DNA from: a virus
DNA length: 64,000 nucleotides
IMG/VR virus record: IMGVR_UViG_3300009009_000003
Coordinates: 1 to 64,000 of that record
Reading direction: 5' to 3' (one strand)
The position numbers and the translations under genes are program-made. Positions 1-64,000 of this stretch are shown in pieces. Numbering within the stretch: the first letter of the stretch is position 1; each line of letters begins with the position of its first letter. Below the pieces are notes generated by a model. That model made no database searches. It saw nothing but the letters and a program-made list of their open reading frames with translations, and was not told the DNA's origin.

Positions 1-564
1 AATAGTGCTGAGAAGGCTGGAAATAAGATGAAGGAGTCTTTTACACCTCTCTCCGAAAGACTAACCACTTCTTATTTTGAAACTATATCTGATACTCTTG
101 GGAATATAGTTAGTGCATCTGAAAATGCTTCAGAGGCATTTAAAAATATGATACAAAGCATGATTAAGGATACTATAAAACTTATTATTAAATTACTACT
201 TCTGAAGGCTTTGCAGCAAGCTACAGGAACAGCTACAGGAGGTATTGGGGGTGCTTTAGGAAAATATGCTACAAAAGAGCTAAAGAATTACGGTATAGGA
301 GGAGGATCAGAAAACAGAGGTTCGTTTTCTGGTGCTGCTGTTCCTTCGGCTATGATGCCAATGTTGGCAAAGGGGGGACTTCCTGCTATGATGGGTGGTG
401 GAGCAGGGGGAGAAACTTATGTGATAAATATTAATGCTACAGATGCCCAGAGCTTTGCCAATATGTTAAGAACCAGACCTGCTCAGGAGATGATTGGACA
501 TTCTGTTTCTGAAAAGTTTGTGCATAATTCTGGGCTAAGAAGGACTTTAAGGAGGGGTTATTAA
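1..564 (+). CDS. Tape measure protein, C-terminal part (5' end outside window)
   Basis: The reading frame is open from base 1, so this is the tail end of a longer protein. An internal ATG at 28 is unlikely to be the true start because the upstream codons (N-S-A-E-K-A-G-N-K) continue in frame. Visible features are an amphipathic helix, a Lys/Ile/Leu-rich hydrophobic stretch (IIKLLLLKALQQA) and a long Gly/Ala/Met-rich region before a short charged C-terminus. This is the usual look of the end of a phage tail tape measure protein, which sets tail length and is ejected with DNA. The position directly before the gpM/gpL-like tip genes fits. The next gene starts in the stop codon (TAATG overlap). 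The assignment rests on composition and synteny, because only the last part is visible. Confidence 0.75.
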   Translation, partial: NSAEKAGNKMKESFTPLSERLTTSYFETISDTLGNIVSASENASEAFKNMIQSMIKDTIKLIIKLLLLKALQQATGTATGGIGGALGKYATKELKNYGIGGGSENRGSFSGAAVPSAMMPMLAKGGLPAMMGGGAGGETYVININATDAQSFANMLRTRPAQEMIGHSVSEKFVHNSGLRRTLRRGY

Positions 565-1208
565 TGAGCAACGAGATTTTCAAATGGCAACCCCATCTTC
601 TTGATTTTGATTCTTCAGTAAGATTCAATACTATAAGGAGCACATTTGAGAATGGTGTTGTCCAGAGAAGAAATTTATTTCCTAGGGAAATAAGAAAATG
701 GAAGTTTAATTTTCATGCAGGAGTTTTTTCTCCTACGGATAGGAAGAAAATACAAGATGAGATTTTGTCTTTCTTTATAGCCAGAAAGGGAAGTTATGAG
801 AATTTTTGGCTTCCTTCTTGGGAGTTAGAAGCAGAAATTACCGGACAGACTACTAATCAAATTACTCTTGCTGAAAGCCCCACTGCGTTGGGGTTTAGTG
901 CTACATCAGGGGAAGGTGGCAACTACATTTATATTTGTGATAGGTATTGCACAGGATTTGGGAGAAGCACCATTACTCACGAAATAAGAAGGATTACTTT
1001 AATATCAGGAAGTGGACCTTATACAATAACACTAGATGCAAGTTGCACCAATTCTTATAGTGCAGGTGCTAAAGTACAAAAAGCCTTTAAGGTCTATTTT
1101 GAAAACGATGAATTAGTTAGAGGGTTTAAGTGTCCCTACATATGGGAGTCCCCTTTAGAATTTGTGGAGGATGTGGCTGATGCATACTCAACCACTTTTG
1201 GATTCTAA
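564..1208 (+). CDS. Minor tail protein, gpM / distal-tail-like (DUF2460-type)
   Basis: This 214-residue protein follows the tape measure with an overlapping start. The N-terminus (FKWQPHLLDFDSSVRFNTI) and the central KWKFNFHAGVF...FFIARKGSYENFWLPSW region resemble the DUF2460 / gpM group. Those proteins form the ring joining the tail tube to the hub in lambda-like siphophages and gene-transfer agents. The motif in which a short turn is followed by F-W-L-P-S-W is the most recognisable part. A beta-rich insertion occupies roughly residues 90-165, and the C-terminus has the F-K-V-Y-F-E-N-D pattern. Order before the gpL-like gene supports the role. The exact family name is uncertain; a tail-completion role is fairly safe. 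Confidence 0.65.
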   Translation: MSNEIFKWQPHLLDFDSSVRFNTIRSTFENGVVQRRNLFPREIRKWKFNFHAGVFSPTDRKKIQDEILSFFIARKGSYENFWLPSWELEAEITGQTTNQITLAESPTALGFSATSGEGGNYIYICDRYCTGFGRSTITHEIRRITLISGSGPYTITLDASCTNSYSAGAKVQKAFKVYFENDELVRGFKCPYIWESPLEFVEDVADAYSTTFGF

Positions 1209-2131
1209 TGAGTAAACCATCTTTATTTTTAAAAGAAGCTCAGAAGCAGAACAACGCTTTGATTAACCTTGTTGCCGTTGAGGTTAGTAAAGTATATTTA
1301 GGAAAGGCACAAACAGGAAGTTCTGTTTCTAAATATGTTCTTGATGCCAATTTATCTAATTTACTGATAGAAGAATCTACATTGACAAGTGGTGATAGAG
1401 GGGATGGTTATGCTTGGGTAGTTAGTGTAGAAAAAGGAAATGACATAGGAGCAAGAAGAATTGTTACAGGAAGGAGTGGTGTTGATCTATTCTTTACACC
1501 ATCGTTAATAACCACACCTGTTGCTGATTATGACCAATTTCGTATATCTAAATATATGTTTTTAGCTTGTTGGAATCAGCCAGTAGATTTTTATCTTCCG
1601 GATCATTCTAACACTACAGATGATATTGATATTAAATATATGCCGTTTCCCTTATCAATTTCCCCTGTCGGTAATACAATTACAGGGGAAATATATAATA
1701 TGGGGGTTTCGGTTTCAAATGTAAATAGAATAATAGGAAATGCTATTCAAATGGCAGGGGGGTTAAGAGGAAATAGAGTAATTCATTTACGAGTATTTTA
1801 CGGACTGACTAATCAAGGGAGAGATTTTTCCTTTCAAGATATAATGTACATAAATACTGTATCCATTACACAGGATAATGTAGAGTTTGGATTAGAAAGC
1901 AGATTGAACATATTGGGGATACAAATCCCCACTAATTTATATCTAAGAGATTTTTGCAGGTTTCTTTTTAATTCTACAGAATGTGGGTATGATGGAACTT
2001 CTTTGGATACGGATGCTTATCCTATGGCATCCAGCTCAAGTTGTGACCATACTTTGAGAGGACCAAATGGATGTTCTGCACACAAAAATACTAGACGATT
2101 TGGAGGGTTTCCAGCAATTGCCGCCAGATAA
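1208..2131 (+). CDS. Minor tail tip protein, gpL-like, with four-cysteine Fe-S motif
   Basis: This 307-residue protein has two beta-rich domains and a C-terminal cysteine module: C in LRDFC, C in TECGY, C in SSSCDH and C in NGCSAH, ending in the signature RRFGGFPAI. Lambda gpL and related hub proteins (DUF2163 / phage BR0599 group) carry four such cysteines that bind a [4Fe-4S] cluster, and they end in the same R-F-G-G-F-P motif. The protein would form part of the tail-tip hub above the gpJ-like protein. Its 3' end overlaps the NlpC/P60 gene in another frame, a typical tight packing of tail genes. Family assignment is strong; the presence of the cluster is inferred from the cysteines. Confidence 0.85.
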   Translation: MSKPSLFLKEAQKQNNALINLVAVEVSKVYLGKAQTGSSVSKYVLDANLSNLLIEESTLTSGDRGDGYAWVVSVEKGNDIGARRIVTGRSGVDLFFTPSLITTPVADYDQFRISKYMFLACWNQPVDFYLPDHSNTTDDIDIKYMPFPLSISPVGNTITGEIYNMGVSVSNVNRIIGNAIQMAGGLRGNRVIHLRVFYGLTNQGRDFSFQDIMYINTVSITQDNVEFGLESRLNILGIQIPTNLYLRDFCRFLFNSTECGYDGTSLDTDAYPMASSSSCDHTLRGPNGCSAHKNTRRFGGFPAIAAR

Positions 2132-2528
2132 AACCCATTTAGATTTTTTGGGATTACAGTTTAAGCACCAAGGTAGAGATTGGAATGGTGTTGATTGTTG
2201 GGGATTGGTAATTTTATATTACAAAGAAGTTTTGGGAATTGAACTTCCGGATTGGGATTATGAACCTGATTGGAGTAAAAGAGGTGGAAACTTTTTTATT
2301 GAGAAAAATAATGGAATTGGTGTTCGAGTAAAACGTCCCAAAAAAAATGATGTGGTTTTGTTTTATATAGATAAGAATACTAAAGTTCCTAATCATGCTG
2401 GAATAGTTACGGATACCTTTGCAAAGTTTATGATACAGGCAGGAAAAAGTGGGGTATGTTCAGCTTGTTATGAAGCACCAATTTGGAAAAATAGGTTGGA
2501 AGGATTCTATAGAATATGTCCAAATTAA
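2067..2528 (+). CDS. NlpC/P60-family tail peptidase (gpK-like)
   Basis: This 153-residue protein has the NlpC/P60 cysteine-peptidase core: catalytic Cys44 in NGVDCWGLV, His110 in VPNHAGIV, and the intervening PKKNDVVLF strand. In lambda-like phages this protein (gpK) sits in the tail tip and cleaves peptidoglycan cross-bridges during DNA entry. The listed ATG overlaps the upstream gene by 65 bases and has GAGAGG five bases upstream. A TTG at 2118 with GGAGGG ten bases upstream would shorten the overlap and keep the whole catalytic domain, so the start is ambiguous. It ends inside the start of the hub gene. The third catalytic residue is not obvious to me. Confidence 0.8.
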   Translation: MDVLHTKILDDLEGFQQLPPDKTHLDFLGLQFKHQGRDWNGVDCWGLVILYYKEVLGIELPDWDYEPDWSKRGGNFFIEKNNGIGVRVKRPKKNDVVLFYIDKNTKVPNHAGIVTDTFAKFMIQAGKSGVCSACYEAPIWKNRLEGFYRICPN

Positions 2529-5500
2529 TTTTAGTAACTAATCCTATAAACAACGAGCAGATAGAATATAGTGGAGATCATCCTACACTATTATCACTTA
2601 TTCAAGGATTTGTTATTTCCAATCCTGATTATGTAAACTACTTTTTTGGACAAGATAGTCGTGTGGCCATTCACATAAATGGTGAAAAAGTAACTGATTT
2701 CAATGTGTTAGAAAGTATTTTATCTGATTCGGATGAAATAATAATACACCCATCTATAAATGAGCCTGTTACTATTATAGCCATGATTTCAATGGCAATA
2801 GCTAAAATAGCTGCTGTTGGGTCTGCTGTTTGGGGGGCAGGTATGGCAGTAACCGGAGCAGGAACATTTGCTATGTCTGCTGCTACAGTAGCTGGAGCAG
2901 GATCAACCATTTCAGCGTTGGGTGGTACTGTAATTACAGTTGGAGGAATAGTAAAAACGGCTTTAGCTGCAACTGCTCTTATAGGTGTAGCTTCGGCTTT
3001 TTCTTCTCATAAACCGTCAATGTCTGGCGGTGATGACGATCCAGGAAGAAATTCACCCACATATGGGTGGCATGTTCAATCATCTTCAGATGAAGGTATT
3101 CCTATAGCAATACCTTATGGTAAAACCAAAGTAGGCGGAAACATTATTTCAACCGTATGTGAATCAAGAGCTTCTTTTATTTATGATTGGTTTGCACCTA
3201 AAGATAGTTGCCCTCTAATTGCTATTCCTTTAATACCTTCTCCTGTTCTTCCAATACCGTTTGTAAATGTGGCACTAACAGGATTATGGCCTCCTGTTCG
3301 TGGGTTTTATTGTAAACTAGATCCAAATCCTTGGTTTTACATATTCTTTTCTATAAAGGTTCTTACATGGGGGGATGTGGGTGATTTTAAGGAAGTTCTG
3401 GAGAACTTGGGTAATGATGGATATATAAGAAATAAAGAAGATTTGGATTATGCTTTTGAAGCTATAAAGAATGGAATTTCCGGTTTCTTCCAAAGAAGAT
3501 TCAATGCATCTTTTTCAGCACAAGTTTTGGCAAAGATTAATAGCTGGAGAGCAAGTGGAATTGGGGCAAATAAAAATGATGTAATAGATTTATTGGGGTT
3601 TGATAAATTAAGTTTATCCAGATCAGATTTTGGTAGTGGAAGCACTACGGCACAGAACACAATAATTGAAGAAATTTATCGGCACATTACTACAGTTATT
3701 TCCGGTAGAAATCTTACAATTGAAGTGGTTTTCCCTGCTTTAACAGGAACGGAGTACGGAATTACTTTTGATTATGAAGCAAATTCTGACAGAAATCTTG
3801 GTATTTACATTGTCGGTTGTATTGTAGGTGATCCTTATAATACCGTTCCTCAATGGTGCATCAGTGATTTTATGGGTCTTACTGTTAATAAGGATTTTAT
3901 TAACTTTGAGAACTTTACTCTTGCCGGTCCTCAAATAGGTTTATCTGATGAACAATATTTAAATCAATTAATAGCTTTAGGGGAAGGAGAATGTACAGGA
4001 TTAGAACAGGTATTTGTAAATGATAATCCTATATCAAGTTTTCCTGCTGTAAAGTATTTCTTCTGTCCAGGAAAAAATGAGCAGGTTCTTTCCAGTTTTA
4101 TATCAAATGATGAAATGGATTCCTTTACCAATACGGCAACTTCCTATTCGGTAAATGCAGAACTTAATGAACCTTTTGACTATGCTCTGCACACCTGTAA
4201 TGTTCCTGTAAATAATGTTTATGTTCGTTGTTCTTTTATAGCCAATAGAATGTCTGTAAAAGGGAAGTTGGGTGATCTTGAAGATAAACCGATACACTTT
4301 GCCATATTGGTAGGATTCGATGATACTTCAGATTTTAGTAATTTTATTCCAGGGTCTGGTGGAGTCGTAGGTGATTTAATTGCTAATCTTGCAAATTTGG
4401 GTATTGAAGGAAGATATATTCCCTTTATTTATAAAGAGTACGGTGGTAGCAGAGAAACAATACACAAAATGTACAGAGCGTTTCCTCTTGTTGATTATAT
4501 AAATGGAAAGATGGAGGATTTTGTTCGAGACTTCCCTGGAACTATTCAAGTAATGTGTGCTTTTTTTGGAATTACACAGGTTGATGGGGAAGATATAGAT
4601 TGGATGAAGTTTAATAGGGTGGGGGCAGGATTTCCTGGTGTTCCCTATTCTTGGGATGACTGTACCGATTACCGAGAGCAGGTATATGATGAGTTAAAAG
4701 AAAAGGTGCAGGAGCTTTATATTAATGTTTCGAGAAGATTGGTTGTAAAGGTCATTAGATTATCCCCTCATGTAGATAATAACAGATATAGTGATAAAAT
4801 GAATGTATTAGGATTTGACCAGATAACCTATGCTGGATTTAACTATCCTAATACGTCATTGTTAGGGATTAGAGTAAGAGCAACGGAACAGTTTTCCGGA
4901 AGTGCTCCTAAGATAACTACTATATTGAAGGGCAAAAAAATTCGTGTTCCTAAACTTGTTTTGTTAAACAATTCTGCTGAAAGGGTTTACCACGAGTTTG
5001 CTTGGTTTGATGAAGATGTAGGTCGATATAGAAGCATGAACCACAATGGTCAGCTTTGCATGTATTCAAAGGATTCAGAAGGAAATTATGTTTGGATTGA
5101 TGAATATAGCAATAATCCTATTTGGTGTCTATACGATCTTCTCACCAATGCACGATATGGACTTGGTTCGTATATAGAACATAGTGACCATGACATTAAT
5201 CGATATATAGCAATGGCACAGCATTGTGATGAAATGGTGCCTGATGGAACGCAAAGATTTGCTGCTGAGTTTACTCCTAATAGTTTAACCGATACGGATA
5301 TAGATTATTTTACTAAAGGGCAACTTTATTTTGATGAAGAAACAGGGAATTGGCTTAGGGATGTAGCCAGTAGTTCAGTGGATCAGACCAATTATGGGTA
5401 TAGAAAAAGAATAAATGGGCAGGCAGTATTTTCTAAAAACTCTTCAGGCGGTTGGACAAAATCAATAATTACAGAATTGCAGAGGTTTACTGATTCTGCT

Positions 5501-8500
5501 ACAGGAGTTTTTAGCTATGTAAGGTTTTTATTTCTTCGTGCCTATACAAATGGAACATCCTACTGGACGAATAATCCTCCTTTGAATACAGGTAATAGAG
5601 AATACCAATTAGGGGAAAAGCGATACCAATTAAATTTGTATATTGATGATCAGTCAAGTGCAATAGATACGGTAAAATTGATTTGTGATACGTTTAGATG
5701 TTCTCCTGTTTGGGTAGGGGGAATGGTTCGTCCTGTTATTGATAGGTTAGAAGATCCAAAGTCTGTTTTAGGTATGGGGAATATAATTCAAGGATCTATG
5801 GGGATTTCCTATACTCCTATATCCGATATTCCTAATATTATTACGGCACAATTTCAAAATGAAGAGAATTACTATGAGAAAGACACAAGGCAAATTATTG
5901 ATCCTGATATAGATGAATCTTTTTCTCTTGATATAACAAGGACACCTAGAAGAAAAGATATAAAGTTAATAGGGATAAGTAATCCTTCTCAAATACAAAG
6001 AGAACTGCATTATAGAATGATGACTGGAAAGCACCGTACTTCTCTTATTTCTTTTAAAACAGGAATAGAGAACTTAAATATGGTTGCCGGTGATGTGTTT
6101 GAATTTACACACGATCTTCTTATTAATTCAGGGATGAGTGGTAGGATACTTGATAGAGATTCAGATGCATTGATTCTTGATCAGGATGTTTCCAGTTTAA
6201 CAGGATCATTAGTAATTCAGATTAAGAACATTTCTTCTGACGGTACGGAGTCGGTAGAAGATTATTCAATAACATCAATTGGTTCTGATGGAAGAACAAT
6301 TCAAGTAAGCGGTCTTCCTGAAGTTGATTCTGATTTTCCGTTTAAATTTCGTCCTTATATTATTAGCAATGTTACAAACACTTCTGAAAAATACAGAGCT
6401 TTAACAGTAATTCCTGATACAAACGGTGAAGTGGATGTAACGGCAATTGTCTATAAAGAAGAAGTTTTTGGGGATAAAAGATTATTAAATAATGGTAGTG
6501 GTTACACAGCCTATAGTGATGGAACAATTGCATTTCAGGAAAATAGATTATCTTTAGTTCCTGTTTTGTTCAGCACCTATCCTGTTACTGATTTGAAAGC
6601 CTATGCTCAGTTAAGTAGTTTTGCAGGGAAAGCAGATGTAGTTTTATCTTTCCGACCTCCTGTAGCATTGAAATATGTCGGGGCATTAATACAATGGAAA
6701 GATCAAAGTATAGGATACTATCCTTCTGAAAATGTTAAAAGGGTGGGACGACAAGCAGTAAATCAAGTAATAATAGAGAATTTAAGTATAGGAAATACCT
6801 ACACTTTTTCGGTTACTGCTGAGTATAAAGATTCACCGGCAGCAGGATCCCATTATTCATATCCTGTTGAAGTTATTTTAAAAATTGATACATCGGCAAT
6901 TATAAATGATGATGATGATCCCGAAAATCCGGAGAATGAAATTCTTACTCCTAGTCCACCTAAGAATTTACGTTTGAGTCCTCTTAGTGTATCACCTTCA
7001 TTTACAAATTGGATACATCCTGAGCTTGCTAATAATTACTGTTATCATTCATTTTTTACTGTTGAATGGGACAGAGGTGGGTTTGATGGAAGCAACAATT
7101 TCTGGGAACAAAAGGGAAATTGGATTGACCATTATGTGTTATCTATCAAAACATCTTATGATAATAGACAGCCTGAGAACACAAAGGAAATTGTTCTTCC
7201 TTTCTGGTCAAGTTCCTATACCGTAACTCTTTTAGATATGGGAATACAGAGATGGGCAGATAGAGAAAATGTAAAAAATGTAAACATATCAATTGTTGCT
7301 TTTTCTAATCATGGAAGATTCAGTTCACCAAATGGGTGTGTGAGAATCTTTGCTCCTATAGATGAAACCGTACCTGGTCTTTCTCCTCCTGATAAGGTGT
7401 TTACCTATCCTATATACTTCGGTGTTATTGTTGAATGGATGAGTATGTATGATTGGGTGGATGTGGATCATTTTGAAGTGGAGCTTAGAGGATGGAAAGC
7501 TGGAAATGCGCCTAAGTCCACTACTGATGAATCCTCTTCTGATTATTACTGGCACTCTCCTTTAAATAAAAACAACCATGTAAAGAAATGTTCTTTGCCG
7601 TTTACTTATTTTCATATACCTTACTCAGAAAAACTAGAACGGTTGGGAAAATGGCCTTTTGGAGTAATGATAGGAGTAACATGGAAAGCAAAGGTTACAG
7701 TTGTAAATAAACAAGGGGCGGTAGCAACATCTTTTTCACTACCTGGGGATTCAAGTGACAGTGCCTATATAAATGATTCTAGTGGTGGGGGAAATGATGA
7801 TGTGAGTACAGGAGCTATACCAGATTGGGCATTATCAAGTACAACCACTAATACTGCAATATTTGATAATGTGGGGGTGTTTGGAGTTCCACCTACTGTT
7901 GATTGGATGAGAACTAATGCTCTTAATTATACTACTGATTATGATGAAAGACAGGAATTAGTTGATTCAATTGTTACAAATAAAAATGGAATTACTTATA
8001 ATTGCACGGCTCTTACTACCGGAGTTGCTAGATTAGCCTACCATAGTCCTGGGGAAGAAAGATATAAGGGTTTGTACGTATATACAGATGTTCCGGCAAG
8101 AGTATGGGTAGAATACCTTTGCCCTGTTGCCGGTGATTATACTTTAGCAGAATGGAGATATTTAGGTGGTACTTCTTCTCATACAGTAAGTGGTGGTTAT
8201 TTAGTTGATTTGGGTGGATTAACTCCTTTTTACACAGTGGATAGATATGTAAATATTCCAGCCGGTGGTACTCAACTTGATTTCCCATTTACTGTAGTAA
8301 CTAGATTTATTAGATTGGTTATAAGACCATCTTCAGGATCTAATGTTACAGTTAGGGAATTAAGATTTAACCGAACAGGTGAATTTGATAGTTTAACAGT
8401 TGGGGAACTTTCGGCTATTTCTGCTGATCTTGGAACGGTAACTGCCGGAAGTATTTGGATAAATTTAGTTCCTGAACAAGCTACCATTATTGACACAGGC

Positions 8501-11500
8501 AAAGGTGGTTTGTATGTCGGGGATTGGGGAATTGTAGGATATAACGGAAGAAGCCAGGTTGTATTCAGTTTTTGGACGTATAATGGAGCAGTAATGTTCA
8601 AAGGCTGGAATGGAGAAGCTGCCGTAATAGTGGACACTGGTGAAAATTCCAGTAGTACGGCAGATGGTGTTATTAGGATAAGTGGTTCTGGGAAAGGAAT
8701 AGTAATTGGAGATCAAGAGGATTCGATTACTATAGGAAGGGAAATAGGAGAAGGTGGAACTACTAATTACATAAGATTGGATGCTGGAACATCAGTAATT
8801 GAATTATCAAACGGCGGAAACATCAATGTTCTGACCGAGGGCCAAATTAAAATTGAATCTGATAAAGGGATTAAAGTAGGGTCAGCAGGAAACATTGAAG
8901 TAGCAAGCGGTGGATATATTAATATAGCTGCACAATCACGAATTTCTATTTCTTCCAATGGATACATAGAATTAGATTCTGATGGGGAAATGAGATTAAG
9001 TTCTTCTTCCCACATAAAAGTTGCTTCAGGGGGTGATATTGAATTACAAGCAGGGTCGGATTTGAACCTGATAGGAGCAACAATGACGCTTAGTTCTGAT
9101 TCGTTTATGGAACTAAACGGTACAAATGTCAGAATTCACACAAGCGGAACTTTTGGAATAGGTGTAGATTTTGATAATCCTGCTTTCCTGTTTAATATTT
9201 ATAATGAGGATCTTAAAATAGGAAAGTTTGGATCTAAGTCCATGATAATAAGTGGGAAAGACGGAGTATTCTATAGTTATAATTTTGAGTCAGGTCTTTT
9301 AGGAAAAGGATTCCAAATAAGTTCAGACGGATCCATAGAAGCAAATGATATTTCTTTGCGAGGAACATTGTCTGCTTCTACCTTCGTTTATGATGAAATA
9401 TCTTCTGTCGGCGGTAAGTTTATATTTACAAAAACAGCATCTTTATCAAGAGGTTTAGATTCTGTAGATGATGATGTTATATTTTTGGATAACGATCCTG
9501 GGTTTGATGTCGGGGAATTTATCTGGATAAAACAAGGGATATATCAAGAAAGGATGAAGATAATTCGTTCTTATCCTTGGTATTCTGATATGAGTTATTA
9601 TCAAAAAGAAGTAACTCAAGTTGGCACTCCTTTTAAATGGAGTACCACAAAATATGCCGGTGATTCCTGTGTGTTTTTTAATAATTCTTTTATCACTGTA
9701 GATGCAAATGATGATTTTAAGTATGACGGTGACTTTTGTTGGGAAGCAGCAGTATATCTTTTATCTGAAGAAGATAACGGAACTATAATTTCTGCTAAGG
9801 GAATATCTTCAGGAAATAATTTTTATAGAGATTATTCTAGTGGAGAGCATATTTGTACATCACGACCTGGATACCCACCTTCTATTGATGAAAGTGATAA
9901 AAAGTTTGGTTTGAGTAGCTGTAAATTAAAAACAGATTCTGGATCTTATACCTACTTTTCTTTTACACAACAAAATGAAAATGATATTAGTAATTTATTC
10001 TCCTCTTCCGGTGAAGAGTACACCATTGAATTTTTTACAAAACCGAGTGGTAATACTAGCGGAACTATATGCGCTTCCTATGCGGATTCAGAAGAATTGA
10101 TAATAACCGATCCACGATTTGGTTTTTCTATAAATTACAACACAAATAAGGTTTATCATACTGTTACTAGTGGGTATGAATTGGATACTGTATCAGGGGA
10201 GTTGACCCTTGGTTCTGATTGGGTACATGTGGCAGCACAAAGACGAGGAACTTCAATTGAAATATATGTAGATGGAAGCCTAACAAGTTCTTGTGATTCT
10301 CGATATTATCCTTCTTTTAGCGGTGAAAACATATGGGTTGGTAAGTGGCCTTTAAGTTCATATTACGGTGGGCAGATAGATGAGTTTAGAATATCCAATA
10401 CTGCTAGATATTCAGGGGAAAGTTTAACAGTTCCAACCGAGCAGTTTGTGAATGATGACAACACCGTTGTGCTATTTCATTTTAATGATGATAACGAAGA
10501 AATATTAAGATTGGGGTATAGCGGAGAACGTGGTTTTTACTTTCAAGCTAAAAGTGCTGAGAATGATGTCAATATTTATTTAGAACATGGTCAGATGGAA
10601 TCAGGGGAAACTTGGCATAATGTGGCAATTAGTAGGAACAGTGGTTCATTTAAATTGTTTGTCAATGGATCTGTAGTTGATTCAGCAAACACAGAATCAC
10701 CTTTGCCCGAAATAAATTACCCGACTATGATTGCTGCTTATAATTATATTCCACATTTTGTTGGATATATGGATGAATTGAGAATATCAAATGGGCAGGC
10801 TCGTTATACTTCTGATTATACTCCTTCAACAGAAATACAGGAAATTGATTCAGACCATGTTTTATATTTGCCTTTCGATACACCTGGGGGAGTTTATGAA
10901 GTAGAAAGAGGTTTTACAAGTACAGTAAGTGAAGGATATGTTGAAGAAACCTTTAACTACATAGATGACTGTAGTGATTTTCTTGCTTGGACATATTACA
11001 ATTTATTTTCCGGTGGGTATGGAATAATAAGAAATGATACGATAATTAGAACAAGCGGAGGTTATTCCAAATTAGATTTGCCCTCTGATTTTACTACAGT
11101 GGTAGGATCAAGATGGAATACAAAATTTAAAGTTAGCACCTCTCCTAATTCTATTTCCAGTACATATAAATTTGATGATTCAGAAACAAATTGTTATCAG
11201 GCATTATGCTTAGTCGGGGAGATGGAGGGCACAAGCGGTAGAGGTCTTTGTTTTACCATAGGAAGAACTTCTGGTGGGGTGCTTTCCATGTTTAGACAAT
11301 ATCATGGGGGAAGTGGCACGTTTGCCTATGAAACATTATTTCCATTAACTGAAGAGGCTATTTATGAAATGGAAGTATACGTTAAAAGTGAGTACAGTCC
11401 ATATTCTGGACTTTATGGTTATTATGTGGATATATATTTATATGATAGTAATGGGACAAGGATTTATACAATAACAAATGTCCCTGTTTCCTGTCATCTT

Positions 11501-12304
11501 AATAGTGTCGGGTATTATGTTTATGATTTTTCAAGTTCGGGACAATCATACATAGATGTTGATTTTGTTTCAATTGTATACCAGTATGTAGTAGAACAGG
11601 TTATTCAGGGGGATGGTTCTAAATATCTTTGGCCAAAAGGAACCGTTTTAGTTAGTTTAGGTGGAGCTGTTAATGATGGTTTTGTATTAATTGATGCTGA
11701 GTCCAGTACTTCCCCATATTTAGATTTATACAGAAGAAGTGGAAGTGTGCATTTTGAAAGCTACCAGCTTAAAGTAAGATTAGGAAATCTTCAAGGGGTG
11801 GCTGATATAACAAACGGTACTTGGCATGATACTTCCCCTGGATATGGGTTGTATTGTGATAATGTTTATTTGAAGGGGAAACTATACCTTGGATCTGGGC
11901 AGGATTTGAAATTAGTTACCACCCAAACTGATTCTTCTAAGCTTATTTGGACAACTCTTTCTGGGGGGGCATTGGTACATTTAACTTCAAGCATCAGTTC
12001 AAACCTTTGTGTTGTTGAACTATACCCTCTTGGTCTTGTTAAATGCCATTTGGATTTAGGAAACTCCGGAAATAAATTTGATCAGATATACCTATATGGG
12101 AAAGAAGTAATAAGTTTATTATCCGATCAACACATAATTATTCGAGCAGGGAATTCTACATCCTACCAATTAGTTCTTGATACAAAAAGATTGGTGACTG
12201 TAGACGATTCGGGAAATTATTGGCATGGATATACAGGAACATTTAAAGATTATTATGGGAACAATGTTTATTTTTGTAGAGGTTTATGTATAGGTGTACT
12301 ATAA
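2516..12304 (+). CDS. Giant tail tip / host-specificity protein (gpI-gpJ-like fusion with beta-helix and LamG-like lectin domains)
   Basis: At 3262 residues this is about three times the size of lambda gpJ. Residues 1-80 look like a small ubiquitin-like fold followed by an Ala/Gly-rich hydrophobic stretch (about 83-170), as in tail assembly protein gpI. Around 185-215 the IPIAIPYGKTKVGGNIIS motif marks the start of the gpJ-like hub. The gpJ/Phage-tail_3 core is near 1105-1200 (ITAQFQNEENYYEKD, ELHYRMMTGKHRT). FN3-like domains lie at about 1350-1620. A run of short G-x-I-x-V/I-x-S strands at about 2076-2220 suggests a trimeric beta-helix. Two concanavalin/LamG-like domains follow (about 2390-2660 and 2690-2800), each closing with DE(F/L)RISN...ARY. 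The C-terminus has an LGNSGNKFDQIY fibre motif. The inferred role is receptor or glycan recognition at the tail tip. Confidence 0.85.
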   Translation: MSKLILVTNPINNEQIEYSGDHPTLLSLIQGFVISNPDYVNYFFGQDSRVAIHINGEKVTDFNVLESILSDSDEIIIHPSINEPVTIIAMISMAIAKIAAVGSAVWGAGMAVTGAGTFAMSAATVAGAGSTISALGGTVITVGGIVKTALAATALIGVASAFSSHKPSMSGGDDDPGRNSPTYGWHVQSSSDEGIPIAIPYGKTKVGGNIISTVCESRASFIYDWFAPKDSCPLIAIPLIPSPVLPIPFVNVALTGLWPPVRGFYCKLDPNPWFYIFFSIKVLTWGDVGDFKEVLENLGNDGYIRNKEDLDYAFEAIKNGISGFFQRRFNASFSAQVLAKINSWRASGIGANKNDVIDLLGFDKLSLSRSDFGSGSTTAQNTIIEEIYRHITTVISGRNLTIEVVFPALTGTEYGITFDYEANSDRNLGIYIVGCIVGDPYNTVPQWCISDFMGLTVNKDFINFENFTLAGPQIGLSDEQYLNQLIALGEGECTGLEQVFVNDNPISSFPAVKYFFCPGKNEQVLSSFISNDEMDSFTNTATSYSVNAELNEPFDYALHTCNVPVNNVYVRCSFIANRMSVKGKLGDLEDKPIHFAILVGFDDTSDFSNFIPGSGGVVGDLIANLANLGIEGRYIPFIYKEYGGSRETIHKMYRAFPLVDYINGKMEDFVRDFPGTIQVMCAFFGITQVDGEDIDWMKFNRVGAGFPGVPYSWDDCTDYREQVYDELKEKVQELYINVSRRLVVKVIRLSPHVDNNRYSDKMNVLGFDQITYAGFNYPNTSLLGIRVRATEQFSGSAPKITTILKGKKIRVPKLVLLNNSAERVYHEFAWFDEDVGRYRSMNHNGQLCMYSKDSEGNYVWIDEYSNNPIWCLYDLLTNARYGLGSYIEHSDHDINRYIAMAQHCDEMVPDGTQRFAAEFTPNSLTDTDIDYFTKGQLYFDEETGNWLRDVASSSVDQTNYGYRKRINGQAVFSKNSSGGWTKSIITELQRFTDSATGVFSYVRFLFLRAYTNGTSYWTNNPPLNTGNREYQLGEKRYQLNLYIDDQSSAIDTVKLICDTFRCSPVWVGGMVRPVIDRLEDPKSVLGMGNIIQGSMGISYTPISDIPNIITAQFQNEENYYEKDTRQIIDPDIDESFSLDITRTPRRKDIKLIGISNPSQIQRELHYRMMTGKHRTSLISFKTGIENLNMVAGDVFEFTHDLLINSGMSGRILDRDSDALILDQDVSSLTGSLVIQIKNISSDGTESVEDYSITSIGSDGRTIQVSGLPEVDSDFPFKFRPYIISNVTNTSEKYRALTVIPDTNGEVDVTAIVYKEEVFGDKRLLNNGSGYTAYSDGTIAFQENRLSLVPVLFSTYPVTDLKAYAQLSSFAGKADVVLSFRPPVALKYVGALIQWKDQSIGYYPSENVKRVGRQAVNQVIIENLSIGNTYTFSVTAEYKDSPAAGSHYSYPVEVILKIDTSAIINDDDDPENPENEILTPSPPKNLRLSPLSVSPSFTNWIHPELANNYCYHSFFTVEWDRGGFDGSNNFWEQKGNWIDHYVLSIKTSYDNRQPENTKEIVLPFWSSSYTVTLLDMGIQRWADRENVKNVNISIVAFSNHGRFSSPNGCVRIFAPIDETVPGLSPPDKVFTYPIYFGVIVEWMSMYDWVDVDHFEVELRGWKAGNAPKSTTDESSSDYYWHSPLNKNNHVKKCSLPFTYFHIPYSEKLERLGKWPFGVMIGVTWKAKVTVVNKQGAVATSFSLPGDSSDSAYINDSSGGGNDDVSTGAIPDWALSSTTTNTAIFDNVGVFGVPPTVDWMRTNALNYTTDYDERQELVDSIVTNKNGITYNCTALTTGVARLAYHSPGEERYKGLYVYTDVPARVWVEYLCPVAGDYTLAEWRYLGGTSSHTVSGGYLVDLGGLTPFYTVDRYVNIPAGGTQLDFPFTVVTRFIRLVIRPSSGSNVTVRELRFNRTGEFDSLTVGELSAISADLGTVTAGSIWINLVPEQATIIDTGKGGLYVGDWGIVGYNGRSQVVFSFWTYNGAVMFKGWNGEAAVIVDTGENSSSTADGVIRISGSGKGIVIGDQEDSITIGREIGEGGTTNYIRLDAGTSVIELSNGGNINVLTEGQIKIESDKGIKVGSAGNIEVASGGYINIAAQSRISISSNGYIELDSDGEMRLSSSSHIKVASGGDIELQAGSDLNLIGATMTLSSDSFMELNGTNVRIHTSGTFGIGVDFDNPAFLFNIYNEDLKIGKFGSKSMIISGKDGVFYSYNFESGLLGKGFQISSDGSIEANDISLRGTLSASTFVYDEISSVGGKFIFTKTASLSRGLDSVDDDVIFLDNDPGFDVGEFIWIKQGIYQERMKIIRSYPWYSDMSYYQKEVTQVGTPFKWSTTKYAGDSCVFFNNSFITVDANDDFKYDGDFCWEAAVYLLSEEDNGTIISAKGISSGNNFYRDYSSGEHICTSRPGYPPSIDESDKKFGLSSCKLKTDSGSYTYFSFTQQNENDISNLFSSSGEEYTIEFFTKPSGNTSGTICASYADSEELIITDPRFGFSINYNTNKVYHTVTSGYELDTVSGELTLGSDWVHVAAQRRGTSIEIYVDGSLTSSCDSRYYPSFSGENIWVGKWPLSSYYGGQIDEFRISNTARYSGESLTVPTEQFVNDDNTVVLFHFNDDNEEILRLGYSGERGFYFQAKSAENDVNIYLEHGQMESGETWHNVAISRNSGSFKLFVNGSVVDSANTESPLPEINYPTMIAAYNYIPHFVGYMDELRISNGQARYTSDYTPSTEIQEIDSDHVLYLPFDTPGGVYEVERGFTSTVSEGYVEETFNYIDDCSDFLAWTYYNLFSGGYGIIRNDTIIRTSGGYSKLDLPSDFTTVVGSRWNTKFKVSTSPNSISSTYKFDDSETNCYQALCLVGEMEGTSGRGLCFTIGRTSGGVLSMFRQYHGGSGTFAYETLFPLTEEAIYEMEVYVKSEYSPYSGLYGYYVDIYLYDSNGTRIYTITNVPVSCHLNSVGYYVYDFSSSGQSYIDVDFVSIVYQYVVEQVIQGDGSKYLWPKGTVLVSLGGAVNDGFVLIDAESSTSPYLDLYRRSGSVHFESYQLKVRLGNLQGVADITNGTWHDTSPGYGLYCDNVYLKGKLYLGSGQDLKLVTTQTDSSKLIWTTLSGGALVHLTSSISSNLCVVELYPLGLVKCHLDLGNSGNKFDQIYLYGKEVISLLSDQHIIIRAGNSTSYQLVLDTKRLVTVDDSGNYWHGYTGTFKDYYGNNVYFCRGLCIGVL

Positions 12305-12334
12305 TATAATTAACCCTAATAAGGAGGATGTTTT

Positions 12335-12661
12335 ATGAAGTTTACAATCGGTGAAAGAATTCTGTTGACAACTAACCTTATTCCTAGTCAGGGGTCTATG
12401 ACCGAAATGATTATAGTAAGAGATTTACAAAATAAGGTTGGAATAAACCAATCTGATATTGTAAAGCATAAAATTCATGAAAAGCCTGGTCCTGATAATA
12501 GAAAAATATTAAATTGGGAAGAAACGGGTGATTTTTATGATATTGAATTTACTAGCTTGGAACTGGATTTGTTAAAGAAAACTGTAAAACTATTGGATGA
12601 AAAGAAAATGATTACATTACAGCTTCTTCCGTTGTTAGAGAAATTAGACATAATGATGTGA
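12335..12661 (+). CDS. Hypothetical protein downstream of tail hub
   Basis: This 108-residue, mildly charged protein has a good ribosome site (AAGGAGGATG) before its start. I see no signal peptide or membrane segment. The N-terminal half looks beta-rich (MKFTIGERILLTTNLIPSQG), and the C-terminal half is a Leu/Lys-rich helix. It lies between the giant hub and the first fibre gene, so a tail-related or chaperone role is possible but only by position. I do not recognise a family. Confidence 0.6.
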   Translation: MKFTIGERILLTTNLIPSQGSMTEMIIVRDLQNKVGINQSDIVKHKIHEKPGPDNRKILNWEETGDFYDIEFTSLELDLLKKTVKLLDEKKMITLQLLPLLEKLDIMM

Positions 12662-12669
12662 GGTGAACC

Positions 12670-14892
12670 ATGATTTACCAGACAGGAACAGTTACAGTTA
12701 CCCACGGATCTAATACCGTAACAGGGTTAGGAACTAAGTTTCTGACTTATGTTAGTAAAGGAAATCTGTTCAAGATACAGGATGAAAGAGGTGTTTATTT
12801 TGTAGCTTCGGTTGATTCCGATACCCAAGTAACTTTAGTTTTCCCTTATAAAGGGTCAACAGGAAGCCTTCTTGATTACTCAATAATCGCAGATAAAACA
12901 CCTAATTTAGGTCTTCCTTTTATAGATCGAAGAGATCCGGATGCTGCTCAGGTTGTAAATGCTGCCTTGACTATGATTGATTATCAAGCAGGAGATTTTC
13001 TTGATTTTCAGTCTCTTACAACTGTTACCTATTCCGGTGAATCGAACTTTTTTATTCGAGGTGATTACCATACTGATGAATTATGTGATGGAAGAGTAAT
13101 AAGATTTGATGATGTTAGTGGAGATATGGTTCGTTATAATCTTGTTGACCACAGCTATATGTTTGAGGCATCTGTAAATGGAACGCCATCTTCTCTTTCA
13201 ATATCCTATGATAGTGTTGTCGGAGATGTTGATCCTGTAGGTTCTTATGATGTACTTCACAATATTACAAAGGGAAATTACGTATTTATAGGATCATTGG
13301 TTTCAGGTGAAGGTACAATTTCTATTGATCCTGATGAGCTTGGATACATGGGGGGAACAGAAGATTGGGGGGATAATGACATAATAAGAGTTTATGGCAT
13401 TACTCAATCAGTGGGTATAATTTCCTCAGTAACTACTTCTCAGGTAGTAGTAACATCCTCAGATTTGACTGGTTTTCTGTCAGGTGATTTGCTTTATAAT
13501 TATAATAAAGCAAACACCAGAACAATTCTTTCAGTTTCTTCAAATACGATTATGACAAATACTACTAATGATGATTGGGAAGCGGATGATTATGTGTATA
13601 CTGTACAAACAAAAGTAACTACATCCATGAATAATTTAATAGAAACAATATATTCAATAAGTTACGGAGCAAGAAGTCAGATAGGAGAGGACTCTGTAAA
13701 GGCAGAGCATATTGACTTCGGTTATGGTAGTAACCAAGTAGATGCTGAAAGTATTCCTTTTTCCTCAACCTATTTAGATTCTCTTGATGTTGAATCAGCC
13801 ATTGATGAAGTAAAAATTGATCTTACTGCACATATACTAAGCGGAGAAGGAGCACATGCAGGAACTTCCATATCTTTTGTGGATGATGGATCTGCTGTAG
13901 GACGACCACTAACTTCTACCAATGTAATGGATGCTATAAATGAGCTTAAAAGTCAAGTTGCCTATAGTCCCCATATTCAAAGCACAGTTACAGAAGATAG
14001 TGATAATGATTGGTATTTTACCAGTGATTCTTTTCTTTTGTATCCTTCTTCATTTTTTAATAGTGGTGAATGGTGGATAAGATTTGAAACTGGTGTAAAC
14101 ATAGGTGATTTGAAACCTTTGGACGTATTTGATTATGAAACAGGAACGTTTTATACAATAAGTGGAGAAGGATTTACTTATGATCCTAATGAAGGAGATC
14201 AATTTAGTTTAATATTGAAGAGTGTTGAAGCGGAAATAATAGGAGATTTTTCTTCCTATTATACCAAAACACAACTCCAAACATCAGGGGAATCAAATGT
14301 ACATTGGGGCAATATTAAAAGTGTTCCTTCTTCAATTACTAATCCAACATTAATAAGTAATCATAACAGTCTTAATAATTTAAGTTATGCCGCATCAGGG
14401 CATACAGGATTTGCTGCATCCTCACATACTCATACAGAATCACAGATAACTGATTTAGATCATTATAATTCAACGGATTTTGCTTCAGATTTTGCCTCTT
14501 CTGATTTAAATGATCTGGATACTAAAAACCATAGTGATCTTGGGGAGTTGGATTATGATTCATCAGGTCATACAGGATTTAAACCGTCAACTAAAAGTAA
14601 ATATACTGTTCAAATAAATTCTGGGGAAGATGTTCCTTCAGATTATGATTTAGTTATTGTTTATGGTCCTTCTGCGATTTCTGCAAGAAAAGTTACTTTA
14701 GGAACTTCTGATGGGCAGGAATTGGAAATAAGGGGAAAATGGGACATAACTTCTAATACTGTAAGATTGTATAGCGGAGAAAATTTAAGAATGTCAGGAG
14801 ATTTTATAATAGGTTCTTCTGATGTTATATACTTAGAATGGTTCTCAGGAGAGAATTACTGGTTAGAAAAATCAAGGATTACAAAAGCATAG
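12670..14892 (+). CDS. Tail fibre / baseplate-associated protein
   Basis: This 740-residue protein starts eight bases after the previous gene, with ribosome site GAGGTG. The N-terminus (YQTGTVTVTHGSNTVTGLGT) is a beta-sandwich type often found at the N-terminus of phage tail fibre or appendage proteins, where it attaches to the tail. The middle is a series of beta-rich segments with the V-x-S-A-I-D-E-V-K/E-L pattern common in fibres. The last part contains the H-T-G-F-A...H-T-H repeat (SSHTHTESQITDLDH) also seen in the two histidine-rich fibres at 22.7-28 kb. It probably forms an elongated trimeric appendage. The receptor is unknown. Confidence 0.7.
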   Translation: MIYQTGTVTVTHGSNTVTGLGTKFLTYVSKGNLFKIQDERGVYFVASVDSDTQVTLVFPYKGSTGSLLDYSIIADKTPNLGLPFIDRRDPDAAQVVNAALTMIDYQAGDFLDFQSLTTVTYSGESNFFIRGDYHTDELCDGRVIRFDDVSGDMVRYNLVDHSYMFEASVNGTPSSLSISYDSVVGDVDPVGSYDVLHNITKGNYVFIGSLVSGEGTISIDPDELGYMGGTEDWGDNDIIRVYGITQSVGIISSVTTSQVVVTSSDLTGFLSGDLLYNYNKANTRTILSVSSNTIMTNTTNDDWEADDYVYTVQTKVTTSMNNLIETIYSISYGARSQIGEDSVKAEHIDFGYGSNQVDAESIPFSSTYLDSLDVESAIDEVKIDLTAHILSGEGAHAGTSISFVDDGSAVGRPLTSTNVMDAINELKSQVAYSPHIQSTVTEDSDNDWYFTSDSFLLYPSSFFNSGEWWIRFETGVNIGDLKPLDVFDYETGTFYTISGEGFTYDPNEGDQFSLILKSVEAEIIGDFSSYYTKTQLQTSGESNVHWGNIKSVPSSITNPTLISNHNSLNNLSYAASGHTGFAASSHTHTESQITDLDHYNSTDFASDFASSDLNDLDTKNHSDLGELDYDSSGHTGFKPSTKSKYTVQINSGEDVPSDYDLVIVYGPSAISARKVTLGTSDGQELEIRGKWDITSNTVRLYSGENLRMSGDFIIGSSDVIYLEWFSGENYWLEKSRITKA

Positions 14893-14900
14893 GAGGATTT

Positions 14901-16742
14901 ATGAAAGTCGAACAAGTAGCACATATTTTAATGGGTGTATTTTGTACATTTTTAGTTATTCTTCTTTTCTCCGGATTACTGTATGCACAAGATACTCCCT
15001 GGATGTATGATTTATTTACACCAGATGGAAAGTTTAAAAAGTCCCTTGAAGTTACAGGAAGTGTAAATGCTACTACAGGAGTAACTGGAGGAAAAACTAC
15101 AGATGAATCCGGTTACTTTTTGCTATATGAAGAATCAGGAAGCAGCACACAAGGAATGGGATTTATGGGTCCGGCTGGTCCTGTTACTGAAGATAGGTAT
15201 TTTAGGCTTGTTTGGTTTGATTCCAGTACAATAGAAAACAGTATTTTTATTATTGGACCGGAATCCTCTGTTGCCGGAAAGAAAACCTATGCTTTAACTC
15301 CTGTAAATCTTACTTCATTAACTCAAAATGTGTATACTACAGGAACAGTGAGAGGGGGTAAATATACAAAAACAATTTCGGTAAATACTACCCTTACTGC
15401 TTCCGAATGTTATGATTCCATTATTTATGTTGACGAGAGTTGTACAGTAACTCTTCCGCCTGTTGCTACAGGTATGTTTATTCAATTTGCAATTAGAGGG
15501 GAATATACACTTACTGTAAATCCTGATGATTCAGATAGGTTGAAATTGGCTACAGGTACGGCTATGACTGATGGTGAATCATTGGAAATAATTAGTGGAA
15601 GTGCAGGGGCAAAAATACCCATTGCTTATGAAAGTAGTGATGGATTTCAGGTATTTAATGAGACAGGTGGTGGAACTGCTACAACTACATCATCTACCAC
15701 TGTAGCTTCAACTTCGTCCACTACTACCACTATTATAAATACTCCTACAGTTGTTACTGCTTCCATTACTGATATTGAGGATACTACCGCCACAGGAGGT
15801 GGTAATGTAACTTCTGATGGAGGATCTTCTGTTACTGCTAAGGGTGTTTGTTGGGCGGAAAGTACCGGTCCAGATTTAGATGATGATTGCACAAGTGATG
15901 GAACAGGAACAGGAACATATGTATCTTCTCTTACAGGCTTAACAGCAGAAACACATTATTATGTAAGAGCTTTTGCCACAAACTCATCCGGTACAGGGTG
16001 GGGTAGTGAAGAAGAATTTGATACAGAAGCAACACCAGGAGCTTATGATTTCCGTGAAGATTGGGATTCATATAGAGAAACATGGTATGCTTCTACTTGT
16101 GCTACACCTTATACCTGTACGGATGATCCCACAAGTTGGGATAGCACCTATACAGCTTCCCCCATTGTAGGAACAAATTCTTTGTTTGTGTCCGGTGATG
16201 TGGATACAGATTTTCGTTATATTAAATCTGCAATCGGAACAACATTCACTGGTGGGGATGAATTTTACATAACTTGGGCAGTTAAATGGTTAGATGCTAC
16301 GGCAGATTTTGATGATAGTGACCAACCAAATAGTCTTAGATTATACAGTGGAACACCAACTTCCACCTCTCTTCAAGGTTTCTTCTACTTGAGATGGGAT
16401 GAAGATTATACTCGTTTTGACAGAACAGGGTTTCAAAATGAATCTGCTTCATTAGGATTTTGGAGTACCGGATGGACTTCTTGGACTACTCCTCGTTACT
16501 TTAAAGTCAGATGGAAAATTTCTACAGCATCTTCCACTCCTTATAATGGAGAATGTCAAATGTGGTATAGTTCATCAGGTTCAGAAGGTACTTGGACAGA
16601 AGGATTCAATAGTACTGCTGTAAATACATATGGTGATGTTTCTGTGATAGGTATTAAAGGTGGTGATACGGGAAATGTATATTTAACAGGAGACATGATC
16701 ATTGATGATATTAGAGTATCCACTAGTGATATTAATTATTAA
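14901..16742 (+). CDS. Exported fibre-like protein with Thr/Ser linker, Ig/FN3-like and jelly-roll-like domains
   Basis: The start chosen is the ATG after AGGAGGATTT, not the earlier in-frame ATG at 14838, which lies inside the previous gene and lacks a ribosome site. The 613-residue product begins with a strong export signal (about residues 1-30: hydrophobic VFCTFLVILLFSGLLYA, then QD). Residues 30-255 are beta-rich, with a pyocin/fibre-like VTVNPDDSDRLKL segment. Residues about 260-285 are an almost pure Thr/Ser linker. An Ig/FN3-like domain follows (GVCWAESTGP...YYVRAFATNSSGTG), and then a C-terminal concanavalin-like domain ending IIDDIRVSTSD. A signal peptide in a late-region fibre-like gene is unusual. 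It may act on or at the infected cell surface rather than in the virion. Function is inferred only. Confidence 0.75.
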   Translation: MKVEQVAHILMGVFCTFLVILLFSGLLYAQDTPWMYDLFTPDGKFKKSLEVTGSVNATTGVTGGKTTDESGYFLLYEESGSSTQGMGFMGPAGPVTEDRYFRLVWFDSSTIENSIFIIGPESSVAGKKTYALTPVNLTSLTQNVYTTGTVRGGKYTKTISVNTTLTASECYDSIIYVDESCTVTLPPVATGMFIQFAIRGEYTLTVNPDDSDRLKLATGTAMTDGESLEIISGSAGAKIPIAYESSDGFQVFNETGGGTATTTSSTTVASTSSTTTTIINTPTVVTASITDIEDTTATGGGNVTSDGGSSVTAKGVCWAESTGPDLDDDCTSDGTGTGTYVSSLTGLTAETHYYVRAFATNSSGTGWGSEEEFDTEATPGAYDFREDWDSYRETWYASTCATPYTCTDDPTSWDSTYTASPIVGTNSLFVSGDVDTDFRYIKSAIGTTFTGGDEFYITWAVKWLDATADFDDSDQPNSLRLYSGTPTSTSLQGFFYLRWDEDYTRFDRTGFQNESASLGFWSTGWTSWTTPRYFKVRWKISTASSTPYNGECQMWYSSSGSEGTWTEGFNSTAVNTYGDVSVIGIKGGDTGNVYLTGDMIIDDIRVSTSDINY

Positions 16743-16751
16743 GGAGTAACA

Positions 16752-19700
16752 ATGAAGAAACTATTATTCCTATTATTATTTATTCCAAGCCTGTGTTTAG
16801 GTGCAAATAGATATGTGGGACCTACAGGCAGTTCTGGAACAGGAACGTCATGGTCATCCCCCATGGCACTTCCAAACGGATCTTCAGCATGGACAGCAGG
16901 TGATGTTTATTACCTTGCTGATGGTAATTATAATTTAACAAGTATGGTCACTATAGGATGCACAGGAACGGCAACTTCATCTAGCTACATAACTATAAAA
17001 AAAGCAACTGCTTCAGATCATGGAACAGATACAGGGTGGAGTACATCAATGGGTGATGGGCAAGCCATATTTAATGGATGGGCAAATATGGAGAATCAAT
17101 ATGCATTGTTTCTTATAGTAGATCCTTATACTGTAATTGATGGGCAGGTAGGGGAAAATGATGGAAGTGTGACACCACATGGAATAAAGCTTGTTATGTC
17201 CCCATCTTATGTAGCTGATAGGGCTAATAGAGGAATACGAATAGAAGGTGGTTTGGATTACATAACTTTAAAACACATAGAATTACAGGGGGCTGGTTGT
17301 AATCTTCCAGGTACAGATGTTCGACATGATGCCATTTATCATTCTACAACCACAGCCAGCAATCCTGGTGTTGGGCATTATTATGGATATTTGTATAGCC
17401 ATGATTGGAACAGGTGTTGTGGGTTACTAAATGGTGTTACAAATATGATGTTTGAACATAATTTTGTTGCCAGAGTAGGGTCAGGGGATGCAGGTGTTCA
17501 TTCAAATGGAATTGCTTCTTCTTACTGTTATGGTAATCTTCAAAATACTTATAGATATAACACCTTTAAAGATATTGCAGGGACAAATGCTGTTGCTTGT
17601 AAGGATAATTATCTTACAGGAGATCCAACATGGATTTGTAGTGGTGAAACAAGAACCGTTCCTAGACCAAATTATAATATATATTTCTATGGAAATTTAT
17701 TCTATACTACATCTTCCACTGTAACTTCCCCAATAGGAAGTTCACAATCATACCGTCCACACTACTCTGATGGAACTTTAACAAATACAGGTTGTGATGA
17801 TAGTTATGATTGGTTTTACTACAATAATACTCATGTTGATTTGAATTATGGAGAAGAAACAAGTGTTCATAATATGACGGTAGGAAACTATCAAACAGGT
17901 AAAACAAGCTATGCCTATAATAATTTATTTGTGAATAGTAGTAATATAAGTTGGTCTGTCCAAGATGCCCCTGATGCCTACATTATACATAATTATAATT
18001 CATATGGTAATTCTAGAGATAGTTCCACTCAAAACACAGGTACAGGAAACAATGAGTCAGGTGGGCAGTATAATGTTGCGACTTCTATATTTTCTAATTA
18101 TTCTGGAAGAGATTACCGATTGTACTATGCTACTGACCCAGGTGCTCAATTGGCAGATCCGTATAATTACGATCCTTTGGGGAACATTAGAGGGGGGGAC
18201 GGTGCTTGGGATAGAGGAATGTATGAATATACAGGAACACAAACAATTCACTATATCCGATCAGGAGCATCTGGAGATGGATCAAATTGGACAAATGCTT
18301 TAAATGCTCTTCCTGCTGATTTGGAAAGAGGGCATACATATTATATAGCCGATGGAACATACAGTGGATATACTTTTAATGATGGTTTAGATGGCACAAA
18401 ATACATCACCATTAAGAAGGCAACTGCTTCAGATCATGGGAATAATACAGGATGGCCTATTGATAATAGCTATGGTGATGGTTCTGCCACATTTACAGGG
18501 GCAATAAATTTTAATACAGGATATTATATATTTGATGGGGCAACTAGAGGAACAGATTGGCAGTCTGGTTACGGATTTGTAATAGATAGATCGGCAGGAA
18601 CAAGTGGTCCTTGTATAGGAATTCCTGCATATGGAACAAGCACAAATGTTCAAAATGTATCTGTAAAGTATTGTGAGTTGATAGGATTTGTTACAGGTGA
18701 TACAAATGCTCCTGACGGATTTTTTATGAACCCAACAGGGGCAGGTAATTCAAACATATCTATGGGGTACTGCTATATTCATGACGTAGCCAGATGCCCA
18801 TTTTTGGGTAGAAATGCTTCTGATGTTACTATTGAATATTGTTATATAGCAAGAAATGAATCTACTTCTCCACAACACGCAGAAGGAATTTCCGCATATA
18901 ACGCTGGTAGTGGTCCAACAAATAGATGGACAGTTAGATGGAACATATGGAAGGATGTAGAAGGAACTGGAATTATAGTTTTTTCTGGAGACTCGTGGAA
19001 GGTGTATGGAAATTTATTCTTCCATACGACACTTTCATCTAATCAAGGGATAGGTCAAGGATGTGTAGCAACATGGACTGGTTATTCAGTTACTAATGCT
19101 CAGGTGTATAACAATACTGCCGTTGATCTTAGATTGGCTCCTGATACTAATACTACCGGTATTTATTTTAGTAATTCGTCCTCTAATACTGGAAATGTGG
19201 CCTATAATAATATTTTTTATAACTGTGAGGATGTATCTTTAGATACTTATTTAACTCATAGTTATAATGCCTTTAGTAACGCAAGCAGTGGTTCTTTGGC
19301 AGAAACTGGAACAGGGCAATATAATCTTTCCTCTTCTATTTTCACAAATTACGCAAATGATATTTTTACACTTGCTTCGTCCACCGATCCTGGCATGACA
19401 TTATCCGCTCCTTATAATACGGATATGTTGGGAATTTATAGAGGGGCAGGGGGTGTTTGGGATAGAGGAGCATATGAGTATGAGGGTTCAGCACAAACAA
19501 ATAGTAGATATGTAAGACAAGGGGCATCAGGTTCAAATAATGGATTGGATTGGACTAATGCATGGACACAACTACCCACCTCCTTAGTTAGAGGATATAC
19601 TTATTATATAGCTGATGGAACATATCCAGGATATACTTTTGATGATGCTGTAGATGGAACTAAATATATAATAATAAAAAAGGCGACTACTTCAGATCAC

Positions 19701-21602
19701 GGAACTGGAACTGGATGGAACAATTCGTATGGGGATGGACAGGCAACATTTTCGAAATCATTTTCCAGTGGGGATACTATATTATTAACTTTTTCAACAA
19801 GTTATTGGGAGTTTAATGGACAAGTGGGTGCAGGAAAAGGTACTGTCACACCGTATGGATTTGTATTAAATACAGATTCAGCAATACCGGCTGTTCAAAC
19901 AAGTTATAATTCTCAACAAATATATTTAAATCCAAGCACTGCTGTTTCAAATATAATAATAAAATATACAGAACTTGATACAAATGATGAAGGAACTGCT
20001 GAAACAGGAGAAGATGGAAGACGGTCCATTATTCGACAATTCTATGTAAATAATGGATCATCGGCTAATCTTACAATAGCCAATAATTATTTTCATGATA
20101 CAACTGGTGTTCATATAATATTTCAGGCTAAGGACTCCACAATAGAAAATAACTATTTTGCCAGAAGATATACGGCTCAATATTGGGATTCCAGCTCCAG
20201 TTCATATCAAGGTATACATGGAGAAGCTATATCATTCAGGCCCACCTGTTCAAATATTGTTGTTCGATATAATATTTTTGAGGATGTGCGTGGTACAGGT
20301 ATTGTAATGGCCCAGGATTCAACTGGGTTCACAGACTTCTATTTCTATGGAAACTTAGCTTTTACGACAGATCCATCAAAATATTATACAAGCAATGGTT
20401 TTTTTGCTACAGGTGATACTAATGATGGAATGAGAGAGGCATATGTATATAATAATACCATGGTTGATTATTCTTCGAGTGGACAAACTGGAATAAGATT
20501 TCACAATGATGGTGGAACAAACTATGCCTATAATAATTTGTGGTATAATTGTAGTGGACTTAATTTTTTGGGAGTAACTCGTGATTATAATGCTGCCGAT
20601 ATAGATTTGGGAGAGGAACATGACCAAATAATTGATTCTACTTATTTTGTTAGTTATGCAGGGGATGATTTTAGACTTTCTAAAGCTACAGAAGCAGGAA
20701 TGAACCTTAATTCTATGACCCCACCGACAACAACCACAACTGTAACAGCAACATCAACCACTACAAGTAATCCAACTTCTTCTTCGACTTCTTCTTCTAC
20801 TTCAACTATTTATGAGGGTGCTCCTGATTGCACTAAAGACAATCTAAAATTCTTTGATAATTTTGAACATCCTACTTTACTATCAGGTGGTAATTATAAT
20901 GATGGTATGTACAATATAGAGGAGGGGGGAGGATGCACAGATCATACGGATAAAACAGGGGATGTTTATGTGGAAAATACTTATGACCATGCAACTGATT
21001 CTACCCATTTATGTACAAATGTTTGTGTTAATTCCTCTCAAAAAGTAAATGGAAATTATAGTTTATACTTTCCTTGTAATGGAGATCGTCTTATATTTGG
21101 ATATGGTTCTTCTTATAATGCCACTCCTCATATTGATTGGAGATTAGGTACAGTTAAGTTTTTCTTTAGAATAGAACACTATTTAGATAATGGTGGTTCA
21201 GACAGTGGTTCGTTATTTCATGCTTCAAAGGGATCAAATGGAAAACAAGGATATATTCAATGTGCCATTTTTGGAACAGGTGGCCCAAGGGTATTTCGTT
21301 TGTCTTATAATAATTATGATGGGGGTGGTAGTCAATATGTCCAAACAAGCACCTATGATAATTTAAGAGCAGATAAATGGTATTATGCCGTTTGTAATTA
21401 TAGAATAGGCACAACTACACCCACATTGAGAGTAAAAGTTTGTGATGTTAACGGAACAAATTGTTCCACGGCAACTTCAAATGTTCAATTAAGACCCATG
21501 ACATATGGAGAATTGTCAACTTTCGATCTAGGAGAATGGAACCATCAAGATTTGAGTGGATGGATAGATGATCTATATGTTTATGGGGATTGGAGGGATT
21601 GA
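16752..21602 (+). CDS. Exported three-module right-handed beta-helix protein with C-terminal lectin-like domain
   Basis: This 1616-residue protein has a textbook signal peptide (MKKLLFLLLFIPSLCLG|A) and ribosome site AAGGAGTAAC. It contains three homologous modules, each opening with (R)YV/IR-G-A-S-G-x-x-W-T-N-A and YYIADGTYxGYTF, followed by the ITIKKATASDHG repeat and many N-x-x-x-N-N-T beta-helix coils. Module 1 spans about residues 20-495 and closes with WDRGMYEYTG. Module 2 spans about 500-905 and closes with WDRGAYEYEG. Module 3 (about 917-1316) lacks that closing motif and runs into a Thr/Ser linker (about 1317-1355) and a C-terminal jelly-roll-like domain (to WIDDLYVYGDWRD). Such helices often bind or cleave polysaccharides, but I see no certain catalytic residues. 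Confidence 0.8.
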   Translation: MKKLLFLLLFIPSLCLGANRYVGPTGSSGTGTSWSSPMALPNGSSAWTAGDVYYLADGNYNLTSMVTIGCTGTATSSSYITIKKATASDHGTDTGWSTSMGDGQAIFNGWANMENQYALFLIVDPYTVIDGQVGENDGSVTPHGIKLVMSPSYVADRANRGIRIEGGLDYITLKHIELQGAGCNLPGTDVRHDAIYHSTTTASNPGVGHYYGYLYSHDWNRCCGLLNGVTNMMFEHNFVARVGSGDAGVHSNGIASSYCYGNLQNTYRYNTFKDIAGTNAVACKDNYLTGDPTWICSGETRTVPRPNYNIYFYGNLFYTTSSTVTSPIGSSQSYRPHYSDGTLTNTGCDDSYDWFYYNNTHVDLNYGEETSVHNMTVGNYQTGKTSYAYNNLFVNSSNISWSVQDAPDAYIIHNYNSYGNSRDSSTQNTGTGNNESGGQYNVATSIFSNYSGRDYRLYYATDPGAQLADPYNYDPLGNIRGGDGAWDRGMYEYTGTQTIHYIRSGASGDGSNWTNALNALPADLERGHTYYIADGTYSGYTFNDGLDGTKYITIKKATASDHGNNTGWPIDNSYGDGSATFTGAINFNTGYYIFDGATRGTDWQSGYGFVIDRSAGTSGPCIGIPAYGTSTNVQNVSVKYCELIGFVTGDTNAPDGFFMNPTGAGNSNISMGYCYIHDVARCPFLGRNASDVTIEYCYIARNESTSPQHAEGISAYNAGSGPTNRWTVRWNIWKDVEGTGIIVFSGDSWKVYGNLFFHTTLSSNQGIGQGCVATWTGYSVTNAQVYNNTAVDLRLAPDTNTTGIYFSNSSSNTGNVAYNNIFYNCEDVSLDTYLTHSYNAFSNASSGSLAETGTGQYNLSSSIFTNYANDIFTLASSTDPGMTLSAPYNTDMLGIYRGAGGVWDRGAYEYEGSAQTNSRYVRQGASGSNNGLDWTNAWTQLPTSLVRGYTYYIADGTYPGYTFDDAVDGTKYIIIKKATTSDHGTGTGWNNSYGDGQATFSKSFSSGDTILLTFSTSYWEFNGQVGAGKGTVTPYGFVLNTDSAIPAVQTSYNSQQIYLNPSTAVSNIIIKYTELDTNDEGTAETGEDGRRSIIRQFYVNNGSSANLTIANNYFHDTTGVHIIFQAKDSTIENNYFARRYTAQYWDSSSSSYQGIHGEAISFRPTCSNIVVRYNIFEDVRGTGIVMAQDSTGFTDFYFYGNLAFTTDPSKYYTSNGFFATGDTNDGMREAYVYNNTMVDYSSSGQTGIRFHNDGGTNYAYNNLWYNCSGLNFLGVTRDYNAADIDLGEEHDQIIDSTYFVSYAGDDFRLSKATEAGMNLNSMTPPTTTTTVTATSTTTSNPTSSSTSSSTSTIYEGAPDCTKDNLKFFDNFEHPTLLSGGNYNDGMYNIEEGGGCTDHTDKTGDVYVENTYDHATDSTHLCTNVCVNSSQKVNGNYSLYFPCNGDRLIFGYGSSYNATPHIDWRLGTVKFFFRIEHYLDNGGSDSGSLFHASKGSNGKQGYIQCAIFGTGGPRVFRLSYNNYDGGGSQYVQTSTYDNLRADKWYYAVCNYRIGTTTPTLRVKVCDVNGTNCSTATSNVQLRPMTYGELSTFDLGEWNHQDLSGWIDDLYVYGDWRD

Positions 21603-21603
21603 C

Positions 21604-21906
21604 ATGAAAAAGATACTTATAATTCTATTTTTAATTTCTTTCCCTTCTATTGCTTTTTGTCAATATGATAAGGATATGTTGGGGGTAACTAGAAATGGTG
21701 ATGGTATTTGGGATAGAGGAGCATATGAATATGTAGGAAGTCCTGTTTCTACATCTAGTTCCAGTTCTTCAACTACAACTACCATTACGTCTACTTCTAC
21801 TTCCAGTACTACAACTTATATAGGTCCACCATCTACAACCACAACTATGCCTAATTTATTCGGTGCACCAAATAGATTAATAATACAAGGTGGTATTATT
21901 AGATAA
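21604..21906 (+). CDS. Small exported protein carrying a WDRGAYEY module end
   Basis: This 100-residue protein starts two bases after the previous stop, with GGAGGG six bases upstream; an earlier in-frame ATG at 21568 lies inside the upstream gene. It has its own signal peptide (MKKILIILFLISFPSIAFC|Q). The mature N-terminus (YDKDMLGVTRNGDGIWDRGA) matches the closing motif of modules 1 and 2 of the upstream beta-helix protein, which is missing from its module 3. The rest is a Thr/Ser-rich tract and a short Pro-rich C-terminus. It looks like the displaced end of module 3 that has gained an export signal. Function is unknown. Confidence 0.65.
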   Translation: MKKILIILFLISFPSIAFCQYDKDMLGVTRNGDGIWDRGAYEYVGSPVSTSSSSSSTTTTITSTSTSSTTTYIGPPSTTTTMPNLFGAPNRLIIQGGIIR

Positions 21907-21945
21907 TGTTATTTTCTAAACATTTATGTTATAATTAAAAAAGGA
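21907..21945 (+). promoter_or_regulatory. Possible promoter (TATGTTATAAT) upstream of 21957 gene
   Basis: The 50-base gap holds TATGTTATAAT (-10 TATAAT at 21930-21935), the same extended -10 seen at the early promoters near 46.1 and 58.7 kb. The spacing would place -35 at TGTTAT, which is a weak match. An AAAGGAGG ribosome site follows at 21940-21947. It may give a separate transcript for the second group of fibre genes. AT-rich sequence makes chance matches likely. Confidence 0.3.
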
Positions 21946-21956
21946 GGATTAAAAAA

Positions 21957-22364
21957 ATGTCACCTACTTATGATTATTCAGGAGAAGCAATACTAAAAAT
22001 AGGGGATCAGGAGTTTTACCCTAACAGAAGATCAGTTACTACAAAATATTATACTGATGATAATCTTGTACTTATATCCAATTCCCCCTCTGCTCCGGAA
22101 CCTGTAAAGGTATTGAGTAGAGCTGCTATCACGGCTAATGCAATAACAATTGACCAGAATTATAATACTGTTCGAGTAGTTAATGGTACCAGATCTGGAA
22201 TAACTGTGTGCTTCAATGGGGATTCAGATAATACCATCGGATTGAACAATTATTCAGGGGAATTGATGTATGTAGATTTTGATAATTCCGAGCATGAAAT
22301 CGGTCAGGTAACCATATCAGGTTCTGGTACTGGAATTGTTGAGGTTATAAATTTTAACAGATAG
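21957..22364 (+). CDS. Hypothetical tail-region protein
   Basis: This 135-residue beta-rich protein has no signal peptide and a strong AAAGGAGGATT ribosome site. The sequence alternates short strands and turns (TVRVVNGTRSGITVCFNGDS, VTISGSGTGIVEVINF), as in small fibre or decoration domains. It begins the second set of tail genes, just before a BppU-like protein and the two histidine-rich fibres, so it may be a head-binding or collar component. I do not recognise a family. Confidence 0.6.
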   Translation: MSPTYDYSGEAILKIGDQEFYPNRRSVTTKYYTDDNLVLISNSPSAPEPVKVLSRAAITANAITIDQNYNTVRVVNGTRSGITVCFNGDSDNTIGLNNYSGELMYVDFDNSEHEIGQVTISGSGTGIVEVINFNR

Positions 22365-22372
22365 GAGGGTTT

Positions 22373-22699
22373 ATGGCTGATAATATACTCTATTTTGTAG
22401 AAGGTGATACCCTTCCCATAATATCCGGTACTTTGAAAGATAGTTCTGGAACCCCTGTGAATTTAACCGGCTATCAGATTTATCTTAGAATTAAATATCC
22501 TAGTGCTACATTAGAAAAGTCAGGGGAAATATTAGTAGCAGAAAACGGGACTTTCAAAGTAACATGGAATTCTACAGATTTAATAGCAGGAATATGGGGG
22601 GCAGAATTGGAGTTTGTTTCCTCTGCCGGTGAAATACAAACTGCCCATAGAACGACCTCAAACAAAAAGCTTACTTTTAATATAAGCGAGGAAGGATAA
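22373..22699 (+). CDS. Baseplate upper protein (BppU) N-terminal-domain-like protein
   Basis: This 108-residue Ig-like protein has the pattern F-V-E-G-D-T-L-P-x-I-x-G-T-L-K-D-S-S-G-T-P-V-N-L-T-G-Y, followed by a W-N-S-T-D-L-x-A-G-I-W-G-A-E-L-E-F strand pair. This matches the small Ig fold used at the N-terminus of baseplate upper proteins (BppU_N) and as a stand-alone adaptor in many siphophages. It likely links a fibre to the tail. It starts after AGGAGGGTTT, and the next gene starts immediately at a TTG. Confidence 0.7.
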   Translation: MADNILYFVEGDTLPIISGTLKDSSGTPVNLTGYQIYLRIKYPSATLEKSGEILVAENGTFKVTWNSTDLIAGIWGAELEFVSSAGEIQTAHRTTSNKKLTFNISEEG

Positions 22700-25432
22700 T
22701 TGATATTAGAATTATCTACTACACCACAATTTGTCGAACTTGTGGATGCCGGATTTACAGTTGAATTATTAACTGTACATAATAATATATCTTTATCAAC
22801 AACAAATAGTGAAGTTGTTTTGTATGATACTTCAAGTAAAGTTGAATTGGATCTTTCCAATAATAGAATTGTACTTTCCCCGACAAATTATAAGGTAGAA
22901 TTAGCCTTAACTGGTTCATCATCTACTTCTTCAGAAGGAACTACAGATCATTCTGAACTATCCAATTTAGATTATGCATCTTCAGGTCACACAGGATTTG
23001 CCCCTGCTTCCCATAGTCATAGTGGGGAGTCAGGTGTATCTGACCACGGTGAATTGACGGGTTTAGAAGATGATGATCACACTCAATATCACAATGATTC
23101 AAGAGGTGATAGTAGATACAGCCAATTAGACCATTCTCATGATGCTTATGATGGACACATTGCTTCAGGAGAGATCCATTTTACAGAAGCATCTATAGAT
23201 CATGGATCTATATCAGGGTTAGATGATAATGACCATCCTCAATACAGTCTTTCCGGACATACACATGGAAGCTATGATGGTCATATGGAAAGTGGAGAAA
23301 TTCACTTTACTGAATCATCCATTGACCACACAGCCATCCAAAATATTGGAAGTAATACCCATAACCAAATAGATTCACATATCTCTGATTCTTCCATTCA
23401 TTTTGAATCGGATAAGTATGATGGTCATATGGAAAGTGGTGAGATCCATTTTACAGAAGCATCCATTGACCACACAGATATTCAAAATATTGGAAGTAAT
23501 ACTCATAACCAAATAGATTCACATATCTCTGATTCTTCCATTCATTTTGAATCGGATAAGTATGATGGGCACATAGATTCGGGTGAGATCCATTTTACAG
23601 AAGCATCTATAGATCATACAGCCATCCAAAATATTGGAAGTAACACACATAGTCAGATTGATACACATATTTCAAATACAGAAATCCATTTCGAATCAGA
23701 TAAGTATGATGGGCACATAGCTTCAGGGGAAATACACAGGCAAATAAATGATTCTGCTTCTTCTTCAACCTCTTTATGGTCATCTACGAAGATAAGTGGA
23801 GAACTTGCTACTAAACTGGACATAAACGCAACTGCTTTTGATATAGAATTAGGAACTCCTTCAGATGGTTCTTGGTCTGATGGAGTATTGGCAAGTTGGT
23901 CTGTAAATACAAAGGTGGTGGATGCTCTTGATGATATAAATGAACTGATGTCTTATTTAGCTCCTGATGATGCCAGTGCGTTGTCAGGGACTTTGATTTC
24001 TAATGCTACAACCTATTCAGGATATCTATCAGCAGGTAACGTTAATTATAAAGGCAGTGAACCTGCTGGAACCTCTGTAACCTCTAAAATTGTTACAGCA
24101 GGATTCACCTTAACAACTCCTAGTACTAGTACAATTTTCAACAAGGCAGATGAAGGCATTGTATCTTTAATGGTTAATGGAGTTGAAGCAGATACTTATG
24201 ATTTAGAGTCCAATTTTAATGAAGCAAATAGAGACACCAATCAAAGCACTCCTGTCGGGGATGCTCCTCTCACTGTGACTTCTTGGGGATGCTATAACAG
24301 CTTTCCTAAATGGCAGAAGGCTAATGCTCAGGCAGTAATCACAACCGCAATGATGAGGCAGGGATATAACTATTTTACTATAAAGAGAACAGGAATTTCT
24401 CCGGAACAGGAAAGCAGTACCTATGAAGTATTCTATGATAATGATTCAGGAGCAAATCCTTCTGTAAGTACTCCCACTGTAGCGGAACTTTCCCCTTCTT
24501 GGACTTATAGATCCGGTCTTAAAATGTATGGTAGGGGAAGCACATTTAATGTTGATTGTGTTGTTTCTAATGCCTTTAATAATGTGTATGCTGCCAATCC
24601 TTTATCGTTAAGTGCTTCTTCAGGAAGTTGGTTTACAACGGCAACTGTTTCTCCTAGTGATGGATCTGTTTCAGGTGTTTCTTCACCACCTGCTATAGGG
24701 GAGACAATGACGGTTAATGATAAGGTTATTACTATACCTGCTTCGAATGTACGATCAACTAATGCCAGACTTGTTGCTACACCCTCTTCTCCTTACGGAT
24801 CTCACACAACTGCCACAAGTTCAAGTTCTAGTAGATTGGTAGATGGGTATGCTAATCAATCCACTGACTTATCTGAAACTTTTGATGATGAAAATTATAG
24901 ACTTCCTGCTGGTAGCTATACTAGTGTTCCAGGAGCTATTACAGGGCAATGGGATTCGACTTGGGTATTAGATAACTCCACTTATGTAGGAGCACAGGTT
25001 TATAATGGAAGTCTATATTATCCATCCACTAATTTCTCTGGATATCTTCCAAGTGGAAATCCAAATTACTCTTCACTGACAGGGGACAGAACCTTCTACC
25101 GAGCATATTATGATAATGGAGATCCGCATAGTAGTGGAACTTTAACTATAGGAAACATAAGTTATTCAAACATAAGTGTTGTCGGTAGTGGAAGTATTAA
25201 TGTAGAAATTAAACTTCCTGGTGTTACAGGATGGTTAGATTTTGGAAAGGCTTATGATTCAGGAACATTCACAGGAGCAGATGGAGATGGTTGCCATACA
25301 GGATCTTCATCAGATTGGACATGGAGTTGTGGATCGTTTTCTACCGCAAGTAGTGGATATATGGTAATTGTAAGAATAACTTTAAAAAATACTACTTACA
25401 GTTTAACTCAGGCTGTAATGTCAGGATGGTAA
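22700..25432 (+). CDS. Histidine-rich repeat tail fibre protein A
   Basis: This 910-residue protein starts at TTG directly after the upstream stop, with GAGGAAGGA just before it. Residues about 75-345 form a chain of repeats: SGEIHFTE(A/S)SIDH, (T/A)(A/D)IQNIGSNTHNQIDSHI and HFESDKYDGH(I/M). Some contain LDDNDHPQYSLSGHTH. Such H-x-H and H-P-Q-Y repeats occur in trimeric fibre stems, where histidine triplets can bind metal ions, as known for T4 gp37 and gp12. The C-terminal half is beta-rich, without repeats, and may be the receptor-binding part. It is paralogous in its stem to the next gene. Confidence 0.8.
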   Translation: MILELSTTPQFVELVDAGFTVELLTVHNNISLSTTNSEVVLYDTSSKVELDLSNNRIVLSPTNYKVELALTGSSSTSSEGTTDHSELSNLDYASSGHTGFAPASHSHSGESGVSDHGELTGLEDDDHTQYHNDSRGDSRYSQLDHSHDAYDGHIASGEIHFTEASIDHGSISGLDDNDHPQYSLSGHTHGSYDGHMESGEIHFTESSIDHTAIQNIGSNTHNQIDSHISDSSIHFESDKYDGHMESGEIHFTEASIDHTDIQNIGSNTHNQIDSHISDSSIHFESDKYDGHIDSGEIHFTEASIDHTAIQNIGSNTHSQIDTHISNTEIHFESDKYDGHIASGEIHRQINDSASSSTSLWSSTKISGELATKLDINATAFDIELGTPSDGSWSDGVLASWSVNTKVVDALDDINELMSYLAPDDASALSGTLISNATTYSGYLSAGNVNYKGSEPAGTSVTSKIVTAGFTLTTPSTSTIFNKADEGIVSLMVNGVEADTYDLESNFNEANRDTNQSTPVGDAPLTVTSWGCYNSFPKWQKANAQAVITTAMMRQGYNYFTIKRTGISPEQESSTYEVFYDNDSGANPSVSTPTVAELSPSWTYRSGLKMYGRGSTFNVDCVVSNAFNNVYAANPLSLSASSGSWFTTATVSPSDGSVSGVSSPPAIGETMTVNDKVITIPASNVRSTNARLVATPSSPYGSHTTATSSSSSRLVDGYANQSTDLSETFDDENYRLPAGSYTSVPGAITGQWDSTWVLDNSTYVGAQVYNGSLYYPSTNFSGYLPSGNPNYSSLTGDRTFYRAYYDNGDPHSSGTLTIGNISYSNISVVGSGSINVEIKLPGVTGWLDFGKAYDSGTFTGADGDGCHTGSSSDWTWSCGSFSTASSGYMVIVRITLKNTTYSLTQAVMSGW
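23140..23740 (+). repeat. Tandem fibre-stem repeats (gene A)
   Basis: Near-identical coding repeats of roughly 110-120 bases encode the SGEIHFTE / NTHNQIDSHIS / HFESDKYDGH cycle, with at least three close copies. DNA identity is high (for example the segment reading gattcacatatctctgattc appears at two places about 120 bases apart), so this stretch could expand, shrink or recombine with the matching stretch at 26.1-26.75 kb. Confidence 0.75.
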
Positions 25433-25437
25433 TATAG

Positions 25438-28056
25438 ATGGCTTTAAGTGATACCACAAAAACAGATATAGCATTTAAGAAGCTTATAGCTCAGGATTAC
25501 ACCACAACATCAAAAGCCTTTTATGAAGAACCTTCCGGCGGTGGGTTTAATCTTACAGGGGATGATATATGGTATGATGATATTCCCTCTACTCCACCTT
25601 CTTCTGATAACTCTATTGTAAAGGTTTATTCTGGTGCAACCAGATTAACTTTGGTGCAAGATACTTCCGTTGCGAGTAATAAAGGATGGATAGCAAGCGG
25701 TGAAGGTAGATTGGGAAGTTGGATTCCACCTAAATATGGGCAGAGTTATACTATAAAAGTTTATGATAACTCAGGAAACCAAATATTTACTGCTGATGCT
25801 ATGGATTGGTACTTCGATTATGAAGCAGGTTATTTGGCTATACAAGATAGTCATGCCTATAGCACACCATTTAAGATTGAAGGTTATAGATATATTGGAA
25901 GAACTATTACAAATACTTTTATTAATGTTTCCGGTGAAGCCTTTCTTACTGATGAAGTATCCTTTAAAGAGGGGTCAAATGTAACTTTATCACAAAGCGG
26001 TAAATTCATCACAATAAGTTCTACAGGAGGGGGAGGTTCAGGGGAAACGGATCACTCCGCCTTAGAAAATCTTGACTATGCAGCATCAGGGCATACGGGA
26101 TTTTCACAAGAAGGGCATGTTCATAATGCTTATGCAGGGCATATGCTATCCGGTGAGATACATTTCACAGAGGGCAATATTGATCATGATAATATACAAA
26201 ATGTAGGCAGCAACTCACATTCTCAAATAGATTCCCACATATCTAATTCTGATATCCATTTTGAATCGGATAAGTACGATGGTCACATAGCATCAGGGGA
26301 AATACACTTTACTGAGGACAGTATAGATCATGGTTCTATATCAGGGTTAGATGATAACGATCATCCTCAATATAGTTTGGTGGACCATGTGCATAACGCT
26401 TATGCCGGTCATGCCTTATCAGGAGAAATACACTTTACCGAAGGTAGTATAGATCATGATAATATACAAAATGTGGGAACACACAGCCATTCATCTATTG
26501 ATTCCCATGTTGACGATTCTGCTATACACACAAATTCTGCTGATAAAAATAAGTGGAATGGACACATAGCTTCAGGGGAAATACACTTTACAGAGGCATC
26601 CATAGATCACAGTAATATATTAAATCATGGGACTAACACCCATTCCACTATTGATAGTCACATATCTAATTCTGATATCCATTTTGAATCGGATAAGTAC
26701 GATGGGCATATTAATAGTGGAGAAATACATAGACAAATAAATGATTCTACGGTATCGGAAACATCACTTTGGTCATCAACAAAAATAAGCGGAGAAATAG
26801 CCAGTAAGGTAGGATCAGGAAGTCCAGGGGGCGGTGATGTTTCCACTGATTCTATATGGGAAGCTAAAGGTGATCTAGTTGTCGGTACAGGTGACAATAC
26901 CGCTGAAATTCTTAGTGCATCAACAAACGGATATGTTTTGACTTTAGATAATACCGAATCTAAGGGTGTAAAATGGGCTGCTGCTGGAGCGGCCAGTATG
27001 GGATCTCTGGATGATTTAACAGATGTTGTTATTACCTCTGCTTTAGCAGGTCATTTTCTATATTGTAGTGGAGAAAATTGGGTAAACAAATCTTTCAATT
27101 ATTTACCTTGTTCCATTGCTCCAGTAACTGATAATTTATATTATTTGGGAATTGATGCGACACCTAATAGAAGATGGGCAAATATATATACAAAAAGTAT
27201 TGATGTGAACTATCATTCTGCTTTTGGAAATTCTCATACTGGGGTAGAATCAACTAGTTGTGTACTAATAGATGAATCTCTTACTACAGGTGGGGATTTT
27301 ACTTCTCTTTCTGTTTCAGCAAAATGGAATCCTTCTTCTCCTCTATCTTCCGGCGATACTATGATTGGAATTGGTGGATATACATGGTTAACTGGAAGTA
27401 AAACCACACAATTTGTAAAAGGAAGTGCTTTGATAGGTTTATCATTTGGACCTTTTTCTTTAACTAGTTCTGGGTCTGGGGAAAGTCTAATAGGAATTAA
27501 AACTTGGGGAGCTACTGGAGTTAATTGTACTATTGCTGCCTATGATGTTTACGGATTATTAGTTGCTCCTGCATCAAATCCTTTTGGATTTACTTTAAAT
27601 TGTACTAATGCATATGGAGTAAAGATCGAAGATTTTTTTACTATTCCAGTTGAGAGTGCCCCAGCAGGAATAACAGCAGTTCATTACGGTCTTTATATAT
27701 CGGCTTTGACTTGGGGTACAGCAAAACACCAAGTTCTTTTGGCTGGTACAGGAGCAGGAAACGGAATTAGATTTGAGGATGAGACCGGCCCTAGAATTTA
27801 TGCCCATTCAGCAAATACTTTAAGAATAGATTCAGATACTATAGCAAGGATGACAATTAATGATACAGGCATTGGGTTTTTTACTGTTACCACACCTATT
27901 GCCCAAGTTGCACATATAGCAGATATGACAGTTTCTTTGGTTTCTACACAAGTGGATTCTGGTGCGGAAGTTGCTACACAACTTAATGCTACGAACGGAA
28001 AAATAAACACCATTCTTGCCGTTCTTGAAAATTTTGGTTTTGTGGCCAAAAGTTAG
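25438..28056 (+). CDS. Histidine-rich repeat tail fibre protein B
   Basis: This 872-residue protein starts five bases after fibre A. The N-terminal ~200 residues are unlike fibre A and include an attachment-like region (GWIASGEGRLGSWIPP). Residues about 200-445 repeat the SGEIHFTE...SIDH / SHSQIDSHI / HFESDKYDGH cycle of fibre A. Next comes a V-W-S-S-T-K-I-S-G-E linker, shared with fibre A as LWSSTKISGE. The C-terminal ~400 residues carry motifs such as GAGNGIRFEDETGPRIYA typical of fibre tips. The two proteins probably form related or hetero-oligomeric fibres. No chaperone domain is recognised. Confidence 0.8.
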   Translation: MALSDTTKTDIAFKKLIAQDYTTTSKAFYEEPSGGGFNLTGDDIWYDDIPSTPPSSDNSIVKVYSGATRLTLVQDTSVASNKGWIASGEGRLGSWIPPKYGQSYTIKVYDNSGNQIFTADAMDWYFDYEAGYLAIQDSHAYSTPFKIEGYRYIGRTITNTFINVSGEAFLTDEVSFKEGSNVTLSQSGKFITISSTGGGGSGETDHSALENLDYAASGHTGFSQEGHVHNAYAGHMLSGEIHFTEGNIDHDNIQNVGSNSHSQIDSHISNSDIHFESDKYDGHIASGEIHFTEDSIDHGSISGLDDNDHPQYSLVDHVHNAYAGHALSGEIHFTEGSIDHDNIQNVGTHSHSSIDSHVDDSAIHTNSADKNKWNGHIASGEIHFTEASIDHSNILNHGTNTHSTIDSHISNSDIHFESDKYDGHINSGEIHRQINDSTVSETSLWSSTKISGEIASKVGSGSPGGGDVSTDSIWEAKGDLVVGTGDNTAEILSASTNGYVLTLDNTESKGVKWAAAGAASMGSLDDLTDVVITSALAGHFLYCSGENWVNKSFNYLPCSIAPVTDNLYYLGIDATPNRRWANIYTKSIDVNYHSAFGNSHTGVESTSCVLIDESLTTGGDFTSLSVSAKWNPSSPLSSGDTMIGIGGYTWLTGSKTTQFVKGSALIGLSFGPFSLTSSGSGESLIGIKTWGATGVNCTIAAYDVYGLLVAPASNPFGFTLNCTNAYGVKIEDFFTIPVESAPAGITAVHYGLYISALTWGTAKHQVLLAGTGAGNGIRFEDETGPRIYAHSANTLRIDSDTIARMTINDTGIGFFTVTTPIAQVAHIADMTVSLVSTQVDSGAEVATQLNATNGKINTILAVLENFGFVAKS
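26100..26750 (+). repeat. Tandem fibre-stem repeats (gene B)
   Basis: Four to five copies of the histidine-rich stem repeat are present, homologous to those in fibre A, including an almost exact match of the block encoding DIHFESDKYDGHI. Shared sequence between the two fibre genes offers a site for recombination and domain exchange. Confidence 0.7.
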
Positions 28057-28064
28057 GAGGATTT

Positions 28065-28340
28065 ATGGCTTTAAAAAAAGAACACATGGAAATATTAAAG
28101 GAAATACTTTCATTTTTATTTTCCAATAATCCTATGAAACATATTGAAATTTTTAAAAACTATTCTGTAGATGTTATTATAGATGGAACGGATGAAGAAA
28201 AGATGGTTTACATAAAAAAGTATCTTCAAGAAGTTAAAGTTCCTAAATTAGAATTAGAAGAGAATGGAAGAAGGTCTTCAATAACTGAAGCTGAGGAAGC
28301 TACACTTTCAGCTAAAAGTATTTTAGAGGCTATAAAATAG
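28065..28340 (+). CDS. Hypothetical small helical protein
   Basis: This 91-residue, mostly helical and charged protein has no signal or membrane segment. It starts after an AGGAGGATTT ribosome site. The N-terminus (MALKKEHMEILKEILSFLFS) is amphipathic. It sits between the last fibre gene and the endolysin, a place often used for small tail-assembly chaperones or lysis accessories. I do not recognise it. Confidence 0.6.
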   Translation: MALKKEHMEILKEILSFLFSNNPMKHIEIFKNYSVDVIIDGTDEEKMVYIKKYLQEVKVPKLELEENGRRSSITEAEEATLSAKSILEAIK

Positions 28341-28351
28341 GCGGTGCTTCT

Positions 28352-28738
28352 ATGAACTTAAGTAGAAAAAGTATAGAAAGATTAGGTACTTGTGACACAA
28401 GACTTCAAAATTTAGTTTATGAAATAGTAAAAACAAATGGTGTTTATGTTCTTTGTGGACATAGGGGGAAAGAAGAACAAAATAAAGCTTATTATGATGG
28501 AAAATCTAAACTTCTATTTCCTAAAAGTAAACATAATAAATGTCCGTCTTTAGCAGTTGATCTTGCTCCTGCTCCATTACCTGATTGGGAAGATACTATA
28601 GCATTTTTAGATTTTTCTTCAATTGTATTATCAACAGCAGACCATCTAAATTATGAAATAAGATGGGGTGGTGATTGGGATATGGACGGTGAAACAGAGC
28701 AAAATGAATGGGATTATGTTCATTATGAGATTGTTTAA
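28352..28738 (+). CDS. Endolysin, M15-family peptidase (L-Ala-D-Glu / D-Ala-D-Ala type)
   Basis: This 128-residue protein carries the M15 zinc-peptidase motif S-K-H-N-K-C-P-S-L-A-V-D (His61, Asp70) and a C-terminal W-D-Y-V-H-Y (Asp121, His124). These supply the metal ligands and catalytic base of VanY/T5-endolysin-like enzymes, which cut peptide stems of peptidoglycan. There is no signal peptide, so it needs a holin for release. Genes for a holin-like protein and a lipoprotein lie about 2 kb downstream. Length matches single-domain phage endolysins. Confidence 0.9.
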   Translation: MNLSRKSIERLGTCDTRLQNLVYEIVKTNGVYVLCGHRGKEEQNKAYYDGKSKLLFPKSKHNKCPSLAVDLAPAPLPDWEDTIAFLDFSSIVLSTADHLNYEIRWGGDWDMDGETEQNEWDYVHYEIV

Positions 28739-29067
28739 TGGGTAATATTGATTATAAAAAAAGTCATAGAGAAAAGGGACTTTGCTTATTTTGTAGTAAT
28801 AAAGCAGAACCATTTTCTGCTTATTGCAAAGAACACAGGGAAACCCACAGAATTTCTTCTCTTAAATACAAATGGGCAAATATATATGAGATTAGAAAAA
28901 AAGATAGAAAATTAAAAGAAAAAAGAATACTAGAAGGAAAATGTTCCCATTGTGGGAAACCTCTTGATAAGGGATGGACGAACAGAATTTGTGCAAATTG
29001 CTCCTCAAACACATTTTTCTTAGGAAGGTGGGTAAGAATTGAAACTATTAGAGAAAAAAATAAATAG
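28738..29067 (+). CDS. Small zinc-finger-like protein
   Basis: This 109-residue, Lys/Arg-rich protein overlaps the endolysin stop (ATG inside TAATG). Two cysteine clusters are visible: CLFC...CKEH near the N-terminus, and CSHCGKPL...CANC near residues 70-85. They look like paired treble-clef or zinc-ribbon elements. The basic helix between them suggests nucleic-acid binding. The role is unknown. The 3' end overlaps the start of the phosphoesterase. Confidence 0.6.
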   Translation: MGNIDYKKSHREKGLCLFCSNKAEPFSAYCKEHRETHRISSLKYKWANIYEIRKKDRKLKEKRILEGKCSHCGKPLDKGWTNRICANCSSNTFFLGRWVRIETIREKNK

Positions 29068-29962
29068 AGATTCCAATATTTTTTTATTTGGGGACCAGCA
29101 TATTGATAATCCCTTATACAATAAAAGATTATTTGAAATATTTATTAATTTAATATGTTCTGAGTATGAGGGTGTTTCAGAAAAATATAATTATGGAGTT
29201 GATCACGGTGATTTTATGGAAGCAATATTAATCACTGATAAAAGGATGAGCCGTTCTCTTGCTCTAACACCCAACTTTAAAAAACAAGATTTTATATTAG
29301 GACAATTAAACCAAGCTGTTGAGGACAGAAAACCAATTAAGAATAAATTGATTACTATATTACAAGGGAATCATCCTGATAAATTATGGCAATTTGGAAA
29401 TCTAACAAATCAGCTTTGCCTTTCTTTGGGTGTTCCATATGGCACATGGTTAGCAAACATAAGATTTTTAGATAAAAAAGGTGAATTTCTATTTAGACAT
29501 ATTTGTGAACATGGAAGAAAATCAATAAATTCTTCAGCAGATAACACAGCTAGGCAAAGAACAAATATGGAACTAATACTACAAAGACAATTACAAAAAA
29601 AATCAGGTACAGCTTTACTGATGAGTAAAGGGCATACTCACAGAATTTTAACCAAAACCCCTGAAAATTCTTCTTATTTAGTAGATAAGAATGGGTGGTT
29701 TATTATGAAAAGAACTAATAGCAACACACCTTATGATGGATTCATTCCTCCTGATTTTAGATGGTATTGTTCTACAGGATGCTTTTTGGAACCTTATGTA
29801 CATGATATGGAAGGGTATAATGAAATGTTGGATTATGATCCATTAGAACCAGGATTTGTGGTAGCAAAAATTAGAGATGGTGCTATAGTGGGGCTTGATG
29901 AAGTAAGGTTGCTTACTCAATCTGAAGAAAAAATAGAAGTGTGCATTGACAAAAAAACATGA
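29039..29962 (+). CDS. Calcineurin-like metallophosphoesterase
   Basis: This 307-residue protein uses a TTG start with GGAAGGTGGG upstream. All metal-binding motifs are visible: D19-x-H21 (FGDQHID), GD58 followed by Glu61 (HGDFME), GNH near residue 110 (LQGNHPDKL) and GHTH near 198. The family includes nucleases, phosphatases and cyclic-nucleotide phosphodiesterases, and the substrate here cannot be told. A second, distinct member (SbcD-like) is at 40.8-41.7 kb. Its place among late lysis genes is odd for a repair nuclease. Confidence 0.75.
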   Translation: MKLLEKKINRDSNIFLFGDQHIDNPLYNKRLFEIFINLICSEYEGVSEKYNYGVDHGDFMEAILITDKRMSRSLALTPNFKKQDFILGQLNQAVEDRKPIKNKLITILQGNHPDKLWQFGNLTNQLCLSLGVPYGTWLANIRFLDKKGEFLFRHICEHGRKSINSSADNTARQRTNMELILQRQLQKKSGTALLMSKGHTHRILTKTPENSSYLVDKNGWFIMKRTNSNTPYDGFIPPDFRWYCSTGCFLEPYVHDMEGYNEMLDYDPLEPGFVVAKIRDGAIVGLDEVRLLTQSEEKIEVCIDKKT

Positions 29963-29975
29963 AAGGAGAATAGAG

Positions 29976-30326
29976 ATGCCGAATGGATTCTTGGAACCGG
30001 AAGATATAAAATTACATTGTAAAGATCATAGTGGGAATATGTCTTGTCTACTAAATCTAAAGAAAGATGTGGAGGAGTTAATGATGGAAACAAAAAAGAA
30101 AGTAAATTGGACTGTGTTTACATGGATAATTGGGGGAATATGTAGTATAGGTGTATTTGTTGTATCTATTCAAATGAATTTGGCTACAGGAACAAAAGAT
30201 AATTTGGCTGAATTGAAAACAACACTGATAGAAGGAACTACTGAATTAAAATCAGAATTAAGACACCAAAGAGAAAACATGGACTGTGTTAGACAACGAC
30301 TTGACCTATTGGAGAGAAACAAGTGA
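29976..30326 (+). CDS. Single-membrane-segment coiled-coil protein (lysis-region)
   Basis: The start used is ATG at 29976 with AAAGGAGA upstream; an in-frame TTG at 29946 lies inside the previous gene. The 116-residue product has a soluble N-terminus with C-x(8)-C, one membrane segment (about residues 48-70: VFTWIIGGICSIGVFVVSIQ) and a C-terminal helical coiled-coil region. This layout resembles hemolysin XhlA-like or phage holin-associated proteins. It lies just before a two-segment holin candidate. The role is inferred from topology. Confidence 0.6.
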   Translation: MPNGFLEPEDIKLHCKDHSGNMSCLLNLKKDVEELMMETKKKVNWTVFTWIIGGICSIGVFVVSIQMNLATGTKDNLAELKTTLIEGTTELKSELRHQRENMDCVRQRLDLLERNK

Positions 30327-30382
30327 TCAGTGAAATTAAAATGTTCCTATTTTATAGGAAAGCAAGAGAGGAGGTGGTTCGA

Positions 30383-30622
30383 ATGAAGAATTGGTATGCA
30401 TCAAGAACATTCTGGGCAGCAATTATAGGCATGATTGCTATGGCTCTTCCTTTACTTACAGGTGGGCATATCACCTTACCTGAAAATGAGCAAGCTCAAC
30501 TGGTAGATAATATTATTAATCTCATTAATGCTATTATTCCCATTGTGTCTTTTTTGTTTATTATAATTAGAAAGATACTGGATTATAACAAAGAGAACAA
30601 GGAAGTTAAAAATGAAGGGTGA
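30383..30622 (+). CDS. Putative holin (two membrane segments)
   Basis: The start is set at ATG 30383 because GAGAGGAGGTGG precedes it; the GTG at 30323 lacks such a site. The 79-residue protein has two hydrophobic segments (about residues 8-26 and 45-63) separated by a short polar loop, and a Lys/Glu-rich tail. Size, topology and position after the endolysin fit a class II holin, which would form the membrane lesion that releases the endolysin. Confidence 0.65.
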   Translation: MKNWYASRTFWAAIIGMIAMALPLLTGGHITLPENEQAQLVDNIINLINAIIPIVSFLFIIIRKILDYNKENKEVKNEG

Positions 30623-30779
30623 ACTGAAGATTGAAAATCCTAATATAACAATTGAGTTCGATAGTGACATTAAGGAAACAAAGATAATTAGTGCTAATTG
30701 CATTGAACTTAAAATGTCAAGTAAACTCAGAATAAAAGGATTTGTAAAATGGTTAATAGACTTACTAAAATTGCATTGA
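30612..30779 (+). CDS. Small 55-residue protein
   Basis: An ATG overlapping the end of the holin gene opens a 55-residue frame (MKGELKIENPNITIEF...FVKWLIDLLKLH). It overlaps the lipoprotein gene by 31 bases. It shows a beta-like N-terminal half and an amphipathic C-terminal helix. Tight overlap on both sides supports it being a gene. Nothing about function can be said. Confidence 0.45.
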   Translation: MKGELKIENPNITIEFDSDIKETKIISANCIELKMSSKLRIKGFVKWLIDLLKLH

Positions 30780-31033
30780 TCCTTGTTTTTATAGTGGCGT
30801 GTGGGATATCCTGTCAGGGTATCCCACAACGCACCTATGTTTACACAATAAAAAGGGATTGTTACGGAAAAGTTGAAAGAGTTACATCAAAAGGAAGTAA
30901 GATTGATATTGAGTTTGATAATGGATCTGAAGTAAAAAGAATAACCACATCATCTCATGATATTCAAATTGCTTCTACGATTGTAAGTTTCTTTTCCAAT
31001 TTAATTTCTAGTATTGTTGGTGTGTTCTCTTAA
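30749..31033 (+). CDS. Small lipoprotein (possible outer-membrane spanin)
   Basis: This 94-residue protein begins with a lipoprotein-type signal (MVNRLTKIALILVFIVAC, candidate lipidated Cys18; a second Cys at 22). The mature part is charged and beta-like, and the C-terminus is hydrophobic (IASTIVSFFSNLISSIVGVF). In phages of diderm hosts a lipoprotein after the holin often serves as the outer-membrane spanin. No inner-membrane partner is certain, although the protein at 29976 could be one. The gene contains a strong inverted repeat and ends overlapping the stop of the opposite-strand gene. Confidence 0.6.
   Translation: MVNRLTKIALILVFIVACGISCQGIPQRTYVYTIKRDCYGKVERVTSKGSKIDIEFDNGSEVKRITTSSHDIQIASTIVSFFSNLISSIVGVFS
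30797..30832 (+). repeat. Near-palindromic hairpin inside the lipoprotein gene
   Basis: The segment GCGTGTGGGATA pairs with TATCCCAC-A-ACGC with a single bulged A, and the 11-base centre (TCCTGTCAGGG) is itself partly palindromic. It lies within codons 17-28 of the lipoprotein gene. It could form a stable RNA hairpin or be a protein-binding site. No T-run follows, so it is not a typical terminator. Confidence 0.6.
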
Positions 31034-31347
31034 CCAAATGCCCCTTCATTTTTGTTTCTATCTTTCAACTCAGCACGTTTTCCTGGGTTCCAGTTCGAAA
31101 CTTTTGTCATATATCCGGTAATTCTAGTAATACCCTCTACTTCTAGCCCTTTTTTTATTGCTATAATTAGATCATCATTTGTCATTGATTCTAATTTTTC
31201 CATTGTAATACAAGTTGCATTGTCCACATTATTATAATACCAGGGAAGATTTGTGTCTCTAAAAAGAAAGCACCTTTCTTTTTCATTATAAGACCATTCT
31301 ATGTTTCTGTTTTTTTCTAAAAACAAGTCTAGTTCATCAATGCTCAT
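31030..31347 (-). CDS. Stand-alone glycyl-radical domain protein (anaerobic RNR NrdD C-terminus-like)
   Basis: This is a 105-residue protein. Its last ~35 residues (RITGYMTKVSNWNPGKRAEL followed by KDR) match the C-terminal glycyl-radical loop of class III ribonucleotide reductase NrdD, where the Gly in R-x-x-G-Y carries the radical and W-N-x-G-K-x-x-E-x-x-x-R is conserved. The ~70 residues before it are unlike NrdD. No catalytic NrdD barrel or NrdG activase gene is in the window. By analogy with GrcA/YfiD, which replaces the damaged glycyl domain of pyruvate formate-lyase, it may restore or supply the radical domain of a host or phage reductase. Motif match is clear; function is inferred. 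Confidence 0.65.
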   Translation of the reverse strand: MSIDELDLFLEKNRNIEWSYNEKERCFLFRDTNLPWYYNNVDNATCITMEKLESMTNDDLIIAIKKGLEVEGITRITGYMTKVSNWNPGKRAELKDRNKNEGAFG

Positions 31348-31498
31348 TTTTATCTCCTTTCATTTTCTCTTCTTTTTTTATATATTTTCTATAAGCTTTT
31401 CTTGTTTTAATTCCTAGCATGATCATTTCTAATTTTTGTGTTCTTTTTTTCGGATTAAAGGCTTCTTTTTTATTGTATTTTGTTTCTATGTAGTCCAT
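31337..31498 (-). CDS. Small Lys-rich protein
   Basis: This 53-residue frame (MDYIETKYNKKEAFNPKKRT...) is preceded by AAAGGAT and overlaps the start of the glycyl-radical gene by 11 bases, so the two are probably translationally coupled. It is very basic (about one third Lys/Arg) and helical. It may bind nucleic acid; no family is recognised. Confidence 0.5.
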   Translation of the reverse strand: MDYIETKYNKKEAFNPKKRTQKLEMIMLGIKTRKAYRKYIKKEEKMKGDKNEH

Positions 31499-31519
31499 TT
31501 TACAATCCTTTTAAAAGAC

Positions 31520-31547
31520 ACCCCCTCTTACACTAATAAGAGGGGGT
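31520..31547 (-). terminator. Hairpin terminator downstream of the FN3-protein gene
   Basis: ACCCCCTCTTA and TAAGAGGGGGT form an 11-base perfect stem with a six-base loop. Read on the - strand it follows the stop of the gene at 31555 and leads into TGTCTTTTAAAAGG. On the + strand it is followed by TTTT, so it might also stop any late readthrough. Confidence 0.75.
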
Positions 31548-31554
31548 TTTGAAA

Positions 31555-31953
31555 TTAGGGGATAATAACAATCTTGAAGTTGAACGGGGAACTAAAAGCA
31601 TTTGAGAAGTCAAAATCACCAGTGACTTCATTGCTATTACCTGATTCAAGATTATTTACTTTATTGAAAGCAGTGCAAACAAAGTAAAGAGTTTGTATAG
31701 TTCCTTCCCATTCTGGTTTATTAAGAGTTATTTCTTCTTCATAAGAAGATTGCTGAGATACAAAATTAATATCAGAAATCTTTGTGTAAGGTCCACCAGA
31801 AGTGGTTGAATAGTACAAACGCCAACCTCCAAAATCAGGCTTTGCTGTATCAACTGTATTTTGCTCCCATTGAAATGTTTTGGTTACAGGAGCAGCATAA
31901 GCGAATGTAGCCAGAAAAATAAAAATAATACAGGCAAATAATACTTTTTTCAT
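31555..31953 (-). CDS. Exported fibronectin-type-III-like protein
   Basis: This 132-residue protein has a clear signal peptide (MKKVLFACIIFIFLATFAYA|A) and AAAGGAGGTGAT upstream. The mature part is a single FN3/Ig-like domain (FQWEQN...GWRLYYSTTSGGPYTKI...YFVCTAFN...ESGNSNEV), typical of bacterial secreted or surface proteins. Its start overlaps the upstream HTH gene stop (ATGA). A phage-encoded periplasmic or surface protein on the early strand could alter the host envelope or block further infection; that is inference. Confidence 0.7.
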   Translation of the reverse strand: MKKVLFACIIFIFLATFAYAAPVTKTFQWEQNTVDTAKPDFGGWRLYYSTTSGGPYTKISDINFVSQQSSYEEEITLNKPEWEGTIQTLYFVCTAFNKVNNLESGNSNEVTGDFDFSNAFSSPFNFKIVIIP

Positions 31954-32195
31954 ATAATCACCTCCTTTCTTTTGTTATTTGGGCCACCTCTACCTCTTAA
32001 TTGAATTCCCAATATCTTACAATAATTTACAACTGATGTAAAAGACATTCCCAAATTTTTAGCTATTTCTCTTGTTGACTCCTTTTTTATTGTATATAAA
32101 TAGTCAATATATTCCGCAATTGTTTCAAATCCTTGTTCCTTAGCTATTTGTAAAACTTTTTTGTAGGTGTAAAAATTACTTACTTTCTTTTTCAT
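31950..32195 (-). CDS. HTH DNA-binding protein (family shared with 34087 and 56038 genes)
   Basis: This 81-residue basic protein has a helix-turn-helix at about residues 40-62 (STREIAKNLGMSFTSVVNYC) and a C-terminal R-G-R-G-G-P. The same layout, an A-K-E-x-G-F helix, then an xLYxxK helix, then S-x-x-E-I-A-x-x-L-G-x-S, occurs in two other genes of the window. It is probably a small transcription regulator or homing-type DNA-binding module. The ribosome site is GGAGTAGATC. Confidence 0.6.
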   Translation of the reverse strand: MKKKVSNFYTYKKVLQIAKEQGFETIAEYIDYLYTIKKESTREIAKNLGMSFTSVVNYCKILGIQLRGRGGPNNKRKEVII

Positions 32196-32198
32196 GAT

Positions 32199-32639
32199 CT
32201 ACTCCATTGGAACAATAAAAGAAATTCTGTTCCCAAACGATTTACATTCATTTACAGTTGGCATCCATATATCTACACATCTTCTGTTTTTGGGGTTCAT
32301 CCTATCTTGAAATTCAAATTCGCCCAATCCAGCTATGTATATTCTGTCCCCAAACTTTAATTTTAAATCCATTTCTATATCTTTAGACACTGCTACATAT
32401 CCTAATTTTACTCTTTTATTTGAAGCAGTTATCCATGGTGTACTATCTGTATATTTTTCTAGTGGTGGATATGCTGTTAAATCAACTTTTATAGGAACAT
32501 TTTCTAATACCTTTTGTAGGTAGAAAATATCTTTTTCTAATGAATCCAACTTTTTTATACACAGGGAGAAATCAGTATTAATAGAATATAGCATAATACC
32601 CATTAATATTAAAGCAGAAATATAGAAAATATTTTTCAT
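32199..32639 (-). CDS. Membrane-anchored 3D-domain protein (putative peptidoglycan lytic enzyme)
   Basis: This 146-residue protein has an N-terminal hydrophobic segment (about residues 4-20) acting as a signal or anchor, a short coiled coil, then a 3D domain. The three characteristic aspartates are visible (YTDSTP, FQDRM, VDIWM), with the G-Y-V-A-V-S, FGDRIYI and FGNRISFIV strands. The fold is related to the MltA/RlpA double-psi beta barrel and is found in cell-wall lytic enzymes. It lies on the early strand, far from the late lysis cassette, so it may remodel the wall early or act in superinfection control. Confidence 0.7.
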   Translation of the reverse strand: MKNIFYISALILMGIMLYSINTDFSLCIKKLDSLEKDIFYLQKVLENVPIKVDLTAYPPLEKYTDSTPWITASNKRVKLGYVAVSKDIEMDLKLKFGDRIYIAGLGEFEFQDRMNPKNRRCVDIWMPTVNECKSFGNRISFIVPME

Positions 32640-32662
32640 TTCTTTTCTCCTTTAGTTTAAAA

Positions 32663-32688
32663 TAAGGGGGGTTTCTAAGCCCCCCTTA
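32663..32688 (-). terminator. Hairpin terminator
   Basis: TAAGGGGGG and CCCCCCTTA form a nine-base stem with an eight-base loop. On the - strand it follows the gene ending at 32695 and is followed by TTTTAAAC, consistent with intrinsic termination between that gene and the 3D-domain gene. Confidence 0.75.
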
Positions 32689-32694
32689 AACGTG

Positions 32695-32775
32695 CTACTT
32701 GCTCTTCTTGCTAGTTTTCTTAGCCTTGATAGCAGGAGTTCCACGTTTAGTTGATTTGGTTGCTTCCTTCTTCAT
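32695..32775 (-). CDS. Nested 26-residue Lys-rich peptide (internal start)
   Basis: Internal translation from ATG at 32775 would give MKKEATKSTKRGTPAIKAKK plus six more residues. The GGAGGTG at 32784-32790 is the best ribosome site in this part of the window, equal to those used by neighbouring genes. The peptide would be able to bind nucleic acid. It may equally be that only this short product is made. Confidence 0.5.
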   Translation of the reverse strand: MKKEATKSTKRGTPAIKAKKTSKKSK

Positions 32776-32943
32776 ATTGTCATCACCTCCTTTCTTTATA
32801 GAAATAACTGCTATTTTTGATAACTCTTTTATGAGATCATCAAAAGATTTTTTGGTCAACGTAATTGATCCATCATCATTTTGGTTGTAAGGAATTCTGA
32901 GAACATTAGAATCGTACCATTCTTTTACTTTATAATTTTCCAT
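32695..32943 (-). CDS. Hypothetical protein with nested in-frame Lys-rich product
   Basis: This 82-residue protein has residues 1-56 that are an ordinary mixed helix/strand sequence and a C-terminal 26 residues that are extremely basic (K/T/A/S-rich, like a histone-tail or DNA-binding peptide). A perfect ribosome site, GAAAGGAGGTG, lies inside the frame eight bases before the in-frame ATG at codon 57. Two products are therefore likely from one gene. The start of the full form overlaps the upstream SbcC-C gene. Confidence 0.6.
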   Translation of the reverse strand: MENYKVKEWYDSNVLRIPYNQNDDGSITLTKKSFDDLIKELSKIAVISIKKGGDDNMKKEATKSTKRGTPAIKAKKTSKKSK

Positions 32944-33550
32944 TTTGGCTCTCCATTAGTTGTGAAATGTTTTTGTTTTTACTACAAATAAATGTTTTGT
33001 CTGCTGCTTGGTTTATATCCTGAGCATGGGAAACCATTAGTATTTGAATACCCAACTTCTCAGATATGGTTTTTATCATTTCACTTACTCTAGTTTGAAG
33101 TTCCGGACTTACATTTCTAAAAGGTTCATCTAAGATTAAACAATTTCTATTTTTTCTTATTGACCAAAAAGCAATACGAAGGGCAAACGAAACTATATCC
33201 AATACTCCACCACCAGAAGCATCAATGGGCTTATATTCTTGACCTTGTTCTTCAAACAATAAATCACATTCAGTTTTGTTTCTCCTAAGTTCAAATTTTA
33301 CTTTAAAATTAGGAGGATTGTCAAACACTGAATGAAGTGCTAATGTTACAATATTAGAAATATGATATTCCAAACTAGATTGAGTTTGTCTGCCCACTGT
33401 TTGAAATATCGTTCTTACCATAGAATAATCAGATAAAAGCTTTAATGTGTCCTCCATTTTCTCTTTGTTTTTAATTAGATCATTCAGGCAAAGTTCTCTT
33501 TTTACCTTCTCCTTATCTAATATTTTTCTATATTCAGTTAAATCTCCCAT
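32930..33550 (-). CDS. SbcC/Rad50 C-terminal ATPase half (split protein)
   Basis: This 206-residue protein has an N-terminal helical arm, then the ABC signature (DASGGGVLDIVSFALRIAFW), Walker B (NCLILDEPF) and the H-loop (MVSHAQD). It has no Walker A. It is the C-terminal lobe of an SbcC/Rad50/T4 gp46-type ATPase. The matching N-terminal lobe with Walker A and zinc hook is encoded at 41689-42750, about 8 kb upstream in the transcription direction. The gene overlaps a coiled-coil gene upstream. The two lobes would need to assemble in trans, with SbcD (40782) as nuclease. Confidence 0.8.
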   Translation of the reverse strand: MGDLTEYRKILDKEKVKRELCLNDLIKNKEKMEDTLKLLSDYSMVRTIFQTVGRQTQSSLEYHISNIVTLALHSVFDNPPNFKVKFELRRNKTECDLLFEEQGQEYKPIDASGGGVLDIVSFALRIAFWSIRKNRNCLILDEPFRNVSPELQTRVSEMIKTISEKLGIQILMVSHAQDINQAADKTFICSKNKNISQLMESQNGKL

Positions 33551-33789
33551 TGGTATTCTTTCTTTAAGGCATTGAATTTGTCTTCCAGTTCTTTTTCCAA
33601 CTCAGTTAATTTTTCAGTTAGCTTGATTAAACCACCCTCAGCTTCTTCTATATTATTATAGTTAAACTGTTCTTTAAGTGTTTTCAAAAGCTCAGATAAT
33701 CTCCCTTCTAGTCTTGCTTTATCCTCTTTTGCCTTATCAATCTCTTTTTCTAATTTGATTAATTCATTAATTATTTCTGTACTCTTCAT
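33538..33789 (-). CDS. Coiled-coil protein next to SbcC C-half
   Basis: This 83-residue protein is almost entirely heptad-like (LEKEIDKAKEDKARLEGRL, LTEKLTELEKELEDKFNAL). It overlaps the start of the SbcC C-half by 13 bases, so the two are coupled. It could supply the ascending coiled-coil arm missing from the C-half. That is inference from position and composition. Small free coiled-coil proteins are also common in phages. Confidence 0.6.
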   Translation of the reverse strand: MKSTEIINELIKLEKEIDKAKEDKARLEGRLSELLKTLKEQFNYNNIEEAEGGLIKLTEKLTELEKELEDKFNALKKEYQWEI

Positions 33790-34090
33790 ATTTTTTCATA
33801 ACTCCTGTCATTGTTTTGGGTTGTAAGTAACAAATTTTTATCTTTTTGTTTAAAGCAAAGCACATTCCAAAATCAAATATAGTTCCAACACTTCTTTGAT
33901 CCCAAAAAATATGAATTTCATCTGCCCATTCTATTAACTTTTTATTATGTAAGCAAACCTGTAACTCATCATAATTTGGGAAATCATCAAAAGCCGGTGT
34001 TTCAACAAAATTCCCCTGTGCAATCAACTCTTCTGCGTGTTCAACCATTGCTTTTTTATATGCGTGTGTTCCTATTATGGTTATTTTCAT
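33767..34090 (-). CDS. Nucleoside 2-deoxyribosyltransferase-like protein
   Basis: The start is taken at MKITIIGTHAYK, ten bases after AAGGAG; a frame extension to 34114 lies within the previous gene. The 107-residue protein has the Rossmann-like order of this family: IIGTHAYKKA at the N-terminus, EWADEIHIFWDQRSVGT in the middle, then FDFGMCFALNKKIKICYL. The usual catalytic Glu of S-x-G-T-x-x-E-x-G is Asp here, so nucleotide-base exchange activity is uncertain. It may be a salvage enzyme or a nucleotide-sensing relative. Confidence 0.6.
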   Translation of the reverse strand: MKITIIGTHAYKKAMVEHAEELIAQGNFVETPAFDDFPNYDELQVCLHNKKLIEWADEIHIFWDQRSVGTIFDFGMCFALNKKIKICYLQPKTMTGVMKKYEEYRNN

Positions 34091-34455
34091 ATTTTCTCTT
34101 CTCCTTTTCTCCATTTTCTAACACATCTATCAGATACACCCAGTTTTTGTGTTGCTTCTTGTATGCTTCCCAAAAAAACTTCATTCCTAAATACTCTATC
34201 CACATCCTCCTTTATACACTTAAATTTAAACATTAGTTTCCTTGTTTGTTTGGATGATCTGCCTCCTATCTTATTTATTTTTGTGTTTTTAGGCATCCAG
34301 TTAATAACTGTATCAGGACTAACCCCCAATAATTTTCCTATTTCTCTGGAAGAGAAGGATAGATTGTGGTAAAAAAAACTTAAAAAAGAATCAATGTCTC
34401 CATCAAACCCCAATTCTTTTATTTTATTAATTGCTTCCCTTTTGTGTATTCTCAT
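34087..34455 (-). CDS. Double HTH DNA-binding protein
   Basis: This 122-residue protein has two helix-turn-helix motifs: about residues 35-55 (SSREIGKLLGVSPDTVINWM) and 95-116 (SIQEATQKLGVSDRCVRKWR). A K-x-G-G-R-S-S-K linker between them resembles the R-G-G-P of the 31950 product. It overlaps the following gene by four bases. It is a likely regulator or the DNA-binding part of a mobile-type protein. It belongs to the same loose family as the genes at 31950 and 56038. Confidence 0.6.
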   Translation of the reverse strand: MRIHKREAINKIKELGFDGDIDSFLSFFYHNLSFSSREIGKLLGVSPDTVINWMPKNTKINKIGGRSSKQTRKLMFKFKCIKEDVDRVFRNEVFLGSIQEATQKLGVSDRCVRKWRKGEEKI

Positions 34456-34466
34456 TTTCTTATTCC

Positions 34467-35228
34467 TTATACAAATAATAAAGTTTGCGTACAGTGTAAT
34501 CTTTCTTTTATTTTTTTATAGTAGTATTCATTTTTTTCTATTAGAATAAACCCTCGATTTAATTTTTTACAAGCTACCCCTGTAGATCCAGAACCAGCAC
34601 AGTTATCCAATACCAAATCCCCTTCGTTGGTATAGGTCTTAATTAAATACTCCATTAAAGATACTGGTTTTTGTGTTGGATGGTAACCTGTTTCCCTTTT
34701 TATTTTAATCACACTTTTTGGATAGCGAAGTCCATTATTTTGAGTTTGTTTTTTTACAATTTTCCCTGTAACTTCACCGCTGTCACCCTTTCCACTTATG
34801 TAAGGTTTTCCGTAAGTAAACTGAGGATTGTATTTCCCCCCACCAAAAACAAGAATGTTTTCATGTGCTTTCATAGGTTGTTTCTTTGCACTTAAAAAAT
34901 TTACACCTTGTTCCTTCTCCCAAATAATCTCATATTTAAACATATCAATATTACTCATCACTAAAGCACTTGTAAAAGGTTGAGAAGCGGTTAAAACTAT
35001 TGCACCATTGTCTTTTATTATTCTCTTGTACTGCCTCCAAAGTGGTTCAAAAGGAATTACCGTATCCCATTTACAGGCAGTAGTTCCGTAGGGGGGGTCT
35101 GAAATTATTGCGTCTATTGATTTGTCGGGGATAAACTTCATAAGCTCAAGGCAGTCTCCCTGATGCACTTCATTTATTTTTAGATGTCCGTTTTCTAAAA
35201 TATGCATAGAATTTTTCTCAATCTTCAT
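34467..35228 (-). CDS. DNA methyltransferase (beta-class, DPPY motif)
   Basis: This 253-residue protein has the N6-adenine/N4-cytosine methyltransferase motifs in beta order: catalytic DPPYG near residue 44, target-recognition region in the middle (GKYNPQFTYGKPYISGKG), then HPTQKP and the SAM-binding DNCAGSGSTG near the C-terminus, ending with FILIEKNEYYY. No cognate restriction gene is present, so it is an orphan that probably protects phage DNA from host restriction. A nine-codon frame (MTIKEVYED) overlaps its start after GAGGTAC and could act as a leader. Confidence 0.85.
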   Translation of the reverse strand: MKIEKNSMHILENGHLKINEVHQGDCLELMKFIPDKSIDAIISDPPYGTTACKWDTVIPFEPLWRQYKRIIKDNGAIVLTASQPFTSALVMSNIDMFKYEIIWEKEQGVNFLSAKKQPMKAHENILVFGGGKYNPQFTYGKPYISGKGDSGEVTGKIVKKQTQNNGLRYPKSVIKIKRETGYHPTQKPVSLMEYLIKTYTNEGDLVLDNCAGSGSTGVACKKLNRGFILIEKNEYYYKKIKERLHCTQTLLFV

Positions 35229-35257
35229 AGACTTCTTTGATTGTCATTGCTGTACCT

Positions 35258-35488
35258 CTAAATAATTGTGCAATACTTACCAAGCAAATCCTTAAAGCAG
35301 TGCTGGCATAGTTCAATAGATACCTCAGTACCATCACCAAACACAGAATCATAGCCACAGTGGTTATGAAAAAAGAGAGCTTCCTGTTTTTCCACCTCAT
35401 CACCTAGAATGTCTCGACCACAAACAGAACATGTTATCCCAACAAGATCTAGTTCTTCTTTGACTACCATTCCATACTGTCTCATCAC
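35258..35488 (-). CDS. Small zinc-binding protein, copy 1
   Basis: This 76-residue protein has CSVCGRDI near residue 20 and C-Q-H-C near residue 62, with the conserved core F-F-H-N-H-C-G-Y-D-S-V-F-G-D-G-T-E-V. Proteins with GYGSVFGDG...LCQHC are widespread in phages and proteobacteria but have no assigned role that I know. A second copy lies at 36269-36496 with most residues identical, so this pair arose by duplication. Four cysteines suggest one structural zinc. Confidence 0.65.
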   Translation of the reverse strand: MMRQYGMVVKEELDLVGITCSVCGRDILGDEVEKQEALFFHNHCGYDSVFGDGTEVSIELCQHCFKDLLGKYCTII

Positions 35489-35509
35489 TCATCCTCCACC
35501 GGACATACA

Positions 35510-35689
35510 TTAGTTATCCTTTCTAAATAACCACTTATCAAAGAACCAGAAGCAGCAGGCACCTATTGCCTGTGCCACAAGCAGGTTGCCCCATAGTGGC
35601 AGTCCCTTATACTGCATATAGTCCATTGGCGGTATCATTACCAGACCAGATATTTGCCATCTCAGGTGATACAGGCCATAACGTCTCAT
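35510..35689 (-). CDS. Small membrane protein
   Basis: The start is ATG 35689, with AGAGGAGATAG upstream, giving 59 residues; the longer frame to 35731 overlaps the neighbour. It has one clear hydrophobic segment near the C-terminus (GNLLVAQAIGACCFWFF) and perhaps a weaker one near the middle, and ends with basic residues (KWLFRKDN). The N-terminus overlaps the upstream stop by four bases. Function is unknown. Confidence 0.5.
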   Translation of the reverse strand: MRRYGLYHLRWQISGLVMIPPMDYMQYKGLPLWGNLLVAQAIGACCFWFFDKWLFRKDN

Positions 35690-35886
35690 TCTATCTCCTC
35701 TACAGTAACCCTGACCCTCTTTGGCGGCCACTTAGTCCAGCGTGATCTTGGTGTCTTGCTTGCATATACCCATGTACCCCACTGCGGCCACGGCTTGCTG
35801 TCTATGGTGTCGCAGTATCGTCTCAATGGCACGGTCTCAGTCGGATCGATCCAACCCTCTACCTGCTGTATAACTTTGCGTTTCAT
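35686..35886 (-). CDS. Hypothetical small Trp/Arg-rich protein
   Basis: This 66-residue protein begins at the ATGA overlap with the Lar-like gene. It is rich in Trp, Pro and Arg (WVYASKTPRSRWTKWPPKRV), which looks like a compact beta or RNA-binding protein. Its DNA is clearly more GC-rich than the phage average, so it may be a recent arrival. I do not recognise a family. Confidence 0.5.
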   Translation of the reverse strand: MKRKVIQQVEGWIDPTETVPLRRYCDTIDSKPWPQWGTWVYASKTPRSRWTKWPPKRVRVTVEEIE

Positions 35887-36257
35887 TCCTTCACCACTGT
35901 TTCTTTGTGTTTAGAAATAGCTCTATTATACTCCTTCAGTAGACTTTCTACCCTAGAAGTAGTTGCAGTATTAAATTCTTCTAAACAAGTTGCAAGATAT
36001 TGACCCAGAATAACATCTGATTCATAAACTGCTTCCCTAAGTGCCTCTTTTCTTTTTTTCTCCCCTCTACTATTCCACTTATCTACGGCAAGACTATTAT
36101 CATACTCCTCGCATTCAACATATGGCCCACTTGCCATGCATTCTATACAAACTATCTGCGTTCCAACTAATCCATTTGGTAACATATCCTCAATACTATC
36201 CTCTAGTAATGTTGATCCACAAAACGGACAAGGCAAAGCTGGTTTCTTTGGTTTCAT
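35883..36257 (-). CDS. Lar-like restriction alleviation protein
   Basis: The first ~60 of 124 residues match the Lar family: C-P-F-C-G near the start, V-C-I-E-C-M-A-S-G-P-Y, and the closing A-V-D-K-W-N-S-R. Lar proteins of lambdoid phages reduce host type I restriction by stimulating modification. The C-terminal ~60 residues are a helical extension not typical of Lar. The gene ends in the V-V-K-E-stop junction that also starts the next gene. Two methyltransferase genes are nearby, suggesting a combined anti-restriction set. Confidence 0.65.
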   Translation of the reverse strand: MKPKKPALPCPFCGSTLLEDSIEDMLPNGLVGTQIVCIECMASGPYVECEEYDNSLAVDKWNSRGEKKRKEALREAVYESDVILGQYLATCLEEFNTATTSRVESLLKEYNRAISKHKETVVKE

Positions 36258-36268
36258 TCCTTAACCTC

Positions 36269-36496
36269 CTATATAATAGTGCAATACTTGCCAAGAAGCT
36301 CCTTAAAGCAGTGCTGGCACAGATCAATATACACCTCTGTGCCATCACCAAACACAGAACCATATCCACAGTAATTATGAAAATGCATTGCCTCCTGCCG
36401 TTCCATTTTATCATTCAAGAGATCACGCTTACAAACAGAGCATTTTATCTCAACAACATCTCTTTCCTCTCTAGTTATGATTCCGTATCGTCTCAT
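36269..36496 (-). CDS. Small zinc-binding protein, copy 2
   Basis: This 75-residue paralog of the 35258 product shares CSVC, the HFHNYCGYGSVFGDGTEV core, LCQHCFKELLGKYCTII and even the last seven residues. The start overlaps the upstream stop in a GTGAAGGAATGA junction. The two copies flank the Lar-like gene and its neighbours, so unequal recombination between them could delete or duplicate the genes in between. Confidence 0.65.
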   Translation of the reverse strand: MRRYGIITREERDVVEIKCSVCKRDLLNDKMERQEAMHFHNYCGYGSVFGDGTEVYIDLCQHCFKELLGKYCTII

Positions 36497-36756
36497 TCCT
36501 TCACCTTACTCATTAAAATTTTAATCTGTTCTTGTGTTAATATATTTTTAAGAACTCTAAGATTTGTCCATTTTCTGTTTTTATTTCCACTTCCCCAACA
36601 TTCGTCACATACGTCACTAGTAATAACATTACCACCCACACCACCGTGCCAAGTGCATGTTTGTCCGTATGCTTTAACACCCCATCCCGAACATTTTGTG
36701 CAAACATCCTCTTCATAATCTATGCCTCTATGAAGCATTATGTCTCGTAGGTTCAT
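36493..36756 (-). CDS. Cys/Gly-rich zinc-finger (DnaJ-type) small protein
   Basis: The start is ATG 36756 in the GAGGTGAAGGAATGA junction; the frame extends six codons upstream into the methyltransferase gene. The 87-residue protein has CTKCSGWG and CDECWGSG, resembling the C-x-x-C-x-G-x-G repeats of DnaJ zinc centres, separated by a His-containing loop. It is probably a structural zinc protein of unknown partner. It ends with S-K-V-K-E in the shared junction. Confidence 0.6.
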   Translation of the reverse strand: MNLRDIMLHRGIDYEEDVCTKCSGWGVKAYGQTCTWHGGVGGNVITSDVCDECWGSGNKNRKWTNLRVLKNILTQEQIKILMSKVKE

Positions 36757-37409
36757 TCCTTCACCTCCACACACTCAGGACATATCCTGCCTGATAGATC
36801 ATGTCGATCATAGTTTATCCCCCAACTCAATTTTGTATTTGGTTTTTCTAACACCCTATATCTAGTATCGTGTTCACATTGCTTCCAAACACACCAAAAA
36901 GTATCCATCGTTGGTGATTTTCCCCTCTCTCCGTTACAAAAATCTGGCCTCCATGTTAATGCTAATATATATGCTGGTGGATACTTTCGAAACAGTTCTA
37001 CTCTTCTCTTTGCGTGCCAATATTGTGATTTCAATAAATAACAGAACATTTTAGCCCCCAACTCCATCGCCTTTAGAATAAACCCCTCTGACACATTAAA
37101 CGGAGGATTCGTAATAATACCGAATTCTACTTTAAATGGAATTTCATTTTTAGTTACTGTTAAAAAATCAACTTGTTTTTCACAGAATTCTGTAGATCGA
37201 ATATCCGTTCCATAGGTGCAATATCCTCTTTTCTCTAAAACTTTTCTTATATGACCACTACCACAAGCACATTCCCAAATTGGTATCTCAGTGTCAATGT
37301 TCATAAAATCCAATAATGCTTCCGTAGCCTCTGTAGGAGTACAGTAATAATCTGCTGGATCGGAATACTCTGTATTTCTTTTGTTTGTTAATGACTGACC
37401 ATTAAGCAT
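36753..37409 (-). CDS. DNA N6-adenine methyltransferase-like protein (NPPF motif)
   Basis: The start at ATG 37409 is preferred because AAAGGT lies seven bases before it and because the earlier ATG (37445) overlaps a 16-base palindrome. The 218-residue protein has YYCTPTEATEALLDF, the SAM-binding E-C-A-C-G-S-G-H-I and the catalytic I-T-N-P-P-F-N, with Y-L-L-K-S-Q-Y-W and a C-x-x-C near the end. This is the phage Dam-like/N6A family. It is a second orphan methyltransferase in this region. It ends in the E-V-K-E junction. Confidence 0.7.
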   Translation of the reverse strand: MLNGQSLTNKRNTEYSDPADYYCTPTEATEALLDFMNIDTEIPIWECACGSGHIRKVLEKRGYCTYGTDIRSTEFCEKQVDFLTVTKNEIPFKVEFGIITNPPFNVSEGFILKAMELGAKMFCYLLKSQYWHAKRRVELFRKYPPAYILALTWRPDFCNGERGKSPTMDTFWCVWKQCEHDTRYRVLEKPNTKLSWGINYDRHDLSGRICPECVEVKE

Positions 37410-37429
37410 ATATTGTACCTTTCCCCATT

Positions 37430-37445
37430 TTGTTAACGTTAACAA
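37430..37445. promoter_or_regulatory. 16-base perfect palindrome between RNA ligase and methyltransferase genes
   Basis: TTGTTAACGTTAACAA reads the same on both strands. It lies just upstream of the preferred methyltransferase start and after the RNA ligase stop. Perfect symmetry of this length in an intergenic gap suggests an operator for a dimeric regulator. No promoter is obvious beside it. Confidence 0.5.
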
Positions 37446-37481
37446 TATGCCATTATTTTCCCTACGTCAGAAAAATGATCA

Positions 37482-38078
37482 TCATACTTCCCACTTGCCT
37501 TTCTCGTCTTTCTCGAATGTCTTTTTCATCATAAAGTTTCCTGCCGTATGGTAAATGACTATGCCTTCAGGCTTCATAAAACATGGGGCAGCGTAACTAC
37601 CATGTTCTGCAAGCATGGCCATTACTTGAGACACATTCAAGTCATCCATGTTACACTCAAACAATATAGGCACCAGACCAATACACTCCGGCAATACCTG
37701 CTGCATCTCTGAAATTCTCGGGTCACCTGTTAGTATCTCTTTTGGTTCGCTGCCATACAGGCACCACCTGGTCACATTGAACAGGCTAAATCGCTTTTCG
37801 CCCTTTGACAGACCATAACCACGCTGGATTCCGCTGCCCCACCATTCTCCAAAGTGCCTGCCTAGACCTAGCTGCATAAGCTCGTCCTTGTGGTCATGCG
37901 CCCACCTTGAGAAACCATGGTTATCCTTGTCTGGTGTTATCCATCGTGTCCTGCTGCCAGTAAGAAACTCACCATCATCGCCAATGAATATCTGTGCGTT
38001 AGTACCGTCGATTTTCTCAGTGACGATAACTTTCCGTGAATAACGTGCTATCTTTTGTAATCCTACAAAATCACTCAT
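37482..38078 (-). CDS. RNA ligase-family protein (nucleotidyltransferase)
   Basis: This 198-residue protein has the nucleotidyltransferase motifs of ATP-dependent RNA ligases: motif I T-E-K-I-D-G-T-N with AMP-accepting Lys22, R-T-R-W near 43-45, RFSLFNV (motif IIIa), P-E-G-I-V-I-Y (motif IV) and M-K-K-T-F (motif V). Many phages carry such a ligase to repair tRNAs or RNA cut by host defence. The DNA is noticeably GC-richer than the replication genes, so recent transfer is likely. Its ATG overlaps the DUF1566 stop in a type B junction repeat. Confidence 0.8.
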   Translation of the reverse strand: MSDFVGLQKIARYSRKVIVTEKIDGTNAQIFIGDDGEFLTGSRTRWITPDKDNHGFSRWAHDHKDELMQLGLGRHFGEWWGSGIQRGYGLSKGEKRFSLFNVTRWCLYGSEPKEILTGDPRISEMQQVLPECIGLVPILFECNMDDLNVSQVMAMLAEHGSYAAPCFMKPEGIVIYHTAGNFMMKKTFEKDEKGKWEV

Positions 38079-38494
38079 GTTGCCTCCTTATTAAGTTCTG
38101 CTATCAGCCTATTTGCTTCATCCCATGTGCAAGGACCTAAGGTTTTCTTACTCCACACAAGGTATGTCGCAGGATCAAACACAGCAGATCGATTTGTATA
38201 GAATGTTTTTCCATTAGGCATTAGTTTGATATTCATATCATCCGGTGGAGCAAACCCATTCCGCACCGCGCGAACGTAGTAGTGACCGTCCTTACTGTAG
38301 TTGAGGACGCTACCGTCGTCGAAATACACGATCCACGCGCCGTATGGACCGTAGGCAGTAGTATTAGAAGACCAATAGGAGGACGACTGTGTGTCAGGAA
38401 ATAGGTCAGTGTTAATAGCAGGATTGTCTCTACTATAATCCACTAAAGAAATAAGCTCTTGTATTTTTGGCAGTCTCCAGTCGGTGTACTTCAT
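38075..38494 (-). CDS. DUF1566 (Lcl, C-type-lectin-fold-like) protein, permuted order, copy 1
   Basis: The 139-residue protein starts directly with K-Y-T-D-W-R-L-P, continues through FPDTQSSSYWSSN, GAWIVYFDDGSV and YYVRAVRNG, and only then has LVWSKKTLGPCTWDEANRLI with an ELNKEAT end. In usual DUF1566 proteins the T-G-L-x-W...W-x-x-A segment precedes D-W-R-L-P, so the order here is circularly permuted. Codons in the YWSS-to-RAVR part are mostly NNC (TAC, GAC, AGC, AAC), a pattern known from variable regions of diversity-generating retroelements. The ends are defined by the type B junction repeat. A ligand-binding role is inferred from the fold. Confidence 0.7.
   Translation of the reverse strand: MKYTDWRLPKIQELISLVDYSRDNPAINTDLFPDTQSSSYWSSNTTAYGPYGAWIVYFDDGSVLNYSKDGHYYVRAVRNGFAPPDDMNIKLMPNGKTFYTNRSAVFDPATYLVWSKKTLGPCTWDEANRLIAELNKEAT
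38082..38107 (-). repeat. Type B junction repeat, copy 1
   Basis: This 26-base sequence (beginning GCCTCCTTATTAAG and ending TTCTGCTATCAG on the + strand) is identical at three gene ends. On the - strand it encodes L-I-A-E-L-N-K-E-A and contains AAGGAGG, the ribosome site of the next gene, whose ATG overlaps the stop. Here it joins DUF1566 copy 1 to the RNA ligase. Confidence 0.85.
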
Positions 38495-38685
38495 TCTTTT
38501 ATCTCCGCATCTCGGCAGCGTTTGAGTCGCTTGGGGTTCCAGTTTGTAGTTGGAAACTTATGGTTAAATAACCTACAAAAATGACTGTCAAAGGTAAATC
38601 GTAACCAGTTACAACAAAGCCTTCCATTGCAGCACCTCGTCTTAGTGACATCCTTGCCTAAGTCAATCAATGGTCTTATCTTCAT
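38491..38685 (-). CDS. Small Cys-rich protein, paralog 1
   Basis: This 64-residue protein has a shared frame with the 38995 product: MKIR-x-LIDLG at the start, a cluster of cysteines (CC...CC...C), then N-x-K-R-L-K-x-C-R-x-x-E-(I/V)-K-E at the end. The cysteine number (seven) suggests a small metal-binding or disulfide protein. It ends in a variant junction (GAGATAAAAGAATGA) that starts DUF1566 copy 1. Function is unknown. Confidence 0.55.
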   Translation of the reverse strand: MKIRPLIDLGKDVTKTRCCNGRLCCNWLRFTFDSHFCRLFNHKFPTTNWNPKRLKRCRDAEIKE

Positions 38686-38698
38686 TCCTTCACCTCCT

Positions 38699-38998
38699 CT
38701 ACCTATTTAACTCATCTCTTACAATAGACCTGACACGTTTAACGAGTGCATCAGTATCAATTCCAGCTCTCTTTAAATCTTCTTCAAGAATCTTCAGTGG
38801 TATGTCCTGTATAAAATCATATTTGGCATCAAAAAAGGGGCTTTCGATTATGGTTACATTTTCTTTTACCACCAGTTCGCTTATTCTATACATACCTTTT
38901 GCCACTATCTCAACAGCCTTGTCATATTCTTTATTTCTTATTAATAGGGATAATGTAGCTAGCATATTATAGATTTGCTCATACTCTTGTATCGTCAT
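38699..38998 (-). CDS. Hypothetical helical protein
   Basis: This 99-residue, largely helical protein (MTIQEYEQIYNMLATLSLLI...) has a beta-like centre and a basic C-terminus (LVKRVRSIVRDELNR). Its start overlaps the previous stop in the GAGGTGAAGGAATGA junction, and its own stop is followed at once by another copy of that junction. No family is recognised. Confidence 0.5.
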   Translation of the reverse strand: MTIQEYEQIYNMLATLSLLIRNKEYDKAVEIVAKGMYRISELVVKENVTIIESPFFDAKYDFIQDIPLKILEEDLKRAGIDTDALVKRVRSIVRDELNR

Positions 38999-39192
38999 TC
39001 CTTCACCTCCATCTCACGACAAATCTTAAGTCGCTTTGGTTCTTTGTTGCCAAATGGGAGAACTAGGTTAAAGGCCTCACAGTACACATGACCAGAAGAC
39101 GTATCAAGGAACCGGCATTTTTTTAAACCATTTTTAGTAGCGCATTTTGTGGTAGTAACATCTCCCAAGTCAATCAACATGCGTATCTTCAT
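38995..39192 (-). CDS. Small Cys-rich protein, paralog 2
   Basis: This 65-residue paralog of the 38491 product has MKIRMLIDLGDV, C-x(8)-C, V-Y-C-E-A-F-N, KRLKICREMEVKE. Both copies are separated by one gene and bounded by the same junction sequence, which suggests cassette duplication. Five cysteines could hold a zinc ion or Fe-S centre. Confidence 0.55.
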   Translation of the reverse strand: MKIRMLIDLGDVTTTKCATKNGLKKCRFLDTSSGHVYCEAFNLVLPFGNKEPKRLKICREMEVKE

Positions 39193-39204
39193 TCCTTCAC
39201 CTCA

Positions 39205-40026
39205 TCATTCAGTTTTGGCATACACATATATAACGCCATTAACACATCCAAATAGTGCATAACCTTTTTGCCATACTTGCCATGCTGCCTTAGAATATTT
39301 AATATGTTTCCTGTTTAGCTTTAAACCATGGCATATACAATTACATGCCACATAATTTGCAGCATCCCAGGCAGCATACCTGGCATCATTCCAGGCAGCA
39401 TCCCAGGCAGCATTCCAGGCATCATACCTGGCAGCATCACAGGCAGCATTACTGGCAGCATTACCGGCAGCATCACAGGCAGCATTCCTGGCATCATACC
39501 TGGCAGCATTACTGGCAGCATCACAGGCAGCATTCCTGGCAGCATTACTGGCAGCATACCTGGCAGCATTACTGGCAGCATCACAGGCAGCATTCCTGGC
39601 ATCATACCTGGCAGCATACCAAGTTTTTCCAGTAAACAGTTTCCATGACTTTAATGGTTTTCCGTCCGGTTTTAAAAATTGCACATGCTTGATACTATCA
39701 ACAAAATCAATAGCATCTAACCACCATTTAGGATGTTGTACTGGCTTTAGCAACCGTGCCCCAACAAAAACCGATTTATCGTCCTGGTGTATAGCACCAT
39801 CCAGTATTGGCTCCGCCTCATAGCAGATACAATTCCATTTGTACCATTGATAAGGTTTGGTGGTCAGATGGATTCCACTACTACACATAACAATGTCATC
39901 ATCAATCTTGTGCCATTTACCTGGTGTCCACTTTCCTTTTTTATCTTGCTTAGGCAGTGACCAGGTAAGATCACCGCCGTTGCATGACTTACCATCAACC
40001 AGTATTTTGTAATATTTGGTTTTCAT
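39205..40026 (-). CDS. Protein with Ala-rich tetrapeptide repeat tract
   Basis: This 273-residue protein has residues 1-130 that form a globular domain with WSLPKQD, KWHKIDDDIVMCSSGIHLTT and YEAEPILDGAIHQDDK, as in phage proteins with a DUF7666-like start. Residues about 135-225 are about 21 tandem X-A-A-Z tetrapeptides (NAAC, DAAS, NAAR, YDAR, DAAW...), likely a long Ala-rich helix. The end (KAAWQVWQKGYALFGCVNG) is again globular. Similar Ala-rich tracts are known in phage proteins of unknown function. The 12-base DNA repeat makes length variation likely. Confidence 0.65.
   Translation of the reverse strand: MKTKYYKILVDGKSCNGGDLTWSLPKQDKKGKWTPGKWHKIDDDIVMCSSGIHLTTKPYQWYKWNCICYEAEPILDGAIHQDDKSVFVGARLLKPVQHPKWWLDAIDFVDSIKHVQFLKPDGKPLKSWKLFTGKTWYAARYDARNAACDAASNAARYAASNAARNAACDAASNAARYDARNAACDAAGNAASNAACDAARYDAWNAAWDAAWNDARYAAWDAANYVACNCICHGLKLNRKHIKYSKAAWQVWQKGYALFGCVNGVIYVYAKTE
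39357..39616 (-). repeat. 12-base tandem repeat (minisatellite) inside the Ala-repeat gene
   Basis: About 21 copies of a 12-base unit (GGCAGCATTACT, GGCAGCATCACA, GGCAGCATTCCT and similar on the + strand) lie in a row. Because the unit holds no stop codon in several frames on either strand, long spurious frames appear across it. Higher-order blocks (for example ATTACT-ATCACA-ATTCCT order) recur, showing past slippage or unequal exchange. Confidence 0.85.
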
Positions 40027-40035
40027 TCCTTCACC

Positions 40036-40119
40036 TCATTTCATTCCTTTAGTAACCATATATGCTATAACTAGGTTTATAATAATAGCAATAATTAACA
40101 GGTAAAGGTTATCATCCAT
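40036..40119 (-). CDS. 27-residue single-membrane-segment peptide
   Basis: ATG at 40119 follows GAGGTGAAAG and opens a 27-residue frame: MDDNLYLLIIAIIINLVIAY plus seven more residues. One hydrophobic helix fills most of it. It ends in a type A-like junction just before the Ala-repeat gene. It is too short for standard gene callers, but the ribosome site and composition support it. It may be a small membrane regulator or toxin-like peptide. Confidence 0.5.
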   Translation of the reverse strand: MDDNLYLLIIAIIINLVIAYMVTKGMK

Positions 40120-40120
40120 A

Positions 40121-40387
40121 TTATTCTTTCACCTCACTCAACTTATGCCAAATTATGCAGGCGTAGTGTGCCAGCTTCAGCATGTCACGTTTCTGCTCCT
40201 CGGAACCCCTGGCATTGTTGCCAAACCTGGCACAATATTTTTTTATGTCGTTGATAATCTCAGCAGGCGATAGCTCGGTGCATCGGTCTTGGCCCTTCTC
40301 GCCGTATTGTTTTACGGTGTAATGCTCGATGTGATCATCAACGATGCTGCTAAACCAAGACCATTCGCCTCTGCGTGTTTCCATCAT
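40121..40387 (-). CDS. Hypothetical phage protein
   Basis: This 88-residue protein has the pattern W-S-W-F...H-I-E-H-Y-T-V-x-Q-Y-G-E-K-G and a C-terminal GNNARGSEEQKRDMLKLAHY helix, which I recognise as a recurring small phage protein without assigned function. Its start overlaps the stop of DUF1566 copy 2 in a type B junction, and its end is a type A junction (S-E-V-K-E), so it is bounded by both repeat types. Confidence 0.6.
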   Translation of the reverse strand: MMETRRGEWSWFSSIVDDHIEHYTVKQYGEKGQDRCTELSPAEIINDIKKYCARFGNNARGSEEQKRDMLKLAHYACIIWHKLSEVKE

Positions 40388-40785
40388 ATCGCCTCCTTAT
40401 TAAGTTCTGCTATCAGTTCATTGGCTTCGTACCATGTGCAAATGCCTAGAGTTTTCTGCATCCATATAAGACCTGTACTATTATCAGTGACTGTGCCATC
40501 TCCATTATCAGTGAACTTTGGATCAGCATTTAATGACCCACACTGTCCGGACCGCACCGCACGAAAGTAGTTGTAGTGGTCCTTAAAGTAGTAGTAGACG
40601 TTGCCGTAGCTGAAACTCACGACCCATGCGGAGTAGGGAGTGCCGACAAGGGTAGTAGACGACCAATAGCCGTACGCCTGCGTGTCAGGAAATAGGTCAG
40701 TGTTAATAGCAGGATCAAACTTGCTTCTATCTACTATAGAATTTAGTTCATCAACTGTAGGTAACCGCCAGTCGGTGTATTTCAT
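40384..40785 (-). CDS. DUF1566 (Lcl, C-type-lectin-fold-like) protein, permuted order, copy 2
   Basis: This 133-residue paralog of the 38075 product starts M-K-Y-T-D-W-R-L-P, has DTQAYGYWSSTTLVG, SAWVVSFSYGNVYYYFKDHY and FRAVRSG. It then has D-N-G-D-G-T-V-T-D-N-S-T-G-L-I-W-M and CTWYEANELIAELNKEAI at the end, which in normal DUF1566 proteins is the beginning. The two copies agree in the framework and differ mainly at TAC/GAC/AAC/GGC-type codons, as in retroelement-diversified proteins. No reverse transcriptase or template repeat is in the window. GC content is higher than in flanking replication genes. Confidence 0.7.
   Translation of the reverse strand: MKYTDWRLPTVDELNSIVDRSKFDPAINTDLFPDTQAYGYWSSTTLVGTPYSAWVVSFSYGNVYYYFKDHYNYFRAVRSGQCGSLNADPKFTDNGDGTVTDNSTGLIWMQKTLGICTWYEANELIAELNKEAI
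40391..40416 (-). repeat. Type B junction repeat, copy 2
   Basis: This is identical over 26 bases to the copies at 38082 and 40789. Here it forms the end of DUF1566 copy 2 and the ribosome site of the 40121-40387 gene. Confidence 0.85.
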
Positions 40786-41687
40786 ATCGCCTCCTTATTA
40801 AGTTCTGCTATCAGCTTGTTTACTAATTCTTTCACACAATTTTCTATATTGTTTGCCACCATAAAATTTTCCAAGTTGTTTTCAAATTTTAAATTTTCCA
40901 TTATCTTATCTTCACTAAGACCATTAACAAAGGCTTCCAATTTTCTATTAATCTCCTTTTCTTTTTCTAATAGTGACAAATCAAAAACGTTATCTTTTAC
41001 CGGTATTTCTACTCTTTTAGCATTTAATGTTTGTGTATCATAAACAAAAAAACAAGGTTTATGATCAACTTGTGTTATGTCCATTCGCATTAATGACCCA
41101 GGATTTATTAACATTCTGCTTCCATTTTGTACTGTAAAAGTTTTGTGGTTATCCCCTGTAACAATAAGATCATAAAAACTGTTAGCATTTAAAAATTCTA
41201 CAGCATCCATTGAATTAGGAACTTCTTCTCTAAAACAAATAAGACCATGGTAGATCAAAATATTGAATAAATTTGTATCTTCAACTTTAGGTATTGTTTC
41301 TCCAAAATTACAAAAGTAAATCTTTTCTTTTGTTTTCTTTTCTTCTTGACAAAAATCGGTTCTACTGGAAATAAATACTTTTGCACTTTCTAAAACTGCT
41401 AGTGGTGTATTGTCCATCTTATCATTTGAATGGTATCGCATATCGTGTTGTCCGAAAACACCAATCATAGTGGTTTTAGAAAGAATTTGAATCATGGTTC
41501 TTAAAGTTTCGTATGAAATTTTCTTTGTATGGAAGATATCCCCACAATTAAGAATATCCATATTTTCACGACAAGAATATGAAACGATGTAATTAATCTT
41601 TCTAATTTGTTCTTTAACATAATCATCAGTCCTTCTTTTTGGTGGTTGGTCTGTAATATGCCAATCACTAGTTATTATATACTTCAT
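40782..41687 (-). CDS. SbcD/Mre11-like nuclease
   Basis: This 301-residue calcineurin-fold nuclease has S-D-W-H near the N-terminus, N-C-G-D-I-F-H, G-Q-H-D (in place of G-N-H-D), and T-G-D-N-H-K (in place of GHxH). These are the metal ligands of T4 gp47/SbcD. The partner ATPase N-half starts one base upstream of its start region. The last ten residues come from the type B junction repeat and probably replaced the original C-terminus. It should process DNA ends with SbcC. It is distinct from the phosphoesterase at 29039. Confidence 0.8.
   Translation of the reverse strand: MKYIITSDWHITDQPPKRRTDDYVKEQIRKINYIVSYSCRENMDILNCGDIFHTKKISYETLRTMIQILSKTTMIGVFGQHDMRYHSNDKMDNTPLAVLESAKVFISSRTDFCQEEKKTKEKIYFCNFGETIPKVEDTNLFNILIYHGLICFREEVPNSMDAVEFLNANSFYDLIVTGDNHKTFTVQNGSRMLINPGSLMRMDITQVDHKPCFFVYDTQTLNAKRVEIPVKDNVFDLSLLEKEKEINRKLEAFVNGLSEDKIMENLKFENNLENFMVANNIENCVKELVNKLIAELNKEAI
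40789..40814 (-). repeat. Type B junction repeat, copy 3 (end of SbcD gene)
   Basis: The same 26 bases form the last residues of the SbcD-like protein (L-I-A-E-L-N-K-E-A-I) and the ribosome site of DUF1566 copy 2. The ending is foreign to SbcD and typical of DUF1566, so it marks a recombination joint. Confidence 0.85.
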
Positions 41688-41688
41688 A

Positions 41689-42750
41689 TTAAATCCTTAT
41701 TTCTTGTTTACACAAAGGGCATATCTTTTGTTCAGACAAAAAGGTTTTGTGTTTATCCATTAAATCATCAGTTAATTTTTCCCCCACTGCTAATAAAGAA
41801 TAATTTTTTCTGATATCCTCCACTTTTCTGTTTAATTTATTATGTTCAGTGGATAAATTCACACACTCTTCTGCTATATCTTTCAATTCAATTATTTTCC
41901 GTATTGGTTTTACTTTCTGCTCCAAATTTACAACATCTTTACTTATTTTGGTTATATCACAGCACAGTTTTTTTAGATTTTTTTGATTATTTGAAGCATC
42001 AGTTAATTTATTCAAAACAATTTTGATTTCATTTACTAAGTATTCCCCTTCCAAATACTCAATAGTATTTTGTAAAGCGGTCTTAGTTATGCAAACCCTC
42101 TTTATAATTTCATTTAAAGAATATGATGTTCGTTTTTTATCAGAGATATCATTTACTACAGATTCGAGATGTCTTAATTTACTGTCCTTTTCTTCTAAAT
42201 CTACATAAGTATCCAATTCAATTGTACAGGATTCGATTTTTTCGTTTATGTCTTTTAGTTCTGAATTTATCGAATTTATTTTTTTGTTTGTGCGCTCCAA
42301 GCACAAATCTATTATATCAATACCAACCAGCTTATTTAATAGTTTTGCTACTGAACCGGATGAATCTTGTAAAAGATAATACCCTTCATGTTGGGAAAGA
42401 AAGTTAATTTCATTCATATTAAGAATATTCAAGACCTCATCAGGAACATCTGTTCCCAATGCTGTTAATAAGCAATCATTTATTTGATAGTAATGTGTCT
42501 TTCCACGAACATGGTGTACATAAGAATTATCGTTGAAGTAAATTTTTACGGACGTGTCTTCTTTATCAGAAGAAAAGAAGGATTTAAATGGGGTTCCTGA
42601 TGGTCTATTAAAAAGAACCCATTTAATTGCTCTCATTACGGAACTTTTCCCAGAGTGGGAAGCCCCTTTAATAATATTGACCCCATTGGAAAGTTCTAAT
42701 GTAGTATTCTTATGACTTTGAAAATTTTCTATTTCTATTTTACTTATCAT
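41689..42750 (-). CDS. SbcC/Rad50 N-terminal ATPase half with zinc hook (split protein)
   Basis: This 353-residue protein has I-E-N-F-Q-S-H-K at the start, Walker A G-A-S-H-S-G-K-S (residues 29-36), a Q-loop region (NEINFLSQHEGYYLLQDSSG), a long helical arm and the zinc-hook motif C-P-L-C (344 and 347) only six residues before the stop. It has no signature motif or Walker B; those are in the separate gene at 32930. The start overlaps the nuclease gene upstream. This is half of an SbcC-type end-processing ATPase that must pair with another chain. Confidence 0.85.
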   Translation of the reverse strand: MISKIEIENFQSHKNTTLELSNGVNIIKGASHSGKSSVMRAIKWVLFNRPSGTPFKSFFSSDKEDTSVKIYFNDNSYVHHVRGKTHYYQINDCLLTALGTDVPDEVLNILNMNEINFLSQHEGYYLLQDSSGSVAKLLNKLVGIDIIDLCLERTNKKINSINSELKDINEKIESCTIELDTYVDLEEKDSKLRHLESVVNDISDKKRTSYSLNEIIKRVCITKTALQNTIEYLEGEYLVNEIKIVLNKLTDASNNQKNLKKLCCDITKISKDVVNLEQKVKPIRKIIELKDIAEECVNLSTEHNKLNRKVEDIRKNYSLLAVGEKLTDDLMDKHKTFLSEQKICPLCKQEIRI

Positions 42751-43294
42751 TTTGCATCTTTTCTTTATCTAAAACTTTGTATAGGAATGTATCCAAGGTT
42801 GTTATTGTAATATGATGTGGGCAAAGATTTAATAAAGTACAATCTAACGGCACTTTGGCAAAGGGCATGTTGTAGAGAACATTACTAAAAGCAGCACAAA
42901 TCAAACCATTGTTTCTTTTGAATATGATTAATGGTACTTTCTTATTGTGAAAGTCGCACTCTTTTTGTGCTTTATTAAACCAATCAAGAAAAATGTTTTT
43001 TGTTTTTGGTTTATCTATAAAATTTAGAAAATCTATTTTTTCACCATATCCCCTTTTAACTTCCACAAGAAAGATGTCAGTGAAAATCTTCCCTTCCTCT
43101 TCTTCGTGTTTAATATCTCCTGCACCAAATGGTAGGGACTTACCTTTTTTACTTTTTGTTGTTGCTCTTGCTCCTGATGCATCAGTTCTCCAAAATATAT
43201 CTTCGTTTATTCCATCACTTATCCAAAGAGATAATATTCTCGAAATGTCTCTTTCAAATTGTCTCCCCTTTGCACCTCCACCACCTTTTCTCAT
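42740..43294 (-). CDS. PD-(D/E)XK-type nuclease (possible Holliday-junction resolvase-like)
   Basis: This 184-residue protein has G-R-Q-F-E-R-D-I-S-R near the N-terminus, WRTDASGARAT, G-A-G-D-I and T-D-I-F-L-V-E-V-K-R-G, which together give the E...D...E-x-K metal-binding arrangement of PD-(D/E)XK nucleases. Several phages have such a protein near their recombination genes. Placement between the SbcC half and RecA/SSB genes supports a recombination or resolvase role. The exact subfamily is not certain. Confidence 0.65.
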   Translation of the reverse strand: MRKGGGGAKGRQFERDISRILSLWISDGINEDIFWRTDASGARATTKSKKGKSLPFGAGDIKHEEEEGKIFTDIFLVEVKRGYGEKIDFLNFIDKPKTKNIFLDWFNKAQKECDFHNKKVPLIIFKRNNGLICAAFSNVLYNMPFAKVPLDCTLLNLCPHHITITTLDTFLYKVLDKEKMQNDK

Positions 43295-43503
43295 TATTTT
43301 CTACCGTATTTTATTGCTAATTTAGAATGACAATAACAATATAATTTCCCAGGACCATATCCATTTCTATTTTTACATTGCTTATTAGAAGAAAATAATT
43401 CATATGCACATCTAGTATGGTCGTAAGGAACACCCCCACCTTTACTGCTTTCATATATATGCTTTTTTGCTTTGATCTTAGTAATAAAAGGATAGACAAT
43501 CAC
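43294..43503 (-). CDS. Small Cys-containing basic protein
   Basis: This 69-residue protein has C-A-Y-E-L-F...Q-C-K-N-R-N-G-Y-G and Y-C-Y-C-H-S-K, a likely zinc-binding C-x(n)-C-x(n)-C-x-C/H cluster. Its stop overlaps the nuclease start. It is preceded by an 85-base gap after the RecA gene in which I see no clear promoter. Function is unknown. Confidence 0.5.
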   Translation of the reverse strand: MIVYPFITKIKAKKHIYESSKGGGVPYDHTRCAYELFSSNKQCKNRNGYGPGKLYCYCHSKLAIKYGRK

Positions 43504-43588
43504 AAGAATTCCTCAAAATATAGTTGGGAAGGGGAGCAGGATAAACTTTTAAACCCACTTCCCCTTTTACGATGGGGCAATCAACCAA

Positions 43589-44641
43589 CTATAGGTCTAT
43601 ATATTTTGGTTTTCTTTTTATACTTATTTCATCTTCGATTTGCTTCCATAAATTTGCTGTCAATTCTTTTAGTTTCGGTTCCAAACCCTTTTCTTCTATG
43701 AAAGAAATAAGATCATCTTCTCTCATTTGCTCTTCGCTAATCCCATCAGCTAGTATATACCCACCGCCCTTCTTCCCCCAAAACTTATTATCAACAAGAA
43801 AATTAATACAGGATTTAATATCATCCACCCCGTAATCATAATACACAGGAAAACTAATTTCTCTTAGCTTTCCTGTGTATTTGTTCTTTTTTACTTTAGC
43901 AATAATATTTTGTCCTAGAGTATGTGAATTTCTTGTTTTGGCTTTAATGCTACTTTCTTTGGATAACCATATCTCATGGGAAGACCAAAACTCCAAAGCT
44001 CTTCCACCTGATTTGGTTTTCTTCGGTCCGTACATAACATTAAGGCTGTCTCTAGTTTGGGAGATTATTAGTGATAGAGAATTTGTTTTCTCTACCCCTT
44101 CAGCAAAGTTTCGAAATGCTTCTGATGCCCATTTTGCCTTTTCAGATTTGAAGCTGCCTTTTATATCTTCTGTTTCATTACTAAGAACCTTCTTTACTAT
44201 TTCATCACCCCTCTTTTTTTCTTCTTCTGAAGAAAGACCGTCAAAAGAGTCTGTGATGTAGACAAATGGTTTATTGTCAGCCATCATTCTAAGATGGTTT
44301 CCATACCATTGTTGTATGGTTCGAGAGTTAATGTCTCTTCTTATCCTCTCGCTTACTCTTTTTCCAAATAGTTTTGAAACATTAAATTCCAGGGCAACTT
44401 CAGTATCATCATAAATAAGCTCATAGTCATCAAATCTCTTATCCTGACAAAGCTCTGCCAGCATAGTTAAAGCAAGCATACTCTTTCCAGCAGAAGAATC
44501 ACCTATCAAATTTATTATCTTTCCAAAAGGATACCCACCGAAAGCATTATCAGAAAGAGCAAGATTAAGAAGTGTGCTTCCTGTTTGTATAAAGCCATTT
44601 TCTAATTTTATTTCTTCTTGCTCTTTCCTTTTTGGACTCAT
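43589..44641 (-). CDS. RecA/UvsX-like recombinase
   Basis: This 350-residue protein has Walker A G-D-S-S-A-G-K-S (47-54) and the catalytic-acid region YELIYDDTEVALEF, consistent with the RecA/UvsX core. Walker B is VYITDSFDGL, and LSLIISQTRD resembles the RecA L2/motif 4 region. It would form filaments on single-stranded DNA for strand exchange. The start overlaps the SSB gene by four bases, as expected for partners. Length is close to bacterial RecA. Confidence 0.85.
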   Translation of the reverse strand: MSPKRKEQEEIKLENGFIQTGSTLLNLALSDNAFGGYPFGKIINLIGDSSAGKSMLALTMLAELCQDKRFDDYELIYDDTEVALEFNVSKLFGKRVSERIRRDINSRTIQQWYGNHLRMMADNKPFVYITDSFDGLSSEEEKKRGDEIVKKVLSNETEDIKGSFKSEKAKWASEAFRNFAEGVEKTNSLSLIISQTRDSLNVMYGPKKTKSGGRALEFWSSHEIWLSKESSIKAKTRNSHTLGQNIIAKVKKNKYTGKLREISFPVYYDYGVDDIKSCINFLVDNKFWGKKGGGYILADGISEEQMREDDLISFIEEKGLEPKLKELTANLWKQIEDEISIKRKPKYIDL

Positions 44642-45624
44642 TCCATTCTCCTTCTCATTCTTTTAGGTGGATCGCTTGGTTCTGGAACATCCACATGCTC
44701 AGTAAATCTTCTTCTTCTGGGTTCTTCAACTGGTTTTTCCTGTACAGGTTCTGGTTTGGTAAGCAATTCGTATGCTTCAATACATTGGTCAACTTGCGAG
44801 CATGTGTCACACTCGGGATACTGCTCAGGTGCTACACCAAAATATTCACCTGCCGGACACCTTCTTGCATTTATCGGTTTTTCATCAACAGAATCTTTTT
44901 TACCCATAAGGGCATTTTTCATTGAATCATAGGATGGGTGCATATCAAGCAACTCATCCAAAGGAACAACCATATCTAAAATATCATCAGGTATGGGTTC
45001 CCGTCTATCAACAAAAGCGTGGCCAAGATATTCCATTGTTTCTTTAGACTTAGAAACTATTTTGAACCTGATGCTTCTCCCATTATCAGGATCAAGATAG
45101 TTTATGTACCCACCACCTCTGGGCAATCTTGCCAATTCACTGATTTTTTCTTCAAAGAAGAAGTAAGCCACTTCCCAGGGAATGGGTCCCAATTTTTCAA
45201 TTATCCCTTTTTCATCATGTACCCATACATTATATATTTCTCTTCGGTATGTTCTCAGTGCAGTGTAATCATCACCGCTTGGACGTTCTTCTTTAATATA
45301 TTCACATATAGGACAAGGCTCTTTGAAATTTTTTAGTGGGCAAACAAAATTATCATTGAGCATACCTATTCTTCTGTGGATAAACAGATCGCAATTGTAA
45401 GCAATTTCACCTTTCTTTAAATGGGGGTGGTTAGCACCAGCAAAGAATGGAATAATGTCTATAAGATGCACCTCATTCTTTTCAGGCATCCATATTTTCA
45501 TTCCTTCAGGAAACTTCTCTTTCAAAAATATGGAACGACCGGATATCTGTCGTTCTTCAGTTTCCTGTCTACGTTTCAACAAATCTTGCCTATGTTCTGA
45601 CATTCTTTTTCTCATAGTGGACAT
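44638..45624 (-). CDS. Single-stranded DNA-binding protein (T4 gp32-like)
   Basis: This 328-residue protein has a basic N-terminus, an OB-fold-type core and the gp32-like zinc segment (NFVCPLKNFKEPCPICEYI). A second Cys cluster (C-P-A-G...C-D-T-C...C) and a proline/charge-rich C-terminal tail follow. gp32-like proteins coat ssDNA and recruit replication and recombination partners. The tail is basic (RRRRF, KRMRRRME) rather than acidic, which is unusual for an SSB. It sits between RecA and a coiled-coil gene. Confidence 0.75.
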   Translation of the reverse strand: MSTMRKRMSEHRQDLLKRRQETEERQISGRSIFLKEKFPEGMKIWMPEKNEVHLIDIIPFFAGANHPHLKKGEIAYNCDLFIHRRIGMLNDNFVCPLKNFKEPCPICEYIKEERPSGDDYTALRTYRREIYNVWVHDEKGIIEKLGPIPWEVAYFFFEEKISELARLPRGGGYINYLDPDNGRSIRFKIVSKSKETMEYLGHAFVDRREPIPDDILDMVVPLDELLDMHPSYDSMKNALMGKKDSVDEKPINARRCPAGEYFGVAPEQYPECDTCSQVDQCIEAYELLTKPEPVQEKPVEEPRRRRFTEHVDVPEPSDPPKRMRRRME

Positions 45625-45626
45625 AA

Positions 45627-46085
45627 TTACTCTCCTTTTTTCATTCTTGATGAATTAATGTTTTCCGTTTTCATTTTCTGTATAGCTTCACCGACATCTT
45701 TATCTGTGCAATAATAATTGTGAACATATAACTGAACAAGAAGCTCCAACATTTTTTTCTTTTGGTCAAGTGCTTTCAACATATTTTCCAATGAATTCAT
45801 TTCTTTCTGTTTTTCAATTACATCTTTTCTTAAATCTGAAACCTCTTTATTTGAAGTTATGGCAGAAGATATTGCTGCTTCAGTTGTTTTTATATCCGGT
45901 GAAATTCCGTTTGTTCTAAAATAAATATCCAAACCGGCTTCCGTTTCCTTTAGCTTAAATTTTATATCTCCCAATTCATTATCTAATTTAGCTAATTTCT
46001 CACTATAGAAAAAATAAAGGCTTGACTGATTTTCACAAAGAGAATCAAGGTTATACTTATCAATTGCTAAATCTTTATCTAACAT
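45627..46085 (-). CDS. Coiled-coil protein of the recombination module
   Basis: This 152-residue, strongly helical protein belongs to a set I recognise in many phages directly beside SSB and RecA genes (Y-F-F-Y-S-E-K-L-A-K-L-D-x-E..., TTEAAISSAI, LVQLYVHNYY). The shared sequence has no assigned activity that I can vouch for. By analogy with T4 UvsY, a recombination mediator role is possible. It starts after GAGGTG and just downstream of a good promoter. Confidence 0.6.
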   Translation of the reverse strand: MLDKDLAIDKYNLDSLCENQSSLYFFYSEKLAKLDNELGDIKFKLKETEAGLDIYFRTNGISPDIKTTEAAISSAITSNKEVSDLRKDVIEKQKEMNSLENMLKALDQKKKMLELLVQLYVHNYYCTDKDVGEAIQKMKTENINSSRMKKGE

Positions 46086-46105
46086 ATTTCACCTCAGTAC
46101 ATATT

Positions 46106-46133
46106 ATTATAACATAGTTTAGAGTAAAGTCAA
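46106..46133 (-). promoter_or_regulatory. Sigma70-type promoter for the SSB/RecA operon
   Basis: On the - strand TTGACT (46128-46133), a 16-base spacer and TATAAT (46106-46111) precede the coiled-coil gene by about 20 bases, with TATGTTATAAT matching two other promoters in this block. Transcription should start near 46099 and run through the coiled-coil, SSB and RecA genes. Confidence 0.75.
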
Positions 46134-46142
46134 TAGATTTTT

Positions 46143-47078
46143 TTACTTGATGCAAGATAAAAGACATGCTGCTGATAGACCTGCTTTCCCTGAATAAATA
46201 AAACTATCGGTAAAGTTTAGAATTATGGATGTAATGAACTCCGCTTTCTTTTCATTACTAGATAGTAGTACTTTATTCAAATAACCAAGAATGGCATATC
46301 TGGCTGCTTCTGCTTCTCCATTATATCCACTTAATATATTTCTTATTTTGTCCCATTTTTCTGATGGGTTTTCTGTGGATATGAGTGCTCGGCAAATATC
46401 AATGGATAGATTCTCTCTTGTTACTACATGGGAAATACATTTAATTGCTTCTTCTTCAGATTCAATATCAATTACTGAATCAAGTAATGACAACGCCCTT
46501 CCGAAAGAACCTTCACAAGAAGCGGAGATTTCCTTCAGAAGATTGTTTAGTGGGTCATTAATTCCCTCCTTCTTTAATATTCTTTCTAATCCTTTTATTA
46601 TTGTTTCTCTGTCTAACAACTCCAATTCCCCACAAAAGCACCTTCGTTTTATAGTGATCTTAATCTTTTCGGGTTCAGTGGTGGAGAGTACATACAGAAC
46701 ATGCTTAGGTGGCTCTTCTAGCATAAGCAGAAGGGACTCTTGTGCAGCTCCAGTAATCTGGTGACACTCATCAAGCAAGTATAGTTTGTACTTCCCCATA
46801 ATAGGTTTATAAGCAGTGCTTTCCCCAATTTCTCTTATTGTGTCAATCCCCCTTGTATTGGCTGCATTGTAAATAAAAAAATCACAATCAGCTATCTTAA
46901 AAAAGTTTTTTAATATGTAGGCCATTGTTGTCTTGCCACATCCTGAAGGGCCACTAAAGAAATACGAGTGTGGAACATCCTCCTTTCTATTCAAAACGGA
47001 AGTAAGGCTTGCTTTTGTTTTTTCATTTCCAATTAATTCAGTGTATGTTTTTGTTCTGTACTTTGTTTGCAAAGGCAT
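46143..47078 (-). CDS. Clamp-loader ATPase (DnaX/RFC-like)
   Basis: This 311-residue AAA+ protein has TYTELIGNEKTKASLTSVLN, Walker A GPSGCGKT, Walker B LYLLDECHQ (DECH), sensor 1 YVLSTTEPEKI and the SRC-like RRC. It loads the sliding clamp encoded at 49869 onto primed DNA. It has no zinc module like bacterial DnaX and is shorter than DnaX. Its 5' end overlaps the upstream zinc-ribbon gene by about 46 bases. Confidence 0.85.
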   Translation of the reverse strand: MPLQTKYRTKTYTELIGNEKTKASLTSVLNRKEDVPHSYFFSGPSGCGKTTMAYILKNFFKIADCDFFIYNAANTRGIDTIREIGESTAYKPIMGKYKLYLLDECHQITGAAQESLLLMLEEPPKHVLYVLSTTEPEKIKITIKRRCFCGELELLDRETIIKGLERILKKEGINDPLNNLLKEISASCEGSFGRALSLLDSVIDIESEEEAIKCISHVVTRENLSIDICRALISTENPSEKWDKIRNILSGYNGEAEAARYAILGYLNKVLLSSNEKKAEFITSIILNFTDSFIYSGKAGLSAACLLSCIK

Positions 47079-47311
47079 GTGTTCTCCTCAGTTCCTTCAT
47101 TTAAAACAGAAACAAACGCAGTATCACACTTTGGACACAATAAAGTGAATTCTGGGTCACTGTCAGTTAGTTTTTGGATTAAAATTAGATTGTCATCTTT
47201 ACATTCATAACATATTCCTTTTGTTCTGCTTACTCGATACTCTCTGGATTGACAAAAATCAATTGTTTCGTCATCCATTAAATCAAAAACCATTCCACTG
47301 AGACTATTCAT
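47033..47311 (-). CDS. Zinc-ribbon protein
   Basis: This 92-residue protein has C-Y-E-C (about residues 34-37) and C-P-K-C (about 59-62), a typical zinc ribbon, followed by a Cys-containing tail. The start is preceded by AAAGGAGGTGA and lies 16 bases after the polymerase stop. Its end overlaps the clamp loader. It may be a replication accessory, but nothing in the sequence proves this. Confidence 0.6.
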   Translation of the reverse strand: MNSLSGMVFDLMDDETIDFCQSREYRVSRTKGICYECKDDNLILIQKLTDSDPEFTLLCPKCDTAFVSVLNEGTEENTCLCKQSTEQKHTLN

Positions 47312-47326
47312 TTTATCACCTCCTTT

Positions 47327-49867
47327 CTATTTCTTTCCATACCATCCTTCGTTTATGTCTGTGATTTCAAATTCAATTTCTAAAGGAACTATTATCCAAG
47401 GGTTTTTCTTTATCAATTGATCAGTTCCCATGTACTTTATTATTTCTATAATTTCATCTTTTTCGGGTGGGAATAAGTCAATTACAATGGAATCGTGTAT
47501 TTGCCCCACTATCTTCGATTTATAATTTCTTTTGGTTATTTTCTTATTCACATGAATTAAAGTCCAAAGAAGACAGTGAAAAGCAGTTCCTTGTATAGGA
47601 TAATTTGTTACATCATTATATTTCATGTAGCCTGTAAACTCAAACCCAAAGAATGTTTTTATCCTACCGGTTCTTCTATACAAAGAATTTATGTTTTCCT
47701 TCCACATATCATAAACACAAAAACGTTCCCCCCAAAATATTCTTTCACACTTCTTGCAGTGTTCTAAAAAAAGCTCTAAAGATGTTATACCTTTAGTTTT
47801 CAGATGATCTTTTACAGTAGAACCAGATTTAAACTTTAGATTTAAAACCGCCATCCATATGTTTGTCCCACACTCTTTCCAATAGCTGCCGTAGAATTGT
47901 GGGAAAGTCCAACCATTTTTGCCATAGAACCTTATTTCTTTTGTAATCTCCTCTGGTTTGATCATAAACAAATCACAGCAAACGTCCCTATGCATATCAG
48001 TGGTTGGATCTTTTATATATTTAATCATATTTGGATCTTTGTGATAACAAACAGAAATACGAACTTCTATTCCAGAGTAATCTGCTTCCAGTATTTGGTT
48101 TCCTGGAGTTGGAATAATTCCGGATCTAACAATTTTCTTTGCTTCTTCTTCTCTAACAGGGATGTTTTGAAAATTTGGTTTTGAAGAACTTGACCTGTAT
48201 GATTTTGGATTCACTAAGTCAAAACAAGGGTGTATTTTACCATTACACACTTCTCTTTTAAACTGTGCTAAATAGGTTCCCTTTGTTTTCTCCAACCTTC
48301 TTAATTCCAAAAGCTTGTTTCCTGTTGGAAACTTACTGGCTATCTTTTCTATAGAATTTTTATCTAATGATAAATTTCCTTTTTCAGTATATCTTTTGCC
48401 TGCTCCCACTATTTCATAAAACAGAAATCCCAAATCTTTAGATGCCCCCCAATCAATCTTCTTATGCTTTATTTCAAAAAATTTCTTTGCTTCCACAGAA
48501 TCGTTTAGTTCGTTCTTTAAATTTTCTATTCTTATGGAAAGTTCAATATCAGCTTTATTAAAGTACTCTTCATCTACACAAATTCCGTTATACTCACAAT
48601 CAGCAAGTGCAATTTGACCTTCAATAAACAAATCGGTTGCCGATGCCCAATCAGCATCTTGATATTTACTGTGCAATTTATAAAGTTCTCTACTGTAGAA
48701 AGTATCAAGTGCATTATATCTGAGCAGCTTATCCAATGGTATTTTATCAACTGAATTAAATTCTGCCCCTTCTAAAAAATCTTCTACTTCTTTATTGTAT
48801 GGTCGAACACCAAAGTTTAAATAGGTTTGGAATTTCAGATCACAAAACTTTTGTCTGTTGTCAATGCATCTTGCCCCGATCATGGTGTCCCATTCCCAAT
48901 CTAATTTCTCAACACCAAGAATACATCTTGCCCAATTATGTTCAAACTTTAGGTTGTGTGCAACCAACCTTTTGGACTCCATTATATTCTTTAAATAGAG
49001 TTTTATTTCTTTTGTTTCAGCCTCAGAGAAATAGTTTCGATAATTAATTGGAAAAGAATACACATTGCCCTGTAGATTTGCTAGGGAAACTGATGCTATG
49101 AAGTGTCCTGATCTATAAGGCCGTAGTCCTGAAGTTTCAAAATCAATAAATAAAGGGGAGTTTACATTAAGTATTTCTTTTAAAGCATTGATTATTTCAT
49201 TAAATTGATATAATTCAAAAATAACATTATCTGTTTTTGGTTCAGGTTTTATTTTTTCTCTTAGATTTAAAGAAGCTTCTTTTAGATCATGGATAAAGCA
49301 AGATAAAAGATTTTCATCATTTTCGTTTCTCATTATAAATGATGGGTGAAATAATACATTAACAATGGAGTTAGTTTTCCTATCAGGTATAGTTAATCCT
49401 CTAAATCTGGATATGGAAGTATCCTTAAAATCTTCACCAAGAAATGATTCTAAGGAAACATTTCCCAGAAGCCATATCTTTTCAGGTTGTAATTTTTCAA
49501 TTATATTATTTACAAATGGTCGGCAATACTTTATGTGGTCATCCGTGGGGGTTTCACTTTTTCCTGGATAACAATTTACAGCATTAATTTTCCAAAAATC
49601 TCTATCTAAATCCAGTCCAATTGATTTAAGTTTACTTCTTAAAAACTCTCCAGCTCTTCCTATTAGCTGAGTTCCCAATCTATCTTCATTTTCTCCAGGT
49701 GCTTCAGCAATTATCAAACATTTTTTCTCCCCCCTTCCTGTATAGTTCATTTTGGGGGTGATACAGGTGTGGAGTAATCCACACCTGTAGCAGTTAGAAT
49801 TATTATCAGGATCAAAATTTTCCTTGGACCATTCTTCCATTTGTTTTTTGGTAAATAAAGAATTCAC
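47327..49867 (-). CDS. DNA polymerase I (family A) fused to an N-terminal uracil-DNA-glycosylase-like domain
   Basis: In this 846-residue protein, residues 1-205 resemble family 4/5 uracil-DNA glycosylases: cysteines 26, 29 and 35, the I-A-E-A-P-G-E-N-E-D motif with GRAGEFLR, NAVNCYPGK, and H-P-S. Residues ~215-410 are a 3'-5' exonuclease (LFIDFETSGL, VAHNLKFEHNWA, YNALDTFYS). Residues ~560-846 are the PolA core: motif A ADYSGIEVR, a motif B with TFPQFYG, and motif C Q-I-H-D-S-I-V-I-D, where the usual Glu is Ser. No 5'-3' exonuclease is fused. This is the phage replicase. Confidence 0.9.
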   Translation of the reverse strand: MNSLFTKKQMEEWSKENFDPDNNSNCYRCGLLHTCITPKMNYTGRGEKKCLIIAEAPGENEDRLGTQLIGRAGEFLRSKLKSIGLDLDRDFWKINAVNCYPGKSETPTDDHIKYCRPFVNNIIEKLQPEKIWLLGNVSLESFLGEDFKDTSISRFRGLTIPDRKTNSIVNVLFHPSFIMRNENDENLLSCFIHDLKEASLNLREKIKPEPKTDNVIFELYQFNEIINALKEILNVNSPLFIDFETSGLRPYRSGHFIASVSLANLQGNVYSFPINYRNYFSEAETKEIKLYLKNIMESKRLVAHNLKFEHNWARCILGVEKLDWEWDTMIGARCIDNRQKFCDLKFQTYLNFGVRPYNKEVEDFLEGAEFNSVDKIPLDKLLRYNALDTFYSRELYKLHSKYQDADWASATDLFIEGQIALADCEYNGICVDEEYFNKADIELSIRIENLKNELNDSVEAKKFFEIKHKKIDWGASKDLGFLFYEIVGAGKRYTEKGNLSLDKNSIEKIASKFPTGNKLLELRRLEKTKGTYLAQFKREVCNGKIHPCFDLVNPKSYRSSSSKPNFQNIPVREEEAKKIVRSGIIPTPGNQILEADYSGIEVRISVCYHKDPNMIKYIKDPTTDMHRDVCCDLFMIKPEEITKEIRFYGKNGWTFPQFYGSYWKECGTNIWMAVLNLKFKSGSTVKDHLKTKGITSLELFLEHCKKCERIFWGERFCVYDMWKENINSLYRRTGRIKTFFGFEFTGYMKYNDVTNYPIQGTAFHCLLWTLIHVNKKITKRNYKSKIVGQIHDSIVIDLFPPEKDEIIEIIKYMGTDQLIKKNPWIIVPLEIEFEITDINEGWYGKK

Positions 49868-49868
49868 T

Positions 49869-50924
49869 TTACTCCTCCGTCATCAATGCAACAAGAACGG
49901 TGAGTTTTTTGTTATCATCACAGAAATAAGCCGTGTTATTTGATATTGACAATTTAAAGGAATGGGTGTTTTTAATTACCTTTTGAAGATATGTTTTGTT
50001 TACTATTATATTAATATCATTATCAGGGTCACTTTCCATTTCCAAAACAGATTCAAGTGAACCTGCTTCACCAGATGAAGCCAGCATTTTTATTTTGTTT
50101 TCTTCTTTGATTAATCTTATTCCGTGGTCTTTATCAAAGAAGGATAAGAATGGGTTGAGTGCTTTTGTGAATTCATCTTTATTAAATTTATACACATGAG
50201 CGAAAAAATTATCCTCTTTTAGTAAAGAGGCGACATTTGGAAATTTTCCATTTACCAATCGAACAGCATAATACCCCAAATCACCGCATAAATAAAGAAT
50301 TGATTTATCTTTAACAAAGTAAGAGGAAATGGATTTTCCTTTGTCCATACTATATAGGGAAAACAGAATTTCAGAAGGAACCAATAGTTCCTCTTCAAAA
50401 ATAATATTGTCTATGTTGTATATACTAAACACTTTTTCATTTGTTGACTCAATTTTGTTTTCATAAATGTGGTAGTTGTTAAGTGTGCCCTTAATTGGAT
50501 CGTTTGTGGTAGATGCACAGCACAGATACACACCATTCCAAAAATCTTCAGGTAAACTAATTCTACAACCTTCAGCAAATCCTTTTTGACATGTGGCAAC
50601 TGCTTCATAAAATAAATCTGAGCATAGTAAGGTGGGGAGCTTTGCTTTGATAGAGGATGCTTTTATTATAAGTTCATTTCCATTTAATGATATATCCATT
50701 TCACTATCGGCAATATTAGAGATTATGGAAAAAAACCTATCACAGTTAACAGCACAATCAAACCCTAAGTTTATTTTCTCTTCACCGTAAACAAGATAAT
50801 TAAAATAATAAATCTTATCAGTACACAGATTAATACACTTGGTTTCCTCAGAAACACCAAAACCTTTAATGCCAGAACGTAACTTTTTGACTATGTTTTT
50901 AACTTCTTCTGTTTTTACAATCAT
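49869..50924 (-). CDS. Sliding clamp (beta-clamp/DnaN-like), divergent
   Basis: This 351-residue protein, close to DnaN length, has three similar beta-rich domains with motif-like L-V-N-G-K-F-P-N-V near residue 245, the N-K-T-Y-L-Q-K-V domain 3 strand and an end L-V-A-L-M-T-E-E where DnaN has ...M-P-M-R. It sits right after the polymerase gene. A clamp would give the polymerase processivity with the DnaX-like loader. The fold is inferred from size, layout and context because identity to DnaN is low. Confidence 0.7.
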   Translation of the reverse strand: MIVKTEEVKNIVKKLRSGIKGFGVSEETKCINLCTDKIYYFNYLVYGEEKINLGFDCAVNCDRFFSIISNIADSEMDISLNGNELIIKASSIKAKLPTLLCSDLFYEAVATCQKGFAEGCRISLPEDFWNGVYLCCASTTNDPIKGTLNNYHIYENKIESTNEKVFSIYNIDNIIFEEELLVPSEILFSLYSMDKGKSISSYFVKDKSILYLCGDLGYYAVRLVNGKFPNVASLLKEDNFFAHVYKFNKDEFTKALNPFLSFFDKDHGIRLIKEENKIKMLASSGEAGSLESVLEMESDPDNDINIIVNKTYLQKVIKNTHSFKLSISNNTAYFCDDNKKLTVLVALMTEE

Positions 50925-50925
50925 G

Positions 50926-51174
50926 TTAATTACCTTTCTGTAAAACTTCTTTTTTGTTTCGTTCTATTATTGCCATTGTGTATTCAAAATCCTTAATAAG
51001 GTTTCTAATTGGGGATATTGCTTCACGCCTTCTTATTTCAACCTCAACATCATCACAAGAAATCTTTACGGGACTGTTTAGATTGTTTTCTCTTATCAAA
51101 GCAAGCTGGTTTACAATTTTCTGATATTCTTTTAAATCAGCATCCATTTTATTTATTTTATCCATGAATCCCAT
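50926..51174 (-). CDS. Hypothetical small helical protein
   Basis: This 82-residue charged protein is mostly helical (MGFMDKINKMDADLKEYQKI... and FEYTMAIIERNKKEVLQ) with a short beta segment SPVKISCDDVEVEI. It overlaps its upstream neighbour by 17 bases. It is probably a replication-module accessory by position. No family is recognised. Confidence 0.5.
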   Translation of the reverse strand: MGFMDKINKMDADLKEYQKIVNQLALIRENNLNSPVKISCDDVEVEIRRREAISPIRNLIKDFEYTMAIIERNKKEVLQKGN

Positions 51175-51403
51175 TTTGTTCCTCCTTTATAGTTTCTGAT
51201 AAAATTCTCAATCGTTTCGACCATCTGTCAACATCCATTTCCTCTATTTTTGTTTCTACTTCATCCAGAAAATCCTCAAATTGTTTTAAGAAAACCATTA
51301 TATTATCTTTTCTTTTTACTAATGGTTTTCTATTTAAAAACTCAGTGATGGAATCACTTTTGCCGTATAAATCATAAGAAAAATTTGTTTTCTTTTTTAT
51401 CAT
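51158..51403 (-). CDS. Hypothetical small helical protein
   Basis: This 81-residue Lys/Glu-rich protein is mainly helical (FLKQFEDFLDEVETKIEEMD). It overlaps the neighbouring genes by 17 and 32 bases, so the three small frames form a tight translational chain. Nothing further is visible. Confidence 0.5.
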   Translation of the reverse strand: MIKKKTNFSYDLYGKSDSITEFLNRKPLVKRKDNIMVFLKQFEDFLDEVETKIEEMDVDRWSKRLRILSETIKEEQNGIHG

Positions 51404-51803
51404 TTGTTTGTTCCTTTTTAGGGGTTAGTTTTAAAAATTCCAAAACTCTTTTGTCAAAGATACAGAACAGTTGACTGGAATAGAGAGGGCTTAAAATGGA
51501 CATAAATTCAGGAATGTATGTTTCTTTCTTCCAGTCAACATTTACATTAACAAAATCAAAACCCCTTCGTTTAAATACTTTCATTGCTCTGGATAAAGCA
51601 ATAAATTTGCCTATCCACCTGTTTTCATTATCTTTATTACTTTTTCTTGAATATCCAAAGCACAGCTCTTCAGTGGGTCTTTTTATGTAGATAACGGCTA
51701 CAGTGGTGTTTCCAAAACGTCTTATTCGCAACTTACTTTCCGGACAAATTTTCTCCATATGCTCTTTCATCTTTTTATACTTCAATTTGTAATTTTGCGT
51801 CAT
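51372..51803 (-). CDS. Hypothetical protein of the replication module
   Basis: This 143-residue basic protein has alternating strands (TTVAVIYIKRP, FVNVNVDW) and helices. It follows the helicase gene with a ten-base gap. It may be a helicase loader or accessory by position, but I see no AAA+ or other motif, and I do not recognise the family. Confidence 0.55.
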   Translation of the reverse strand: MTQNYKLKYKKMKEHMEKICPESKLRIRRFGNTTVAVIYIKRPTEELCFGYSRKSNKDNENRWIGKFIALSRAMKVFKRRGFDFVNVNVDWKKETYIPEFMSILSPLYSSQLFCIFDKRVLEFLKLTPKKEQTNDKKENKFFL

Positions 51804-51813
51804 ATTAACCCCT

Positions 51814-53319
51814 TTAATTAAAATCAGAATCCAAATGCGCCTGACCTATGGTTAGTTGTTGTAAAACTGTTACCGAGTCCGTTTCCATAAAATCTTTGTG
51901 CCTATGTGCCATTACGGAAATCCTCATTATACCAAAATCTTTTTCTTCTCTTGTTTGGTTCAAAGCAAGCATACAGTCAATGTGTCCTAATTTTCCTTTC
52001 CATCTTGCTGTGTGTTTTTGGGTTACTACAATGGCTTCCAGTGAATCTCCTGTAGCTTGGGTTCCTGTTACTACCAAACAATTTCTTTGTGAAGCAAGTC
52101 TAGCCAAAGCCATCCATGTTTCATCCTCCTTTAATACTCCAGTAAGTTCATCTCTTTCGGGTTTAAGAATATCAGCATGGTCAACAGCAATTAACTTGGG
52201 TACATATCCCTCAGTTTTTTCTAAGATATCCAAATCCCTTTCTAAATCAGAAATGTTTGCTGAAAATCGTGGGTAGGCTTTCATTCGATAGTACTTACTA
52301 AAAAACTGCTCTATTCCGGACATCTTGTTTATAATTGTGCTTTCATTGTATTCTGGGACATTAATTTCATCATACCATATATCTGGCTCAAATTCTGAAT
52401 GGTTAATAGTTCTGCAATAGTCGCATGTTTTGTATCGTATATCTCTGGAATATGTAGGTTTTGTTCCATCTGGATTAAGAAGAATTCTGTCATTGGTTCT
52501 TTCCGGAAGTTTACAAGAACCCGATTGGTTTTTGGCACAATCAAAAACAGGATACAAAACAGATTCCGAGTTCTCAGATGATGGTACCAACCTCTTATAA
52601 AATCTTTCCTTCATCTGCTCAATGGTCATTTCAAGAGAAAAGAATACTACAGGCAGTCTGGAAAACATCCCCATGATACAAAACTCTTGAAGGTAAAATG
52701 TTTTTCCTCTTTTATAAGGTCCGGTAATACCAACAAGCCATCCTGCTTCAAATGGACCGACAAAGTTCCCCAACATCCCAGGTAATTTTAAAAGGGGTTC
52801 TGTTTTATGGTCGAAGTGCTTCTGTATTTCTTTGCTTTCAAGCGGATTAATCCAATTTGAAGTGATCTTTGATATTTTTTTAAAAGCCAAAGCTTCATCT
52901 TCAGCCTTTTCCAATTGATCTTCTTCAAGAAGGATTTTTATGTTATTGGCTCTTATTTCTAAATCACGTTTTTTGAAATAGTTGATTGTTTGGTCTGTTA
53001 AATAATTAATATTTATTGATTTTTCTATGTAATTACTTTCATCGAGTTCAATTAGGATTTTTTTAATAGCTTCCTTTTGATCTTCAGATAAAAGGTGTTC
53101 TCTTTCATAGAATAAATCAAAAATATCATCTTTTATACAATCATCATATTCCAGAAAGTGGTCGTAGCACCAACACACCATCCTCTTGACATGGTCATCT
53201 CTGAAGTAGATTGGTTTCAATATTGACGTTACATTATTAGTAAACTCCTTTGATAGAATTAGGCCAAATAGTATCCTTTTCTCTAAGGATGTGTCTACCT
53301 TTACCCTTTTTATGCTCAT
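51814..53319 (-). CDS. Replicative DNA helicase (DnaB-like) with inserted zinc ribbon
   Basis: This 501-residue protein has a DnaB-like N-terminal helical domain and a RecA-type motor with Walker A G-P-Y-K-R-G-K-T near residue 199, VVFFSLEMTIEQM (motif 1a), L-I-A-V-D-H-A-D-I (Walker B region), VVTGTQATG and a C-terminal R-I-S-V-M-A-H-R-H. Between motifs 1a and 2 lies a Cys-rich insertion (D-C-A-K-N-Q-S-G-S-C, C-D-Y-C) as in some phage helicases. It unwinds the fork for the polymerase. The next gene starts two bases upstream. Confidence 0.8.
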   Translation of the reverse strand: MSIKRVKVDTSLEKRILFGLILSKEFTNNVTSILKPIYFRDDHVKRMVCWCYDHFLEYDDCIKDDIFDLFYEREHLLSEDQKEAIKKILIELDESNYIEKSININYLTDQTINYFKKRDLEIRANNIKILLEEDQLEKAEDEALAFKKISKITSNWINPLESKEIQKHFDHKTEPLLKLPGMLGNFVGPFEAGWLVGITGPYKRGKTFYLQEFCIMGMFSRLPVVFFSLEMTIEQMKERFYKRLVPSSENSESVLYPVFDCAKNQSGSCKLPERTNDRILLNPDGTKPTYSRDIRYKTCDYCRTINHSEFEPDIWYDEINVPEYNESTIINKMSGIEQFFSKYYRMKAYPRFSANISDLERDLDILEKTEGYVPKLIAVDHADILKPERDELTGVLKEDETWMALARLASQRNCLVVTGTQATGDSLEAIVVTQKHTARWKGKLGHIDCMLALNQTREEKDFGIMRISVMAHRHKDFMETDSVTVLQQLTIGQAHLDSDFN

Positions 53320-53321
53320 AC

Positions 53322-55118
53322 TTACCTTTGTGCATAAATGGACATTCTAGGACTTGTTTTTTCACTACTCATTATCATGTTTTTGTTCAGCCAACTAGGT
53401 ATTCTTTGTGAGAATGTATATGGTGAACACAAAACACCTGTTGTTACTTGTTTAAGTTTCTCATCACTAATAACAGAGGAAAATAAGATAGTTGCAGCTT
53501 TTTTTGGAGTATCAATATACAAAGGTTTAATTAATGTTTTGTTTTTTTCAATAAATTCTGTAAGTAAGTTTCCTGTTTTAATAAAATTATTTTTATCTAG
53601 CTGAGAAAAATCTACGGAAGCTCCACCAAGTATTTTTTCCACAAATAGTTTTTTTATCTCATTCGTAATTTCAGGATTCGTTTCTATTAGTTCCGGTTCC
53701 ATTGGCTGCGGTTCGTTTTCAAAATAGTAAATAAACAGTGATTTTGTAGTTGTTCCGTTTGAATAGATGGATAGAAGAAATTTGTCTAAAGTTCTGTAAG
53801 AGTTTAGTTTTACTTTATTTTCTGGTTTATACTTATCTGATAAGGCTTTTTCAAAGTTTTCTGCTGAGATGATGAAGTCTTCTAAGGTAAATTTATTGTT
53901 ATAGTATCGTTTAAATTCAGGTAAGCTGTTGAATAATGTTCCTTTTTGCAATCTTTTTAGGTATGTGAGAGTAGTTTGATAAGATTTGGTTTCCGTTCCT
54001 GGTAGTTTAAATCCTTTGCTGATCCATACGTTTATGAAATTTTTTAAAGAGTCAGAAATAGGCTTAGAATCAATTTTCTCATCGTTATTGGTGTCAAGTG
54101 TAGTGTCTGTGATAGTTTTTTGAAATTTGGCCGGTTTCCGTTCGTTTTTAAGGGGTTCAGGATTAATGTCAAGGTCACTTTTTACGTTTTGGTTTAAATT
54201 ATCGCCCACGGGCACGTTTAAAATAGTCTGTTTAGTTTCGTCAAGGTTTGGTTTAGGCAACGTTTTGTCTTTTTTTAAATTATCTTTTTCTAAGTCATAA
54301 ATCGTTTCATCAAGGTTTGGTTTAGGCAACGTTTTATTGTTTTCTAAATTCTTGTCATTCTCCAATTTTTGTTCTGGCAATGTGTTATTTTCTTCTTTTT
54401 TGAGTTTTAAAAAATTTTTACAGTATTTACTTCGTAAATACATTTGGTGTAAAATACTAATATTATTATTAATACTTATAATTAAATATATATCTTTAGA
54501 TATATATTTAGTAAACGATTTTTGTAAGTCGTTGATTTTGCTTAGTATTTCTTCAGACTCAATTTTTTCGTCACTAAAAATGTTGGTCATTTGGCCAACT
54601 TTTTGGAAAATCAAGTTAAAGTCGTCGTAAGTATCTGAATTCCCTTCCTCTGGAAAGTTTCCAAAAAGAGACTTTTTGCCTGACCGGTACGTTTTTGGAC
54701 TAGTGGACACTTCTGTCAACCGGTACGTTTTTGTACCACCAACCGGTACGTTTTTGTACCACCAACCGGTACGTTTTTGGACTAGTTGACCGGTACGTTT
54801 TTGGACTAGTTGACCGGTACGTTTTTGGACCCCCTCTTGCTCTAACTTTTTGTTCAGTTCTTCTAAATTAACTCTATAGGATGTTGTTTTACCGTTTTCC
54901 AAATGGCGTTCAATTATATTAGAATCAATTAGATTATTAATAAGATTAATAACTGAGCTTTTATTTTTAATAAAACATATTTCTTTTATTTGGTTTAAAC
55001 TTAGGTGTAGGTAGTTTTCCCCACTAGGCAGGAGTGTTTGTATAAGGAGAGCTTCTCTCAATCCTACACCATTAGCTAGTTCTACATCGAAAGAAGTTAT
55101 GAGGGGATTTTTTTTCAT
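53322..55118 (-). CDS. Replication initiator (winged-helix) carrying iterons in its gene
   Basis: In this 598-residue protein, residues ~1-100 form a winged-helix-like DNA-binding region (LREALLIQTLL, LSLNQIKEICFI, VINLINNLIDSNIIER). Residues ~95-130 are short repeats of V-Q-K-R-T-G-Q-L encoded by tandem iterons in the DNA. The long middle is low-complexity, Lys/Glu/Asn-rich linker. The last ~230 residues are globular (LKNFINVWISKGFKL...) and may bind the helicase or a loader. Lambda O has the same plan: initiator with origin iterons inside its coding sequence, next to the helicase gene. The protein family is not certain. Confidence 0.65.
   Translation of the reverse strand: MKKNPLITSFDVELANGVGLREALLIQTLLPSGENYLHLSLNQIKEICFIKNKSSVINLINNLIDSNIIERHLENGKTTSYRVNLEELNKKLEQEGVQKRTGQLVQKRTGQLVQKRTGWWYKNVPVGGTKTYRLTEVSTSPKTYRSGKKSLFGNFPEEGNSDTYDDFNLIFQKVGQMTNIFSDEKIESEEILSKINDLQKSFTKYISKDIYLIISINNNISILHQMYLRSKYCKNFLKLKKEENNTLPEQKLENDKNLENNKTLPKPNLDETIYDLEKDNLKKDKTLPKPNLDETKQTILNVPVGDNLNQNVKSDLDINPEPLKNERKPAKFQKTITDTTLDTNNDEKIDSKPISDSLKNFINVWISKGFKLPGTETKSYQTTLTYLKRLQKGTLFNSLPEFKRYYNNKFTLEDFIISAENFEKALSDKYKPENKVKLNSYRTLDKFLLSIYSNGTTTKSLFIYYFENEPQPMEPELIETNPEITNEIKKLFVEKILGGASVDFSQLDKNNFIKTGNLLTEFIEKNKTLIKPLYIDTPKKAATILFSSVISDEKLKQVTTGVLCSPYTFSQRIPSWLNKNMIMSSEKTSPRMSIYAQR
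54483..54510. repeat. AT-only inverted repeat, part of a probable unwinding element
   Basis: TAAATATATATC and GATATATATTTA form a perfect 12-base-arm inverted repeat with a four-base TTTA spacer. It lies in a stretch of about 120 bases that is nearly pure A/T (about 54410-54530) inside the initiator gene, on the 3' side of the iterons. Such elements melt easily and mark origins. Confidence 0.6.
54683..54830. other. Probable replication origin: six iterons
   Basis: Six copies of ACCGGTACGTTTTTG(G/T)AC start at 54683, 54719, 54742, 54765, 54789 and 54813. After the first gap (36 bases) they repeat every 23-24 bases, about two helical turns, so bound proteins would face the same side. Each begins with the palindrome ACCGGT. 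They lie in the initiator gene, with an AT-rich stretch about 150-270 bases away and a promoter upstream, which is the arrangement of lambda-type origins. Confidence 0.75.
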
Positions 55119-55144
55119 AGGGTACTTTTTTTTGATTAAGTAAT

Positions 55145-55172
55145 ACTATAACACGCCTATAAAATTTTTCAA
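55145..55172 (-). promoter_or_regulatory. Sigma70-type promoter for the initiator gene
   Basis: On the - strand TTGAAA (55167-55172), 16 bases, TATAGT (55145-55150) precede the initiator start by about 25 bases. The -10 is part of GTGTTATAGTATTAC, similar to ATGTTATAATACTAC at 58.74 kb. It lies between the primase stop and the initiator start. Confidence 0.65.
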
Positions 55173-56084
55173 CTAATAAATTTTAGAAAAAACGTCTTTT
55201 CTGATGTTTTTTACGTCTTCATCGGATAATTCGGCAGGGTCTTTTTTGTCTATTGTATAAATGTAAACATCTTTAACAAAAGAACAAAGGGAATTTGCTA
55301 GTTTATTGGATGCTTCTTCAGCATCAGAATCAAGTAATATAAATATCCTATTGATATTACTTAATTTTAAGATTTGTTCGGATGTGAACTTTTTTCCTAG
55401 TATAGCAACGCACCCTTTACCTATTCTCCATACGTCGGTTGTTCCCTCTACAACAATAGCTGTGTTTGTTATAGTGTCTATATTGTATAGACAGTCTTTT
55501 ATGTTTAGAACAGATTTTTCATTTGGACAGTTTTTATATTTTGTTACCCCAATAAAATTTCCAGGTGTTCTACCAATGTAAGATACTAGATTGTGATGAT
55601 AATAAATGGGAATATAAATTCTGTTTTTGAATCCCATTGATGATGGAGGAAAGGATGCAATTTTATAATCCATTTTTAATTTATTAACGTCAAATCCACG
55701 TGATTCCAGATAATCTGAATGGATATTTGTAAGGGGGATTGTTTTTGGAATTTCAAATTCTTGTCTATTTTCCAATTCTTCTTTAAAGGATTGAAGTTCC
55801 CCAGAGGAATAGGATGAGATAATTTTCTTGGCTTTTTCATATGAGCATCGTTCAATATTTTTTATGTACTTAAGGAAGCTGCCCCTTGTGTTGCATCTCC
55901 AGCATGAGATGTTTCCGCTATAAAGATTAATTCCCAAGTGACTTGATGGGTCTCCATCAGGACAAAAAGGACAGTTAACGCCGATCCAATTATTGGATGA
56001 TATGTTTTTTCCTTCGGTAAGAAAGAGAATTCTTTTGTCATTTAAGTATTTTTTTACGTCTATTTTTTCTATCAGCACATTCAA
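55173..56084 (-). CDS. DNA primase (CHC2 zinc finger + TOPRIM)
   Basis: This 303-residue protein has an N-terminal zinc module C-P-F-C-P-D-G-D-P-S-S-H-L...C-W-R-C (DnaG type) and a TOPRIM domain with A-I-V-V-E-G-T-T-D-V (acidic motif) and I-L-L-D-S-D-A-E-E-A. The short length (about half of DnaG) is common for phage primases that lack the helicase-interaction domain. The ATG follows AAAGGAATTTGA and overlaps the upstream HTH gene by 47 bases. It makes RNA primers for the polymerase. Confidence 0.85.
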   Translation of the reverse strand: MNVLIEKIDVKKYLNDKRILFLTEGKNISSNNWIGVNCPFCPDGDPSSHLGINLYSGNISCWRCNTRGSFLKYIKNIERCSYEKAKKIISSYSSGELQSFKEELENRQEFEIPKTIPLTNIHSDYLESRGFDVNKLKMDYKIASFPPSSMGFKNRIYIPIYYHHNLVSYIGRTPGNFIGVTKYKNCPNEKSVLNIKDCLYNIDTITNTAIVVEGTTDVWRIGKGCVAILGKKFTSEQILKLSNINRIFILLDSDAEEASNKLANSLCSFVKDVYIYTIDKKDPAELSDEDVKNIRKDVFSKIY

Positions 56085-56526
56085 ATTCCTTTTGTCTAAG
56101 TACTTCTCTTATGTTTCCCAAAGTTACTTTTTTGTTTGTCTCTTTTTGAATAGACCAGTTTTTAACCTTGCTTTCTCTTATATCTGCTGCTCTGGCCATT
56201 TGTGGCAGTGACCACCCACAAATTTTTAAACCTTCTATGCATTTTGTTACTGATACTTTGGGGTTATTGGTAAACGCTTTCAAAAATTTTCTCTTGTCCG
56301 GAGTAAGTTTAGGGTACTTTTTATATTTGCCCAAAGGTCTTACTTTGATTTTTACATCTTTCAACCATCCTGTTAAAAGATATGTAGAAACACCCAACAA
56401 CTCTGCTATTTCCGGAATACTCATTTCTTTGTATAGTTTTTTTAAGCAGGAAGCCAGTGATCTATATCCTAATTCATCGGCTTTGCGTGTGGCTCGTAGG
56501 AAGTTGCTGCTGTTAATTAATTTCAT
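56038..56526 (-). CDS. HTH DNA-binding protein
   Basis: This 162-residue basic protein has at least two helix-turn-helix units: S-I-P-E-I-A-E-L-L-G-V-S-T-Y-L-L-T-G-W near residue 36-54, and SLPQMARAADIRESKVKNW near 105-125. The layout, A-D-E-L-G-Y helix, LKKLYKE helix and first HTH, parallels the proteins at 31950 and 34087. The C-terminus is a Lys/Arg-rich tail. It may regulate the replication operon. The start overlaps the previous stop. Confidence 0.65.
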   Translation of the reverse strand: MKLINSSNFLRATRKADELGYRSLASCLKKLYKEMSIPEIAELLGVSTYLLTGWLKDVKIKVRPLGKYKKYPKLTPDKRKFLKAFTNNPKVSVTKCIEGLKICGWSLPQMARAADIRESKVKNWSIQKETNKKVTLGNIREVLRQKEFECADRKNRRKKILK

Positions 56527-56738
56527 GATCTAAATCTTGTCTTTTTTTGAACATCTTTTCCGTCTACAACACACAAATATATCTGCTCATTGCATTTATA
56601 AAAACCTGTGTTTTTTTGGGGATAAAAAACTCGATGCTTTTTTTTACAGACTACACAATCAATATATTTCTTTGGTTTTTCTATTTCTTTAGATTTTTCA
56701 AGTTCCTCTTTTGTGAGAAAGAAATAATTTGGTTTCAT
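56523..56738 (-). CDS. Small zinc-binding protein
   Basis: The start at ATG 56738 overlaps the helicase stop (ATGA); a longer frame to 56765 would run into that gene. The 71-residue protein has I-D-C-V-V-C-K-K-K-H and Y-K-C-N-E-Q-I-Y-L-C, a plausible four-ligand zinc site. It is charged and lacks membrane segments. The role is unknown; it is coupled to the helicase gene. Confidence 0.55.
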   Translation of the reverse strand: MKPNYFFLTKEELEKSKEIEKPKKYIDCVVCKKKHRVFYPQKNTGFYKCNEQIYLCVVDGKDVQKKTRFRS

Positions 56739-58078
56739 ATCCAATTGTTTTCCATATAAATACAAAGTCTGCTTCCAAAGTGGTCTATCAAATAGGTGTG
56801 TGATGGATCAAAGAAATCGTATATTATGACCTCTTCTTTATCAGAAGTTCTTCGCAAACCTCTTCCTATTGCCTGAATTGTGGGTATTTCCCCTTTCCCA
56901 CCTCCTGCGTTTATTATTATGTTCAATGAAGGTATGTTTATTCCTTCTCTCCATACAGAAGTGACAATAACCACATCCAGTGTTTTGTTGTTTAAAAGCC
57001 TTTTTGTGTGTTCTCTTGATTCGCTTTCAGTAGCACCATTTACAAAACTACTTAGCAATTGGTTTTGTAAACACATTTGGTGCAATCGTTCTCCATGCTC
57101 AATTTTATTAACCAGAATAAGAACTGTTTTTTTCTCATTTCTTGCTTTCTTAACTACTTCAAGAATAGAGTCATTTCTTTTGTTATTAAGCAGTATTCCA
57201 TATTCTATAACATCATTATAATTTCTGAGCTTCTTTACTTTTTCATTTATGGGAAGCTTTACTATCTTTATTTTGGGCTTTGCTAAAATTTCTAGCTTAG
57301 AGGCTTCATTTATTGTTTGCTGTGCAATTACAGGACCTAATAAACCCTCAATTGCTAGAATTTTTTCAGGATCAGTCGGTGGAGTTGCCGTAAACCCTAA
57401 TCTAATCGGGGCGTGTATTTTATTTAATACATATTCATATGACGGTGATGAGGCATGATGAGCTTCATCCACAATAATTGCATTATAGTTATTGTGTTCA
57501 ACAACCATGTTTTTATATGTTTGTATTGTGGAGACAACTATGCCTTGTGTAGGTGTATTCTTTGTTGTGCCATCAATATACATCACGTTTTTAAATTCTT
57601 TTGAGAACTCATCATAAAGCTGTTTTACTAGACTTATGGTGTGGGCAAGTATTAAAACGTTTGTTTCTTTCGGCAAGCAAGACAAAATTGCCATTTGGAG
57701 AACTGTTTTTCCTGATCCTGTCGGGGCAAGTATTAAACCCCTCTTCATGTTTGATTTTATAAAAGATTCTACTAACAAACTCTGGTCTTCTCTAATCGTA
57801 AGATTTTTTAGATGAGGGCTTGAAAGAGTTATGTCCAAATCATATAAAATTTCTAGGTCTGTGCCAGGAAATTTATTTACTATCCGAGACACCAATCCTG
57901 TGTAGAAGTAAAGTTTATTGCCATCCCTTTTATATACAGGCTTTCTCCACATCCTTCTTTCTTTTGTAAATCTTGTCTTTTGATAGAAGATTGCGTCGTG
58001 GGATAAAATGGGATGTATGTATCTCATTTCAGAGACATTAACAGAACTTCTAACTGGATTGTGAATGGTTATTTTCAT
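56735..58078 (-). CDS. UvsW-like superfamily 2 helicase
   Basis: This 447-residue protein has I-L-A-P-T-G-S-G-K-T (Walker A), I-V-D-E-A-H-H (motif II), G-F-T-A-T-P (motif III), V-L-I-L-V-N-K-I-E (motif IV), TSVWREGINIPSLNIIIN (motif V) and QAIGRGLRR (motif VI). This set and size are typical of T4 UvsW-like branch-migration helicases that rescue stalled forks and help recombination. The N-terminal ~90 residues form a small beta-rich substrate-recognition part. Confidence 0.85.
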   Translation of the reverse strand: MKITIHNPVRSSVNVSEMRYIHPILSHDAIFYQKTRFTKERRMWRKPVYKRDGNKLYFYTGLVSRIVNKFPGTDLEILYDLDITLSSPHLKNLTIREDQSLLVESFIKSNMKRGLILAPTGSGKTVLQMAILSCLPKETNVLILAHTISLVKQLYDEFSKEFKNVMYIDGTTKNTPTQGIVVSTIQTYKNMVVEHNNYNAIIVDEAHHASSPSYEYVLNKIHAPIRLGFTATPPTDPEKILAIEGLLGPVIAQQTINEASKLEILAKPKIKIVKLPINEKVKKLRNYNDVIEYGILLNNKRNDSILEVVKKARNEKKTVLILVNKIEHGERLHQMCLQNQLLSSFVNGATESESREHTKRLLNNKTLDVVIVTSVWREGINIPSLNIIINAGGGKGEIPTIQAIGRGLRRTSDKEEVIIYDFFDPSHTYLIDHFGSRLCIYMENNWI

Positions 58079-58099
58079 AAAAATTTCTAGGTCAAAAGG

Positions 58100-58465
58100 T
58101 TAAATTTTATTTATATCTACATTTGGTATTCTGTATGATTTTAAAACTTCCTTTAATTTGTCTTTTTCAAATTTATTAAGAAATTTTTTAAAATATTTTA
58201 CAACATATTTCTTTTTGTGACATTTACATTGATTGGAGAAGGCGCAGGCTCCCAACAATTTGGTAGAGTTCCACTTATCACACCATGTAAATAGGGACGG
58301 ATTGAAATCTGAGCATTTTTCCGTTTTAATTTCTTTAAAATCTTTTGCATTTATACGACAAGCAATGGTGATGTGCACTTTGTTCTTTTTATGCTCGTCT
58401 GTAATTGTGCTTTTTAAACCATTTACACAATACGAACAGATTATCTCATCATGTTTTTTGTTCAT
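58100..58465 (-). CDS. Cys-rich hypothetical protein
   Basis: This 121-residue, Lys-rich protein has C-S-Y-C near the N-terminus, C-x(19)-C, C-D-K-W, then G-A-C-A-F-S-N-Q-C-K-C-H-K-K-K. The cysteine and histidine pattern suggests one or two zinc sites. A helical basic C-terminus follows. It overlaps the regulator gene by one base and sits between it and the helicase. Function is unknown. Confidence 0.55.
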   Translation of the reverse strand: MNKKHDEIICSYCVNGLKSTITDEHKKNKVHITIACRINAKDFKEIKTEKCSDFNPSLFTWCDKWNSTKLLGACAFSNQCKCHKKKYVVKYFKKFLNKFEKDKLKEVLKSYRIPNVDINKI

Positions 58466-58659
58466 TATTTTATCTCTCCGAGATTTTTTGGATTTGGTGG
58501 TATAATATCGTTCTTAATCCAATTTGTTATTATAAAAGAAACTAGATTACTGATGCTTCTTTTTTGTGAAGTTGCCACATCTTTTATCTTTTTGTAGTCC
58601 TTCATTTCTATTGTTACTCCTATTTGGATGGTGTTTTTTTCTTCGTTCTTATTTTTCAT
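58465..58659 (-). CDS. Ribbon-helix-helix (CopG/Arc-type) transcription regulator
   Basis: The start is taken at ATG 58659 with AAGGGA upstream; a longer frame (to 58719) would translate across the operator-like repeats. The 64-residue protein has the RHH pattern: beta strand N-T-I-Q-I-G-V-T-I-E, helix K-D-Y-K-K-I-K-D-V-A-T, turn S-Q-K-R-S-I-S and helix NLVSFIITNWI. It is the first gene after the 58.74 kb promoter, and two related repeats lie between promoter and gene, so it probably represses its own operon. Confidence 0.7.
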   Translation of the reverse strand: MKNKNEEKNTIQIGVTIEMKDYKKIKDVATSQKRSISNLVSFIITNWIKNDIIPPNPKNLGEIK

Positions 58660-58680
58660 TTCGAAATCCCTTCTCCATTT

Positions 58681-58726
58681 GTTCTCCGAGATACTTCTTT
58701 TAGAAAAAGAGAAGTTCACCGAGATA
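58681..58726. promoter_or_regulatory. Two operator-like repeats
   Basis: GTTCTCCGAGATA (58681-58693) and GTTCACCGAGATA (58714-58726) are 33 bases apart, about three helical turns, and lie just downstream of the promoter. The core TCTCCGAGA is symmetric around its central base. A third TCTCCGAGA-like site is near 58478, in the end of the regulator gene. They are likely binding sites of the RHH protein. Confidence 0.6.
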
Positions 58727-58740
58727 TGTTATAGTGTAGT

Positions 58741-58768
58741 ATTATAACATAAAAAATATTAAAATCAA
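58741..58768 (-). promoter_or_regulatory. Sigma70-type promoter for the regulator and replication operon
   Basis: On the - strand TTGATT (58763-58768), 16 bases, TATAAT (58741-58746). The transcript would start near 58734, before both operator-like repeats, and run into the RHH regulator and the helicase/primase genes. A strong hairpin upstream separates it from the 59-64 kb genes. Confidence 0.75.
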
Positions 58769-58791
58769 GTGAAAAGTGAAAATGGCACAAA

Positions 58792-58821
58792 AAAAGGGAT
58801 GTGGTTTCCCACATCCCTTTT
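58792..58821. terminator. Strong hairpin terminator
   Basis: AAAAGGGATGTGG pairs with CCACATCCCTTTT around a TTTC loop (nine G/C-rich pairs plus A/T flanks). On the - strand the stem is followed by TTTTTTTG, a classical intrinsic terminator. It ends transcription of the right-hand gene group before the next promoter. Confidence 0.85.
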
Positions 58822-58841
58822 CTTTAACCATCCATCCTTTT

Positions 58842-58922
58842 CTAAACAACAATGGAGATTGTTACCAATATTAAAAACACAAAGACCAATATAAATATTT
58901 TTTCTTGGATGGAATCATTCAT
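58842..58922 (-). CDS. 26-residue single-membrane-segment peptide
   Basis: ATG at 58922 overlaps the previous stop region and opens a frame: MNDSIQEKIFILVFVFLILV plus six residues. The whole C-terminal 18 residues are hydrophobic. It is the last frame before the terminator. The ribosome site (GGATAAG) is weak but coupling to the previous gene is possible. It resembles the peptide at 40036 in size and topology. Confidence 0.45.
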   Translation of the reverse strand: MNDSIQEKIFILVFVFLILVTISIVV

Positions 58923-59289
58923 AAATCTTATCCAGTTCACTTGAGATGAGTTCATGAAGATAATCTTTTGTGGATTCATACTTTCGTGGAAACTTCCCCA
59001 GGATGGAAAGCTTGAACCCAAACATTAGATCAGATGTTACCTTTATGGTAAAATCAGAATAACCATCCCAAAATCCATTTTCATTCATGTGATGATAGGA
59101 TGAGTGGATAACTAATTTTTGCCCGTTCGATTCATAAAAATCGAAGATTGGATCGTCAATTGGAAATCTCTTTACCATTTCCTCTATTTTTTCTGTATGT
59201 TTTTCCTCCCATTCTTTGTTGTCCATCTGAATACATCTTAAACGAGCATCAGTTAAAGTGGCCAGTTCTTGATAAATCTTTTTTGGCAT
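58915..59289 (-). CDS. Hypothetical protein
   Basis: The start is ATG 59289 (AAGAGG five bases before); a GTG at 59295 would add two residues. The 124-residue protein is mixed helix and strand with H-S-S-Y-H-H-M-N-E-N-G-F-W-D-G-Y-S-D-F-T in the middle. It overlaps the short membrane peptide frame. No family is recognised. Confidence 0.55.
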   Translation of the reverse strand: MPKKIYQELATLTDARLRCIQMDNKEWEEKHTEKIEEMVKRFPIDDPIFDFYESNGQKLVIHSSYHHMNENGFWDGYSDFTIKVTSDLMFGFKLSILGKFPRKYESTKDYLHELISSELDKIYE

Positions 59290-59298
59290 AAGCACCTC

Positions 59299-59478
59299 TT
59301 ATATTTGGGTTGTGGATATTTCTACAGGTTTTCCATCCTTTTCACACAAAACTACGGCTATTTCCCATGTTCGTTTTTTCACATTTGCCATTTTTGCTAT
59401 CTTTTGCTGTGCTTCATAAGACGTATTTGCTTCCACCTCATATTTTTTTCTTTTGTAAAAGCCAATGTATCCGTTCAT
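59299..59478 (-). CDS. Conserved phage small protein (59 residues)
   Basis: The frame MNGYIGFYKRKKYEVEANTS...YEAQQKIAKM...KKRTWEIAVVLCEKDGKPV is one I recognise as a recurrent small phage protein (pattern Y-I-x-F-Y-x-x-x-x-x-E-V-x-A-D/N-T-S-Y-x-A-Q-Q and V-V-L-x-E-K-D-G-x-P-V). Function is not known. It lies in a gap of about 190 bases and is too short for common gene callers. GGAGGGATAAC precedes the ATG. Confidence 0.7.
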   Translation of the reverse strand: MNGYIGFYKRKKYEVEANTSYEAQQKIAKMANVKKRTWEIAVVLCEKDGKPVEISTTQI

Positions 59479-59479
59479 G

Positions 59480-59671
59480 TTATCCCTCCATTCCTTGTTC
59501 TCGTTTTTTAAATGGTGTATAGCTCTTCTTTTTTTGTACTGGATTATTTAAAATATCGATTATTTCAAATCTACATCTGTTGGCTTCTTTGTTTTCATTA
59601 TGAAAGAAGCAAACATCGTCTGGATTGTAATCTGATAGTTTCTTCCCACACTTTCTGCAATATCTGTCCAT
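59480..59671 (-). CDS. Zinc-ribbon-like small protein
   Basis: This 63-residue protein starts with M-D-R-Y-C-R-K-C-G-K-K-L and has C-F-F-H-N-E-N-K and C-R-F later, so one zinc site is likely. The basic C-terminus (KKKSYTPFKKREQG) overlaps the ribosome site of the next gene. It belongs to the cluster of small early-type genes. Confidence 0.55.
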   Translation of the reverse strand: MDRYCRKCGKKLSDYNPDDVCFFHNENKEANRCRFEIIDILNNPVQKKKSYTPFKKREQGMEG

Positions 59672-59674
59672 TTT

Positions 59675-59896
59675 CTACTCCTCACACATTTCGTCCATTA
59701 TTCCTTTTTCACTTCCAGAGAGTTTTTTATAATTCTCATCCAAACGGAAAGAGAGTTTGGTTAATACATCTATTAATTCGTAAGAGCATGTCTTAAATGG
59801 AATTTTTTCTTTTTGACAATCTTGAGTGAATTTTTTGGCAAGTTCCACTAAATTTAATGCTAATTCTTTTCTCATTTCTTTTAATTTTTCATCCAT
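59675..59896 (-). CDS. Hypothetical helical protein
   Basis: This 73-residue protein is nearly all helix and highly charged (KLKEMRKELALNLVELAKKF). It has the shared leader TAATGGAGAAAAACAATG. Two cysteines are present without a zinc pattern. No family is recognised. Confidence 0.55.
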   Translation of the reverse strand: MDEKLKEMRKELALNLVELAKKFTQDCQKEKIPFKTCSYELIDVLTKLSFRLDENYKKLSGSEKGIMDEMCEE

Positions 59897-59908
59897 TGTT
59901 TTTCTCCA

Positions 59909-60439
59909 TTATATTTGGTATAATTGTTTAAATCTTTCCACCATTCCTTCATCAGATACAAATTGTATTATTTCCGACCATTCTGCTAACCATAATTTAT
60001 TGCATAACGAACATTTTATTATTGGTTCAATTTTGCCACAAAAGTGTTTTATCATACTGATTTGGTAATAGTCTGTTTTTCCTATAGTGGGAAAAGAGAA
60101 TTTCACTTCATCAGTAGATGCTGGTAACTTCTCTCCATGATAACATTTCATGGTTATCATTATTCCATTATCTTTTGAAACAATGCTTGTCTGTCCTGGA
60201 TTATTAGCCAATTCCTTACTGTGATAACCATTTAATGGTAATCCTCTATCATGTTGCAGATAATTACCTGGAAGAATGGGGTCTTCATCAGTAAAAGGAA
60301 TTCTCCAATTTGTGCCGAAATAATTTCCGGATATTAATTTAACGTCGTTTTTGTCTTGGTATCTTAAATAATACATATTTTCCAGTGTTCCGATTTTGAT
60401 GGTTGCACCATCTGATTTTCTAATTGCATATTCACCCAT
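59909..60439 (-). CDS. Conserved hypothetical protein
   Basis: This 176-residue protein begins M-G-E-Y-A-I-R-K-S-D-G-A-T-I-K-I-G-T-x-E-N-M-Y-Y-L-R-Y, a start I associate with a family of phage and plasmid proteins of unknown function (N-x-R-I-P-F-T-D-E-D, K-C-Y-H-G-E-K-L-P). A C-S-L-C near residue 142 may bind zinc. The gene has AAAGGAAAAAAC upstream. Confidence 0.6.
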   Translation of the reverse strand: MGEYAIRKSDGATIKIGTLENMYYLRYQDKNDVKLISGNYFGTNWRIPFTDEDPILPGNYLQHDRGLPLNGYHSKELANNPGQTSIVSKDNGIMITMKCYHGEKLPASTDEVKFSFPTIGKTDYYQISMIKHFCGKIEPIIKCSLCNKLWLAEWSEIIQFVSDEGMVERFKQLYQI

Positions 60440-60465
60440 TGTTTTTTCCTTTCTGTTGTGGTTGT

Positions 60466-60672
60466 TTAGTATCCCATACGATCCAGTTTCTCGTTTAACC
60501 TTTGTATAGCATTGGCTCTGTTTTTCTCACACATTTTTATAAATGGATTTGTTTTCTTCAGCCTCCGTATTGCTCTCGAATGTAATTCACCATTTTTATC
60601 AAAAACGTGTTTTCTATGGTACCTAAGTAATTTACTAATCTTTTCCGTGTTGTCCATGCATTTTGGATTCAT
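60466..60672 (-). CDS. Hypothetical basic protein
   Basis: This 68-residue, Arg/Lys-rich helical protein (MNPKCMDNTEKISKLLRYHR...) may bind nucleic acid. The leader is AATGGAGAAATAACATG. A 144-base gap follows upstream, holding a large hairpin and no other frame that I can support. Confidence 0.5.
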   Translation of the reverse strand: MNPKCMDNTEKISKLLRYHRKHVFDKNGELHSRAIRRLKKTNPFIKMCEKNRANAIQRLNEKLDRMGY

Positions 60673-60757
60673 GTTATTTCTCCATTGTTTTTTGTCGGGG
60701 ATACTACTAAGAAAAGGGTATGTTTTTTATTACACCTCCATTCTGTTTAGTTTGTTT

Positions 60758-60808
60758 AACTACCTAATACCATCCACACTATAAATAGTGTGGATGGGTT
60801 AGATAGTT
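60758..60808. terminator. Large imperfect hairpin after the DUF932 gene
   Basis: CCATCCACACTAT pairs perfectly with ATAGTGTGGATGG, and outer segments (AACTA-c-CTAA / TTAG-a-TAGTT) extend the stem to about 22 pairs. It lies just after the stop of the 60817 gene on the - strand. No T-run follows, so RNA processing or mRNA 3'-end protection is as likely as termination. Confidence 0.65.
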
Positions 60809-60816
60809 AGAAATGG

Positions 60817-61707
60817 TTATGCTGCTTTTCGAAATACCCTTTCAACCACAACCATCTTTTCATTTTGAACATCTGGAGATGATATGTTGTGGGTAACAAA
60901 TTGGGTAACAGCATTATGCATTTCGTAAAATGGAATTTTTCCGGTTTGAATATACTCATTTAATGTCATACCGCTTCCCACAATGGGAAGTGCCAAAAGC
61001 TTTGTTCGATGGTTTTCTCTTTTTACTTCCTCGTCTTCTTTTACCGATCCGAACGGAAGGTTTGTCCATATCTCCGTGAATTCCGGAATATCCAAAACCC
61101 TGGATTTGTTTTCTTTCCAAAAATCACAGAAGTCATGGACGTTTAGCAAATCGTCTTTGATGGACTCAATAATTTCCATCTCGTCCATTGCCATGCGGTG
61201 CCTTTGGGAAGTCTTTCTTCCTTTCCTGCCCACTACAACCGCACCATTCGAACATATTTGTCTTACTATATCCCATGATATTGAAAAAACCAATTCTGTA
61301 TCATAGGAATTTTTTAAGATTAATCTTGGATAATAGTTGTCCCCATTTATGTTAAAATCGGTTGTTTCTGGGAAATCAAAAGAAGCAAATAATCTTGCTC
61401 CCTCCCCCGCAAATTTTATTTTGGTTTTTGATTCTCCCATATCAAGTGAAGGAAGGATTATATCCATCACCGCATCAATACATTCTTCATGGGTAAGAAG
61501 CTTGTATTGGTTTGAAACCATTGCATATGGGAGCTCCATCCCTTTGTACCTGCCCACAACCACATTTTTATCATCCCACAATTTGGTGTCTTTTGTGCCA
61601 TAAAAAACACCTTCTTGCCAAACATCAGGAAATTCTGTTTCTGGGAAAGTGTTTCTTACTTTGTTGATGGCTTCAATTTGTTTTTCGTATGTGGTGTTGT
61701 TAAACAT
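60817..61707 (-). CDS. DUF932-family protein
   Basis: This 296-residue protein has features of the DUF932 (DUF945-like) family found in phages and plasmids: Y-A-M-V-S-N-Q-Y-K-L-L-T-H-E-E near residue 60, F-A-G-E-G-A-R-L-F-A-S-F, Y-Y-P-R-L-I-L-K-N-S-Y-D, Q-I-C-S-N-G-A-V-V and a helical C-terminal half. Its function is unknown. Related genes are often linked to antirestriction or early functions, which would fit this region. The leader is AATGGAGAAATAAAATG. Confidence 0.75.
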   Translation of the reverse strand: MFNNTTYEKQIEAINKVRNTFPETEFPDVWQEGVFYGTKDTKLWDDKNVVVGRYKGMELPYAMVSNQYKLLTHEECIDAVMDIILPSLDMGESKTKIKFAGEGARLFASFDFPETTDFNINGDNYYPRLILKNSYDTELVFSISWDIVRQICSNGAVVVGRKGRKTSQRHRMAMDEMEIIESIKDDLLNVHDFCDFWKENKSRVLDIPEFTEIWTNLPFGSVKEDEEVKRENHRTKLLALPIVGSGMTLNEYIQTGKIPFYEMHNAVTQFVTHNISSPDVQNEKMVVVERVFRKAA

Positions 61708-61761
61708 TTTATTTCTCCATTCTTAAATTTAATATTTAGTAAACCATAAAACACACCCATT

Positions 61762-61947
61762 TCAGTTTTCCTCCATAGGCAATCCTCCATCATTAAAGTT
61801 TTTCCCACTGTACTCCACAAACACAAATCGTGGTTTTTTTTCTTTTGCCGAGATATACCGATAAACACCATTTCTAACGTTTTCCATTGCAGTACGATTT
61901 GAAACTTTCAGGACGCACCCTGTTTTGTTGTGGATAATTTTTTTCAT
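61762..61947 (-). CDS. Hypothetical small protein
   Basis: The start is ATG 61947 after TAATGGAGGAAAAG; the longer frame to 61959 starts inside that leader. The 61-residue protein is beta-rich (CVLKVSNRTAMENVRNGVYR, PRFVFVEYSGKNF) and basic. No family is recognised. It lies between a gap of about 54 bases without features and the hairpin at 61973. Confidence 0.5.
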   Translation of the reverse strand: MKKIIHNKTGCVLKVSNRTAMENVRNGVYRYISAKEKKPRFVFVEYSGKNFNDGGLPMEEN

Positions 61948-61972
61948 CTTTTCCTCCATTATGGGTTAACAG

Positions 61973-62014
61973 TTAACGAAGCCCCATCCATTTTATGGAT
62001 GAGGCTCTCGTTAA
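61973..62014. terminator. Hairpin after the 62018 gene
   Basis: TTAACGA-AGCC-CCATCCAT pairs with ATGGATG-AGGCT-CTCGTTAA with one bulge and one wobble, about 18 pairs around a three-base loop. It follows the stop of the 62018 gene by a few bases on the - strand. No T-run is present. Confidence 0.65.
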
Positions 62015-62017
62015 ATG

Positions 62018-62425
62018 TTACACAAGGCCCATCTTTTTTGCTTCAACATAAAGATGGGGTTTGTTTTTAAACCTTCTTGGTATATGTTTGTCAATTTCTT
62101 TGGAATACACATAATGTTGTATTCCCATTGACATTAGCTTTTTGATGCAATCATCAAACCCCAGGTTTACCAGTTTTTTTGCAATTGAAAGGGATTCTCC
62201 AGAGTGATAACAATCATTATAGTATTCCACTCTTACTGCATATGGAATTCTTTCCGGCTGGAGTCTTGACACATCCAGATTCCTTTGTGAGTGAATGGTC
62301 AATACAGGATTATGTATACTATAATGTTTGTGTAGTACTTCTACATGTGGATGGTCAACTTTGTTATATGAAAAGTTTTTTTCTGCCCAATATACAAAAT
62401 AATACTTTGGATGTTCTTTTTTCAT
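62018..62425 (-). CDS. Hypothetical protein
   Basis: The start is ATG 62425, directly after the shared leader TAATGGAGGTAAAA; the frame continues to 62452 inside the neighbour. The 135-residue protein is rich in Tyr, His and Lys (YYFVYWAEKNFSYN, HKHYSIHNPVLTIHSQRN, YYNDCYHSGES), mixed strand and helix. No family is recognised. Confidence 0.55.
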   Translation of the reverse strand: MKKEHPKYYFVYWAEKNFSYNKVDHPHVEVLHKHYSIHNPVLTIHSQRNLDVSRLQPERIPYAVRVEYYNDCYHSGESLSIAKKLVNLGFDDCIKKLMSMGIQHYVYSKEIDKHIPRRFKNKPHLYVEAKKMGLV

Positions 62426-62436
62426 TTTTACCTCCA

Positions 62437-62628
62437 TTACCATTTTGGCCATGCGTTTACTTCACTTGCATTAGTAGCCATTGTTCTTGTCATTTTTACA
62501 TGGGATGTGTTTTCAATATCCCATCTGTTGATTATGGCCCAGATGTAGCCATTCGTCACAGTATATCCTATATGAATGGCTTTTTTTTGATCAATCAGTT
62601 TTTTTGCCCTTTCTTTACTTATTACCAT
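62437..62628 (-). CDS. Hypothetical small protein
   Basis: This 63-residue protein begins M-V-I-S-K-E-R-A-K-K-L-I-D-Q-K-K-A and has a short beta hairpin (YTVTNGYIWAIINRW). The ribosome site is GGGAGGCAAAAA. It overlaps a 31-residue frame upstream and ends in the TAATGGAGG leader of the next gene. Confidence 0.5.
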   Translation of the reverse strand: MVISKERAKKLIDQKKAIHIGYTVTNGYIWAIINRWDIENTSHVKMTRTMATNASEVNAWPKW

Positions 62629-62710
62629 TTTTTGCCTCCCTTTTAATAGGTGGATTGTTTAATGACGTTTCCATTATTTTTTTCATTACTTCTTTTTCCA
62701 GTGAATTCAT
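62615..62710 (-). CDS. 31-residue peptide
   Basis: ATG 62710 follows TTGGAGGATTTTAAA, a good ribosome site. The frame is MNSLEKEVMKKIMETSLNNP plus eleven residues, a charged helix. It overlaps the next gene by 14 bases. Coupling and the ribosome site support translation; there is no clue to function. Confidence 0.45.
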   Translation of the reverse strand: MNSLEKEVMKKIMETSLNNPPIKREAKNGNK

Positions 62711-62711
62711 T

Positions 62712-62948
62712 TTAAAATCCTCCAATTGGCGTTATCTGTTCAGAGTAGGCCCAGTGGCCATTTTTTAGTGTAAACAATACCCTGTTTTTTTCGACCTCAG
62801 AATATGGTACAATGTTTTGTCTGCGACCATATTTTTGTCTGGGGTATAGAGTTACTTCCATTTCTTCAATAATAGCTTCCTTAGGTGGATCTTCGCCAAA
62901 TCCACCTCTCCACATTACTTTGTCTCCCACTTTTAGATACTTTTCCAT
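62712..62948 (-). CDS. Conserved small SH3-like protein
   Basis: This 78-residue protein contains K-V-G-D-K-V-M-W-R-G-G-F-G-E-D-P-P-K-E-A, a start I recognise from small phage/plasmid proteins (V-G-D-x-V-x-W-R-G-x-F-G). It is mainly beta strands, likely an SH3-type barrel. The leader is TAATGGAGGAAAAGCT. A hairpin upstream separates it from the 63034 gene. Confidence 0.6.
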   Translation of the reverse strand: MEKYLKVGDKVMWRGGFGEDPPKEAIIEEMEVTLYPRQKYGRRQNIVPYSEVEKNRVLFTLKNGHWAYSEQITPIGGF

Positions 62949-62981
62949 AGCTTTTCCTCCATTAAATTGTTTTTCTCAGAC

Positions 62982-63038
62982 AATAAACCCACAAGTGTAA
63001 CCACTTAATAATAAGTGGTTACCGTTTGTTGGTTTATT
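62982..63038. terminator. Long hairpin overlapping the end of the 63034 gene
   Basis: GTAACCACTTA pairs with TAAGTGGTTAC around a four-base loop, and outer AATAAACC / GGTTTATT with ACAA/TTTGT extend it to about 23 pairs. Part of the right arm is inside the stop region of the 63034 gene. It closes the transcript end of that gene. Confidence 0.65.
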
Positions 63039-63315
63039 TGTTGAAAAATTCCAAAACCTCTTCTATTTTTACCATTTCTTCATCGAATGTCTCTTTGTAG
63101 ACACTCCGTACTTTCTTGGAAACAAAAACCATTCCAAGAAGTATTCCAATCATTGCTTCTTTTGCGGTAATGTTTTTTTCTTTTGCTTGATCCCTTAATT
63201 CAGAAATTATAAATTCATCCAGTTTATTTTTGAAGTTTTCCGAAAAGTTAATAAATATCTCTTCACGGCTCTCTTCTCCATTAGTAAATGTAAACTGCCC
63301 ACCATATACTGCCAT
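63034..63315 (-). CDS. Hypothetical protein
   Basis: The start is ATG 63315 after TAATGGAGGAAAGAAAA; the frame to 63330 starts in the leader. The 93-residue protein has a beta N-terminus (MAVYGGQFTFTNGEESREEI) and a helical rest with one moderately hydrophobic stretch (AMIGILLGMVFVS). No family is recognised. Confidence 0.5.
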   Translation of the reverse strand: MAVYGGQFTFTNGEESREEIFINFSENFKNKLDEFIISELRDQAKEKNITAKEAMIGILLGMVFVSKKVRSVYKETFDEEMVKIEEVLEFFNK

Positions 63316-63329
63316 TTTTCTTTCCTCCA

Positions 63330-63509
63330 TTAATTGTTTTCTAGTATTTTAAACATGATCTCCATTACCACTTTTGATGCTCTATTTACGGAAAAGTAAT
63401 CGTCCCAGAGATATTCCTGATTCTCTTTTCCAGCCTTGATTTCGTTTTGAAGCAAGTCCATCACACTGTTGAGTGTGTGGATGGTCTGCTTCATTCCATC
63501 CATCGTCAT
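63330..63509 (-). CDS. Hypothetical helical protein
   Basis: The start is ATG 63509, preceded by GGATGGAGGTGTAGC; the longer frame to 63548 crosses the hairpin arm. The 59-residue protein is helical (MDGMKQTIHTLNSVMDLLQN...). It ends in the TAATGGAGG leader of the next gene. Function is unknown. Confidence 0.5.
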   Translation of the reverse strand: MTMDGMKQTIHTLNSVMDLLQNEIKAGKENQEYLWDDYFSVNRASKVVMEIMFKILENN

Positions 63510-63537
63510 GCTACACCTCCATCCAAAAAAGGTTTTT

Positions 63538-63577
63538 GGTCTGTCCATCCTTATTGAATTAAAAGGATGGACAGACC
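63538..63577. terminator. 15-base perfect hairpin after the 63584 gene
   Basis: GGTCTGTCCATCCTT and AAGGATGGACAGACC form a perfect stem with a ten-base loop, six bases after the stop of the 63584 gene. On the - strand it is followed by AAAAACCTTTTTTGG, so a T-run lies a little downstream and termination is plausible. Confidence 0.75.
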
Positions 63578-63583
63578 GATTAT

Positions 63584-63982
63584 TTACCAGTATAAATCTT
63601 GATAAGTTACATATTTACGGAATTGGACAAACCTGAACGTGGACATTTTCTCTCCGGTTTGTACATTTTCCACTACTATTCTTTCGGTAGTGGAATAAAT
63701 GCAATATAACGGATCCGCTTTTGGAGCACTAATTCTGGCAATGGACACAAAAGCTGCCACAAATCCACTTTCGCCCATAACGTGAACCACCTCCCCTATT
63801 TCCCTTGCCTTGTCCACATATTCCTGGGCAAGCAAGTAAACCTCTTGGTCTGTTAATTTCGGATCTATCATGGGGAAAGGTAAATCTTGAACCCCATCCG
63901 GACACAACTCCTTTGCAGCGTCCATCTGCGCTTTACCCCATTTGCTACTTGGATGATTTGATAGATTCACCATCTTGTCCAT
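63584..63982 (-). CDS. Small conserved protein resembling a group sometimes labelled CRISPR-associated
   Basis: The start is ATG 63982 after AAAGGAGG; an in-frame ATG at 64000 would add six residues. The 132-residue protein has M-V-N-L-S-N-H-P-S-S-K-W, D-L-P-F-P-M-I-D-P, V-H-V-M-G-E-S-G-F-V-A-A-F-V, Y-S-T-T-E-R-I-V-V and FRFVQFRKY. From memory this matches a small Rossmann-like bacterial family with N-L-S-N-H-P and H-x-M-G-E motifs that databases sometimes call CRISPR-associated. I cannot confirm that label here, and no CRISPR array is in the window. Function is open. Confidence 0.5.
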   Translation of the reverse strand: MDKMVNLSNHPSSKWGKAQMDAAKELCPDGVQDLPFPMIDPKLTDQEVYLLAQEYVDKAREIGEVVHVMGESGFVAAFVSIARISAPKADPLYCIYSTTERIVVENVQTGEKMSTFRFVQFRKYVTYQDLYW

Positions 63983-64000
63983 AAAACCTCCTTTGGCCAT

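What the first reader, a model, noticed from the sequence alone, without database searches (positions are those of the whole stretch)
20640..21760. The missing end of beta-helix module 3 is in the next gene
Modules 1 and 2 of the 1616-residue protein close with a D-x-L-G...W-D-R-G-x-Y-E-Y-x-G motif. Module 3 breaks off just before it and goes into a linker plus lectin-like domain. The following 100-residue exported protein begins its mature part with exactly this motif. A domain insertion seems to have split module 3, and the cut-off end gained a signal peptide.
Basis: seen in the sequence. Interest (0 to 1): 0.5.

Follow-up and report, generated by a model that had tools for sequence, protein, structure and literature searches.

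The report
Beta-helix module split across two genes
In an uncultured phage, the last 26 residues of a repeated sugar-enzyme-like protein module are missing from the big protein and sit, behind what looks like their own export signal, at the start of the next small gene, as if the module had been cut in two and both halves kept.

Summary
A profile built from 27 outside relatives matches module 3 of the 1616-residue protein (P1) over positions 26-400 and the 100-residue protein (P2) over 401-426: no gap, no overlap. Elsewhere modules run on in one chain: all 13 strong matches in 395 genomes of one phylum reach position 422 or beyond. One fairly strict pattern found no second stand-alone copy in viral contigs or those 395 genomes. 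Between the halves lie a Thr/Ser linker, a weakly LamG-like domain, a stop and a signal peptide. P2 has a good ribosome site inside the end of P1. That one module was split is well supported. One insertion is the simplest route, but no orthologue of P1 was found, so two separate deletions are not excluded. The likeliest working is that both parts are exported and the segment closes module 3 from outside, as autochaperones do in trans. That step is inference: the truncated module still models as a pectate-lyase-like helix, so P2 may be a leftover.

The parts
14901..16742 (+). upstream protein with Thr/Ser linker, likely exported (by eye; the screen did not list it); 613 aa from the start that has an AGGAGG site
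16752..21602 (+). P1: signal peptide, three right-handed beta-helix modules, Thr/Ser linker, weakly LamG-like domain
16803..18242 (+). module 1, complete (closing segment 18159-18233)
18243..19499 (+). module 2, complete (closing segment 19410-19484); AF2 model mean pLDDT 90, closest fold by VIA-align pectate lyase Pel9A
19500..20714 (+). module 3, ends at profile position 399/400, closing segment missing
20715..20819 (+). Thr/Ser-rich linker that stands where the closing segment of module 3 would be
20820..21599 (+). LamG/concanavalin-like C-terminal domain (weak match)
   Evidence: Laminin_G_3 E 1.2e-4, below cut-off
21592..21596 (+). GGAGG ribosome-binding site of P2, inside the last codons of P1, 7 bases before its ATG
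21604..21906 (+). P2: 100-residue protein with signal peptide, carrying the missing segment
21604..21660 (+). signal peptide of P2 (MKKILIILFLISFPSIAFC), cleavage site not predicted by a program
   Evidence: sequence; coarse hydropathy screen
21661..21738 (+). closing segment, profile positions 400-425 (401-426 in the external profile)
21739..21906 (+). Thr/Ser linker and short tail; by eye like the low-complexity end of the whole relative L001

Best explanation
P1 and P2 together are one three-module beta-helix protein whose third module was cut between its body and its 26-residue closing segment. A stretch with a Thr/Ser linker, a LamG-like domain, a stop codon, a ribosome site and a signal peptide now lies at the cut. 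P2 is the detached C-terminus: closing segment, Thr/Ser linker and tail. Both products begin with Sec-type signal peptides, and one base separates P1's stop from P2's start, so they should be made together and exported to the same place. There the segment most likely docks on the open end of module 3 and closes it without a covalent bond. Shown: the abutment, the uninterrupted relatives, the ribosome site. Inferred: one-step insertion, export, docking. Split alone: about 0.8.
For: Exact abutment 400|401 with a window-free profile and 399|400 in the tool's search. When the joined chain is aligned with 17 rows (modules 1 and 2 and 15 relatives), 15 rows are gapped over just the linker-domain-stop-signal stretch; L013 and L044 have a few stray residues placed in it. 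Closing segment in chain in 13 of 13 matches at E <= 1e-40, from 9 of 395 genomes (at most four candidates a genome were scored, and one genome is the seed); in 29 of 29 matches at E <= 1e-10 in 13 motif-found genomes; in 16 of 18 in 15 motif-found viral records (the others are half of a match whose other half reaches 424, and a weak partial match). Relatives with further C-terminal sequence or modules keep the segment before it (L025, L038, L026). GGAGG with 7-base spacer. Precedent: in autotransporters the C-terminal autochaperone of a beta-helical passenger rescues in trans (passage of PMC5767081 citing BrkA, Ssp, EspP, Pet).
Against: No orthologue of P1 or P2 was found, so conservation of P2 cannot be tested. 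The truncated module 3 still models as a beta-helix: 30 of 39 ten-residue blocks up to residue 390 have mean pLDDT 80 or more (the nine others 52-79), then 68 and 47, and it aligns to Pel9A at Z 27.8 against 30.0 for module 2, so it may do without the cap. The drop at its end may also come from the alignment, whose rows I had cut before the segment. No target-site duplication or unusual microhomology at the junctions. In the module 2 model the segment is mostly irregular chain, not a coil, and its last residues (411-419) fall to a mean pLDDT of 65. No coordinates were available to measure its packing. Insertions of 3 or more residues at this site are rare in relatives, 2 of 43 alignments.
Confidence: 0.47

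Rival explanations
1. Split as above, but P2 is a leftover: the insertion closed P1 with a LamG-like domain and the cut-off end is merely still translated and exported, with no job.
For: Truncated module 3 models well without the segment. P2 has no stand-alone counterpart in the searches made, as a young remnant would.
Against: P2 has an intact frame, a good ribosome site, an in-frame signal peptide joined within a residue of the segment, and an unchanged WDRGAYEY. In the largely unselected sample the segment is never missing from the chain (13 of 13).
Confidence: 0.25
2. Two separate deletions in a tandem array: one fused module 3 to a following lectin-like gene and removed its end; another removed the body of the next beta-helix gene, joining that gene's signal peptide to its own closing segment. 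The segment in P2 would then belong to a fourth module.
For: Relatives carry runs of genes that start with signal peptides (by eye), one of them lying just before the beta-helix gene (L014, L024, L025), so the order gene-end, stop, signal peptide is natural. Multi-module proteins occur (L026, G012).
Against: Both break points would have to fall at the same profile position of about 400. No remnant of a fourth body is left in the record at E <= 1. The genes before the beta-helix gene in those relatives show no detectable sequence likeness to P1's domain.
Confidence: 0.18
3. The segment is a sorting or anchoring tag (choice-of-anchor Q type) and P2 is a free-standing anchor.
For: Weak NCBIfam match to NF041518, E 0.04 for P2 and 0.032 for P1.
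Against: Both scores (14.2, 14.5) lie under the cut-off of 25. In P1, L026 and G012 the segment lies inside the chain between modules, where a C-terminal anchor makes no sense.
Confidence: 0.06
4. Assembly or sequencing artefact joining unrelated pieces.
For: Single metagenomic record; reads not available.
Against: Both junctions are in frame, both frames are open, and a chimera would have to hit the same profile position twice.
Confidence: 0.04

Closest known systems
Right-handed beta-helix proteins of the pectate lyase type (Pfam Beta_helix PF13229; fold of polysaccharide lyase family 9 Pel9A, 1RU4)
   Same: Pfam match above cut-off; module 2 model aligns to 1RU4 at Z 30.0, rmsd 2.4, 317 residues, model 1-414.
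   Different: Phage-encoded, three modules in a row, the third split between two genes. Foldseek's own first row is a lacto-N-biosidase (E 1.4e-6), with 1RU4 seventh but highest in TM-score among the 50 listed. Lyase activity and the calcium/lysine site not tested.
Autochaperone domains of autotransporters (T5aSS)
   Same: C-terminal end of a beta-helical passenger; reported to work when supplied in trans (passage in PMC5767081).
   Different: About 110 residues against 26 here; belongs to proteins with a C-terminal translocator barrel, which P1 lacks in the Pfam search.
choice-of-anchor Q domain (NCBIfam NF041518)
   Same: The end of the model falls on the same closing segment.
   Different: Below cut-off in both proteins; segment internal in multi-module proteins.
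Single-module beta-helix proteins of uncultured phages (L001, L003, L007, L013)
   Same: Signal peptide (by eye), one module, closing segment, then 23 to 43 further residues.
   Different: One uninterrupted gene.

Membership tests
Pfam Beta_helix (PF13229) | score above curated cut-off | tested here: met
   P1 41.5 bits against 25.9
[quoted passage not shown]
   module 2 model to 1RU4 Z 30.0, rmsd 2.4, 317 aligned, next entry Z 26.8; truncated module 3 Z 27.8, rmsd 2.9, 317 aligned, tied with 5OLR, 5OLQ and 5MQP; turns not counted
Polysaccharide lyase family 9 / pectate lyase | sequence match to a PL9 enzyme | tested here: inconclusive
   profile search of PDB chains listed five matches at E <= 0.01, the best three glycoside hydrolases of family 110, none a PL9 enzyme; Pfam gave only Beta_helix
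Polysaccharide lyase family 9 / pectate lyase | catalytic lysine and calcium-binding aspartates | not tested
   features from a passage of PMC6627557; the aligner printed no residue table
choice-of-anchor Q (NF041518) | score above curated cut-off | tested here: not met
   14.5 (P1) and 14.2 (P2) against 25
Autotransporter with autochaperone | C-terminal translocator beta-barrel | tested here: not met
   only Beta_helix found in P1 at E <= 1; C-terminal domain weakly LamG-like
Autotransporter with autochaperone | C-terminal segment helps the helix fold, also in trans | not testable with these tools
Gene fission of a single module | two halves abut without gap or overlap | tested here: met
Gene fission of a single module | uninterrupted orthologue in a close relative | tested here: inconclusive
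   whole modules in the relatives sampled, but no orthologue of P1 found

The most novel reading that the evidence does not exclude
P2 is a detached cap: a natural split beta-solenoid in which the 26-residue closing segment, made from its own gene and exported separately, completes the third module of P1 in trans and so makes its closure a separate, controllable step.
Probability: 0.35. Interest if true: 0.65.

Novelty: new variant of a known kind. Interest (0 to 1): 0.45.

Why it matters
Ends of beta-helices are thought to matter for their folding (recalled, and the autochaperone passage). A natural case where the last segment has its own gene and its own export signal would give a direct test of whether the closing segment is a detachable cap, and a ready-made split-protein pair. 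It also shows how a phage protein can take up a new domain inside a module without losing either end of it.

Tried and rejected
Chance likeness of the motif: rejected. Target-site duplication or microhomology at the cut: longest shared word 6 bases, which 54% of random pairs of places reach; no support. Donor of the inserted stretch: the upstream gene (14901-16742) shows no detectable likeness to the LamG-like domain with low-complexity filtering on; the E 5e-5 seen with the filter off was not looked at residue by residue and could come from the Thr/Ser linkers. That domain had no relative in viral contigs by peptide pattern, in 6 related viral records, in 395 genomes or in the PDB by sequence. 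Orthologues of P1, the 634-residue frame, the 135-residue protein and a piece of the J protein in viral contigs, of P1 in phage records and plasmids, of another J piece in phage records: none; the viral-contig searches reach close relatives only. P2 itself had 9 viral motif relatives, all in whole beta-helix frames, and none in phage records. Insertion hot spot at the cut: not one (2 of 43 alignments with 3 or more extra residues). Fold of the LamG-like domain: pLDDT under 50 over most of it, so not interpreted; GH136, PL6 and tail-spike structures also match the module fold and were not separated by function. L045, the only other short frame with the motif (72 codons, no Met), carries sequence from before the segment too; likely a broken gene. 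Origin of P2's segment from its nearest motif by DNA: module 2 73%, L003 72%, module 1 68%; too short to decide.

Literature: listings only, and no paper; none of the listed titles or abstract starts that I saw describes a split beta-helix with an exported closing segment. Passages only of PMC5767081 and PMC6627557. This is a thin search and no claim of absence from print.

Full report
WHAT IS THERE. The window is the first 64 kb of a 90,376-base viral record. Its left part is a lambda-like tail region: minor tail protein L, a J-like fibre protein, a tail-fibre gene. Then come a likely exported protein (14901-16742), P1 (16752-21602) and P2 (21604-21906), and further genes, two of them long and repetitive by eye. 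P1 has a signal peptide, three beta-helix modules, a Thr/Ser linker and a C-terminal domain that matches Laminin_G_3 weakly. P2 has a signal peptide, the WDRGAYEY stretch, a Thr/Ser linker and a short tail.

CHECK OF THE OBSERVATION. I aligned the modules and P2, collected relatives from viral contigs and genomes and built a profile from 27 relatives without any window sequence. It matches module 1 over 16-426, module 2 over 28-427, module 3 over 26-400 and P2 over 401-426; 2000 shuffles of P2 reach at most 14.0 bits against 40.9. The separate tool search of the whole record, with a profile that also held the three window modules, gives 23-399 and 400-425 and nothing else at E <= 1. So P2 holds exactly what module 3 lacks.

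IS IT UNUSUAL. The first collection of relatives was made by the motif itself and so is biased. I therefore searched 395 genomes of one phylum with the whole profile: 13 matches at E <= 1e-40 in 9 genomes, one of them the seed genome, and all 13 run to position 422 or beyond (at most four candidates a genome were scored). In 13 genomes reached through the motif, 29 of 29 matches at E <= 1e-10 run to 420 or beyond, 20 of them starting by position 25. In 15 viral records 16 of 18 matches do; one exception is half of a match whose other half reaches 424 (L028), the other a weak piece; three rows read through one stop codon. In a re-scan of 44 hits that begin by position 120, 42 reach 423 or more; the two others are module 3 and that same half match. 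The 44 include the 27 model sequences, the three window modules, and one module of L026 twice. In 43 of 44 loci the motif stands at residue 399 or later of its frame; the exception is L045, a 72-codon frame without Met; these 44 loci are 36 distinct places, eight viral ones having been fetched twice. A DNA pattern for a Lys-rich start followed 31 to 41 codons later by WDxGAYE finds P2 in the window, nothing in viral contigs (the window's own record may be left out there) and nothing in 395 genomes. The pattern demands ATGAARARR and exact motif codons, so other starts would be missed.

HOW IT AROSE. The joined chain was aligned with modules 1 and 2 and 15 relatives; in 15 of these 17 rows the only large gap is the linker, domain, stop and signal peptide, and in L013 and L044 a few residues are scattered into it. 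One insertion of such a stretch explains both break points at once. The order gene-end, stop, signal peptide is natural in these phages: a gene with a signal peptide, in part lectin-like by eye, lies directly before the beta-helix gene in L014, L024 and L025, though none of them resembles P1's domain by BLAST. Two separate deletions remain possible but must hit the same profile position. There is no target-site duplication, no detectable donor and no orthologue of P1.

HOW IT MAY WORK. Module 2 models with mean pLDDT 90 and pTM 0.92; its closing segment (residues 390-414) is mostly extended or irregular chain at the end of the helix, with block means of 94 and 88 and 65 for the last nine residues of the model. 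By VIA-align the closest solved fold is pectate lyase Pel9A, Z 30.0, rmsd 2.4, 317 residues, model 1-414 against chain 40-425; Foldseek put a lacto-N-biosidase first and Pel9A seventh. Module 3 without its segment has 30 of 39 ten-residue blocks at 80 or more up to residue 390 (93 there in module 2, 84 here), then 68 and 47 where module 2 has 94 and 88; its alignment had 18 rows, cut before the segment, against 30 whole rows. It aligns to Pel9A with Z 27.8, rmsd 2.9, 317 residues, chain 40-411, tied with three other entries. The missing piece is thus the final edge. Since the relatives sampled keep it, a cap role is plausible; since the truncated model still folds, it may not be essential. One base lies between P1's stop and P2's start, with GGAGG 7 bases upstream inside P1, so the two should be made together. 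Export of both rests on signal peptides seen by eye and by a coarse hydropathy screen, which also lists out-of-frame stretches. The precedent for a cap of a beta-helix acting from outside is the autochaperone, which rescued BrkA, Ssp, EspP and Pet in trans according to a passage I read in PMC5767081.

WHAT IT IS NOT. It is not a choice-of-anchor Q domain by score, and not an autotransporter. PL9 membership is open: the fold agrees, sequence does not show it, the active site was not tested.

VERDICT. Observation confirmed; the split of one module well supported (about 0.8); single insertion likely; trans capping a reasonable, testable inference (about 0.35 to 0.45). One case, one uncultured phage, no expression data.

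Noticed in passing
record G000 67705-70539 (L058:3705-6536): A 944-residue frame before the capsid gene matches Hom_end_hint, Hom_end and LAGLIDADG_3: an intein with homing endonuclease, by position perhaps in the large terminase (not tested).
   Followed up: partly
record G000 77532-83730 (L058:13532-19727): Six consecutive genes between the capsid and tail genes; four of six match Pfam families: two glycosyltransferases (families 9/1 and 2) and two methyltransferases. With the Thr/Ser-rich linkers of 14901-16742, P1 and P2 this hints at a phage-borne O-glycosylation cassette.
   Followed up: partly
L022 6990-8336 and 9023-10450: Two different proteins of one phage, the second beta-helix-like by its WDIGAYEF end, finish in the same tail, ATLTRSASSGIGLLQ: a shared C-terminal tag.
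   Followed up: no
viral loci L014, L022, L024, L025: In otherwise unlike phages the beta-helix gene sits among neighbours that start with signal peptides by eye: a recurrent phage cassette of exported proteins.
   Followed up: partly
window 14838-14901: The 634-residue frame starts without a ribosome site; the ATG at 14901 has AGGAGG 4 bases upstream, so the protein is likely 613 residues with its hydrophobic stretch near the N-terminus.
   Followed up: yes
window 31555-31953 (-): Another small protein of the phage with a signal peptide; a similar-looking one follows the beta-helix gene in L014 (8494-9141). No Pfam match at E <= 0.01.
   Followed up: no
G012:C43 (genome of L035, archaeal MAG): A 5767-residue open frame with nine matches to the module profile at E <= 1e-10.
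   Followed up: no
records of L008, L009 and L013 (G021, G006, G022): The profile match runs through one in-frame stop codon; in L008 and L009 the frame opens at the mature start, so the signal peptide may lie beyond a TAG.
   Followed up: no
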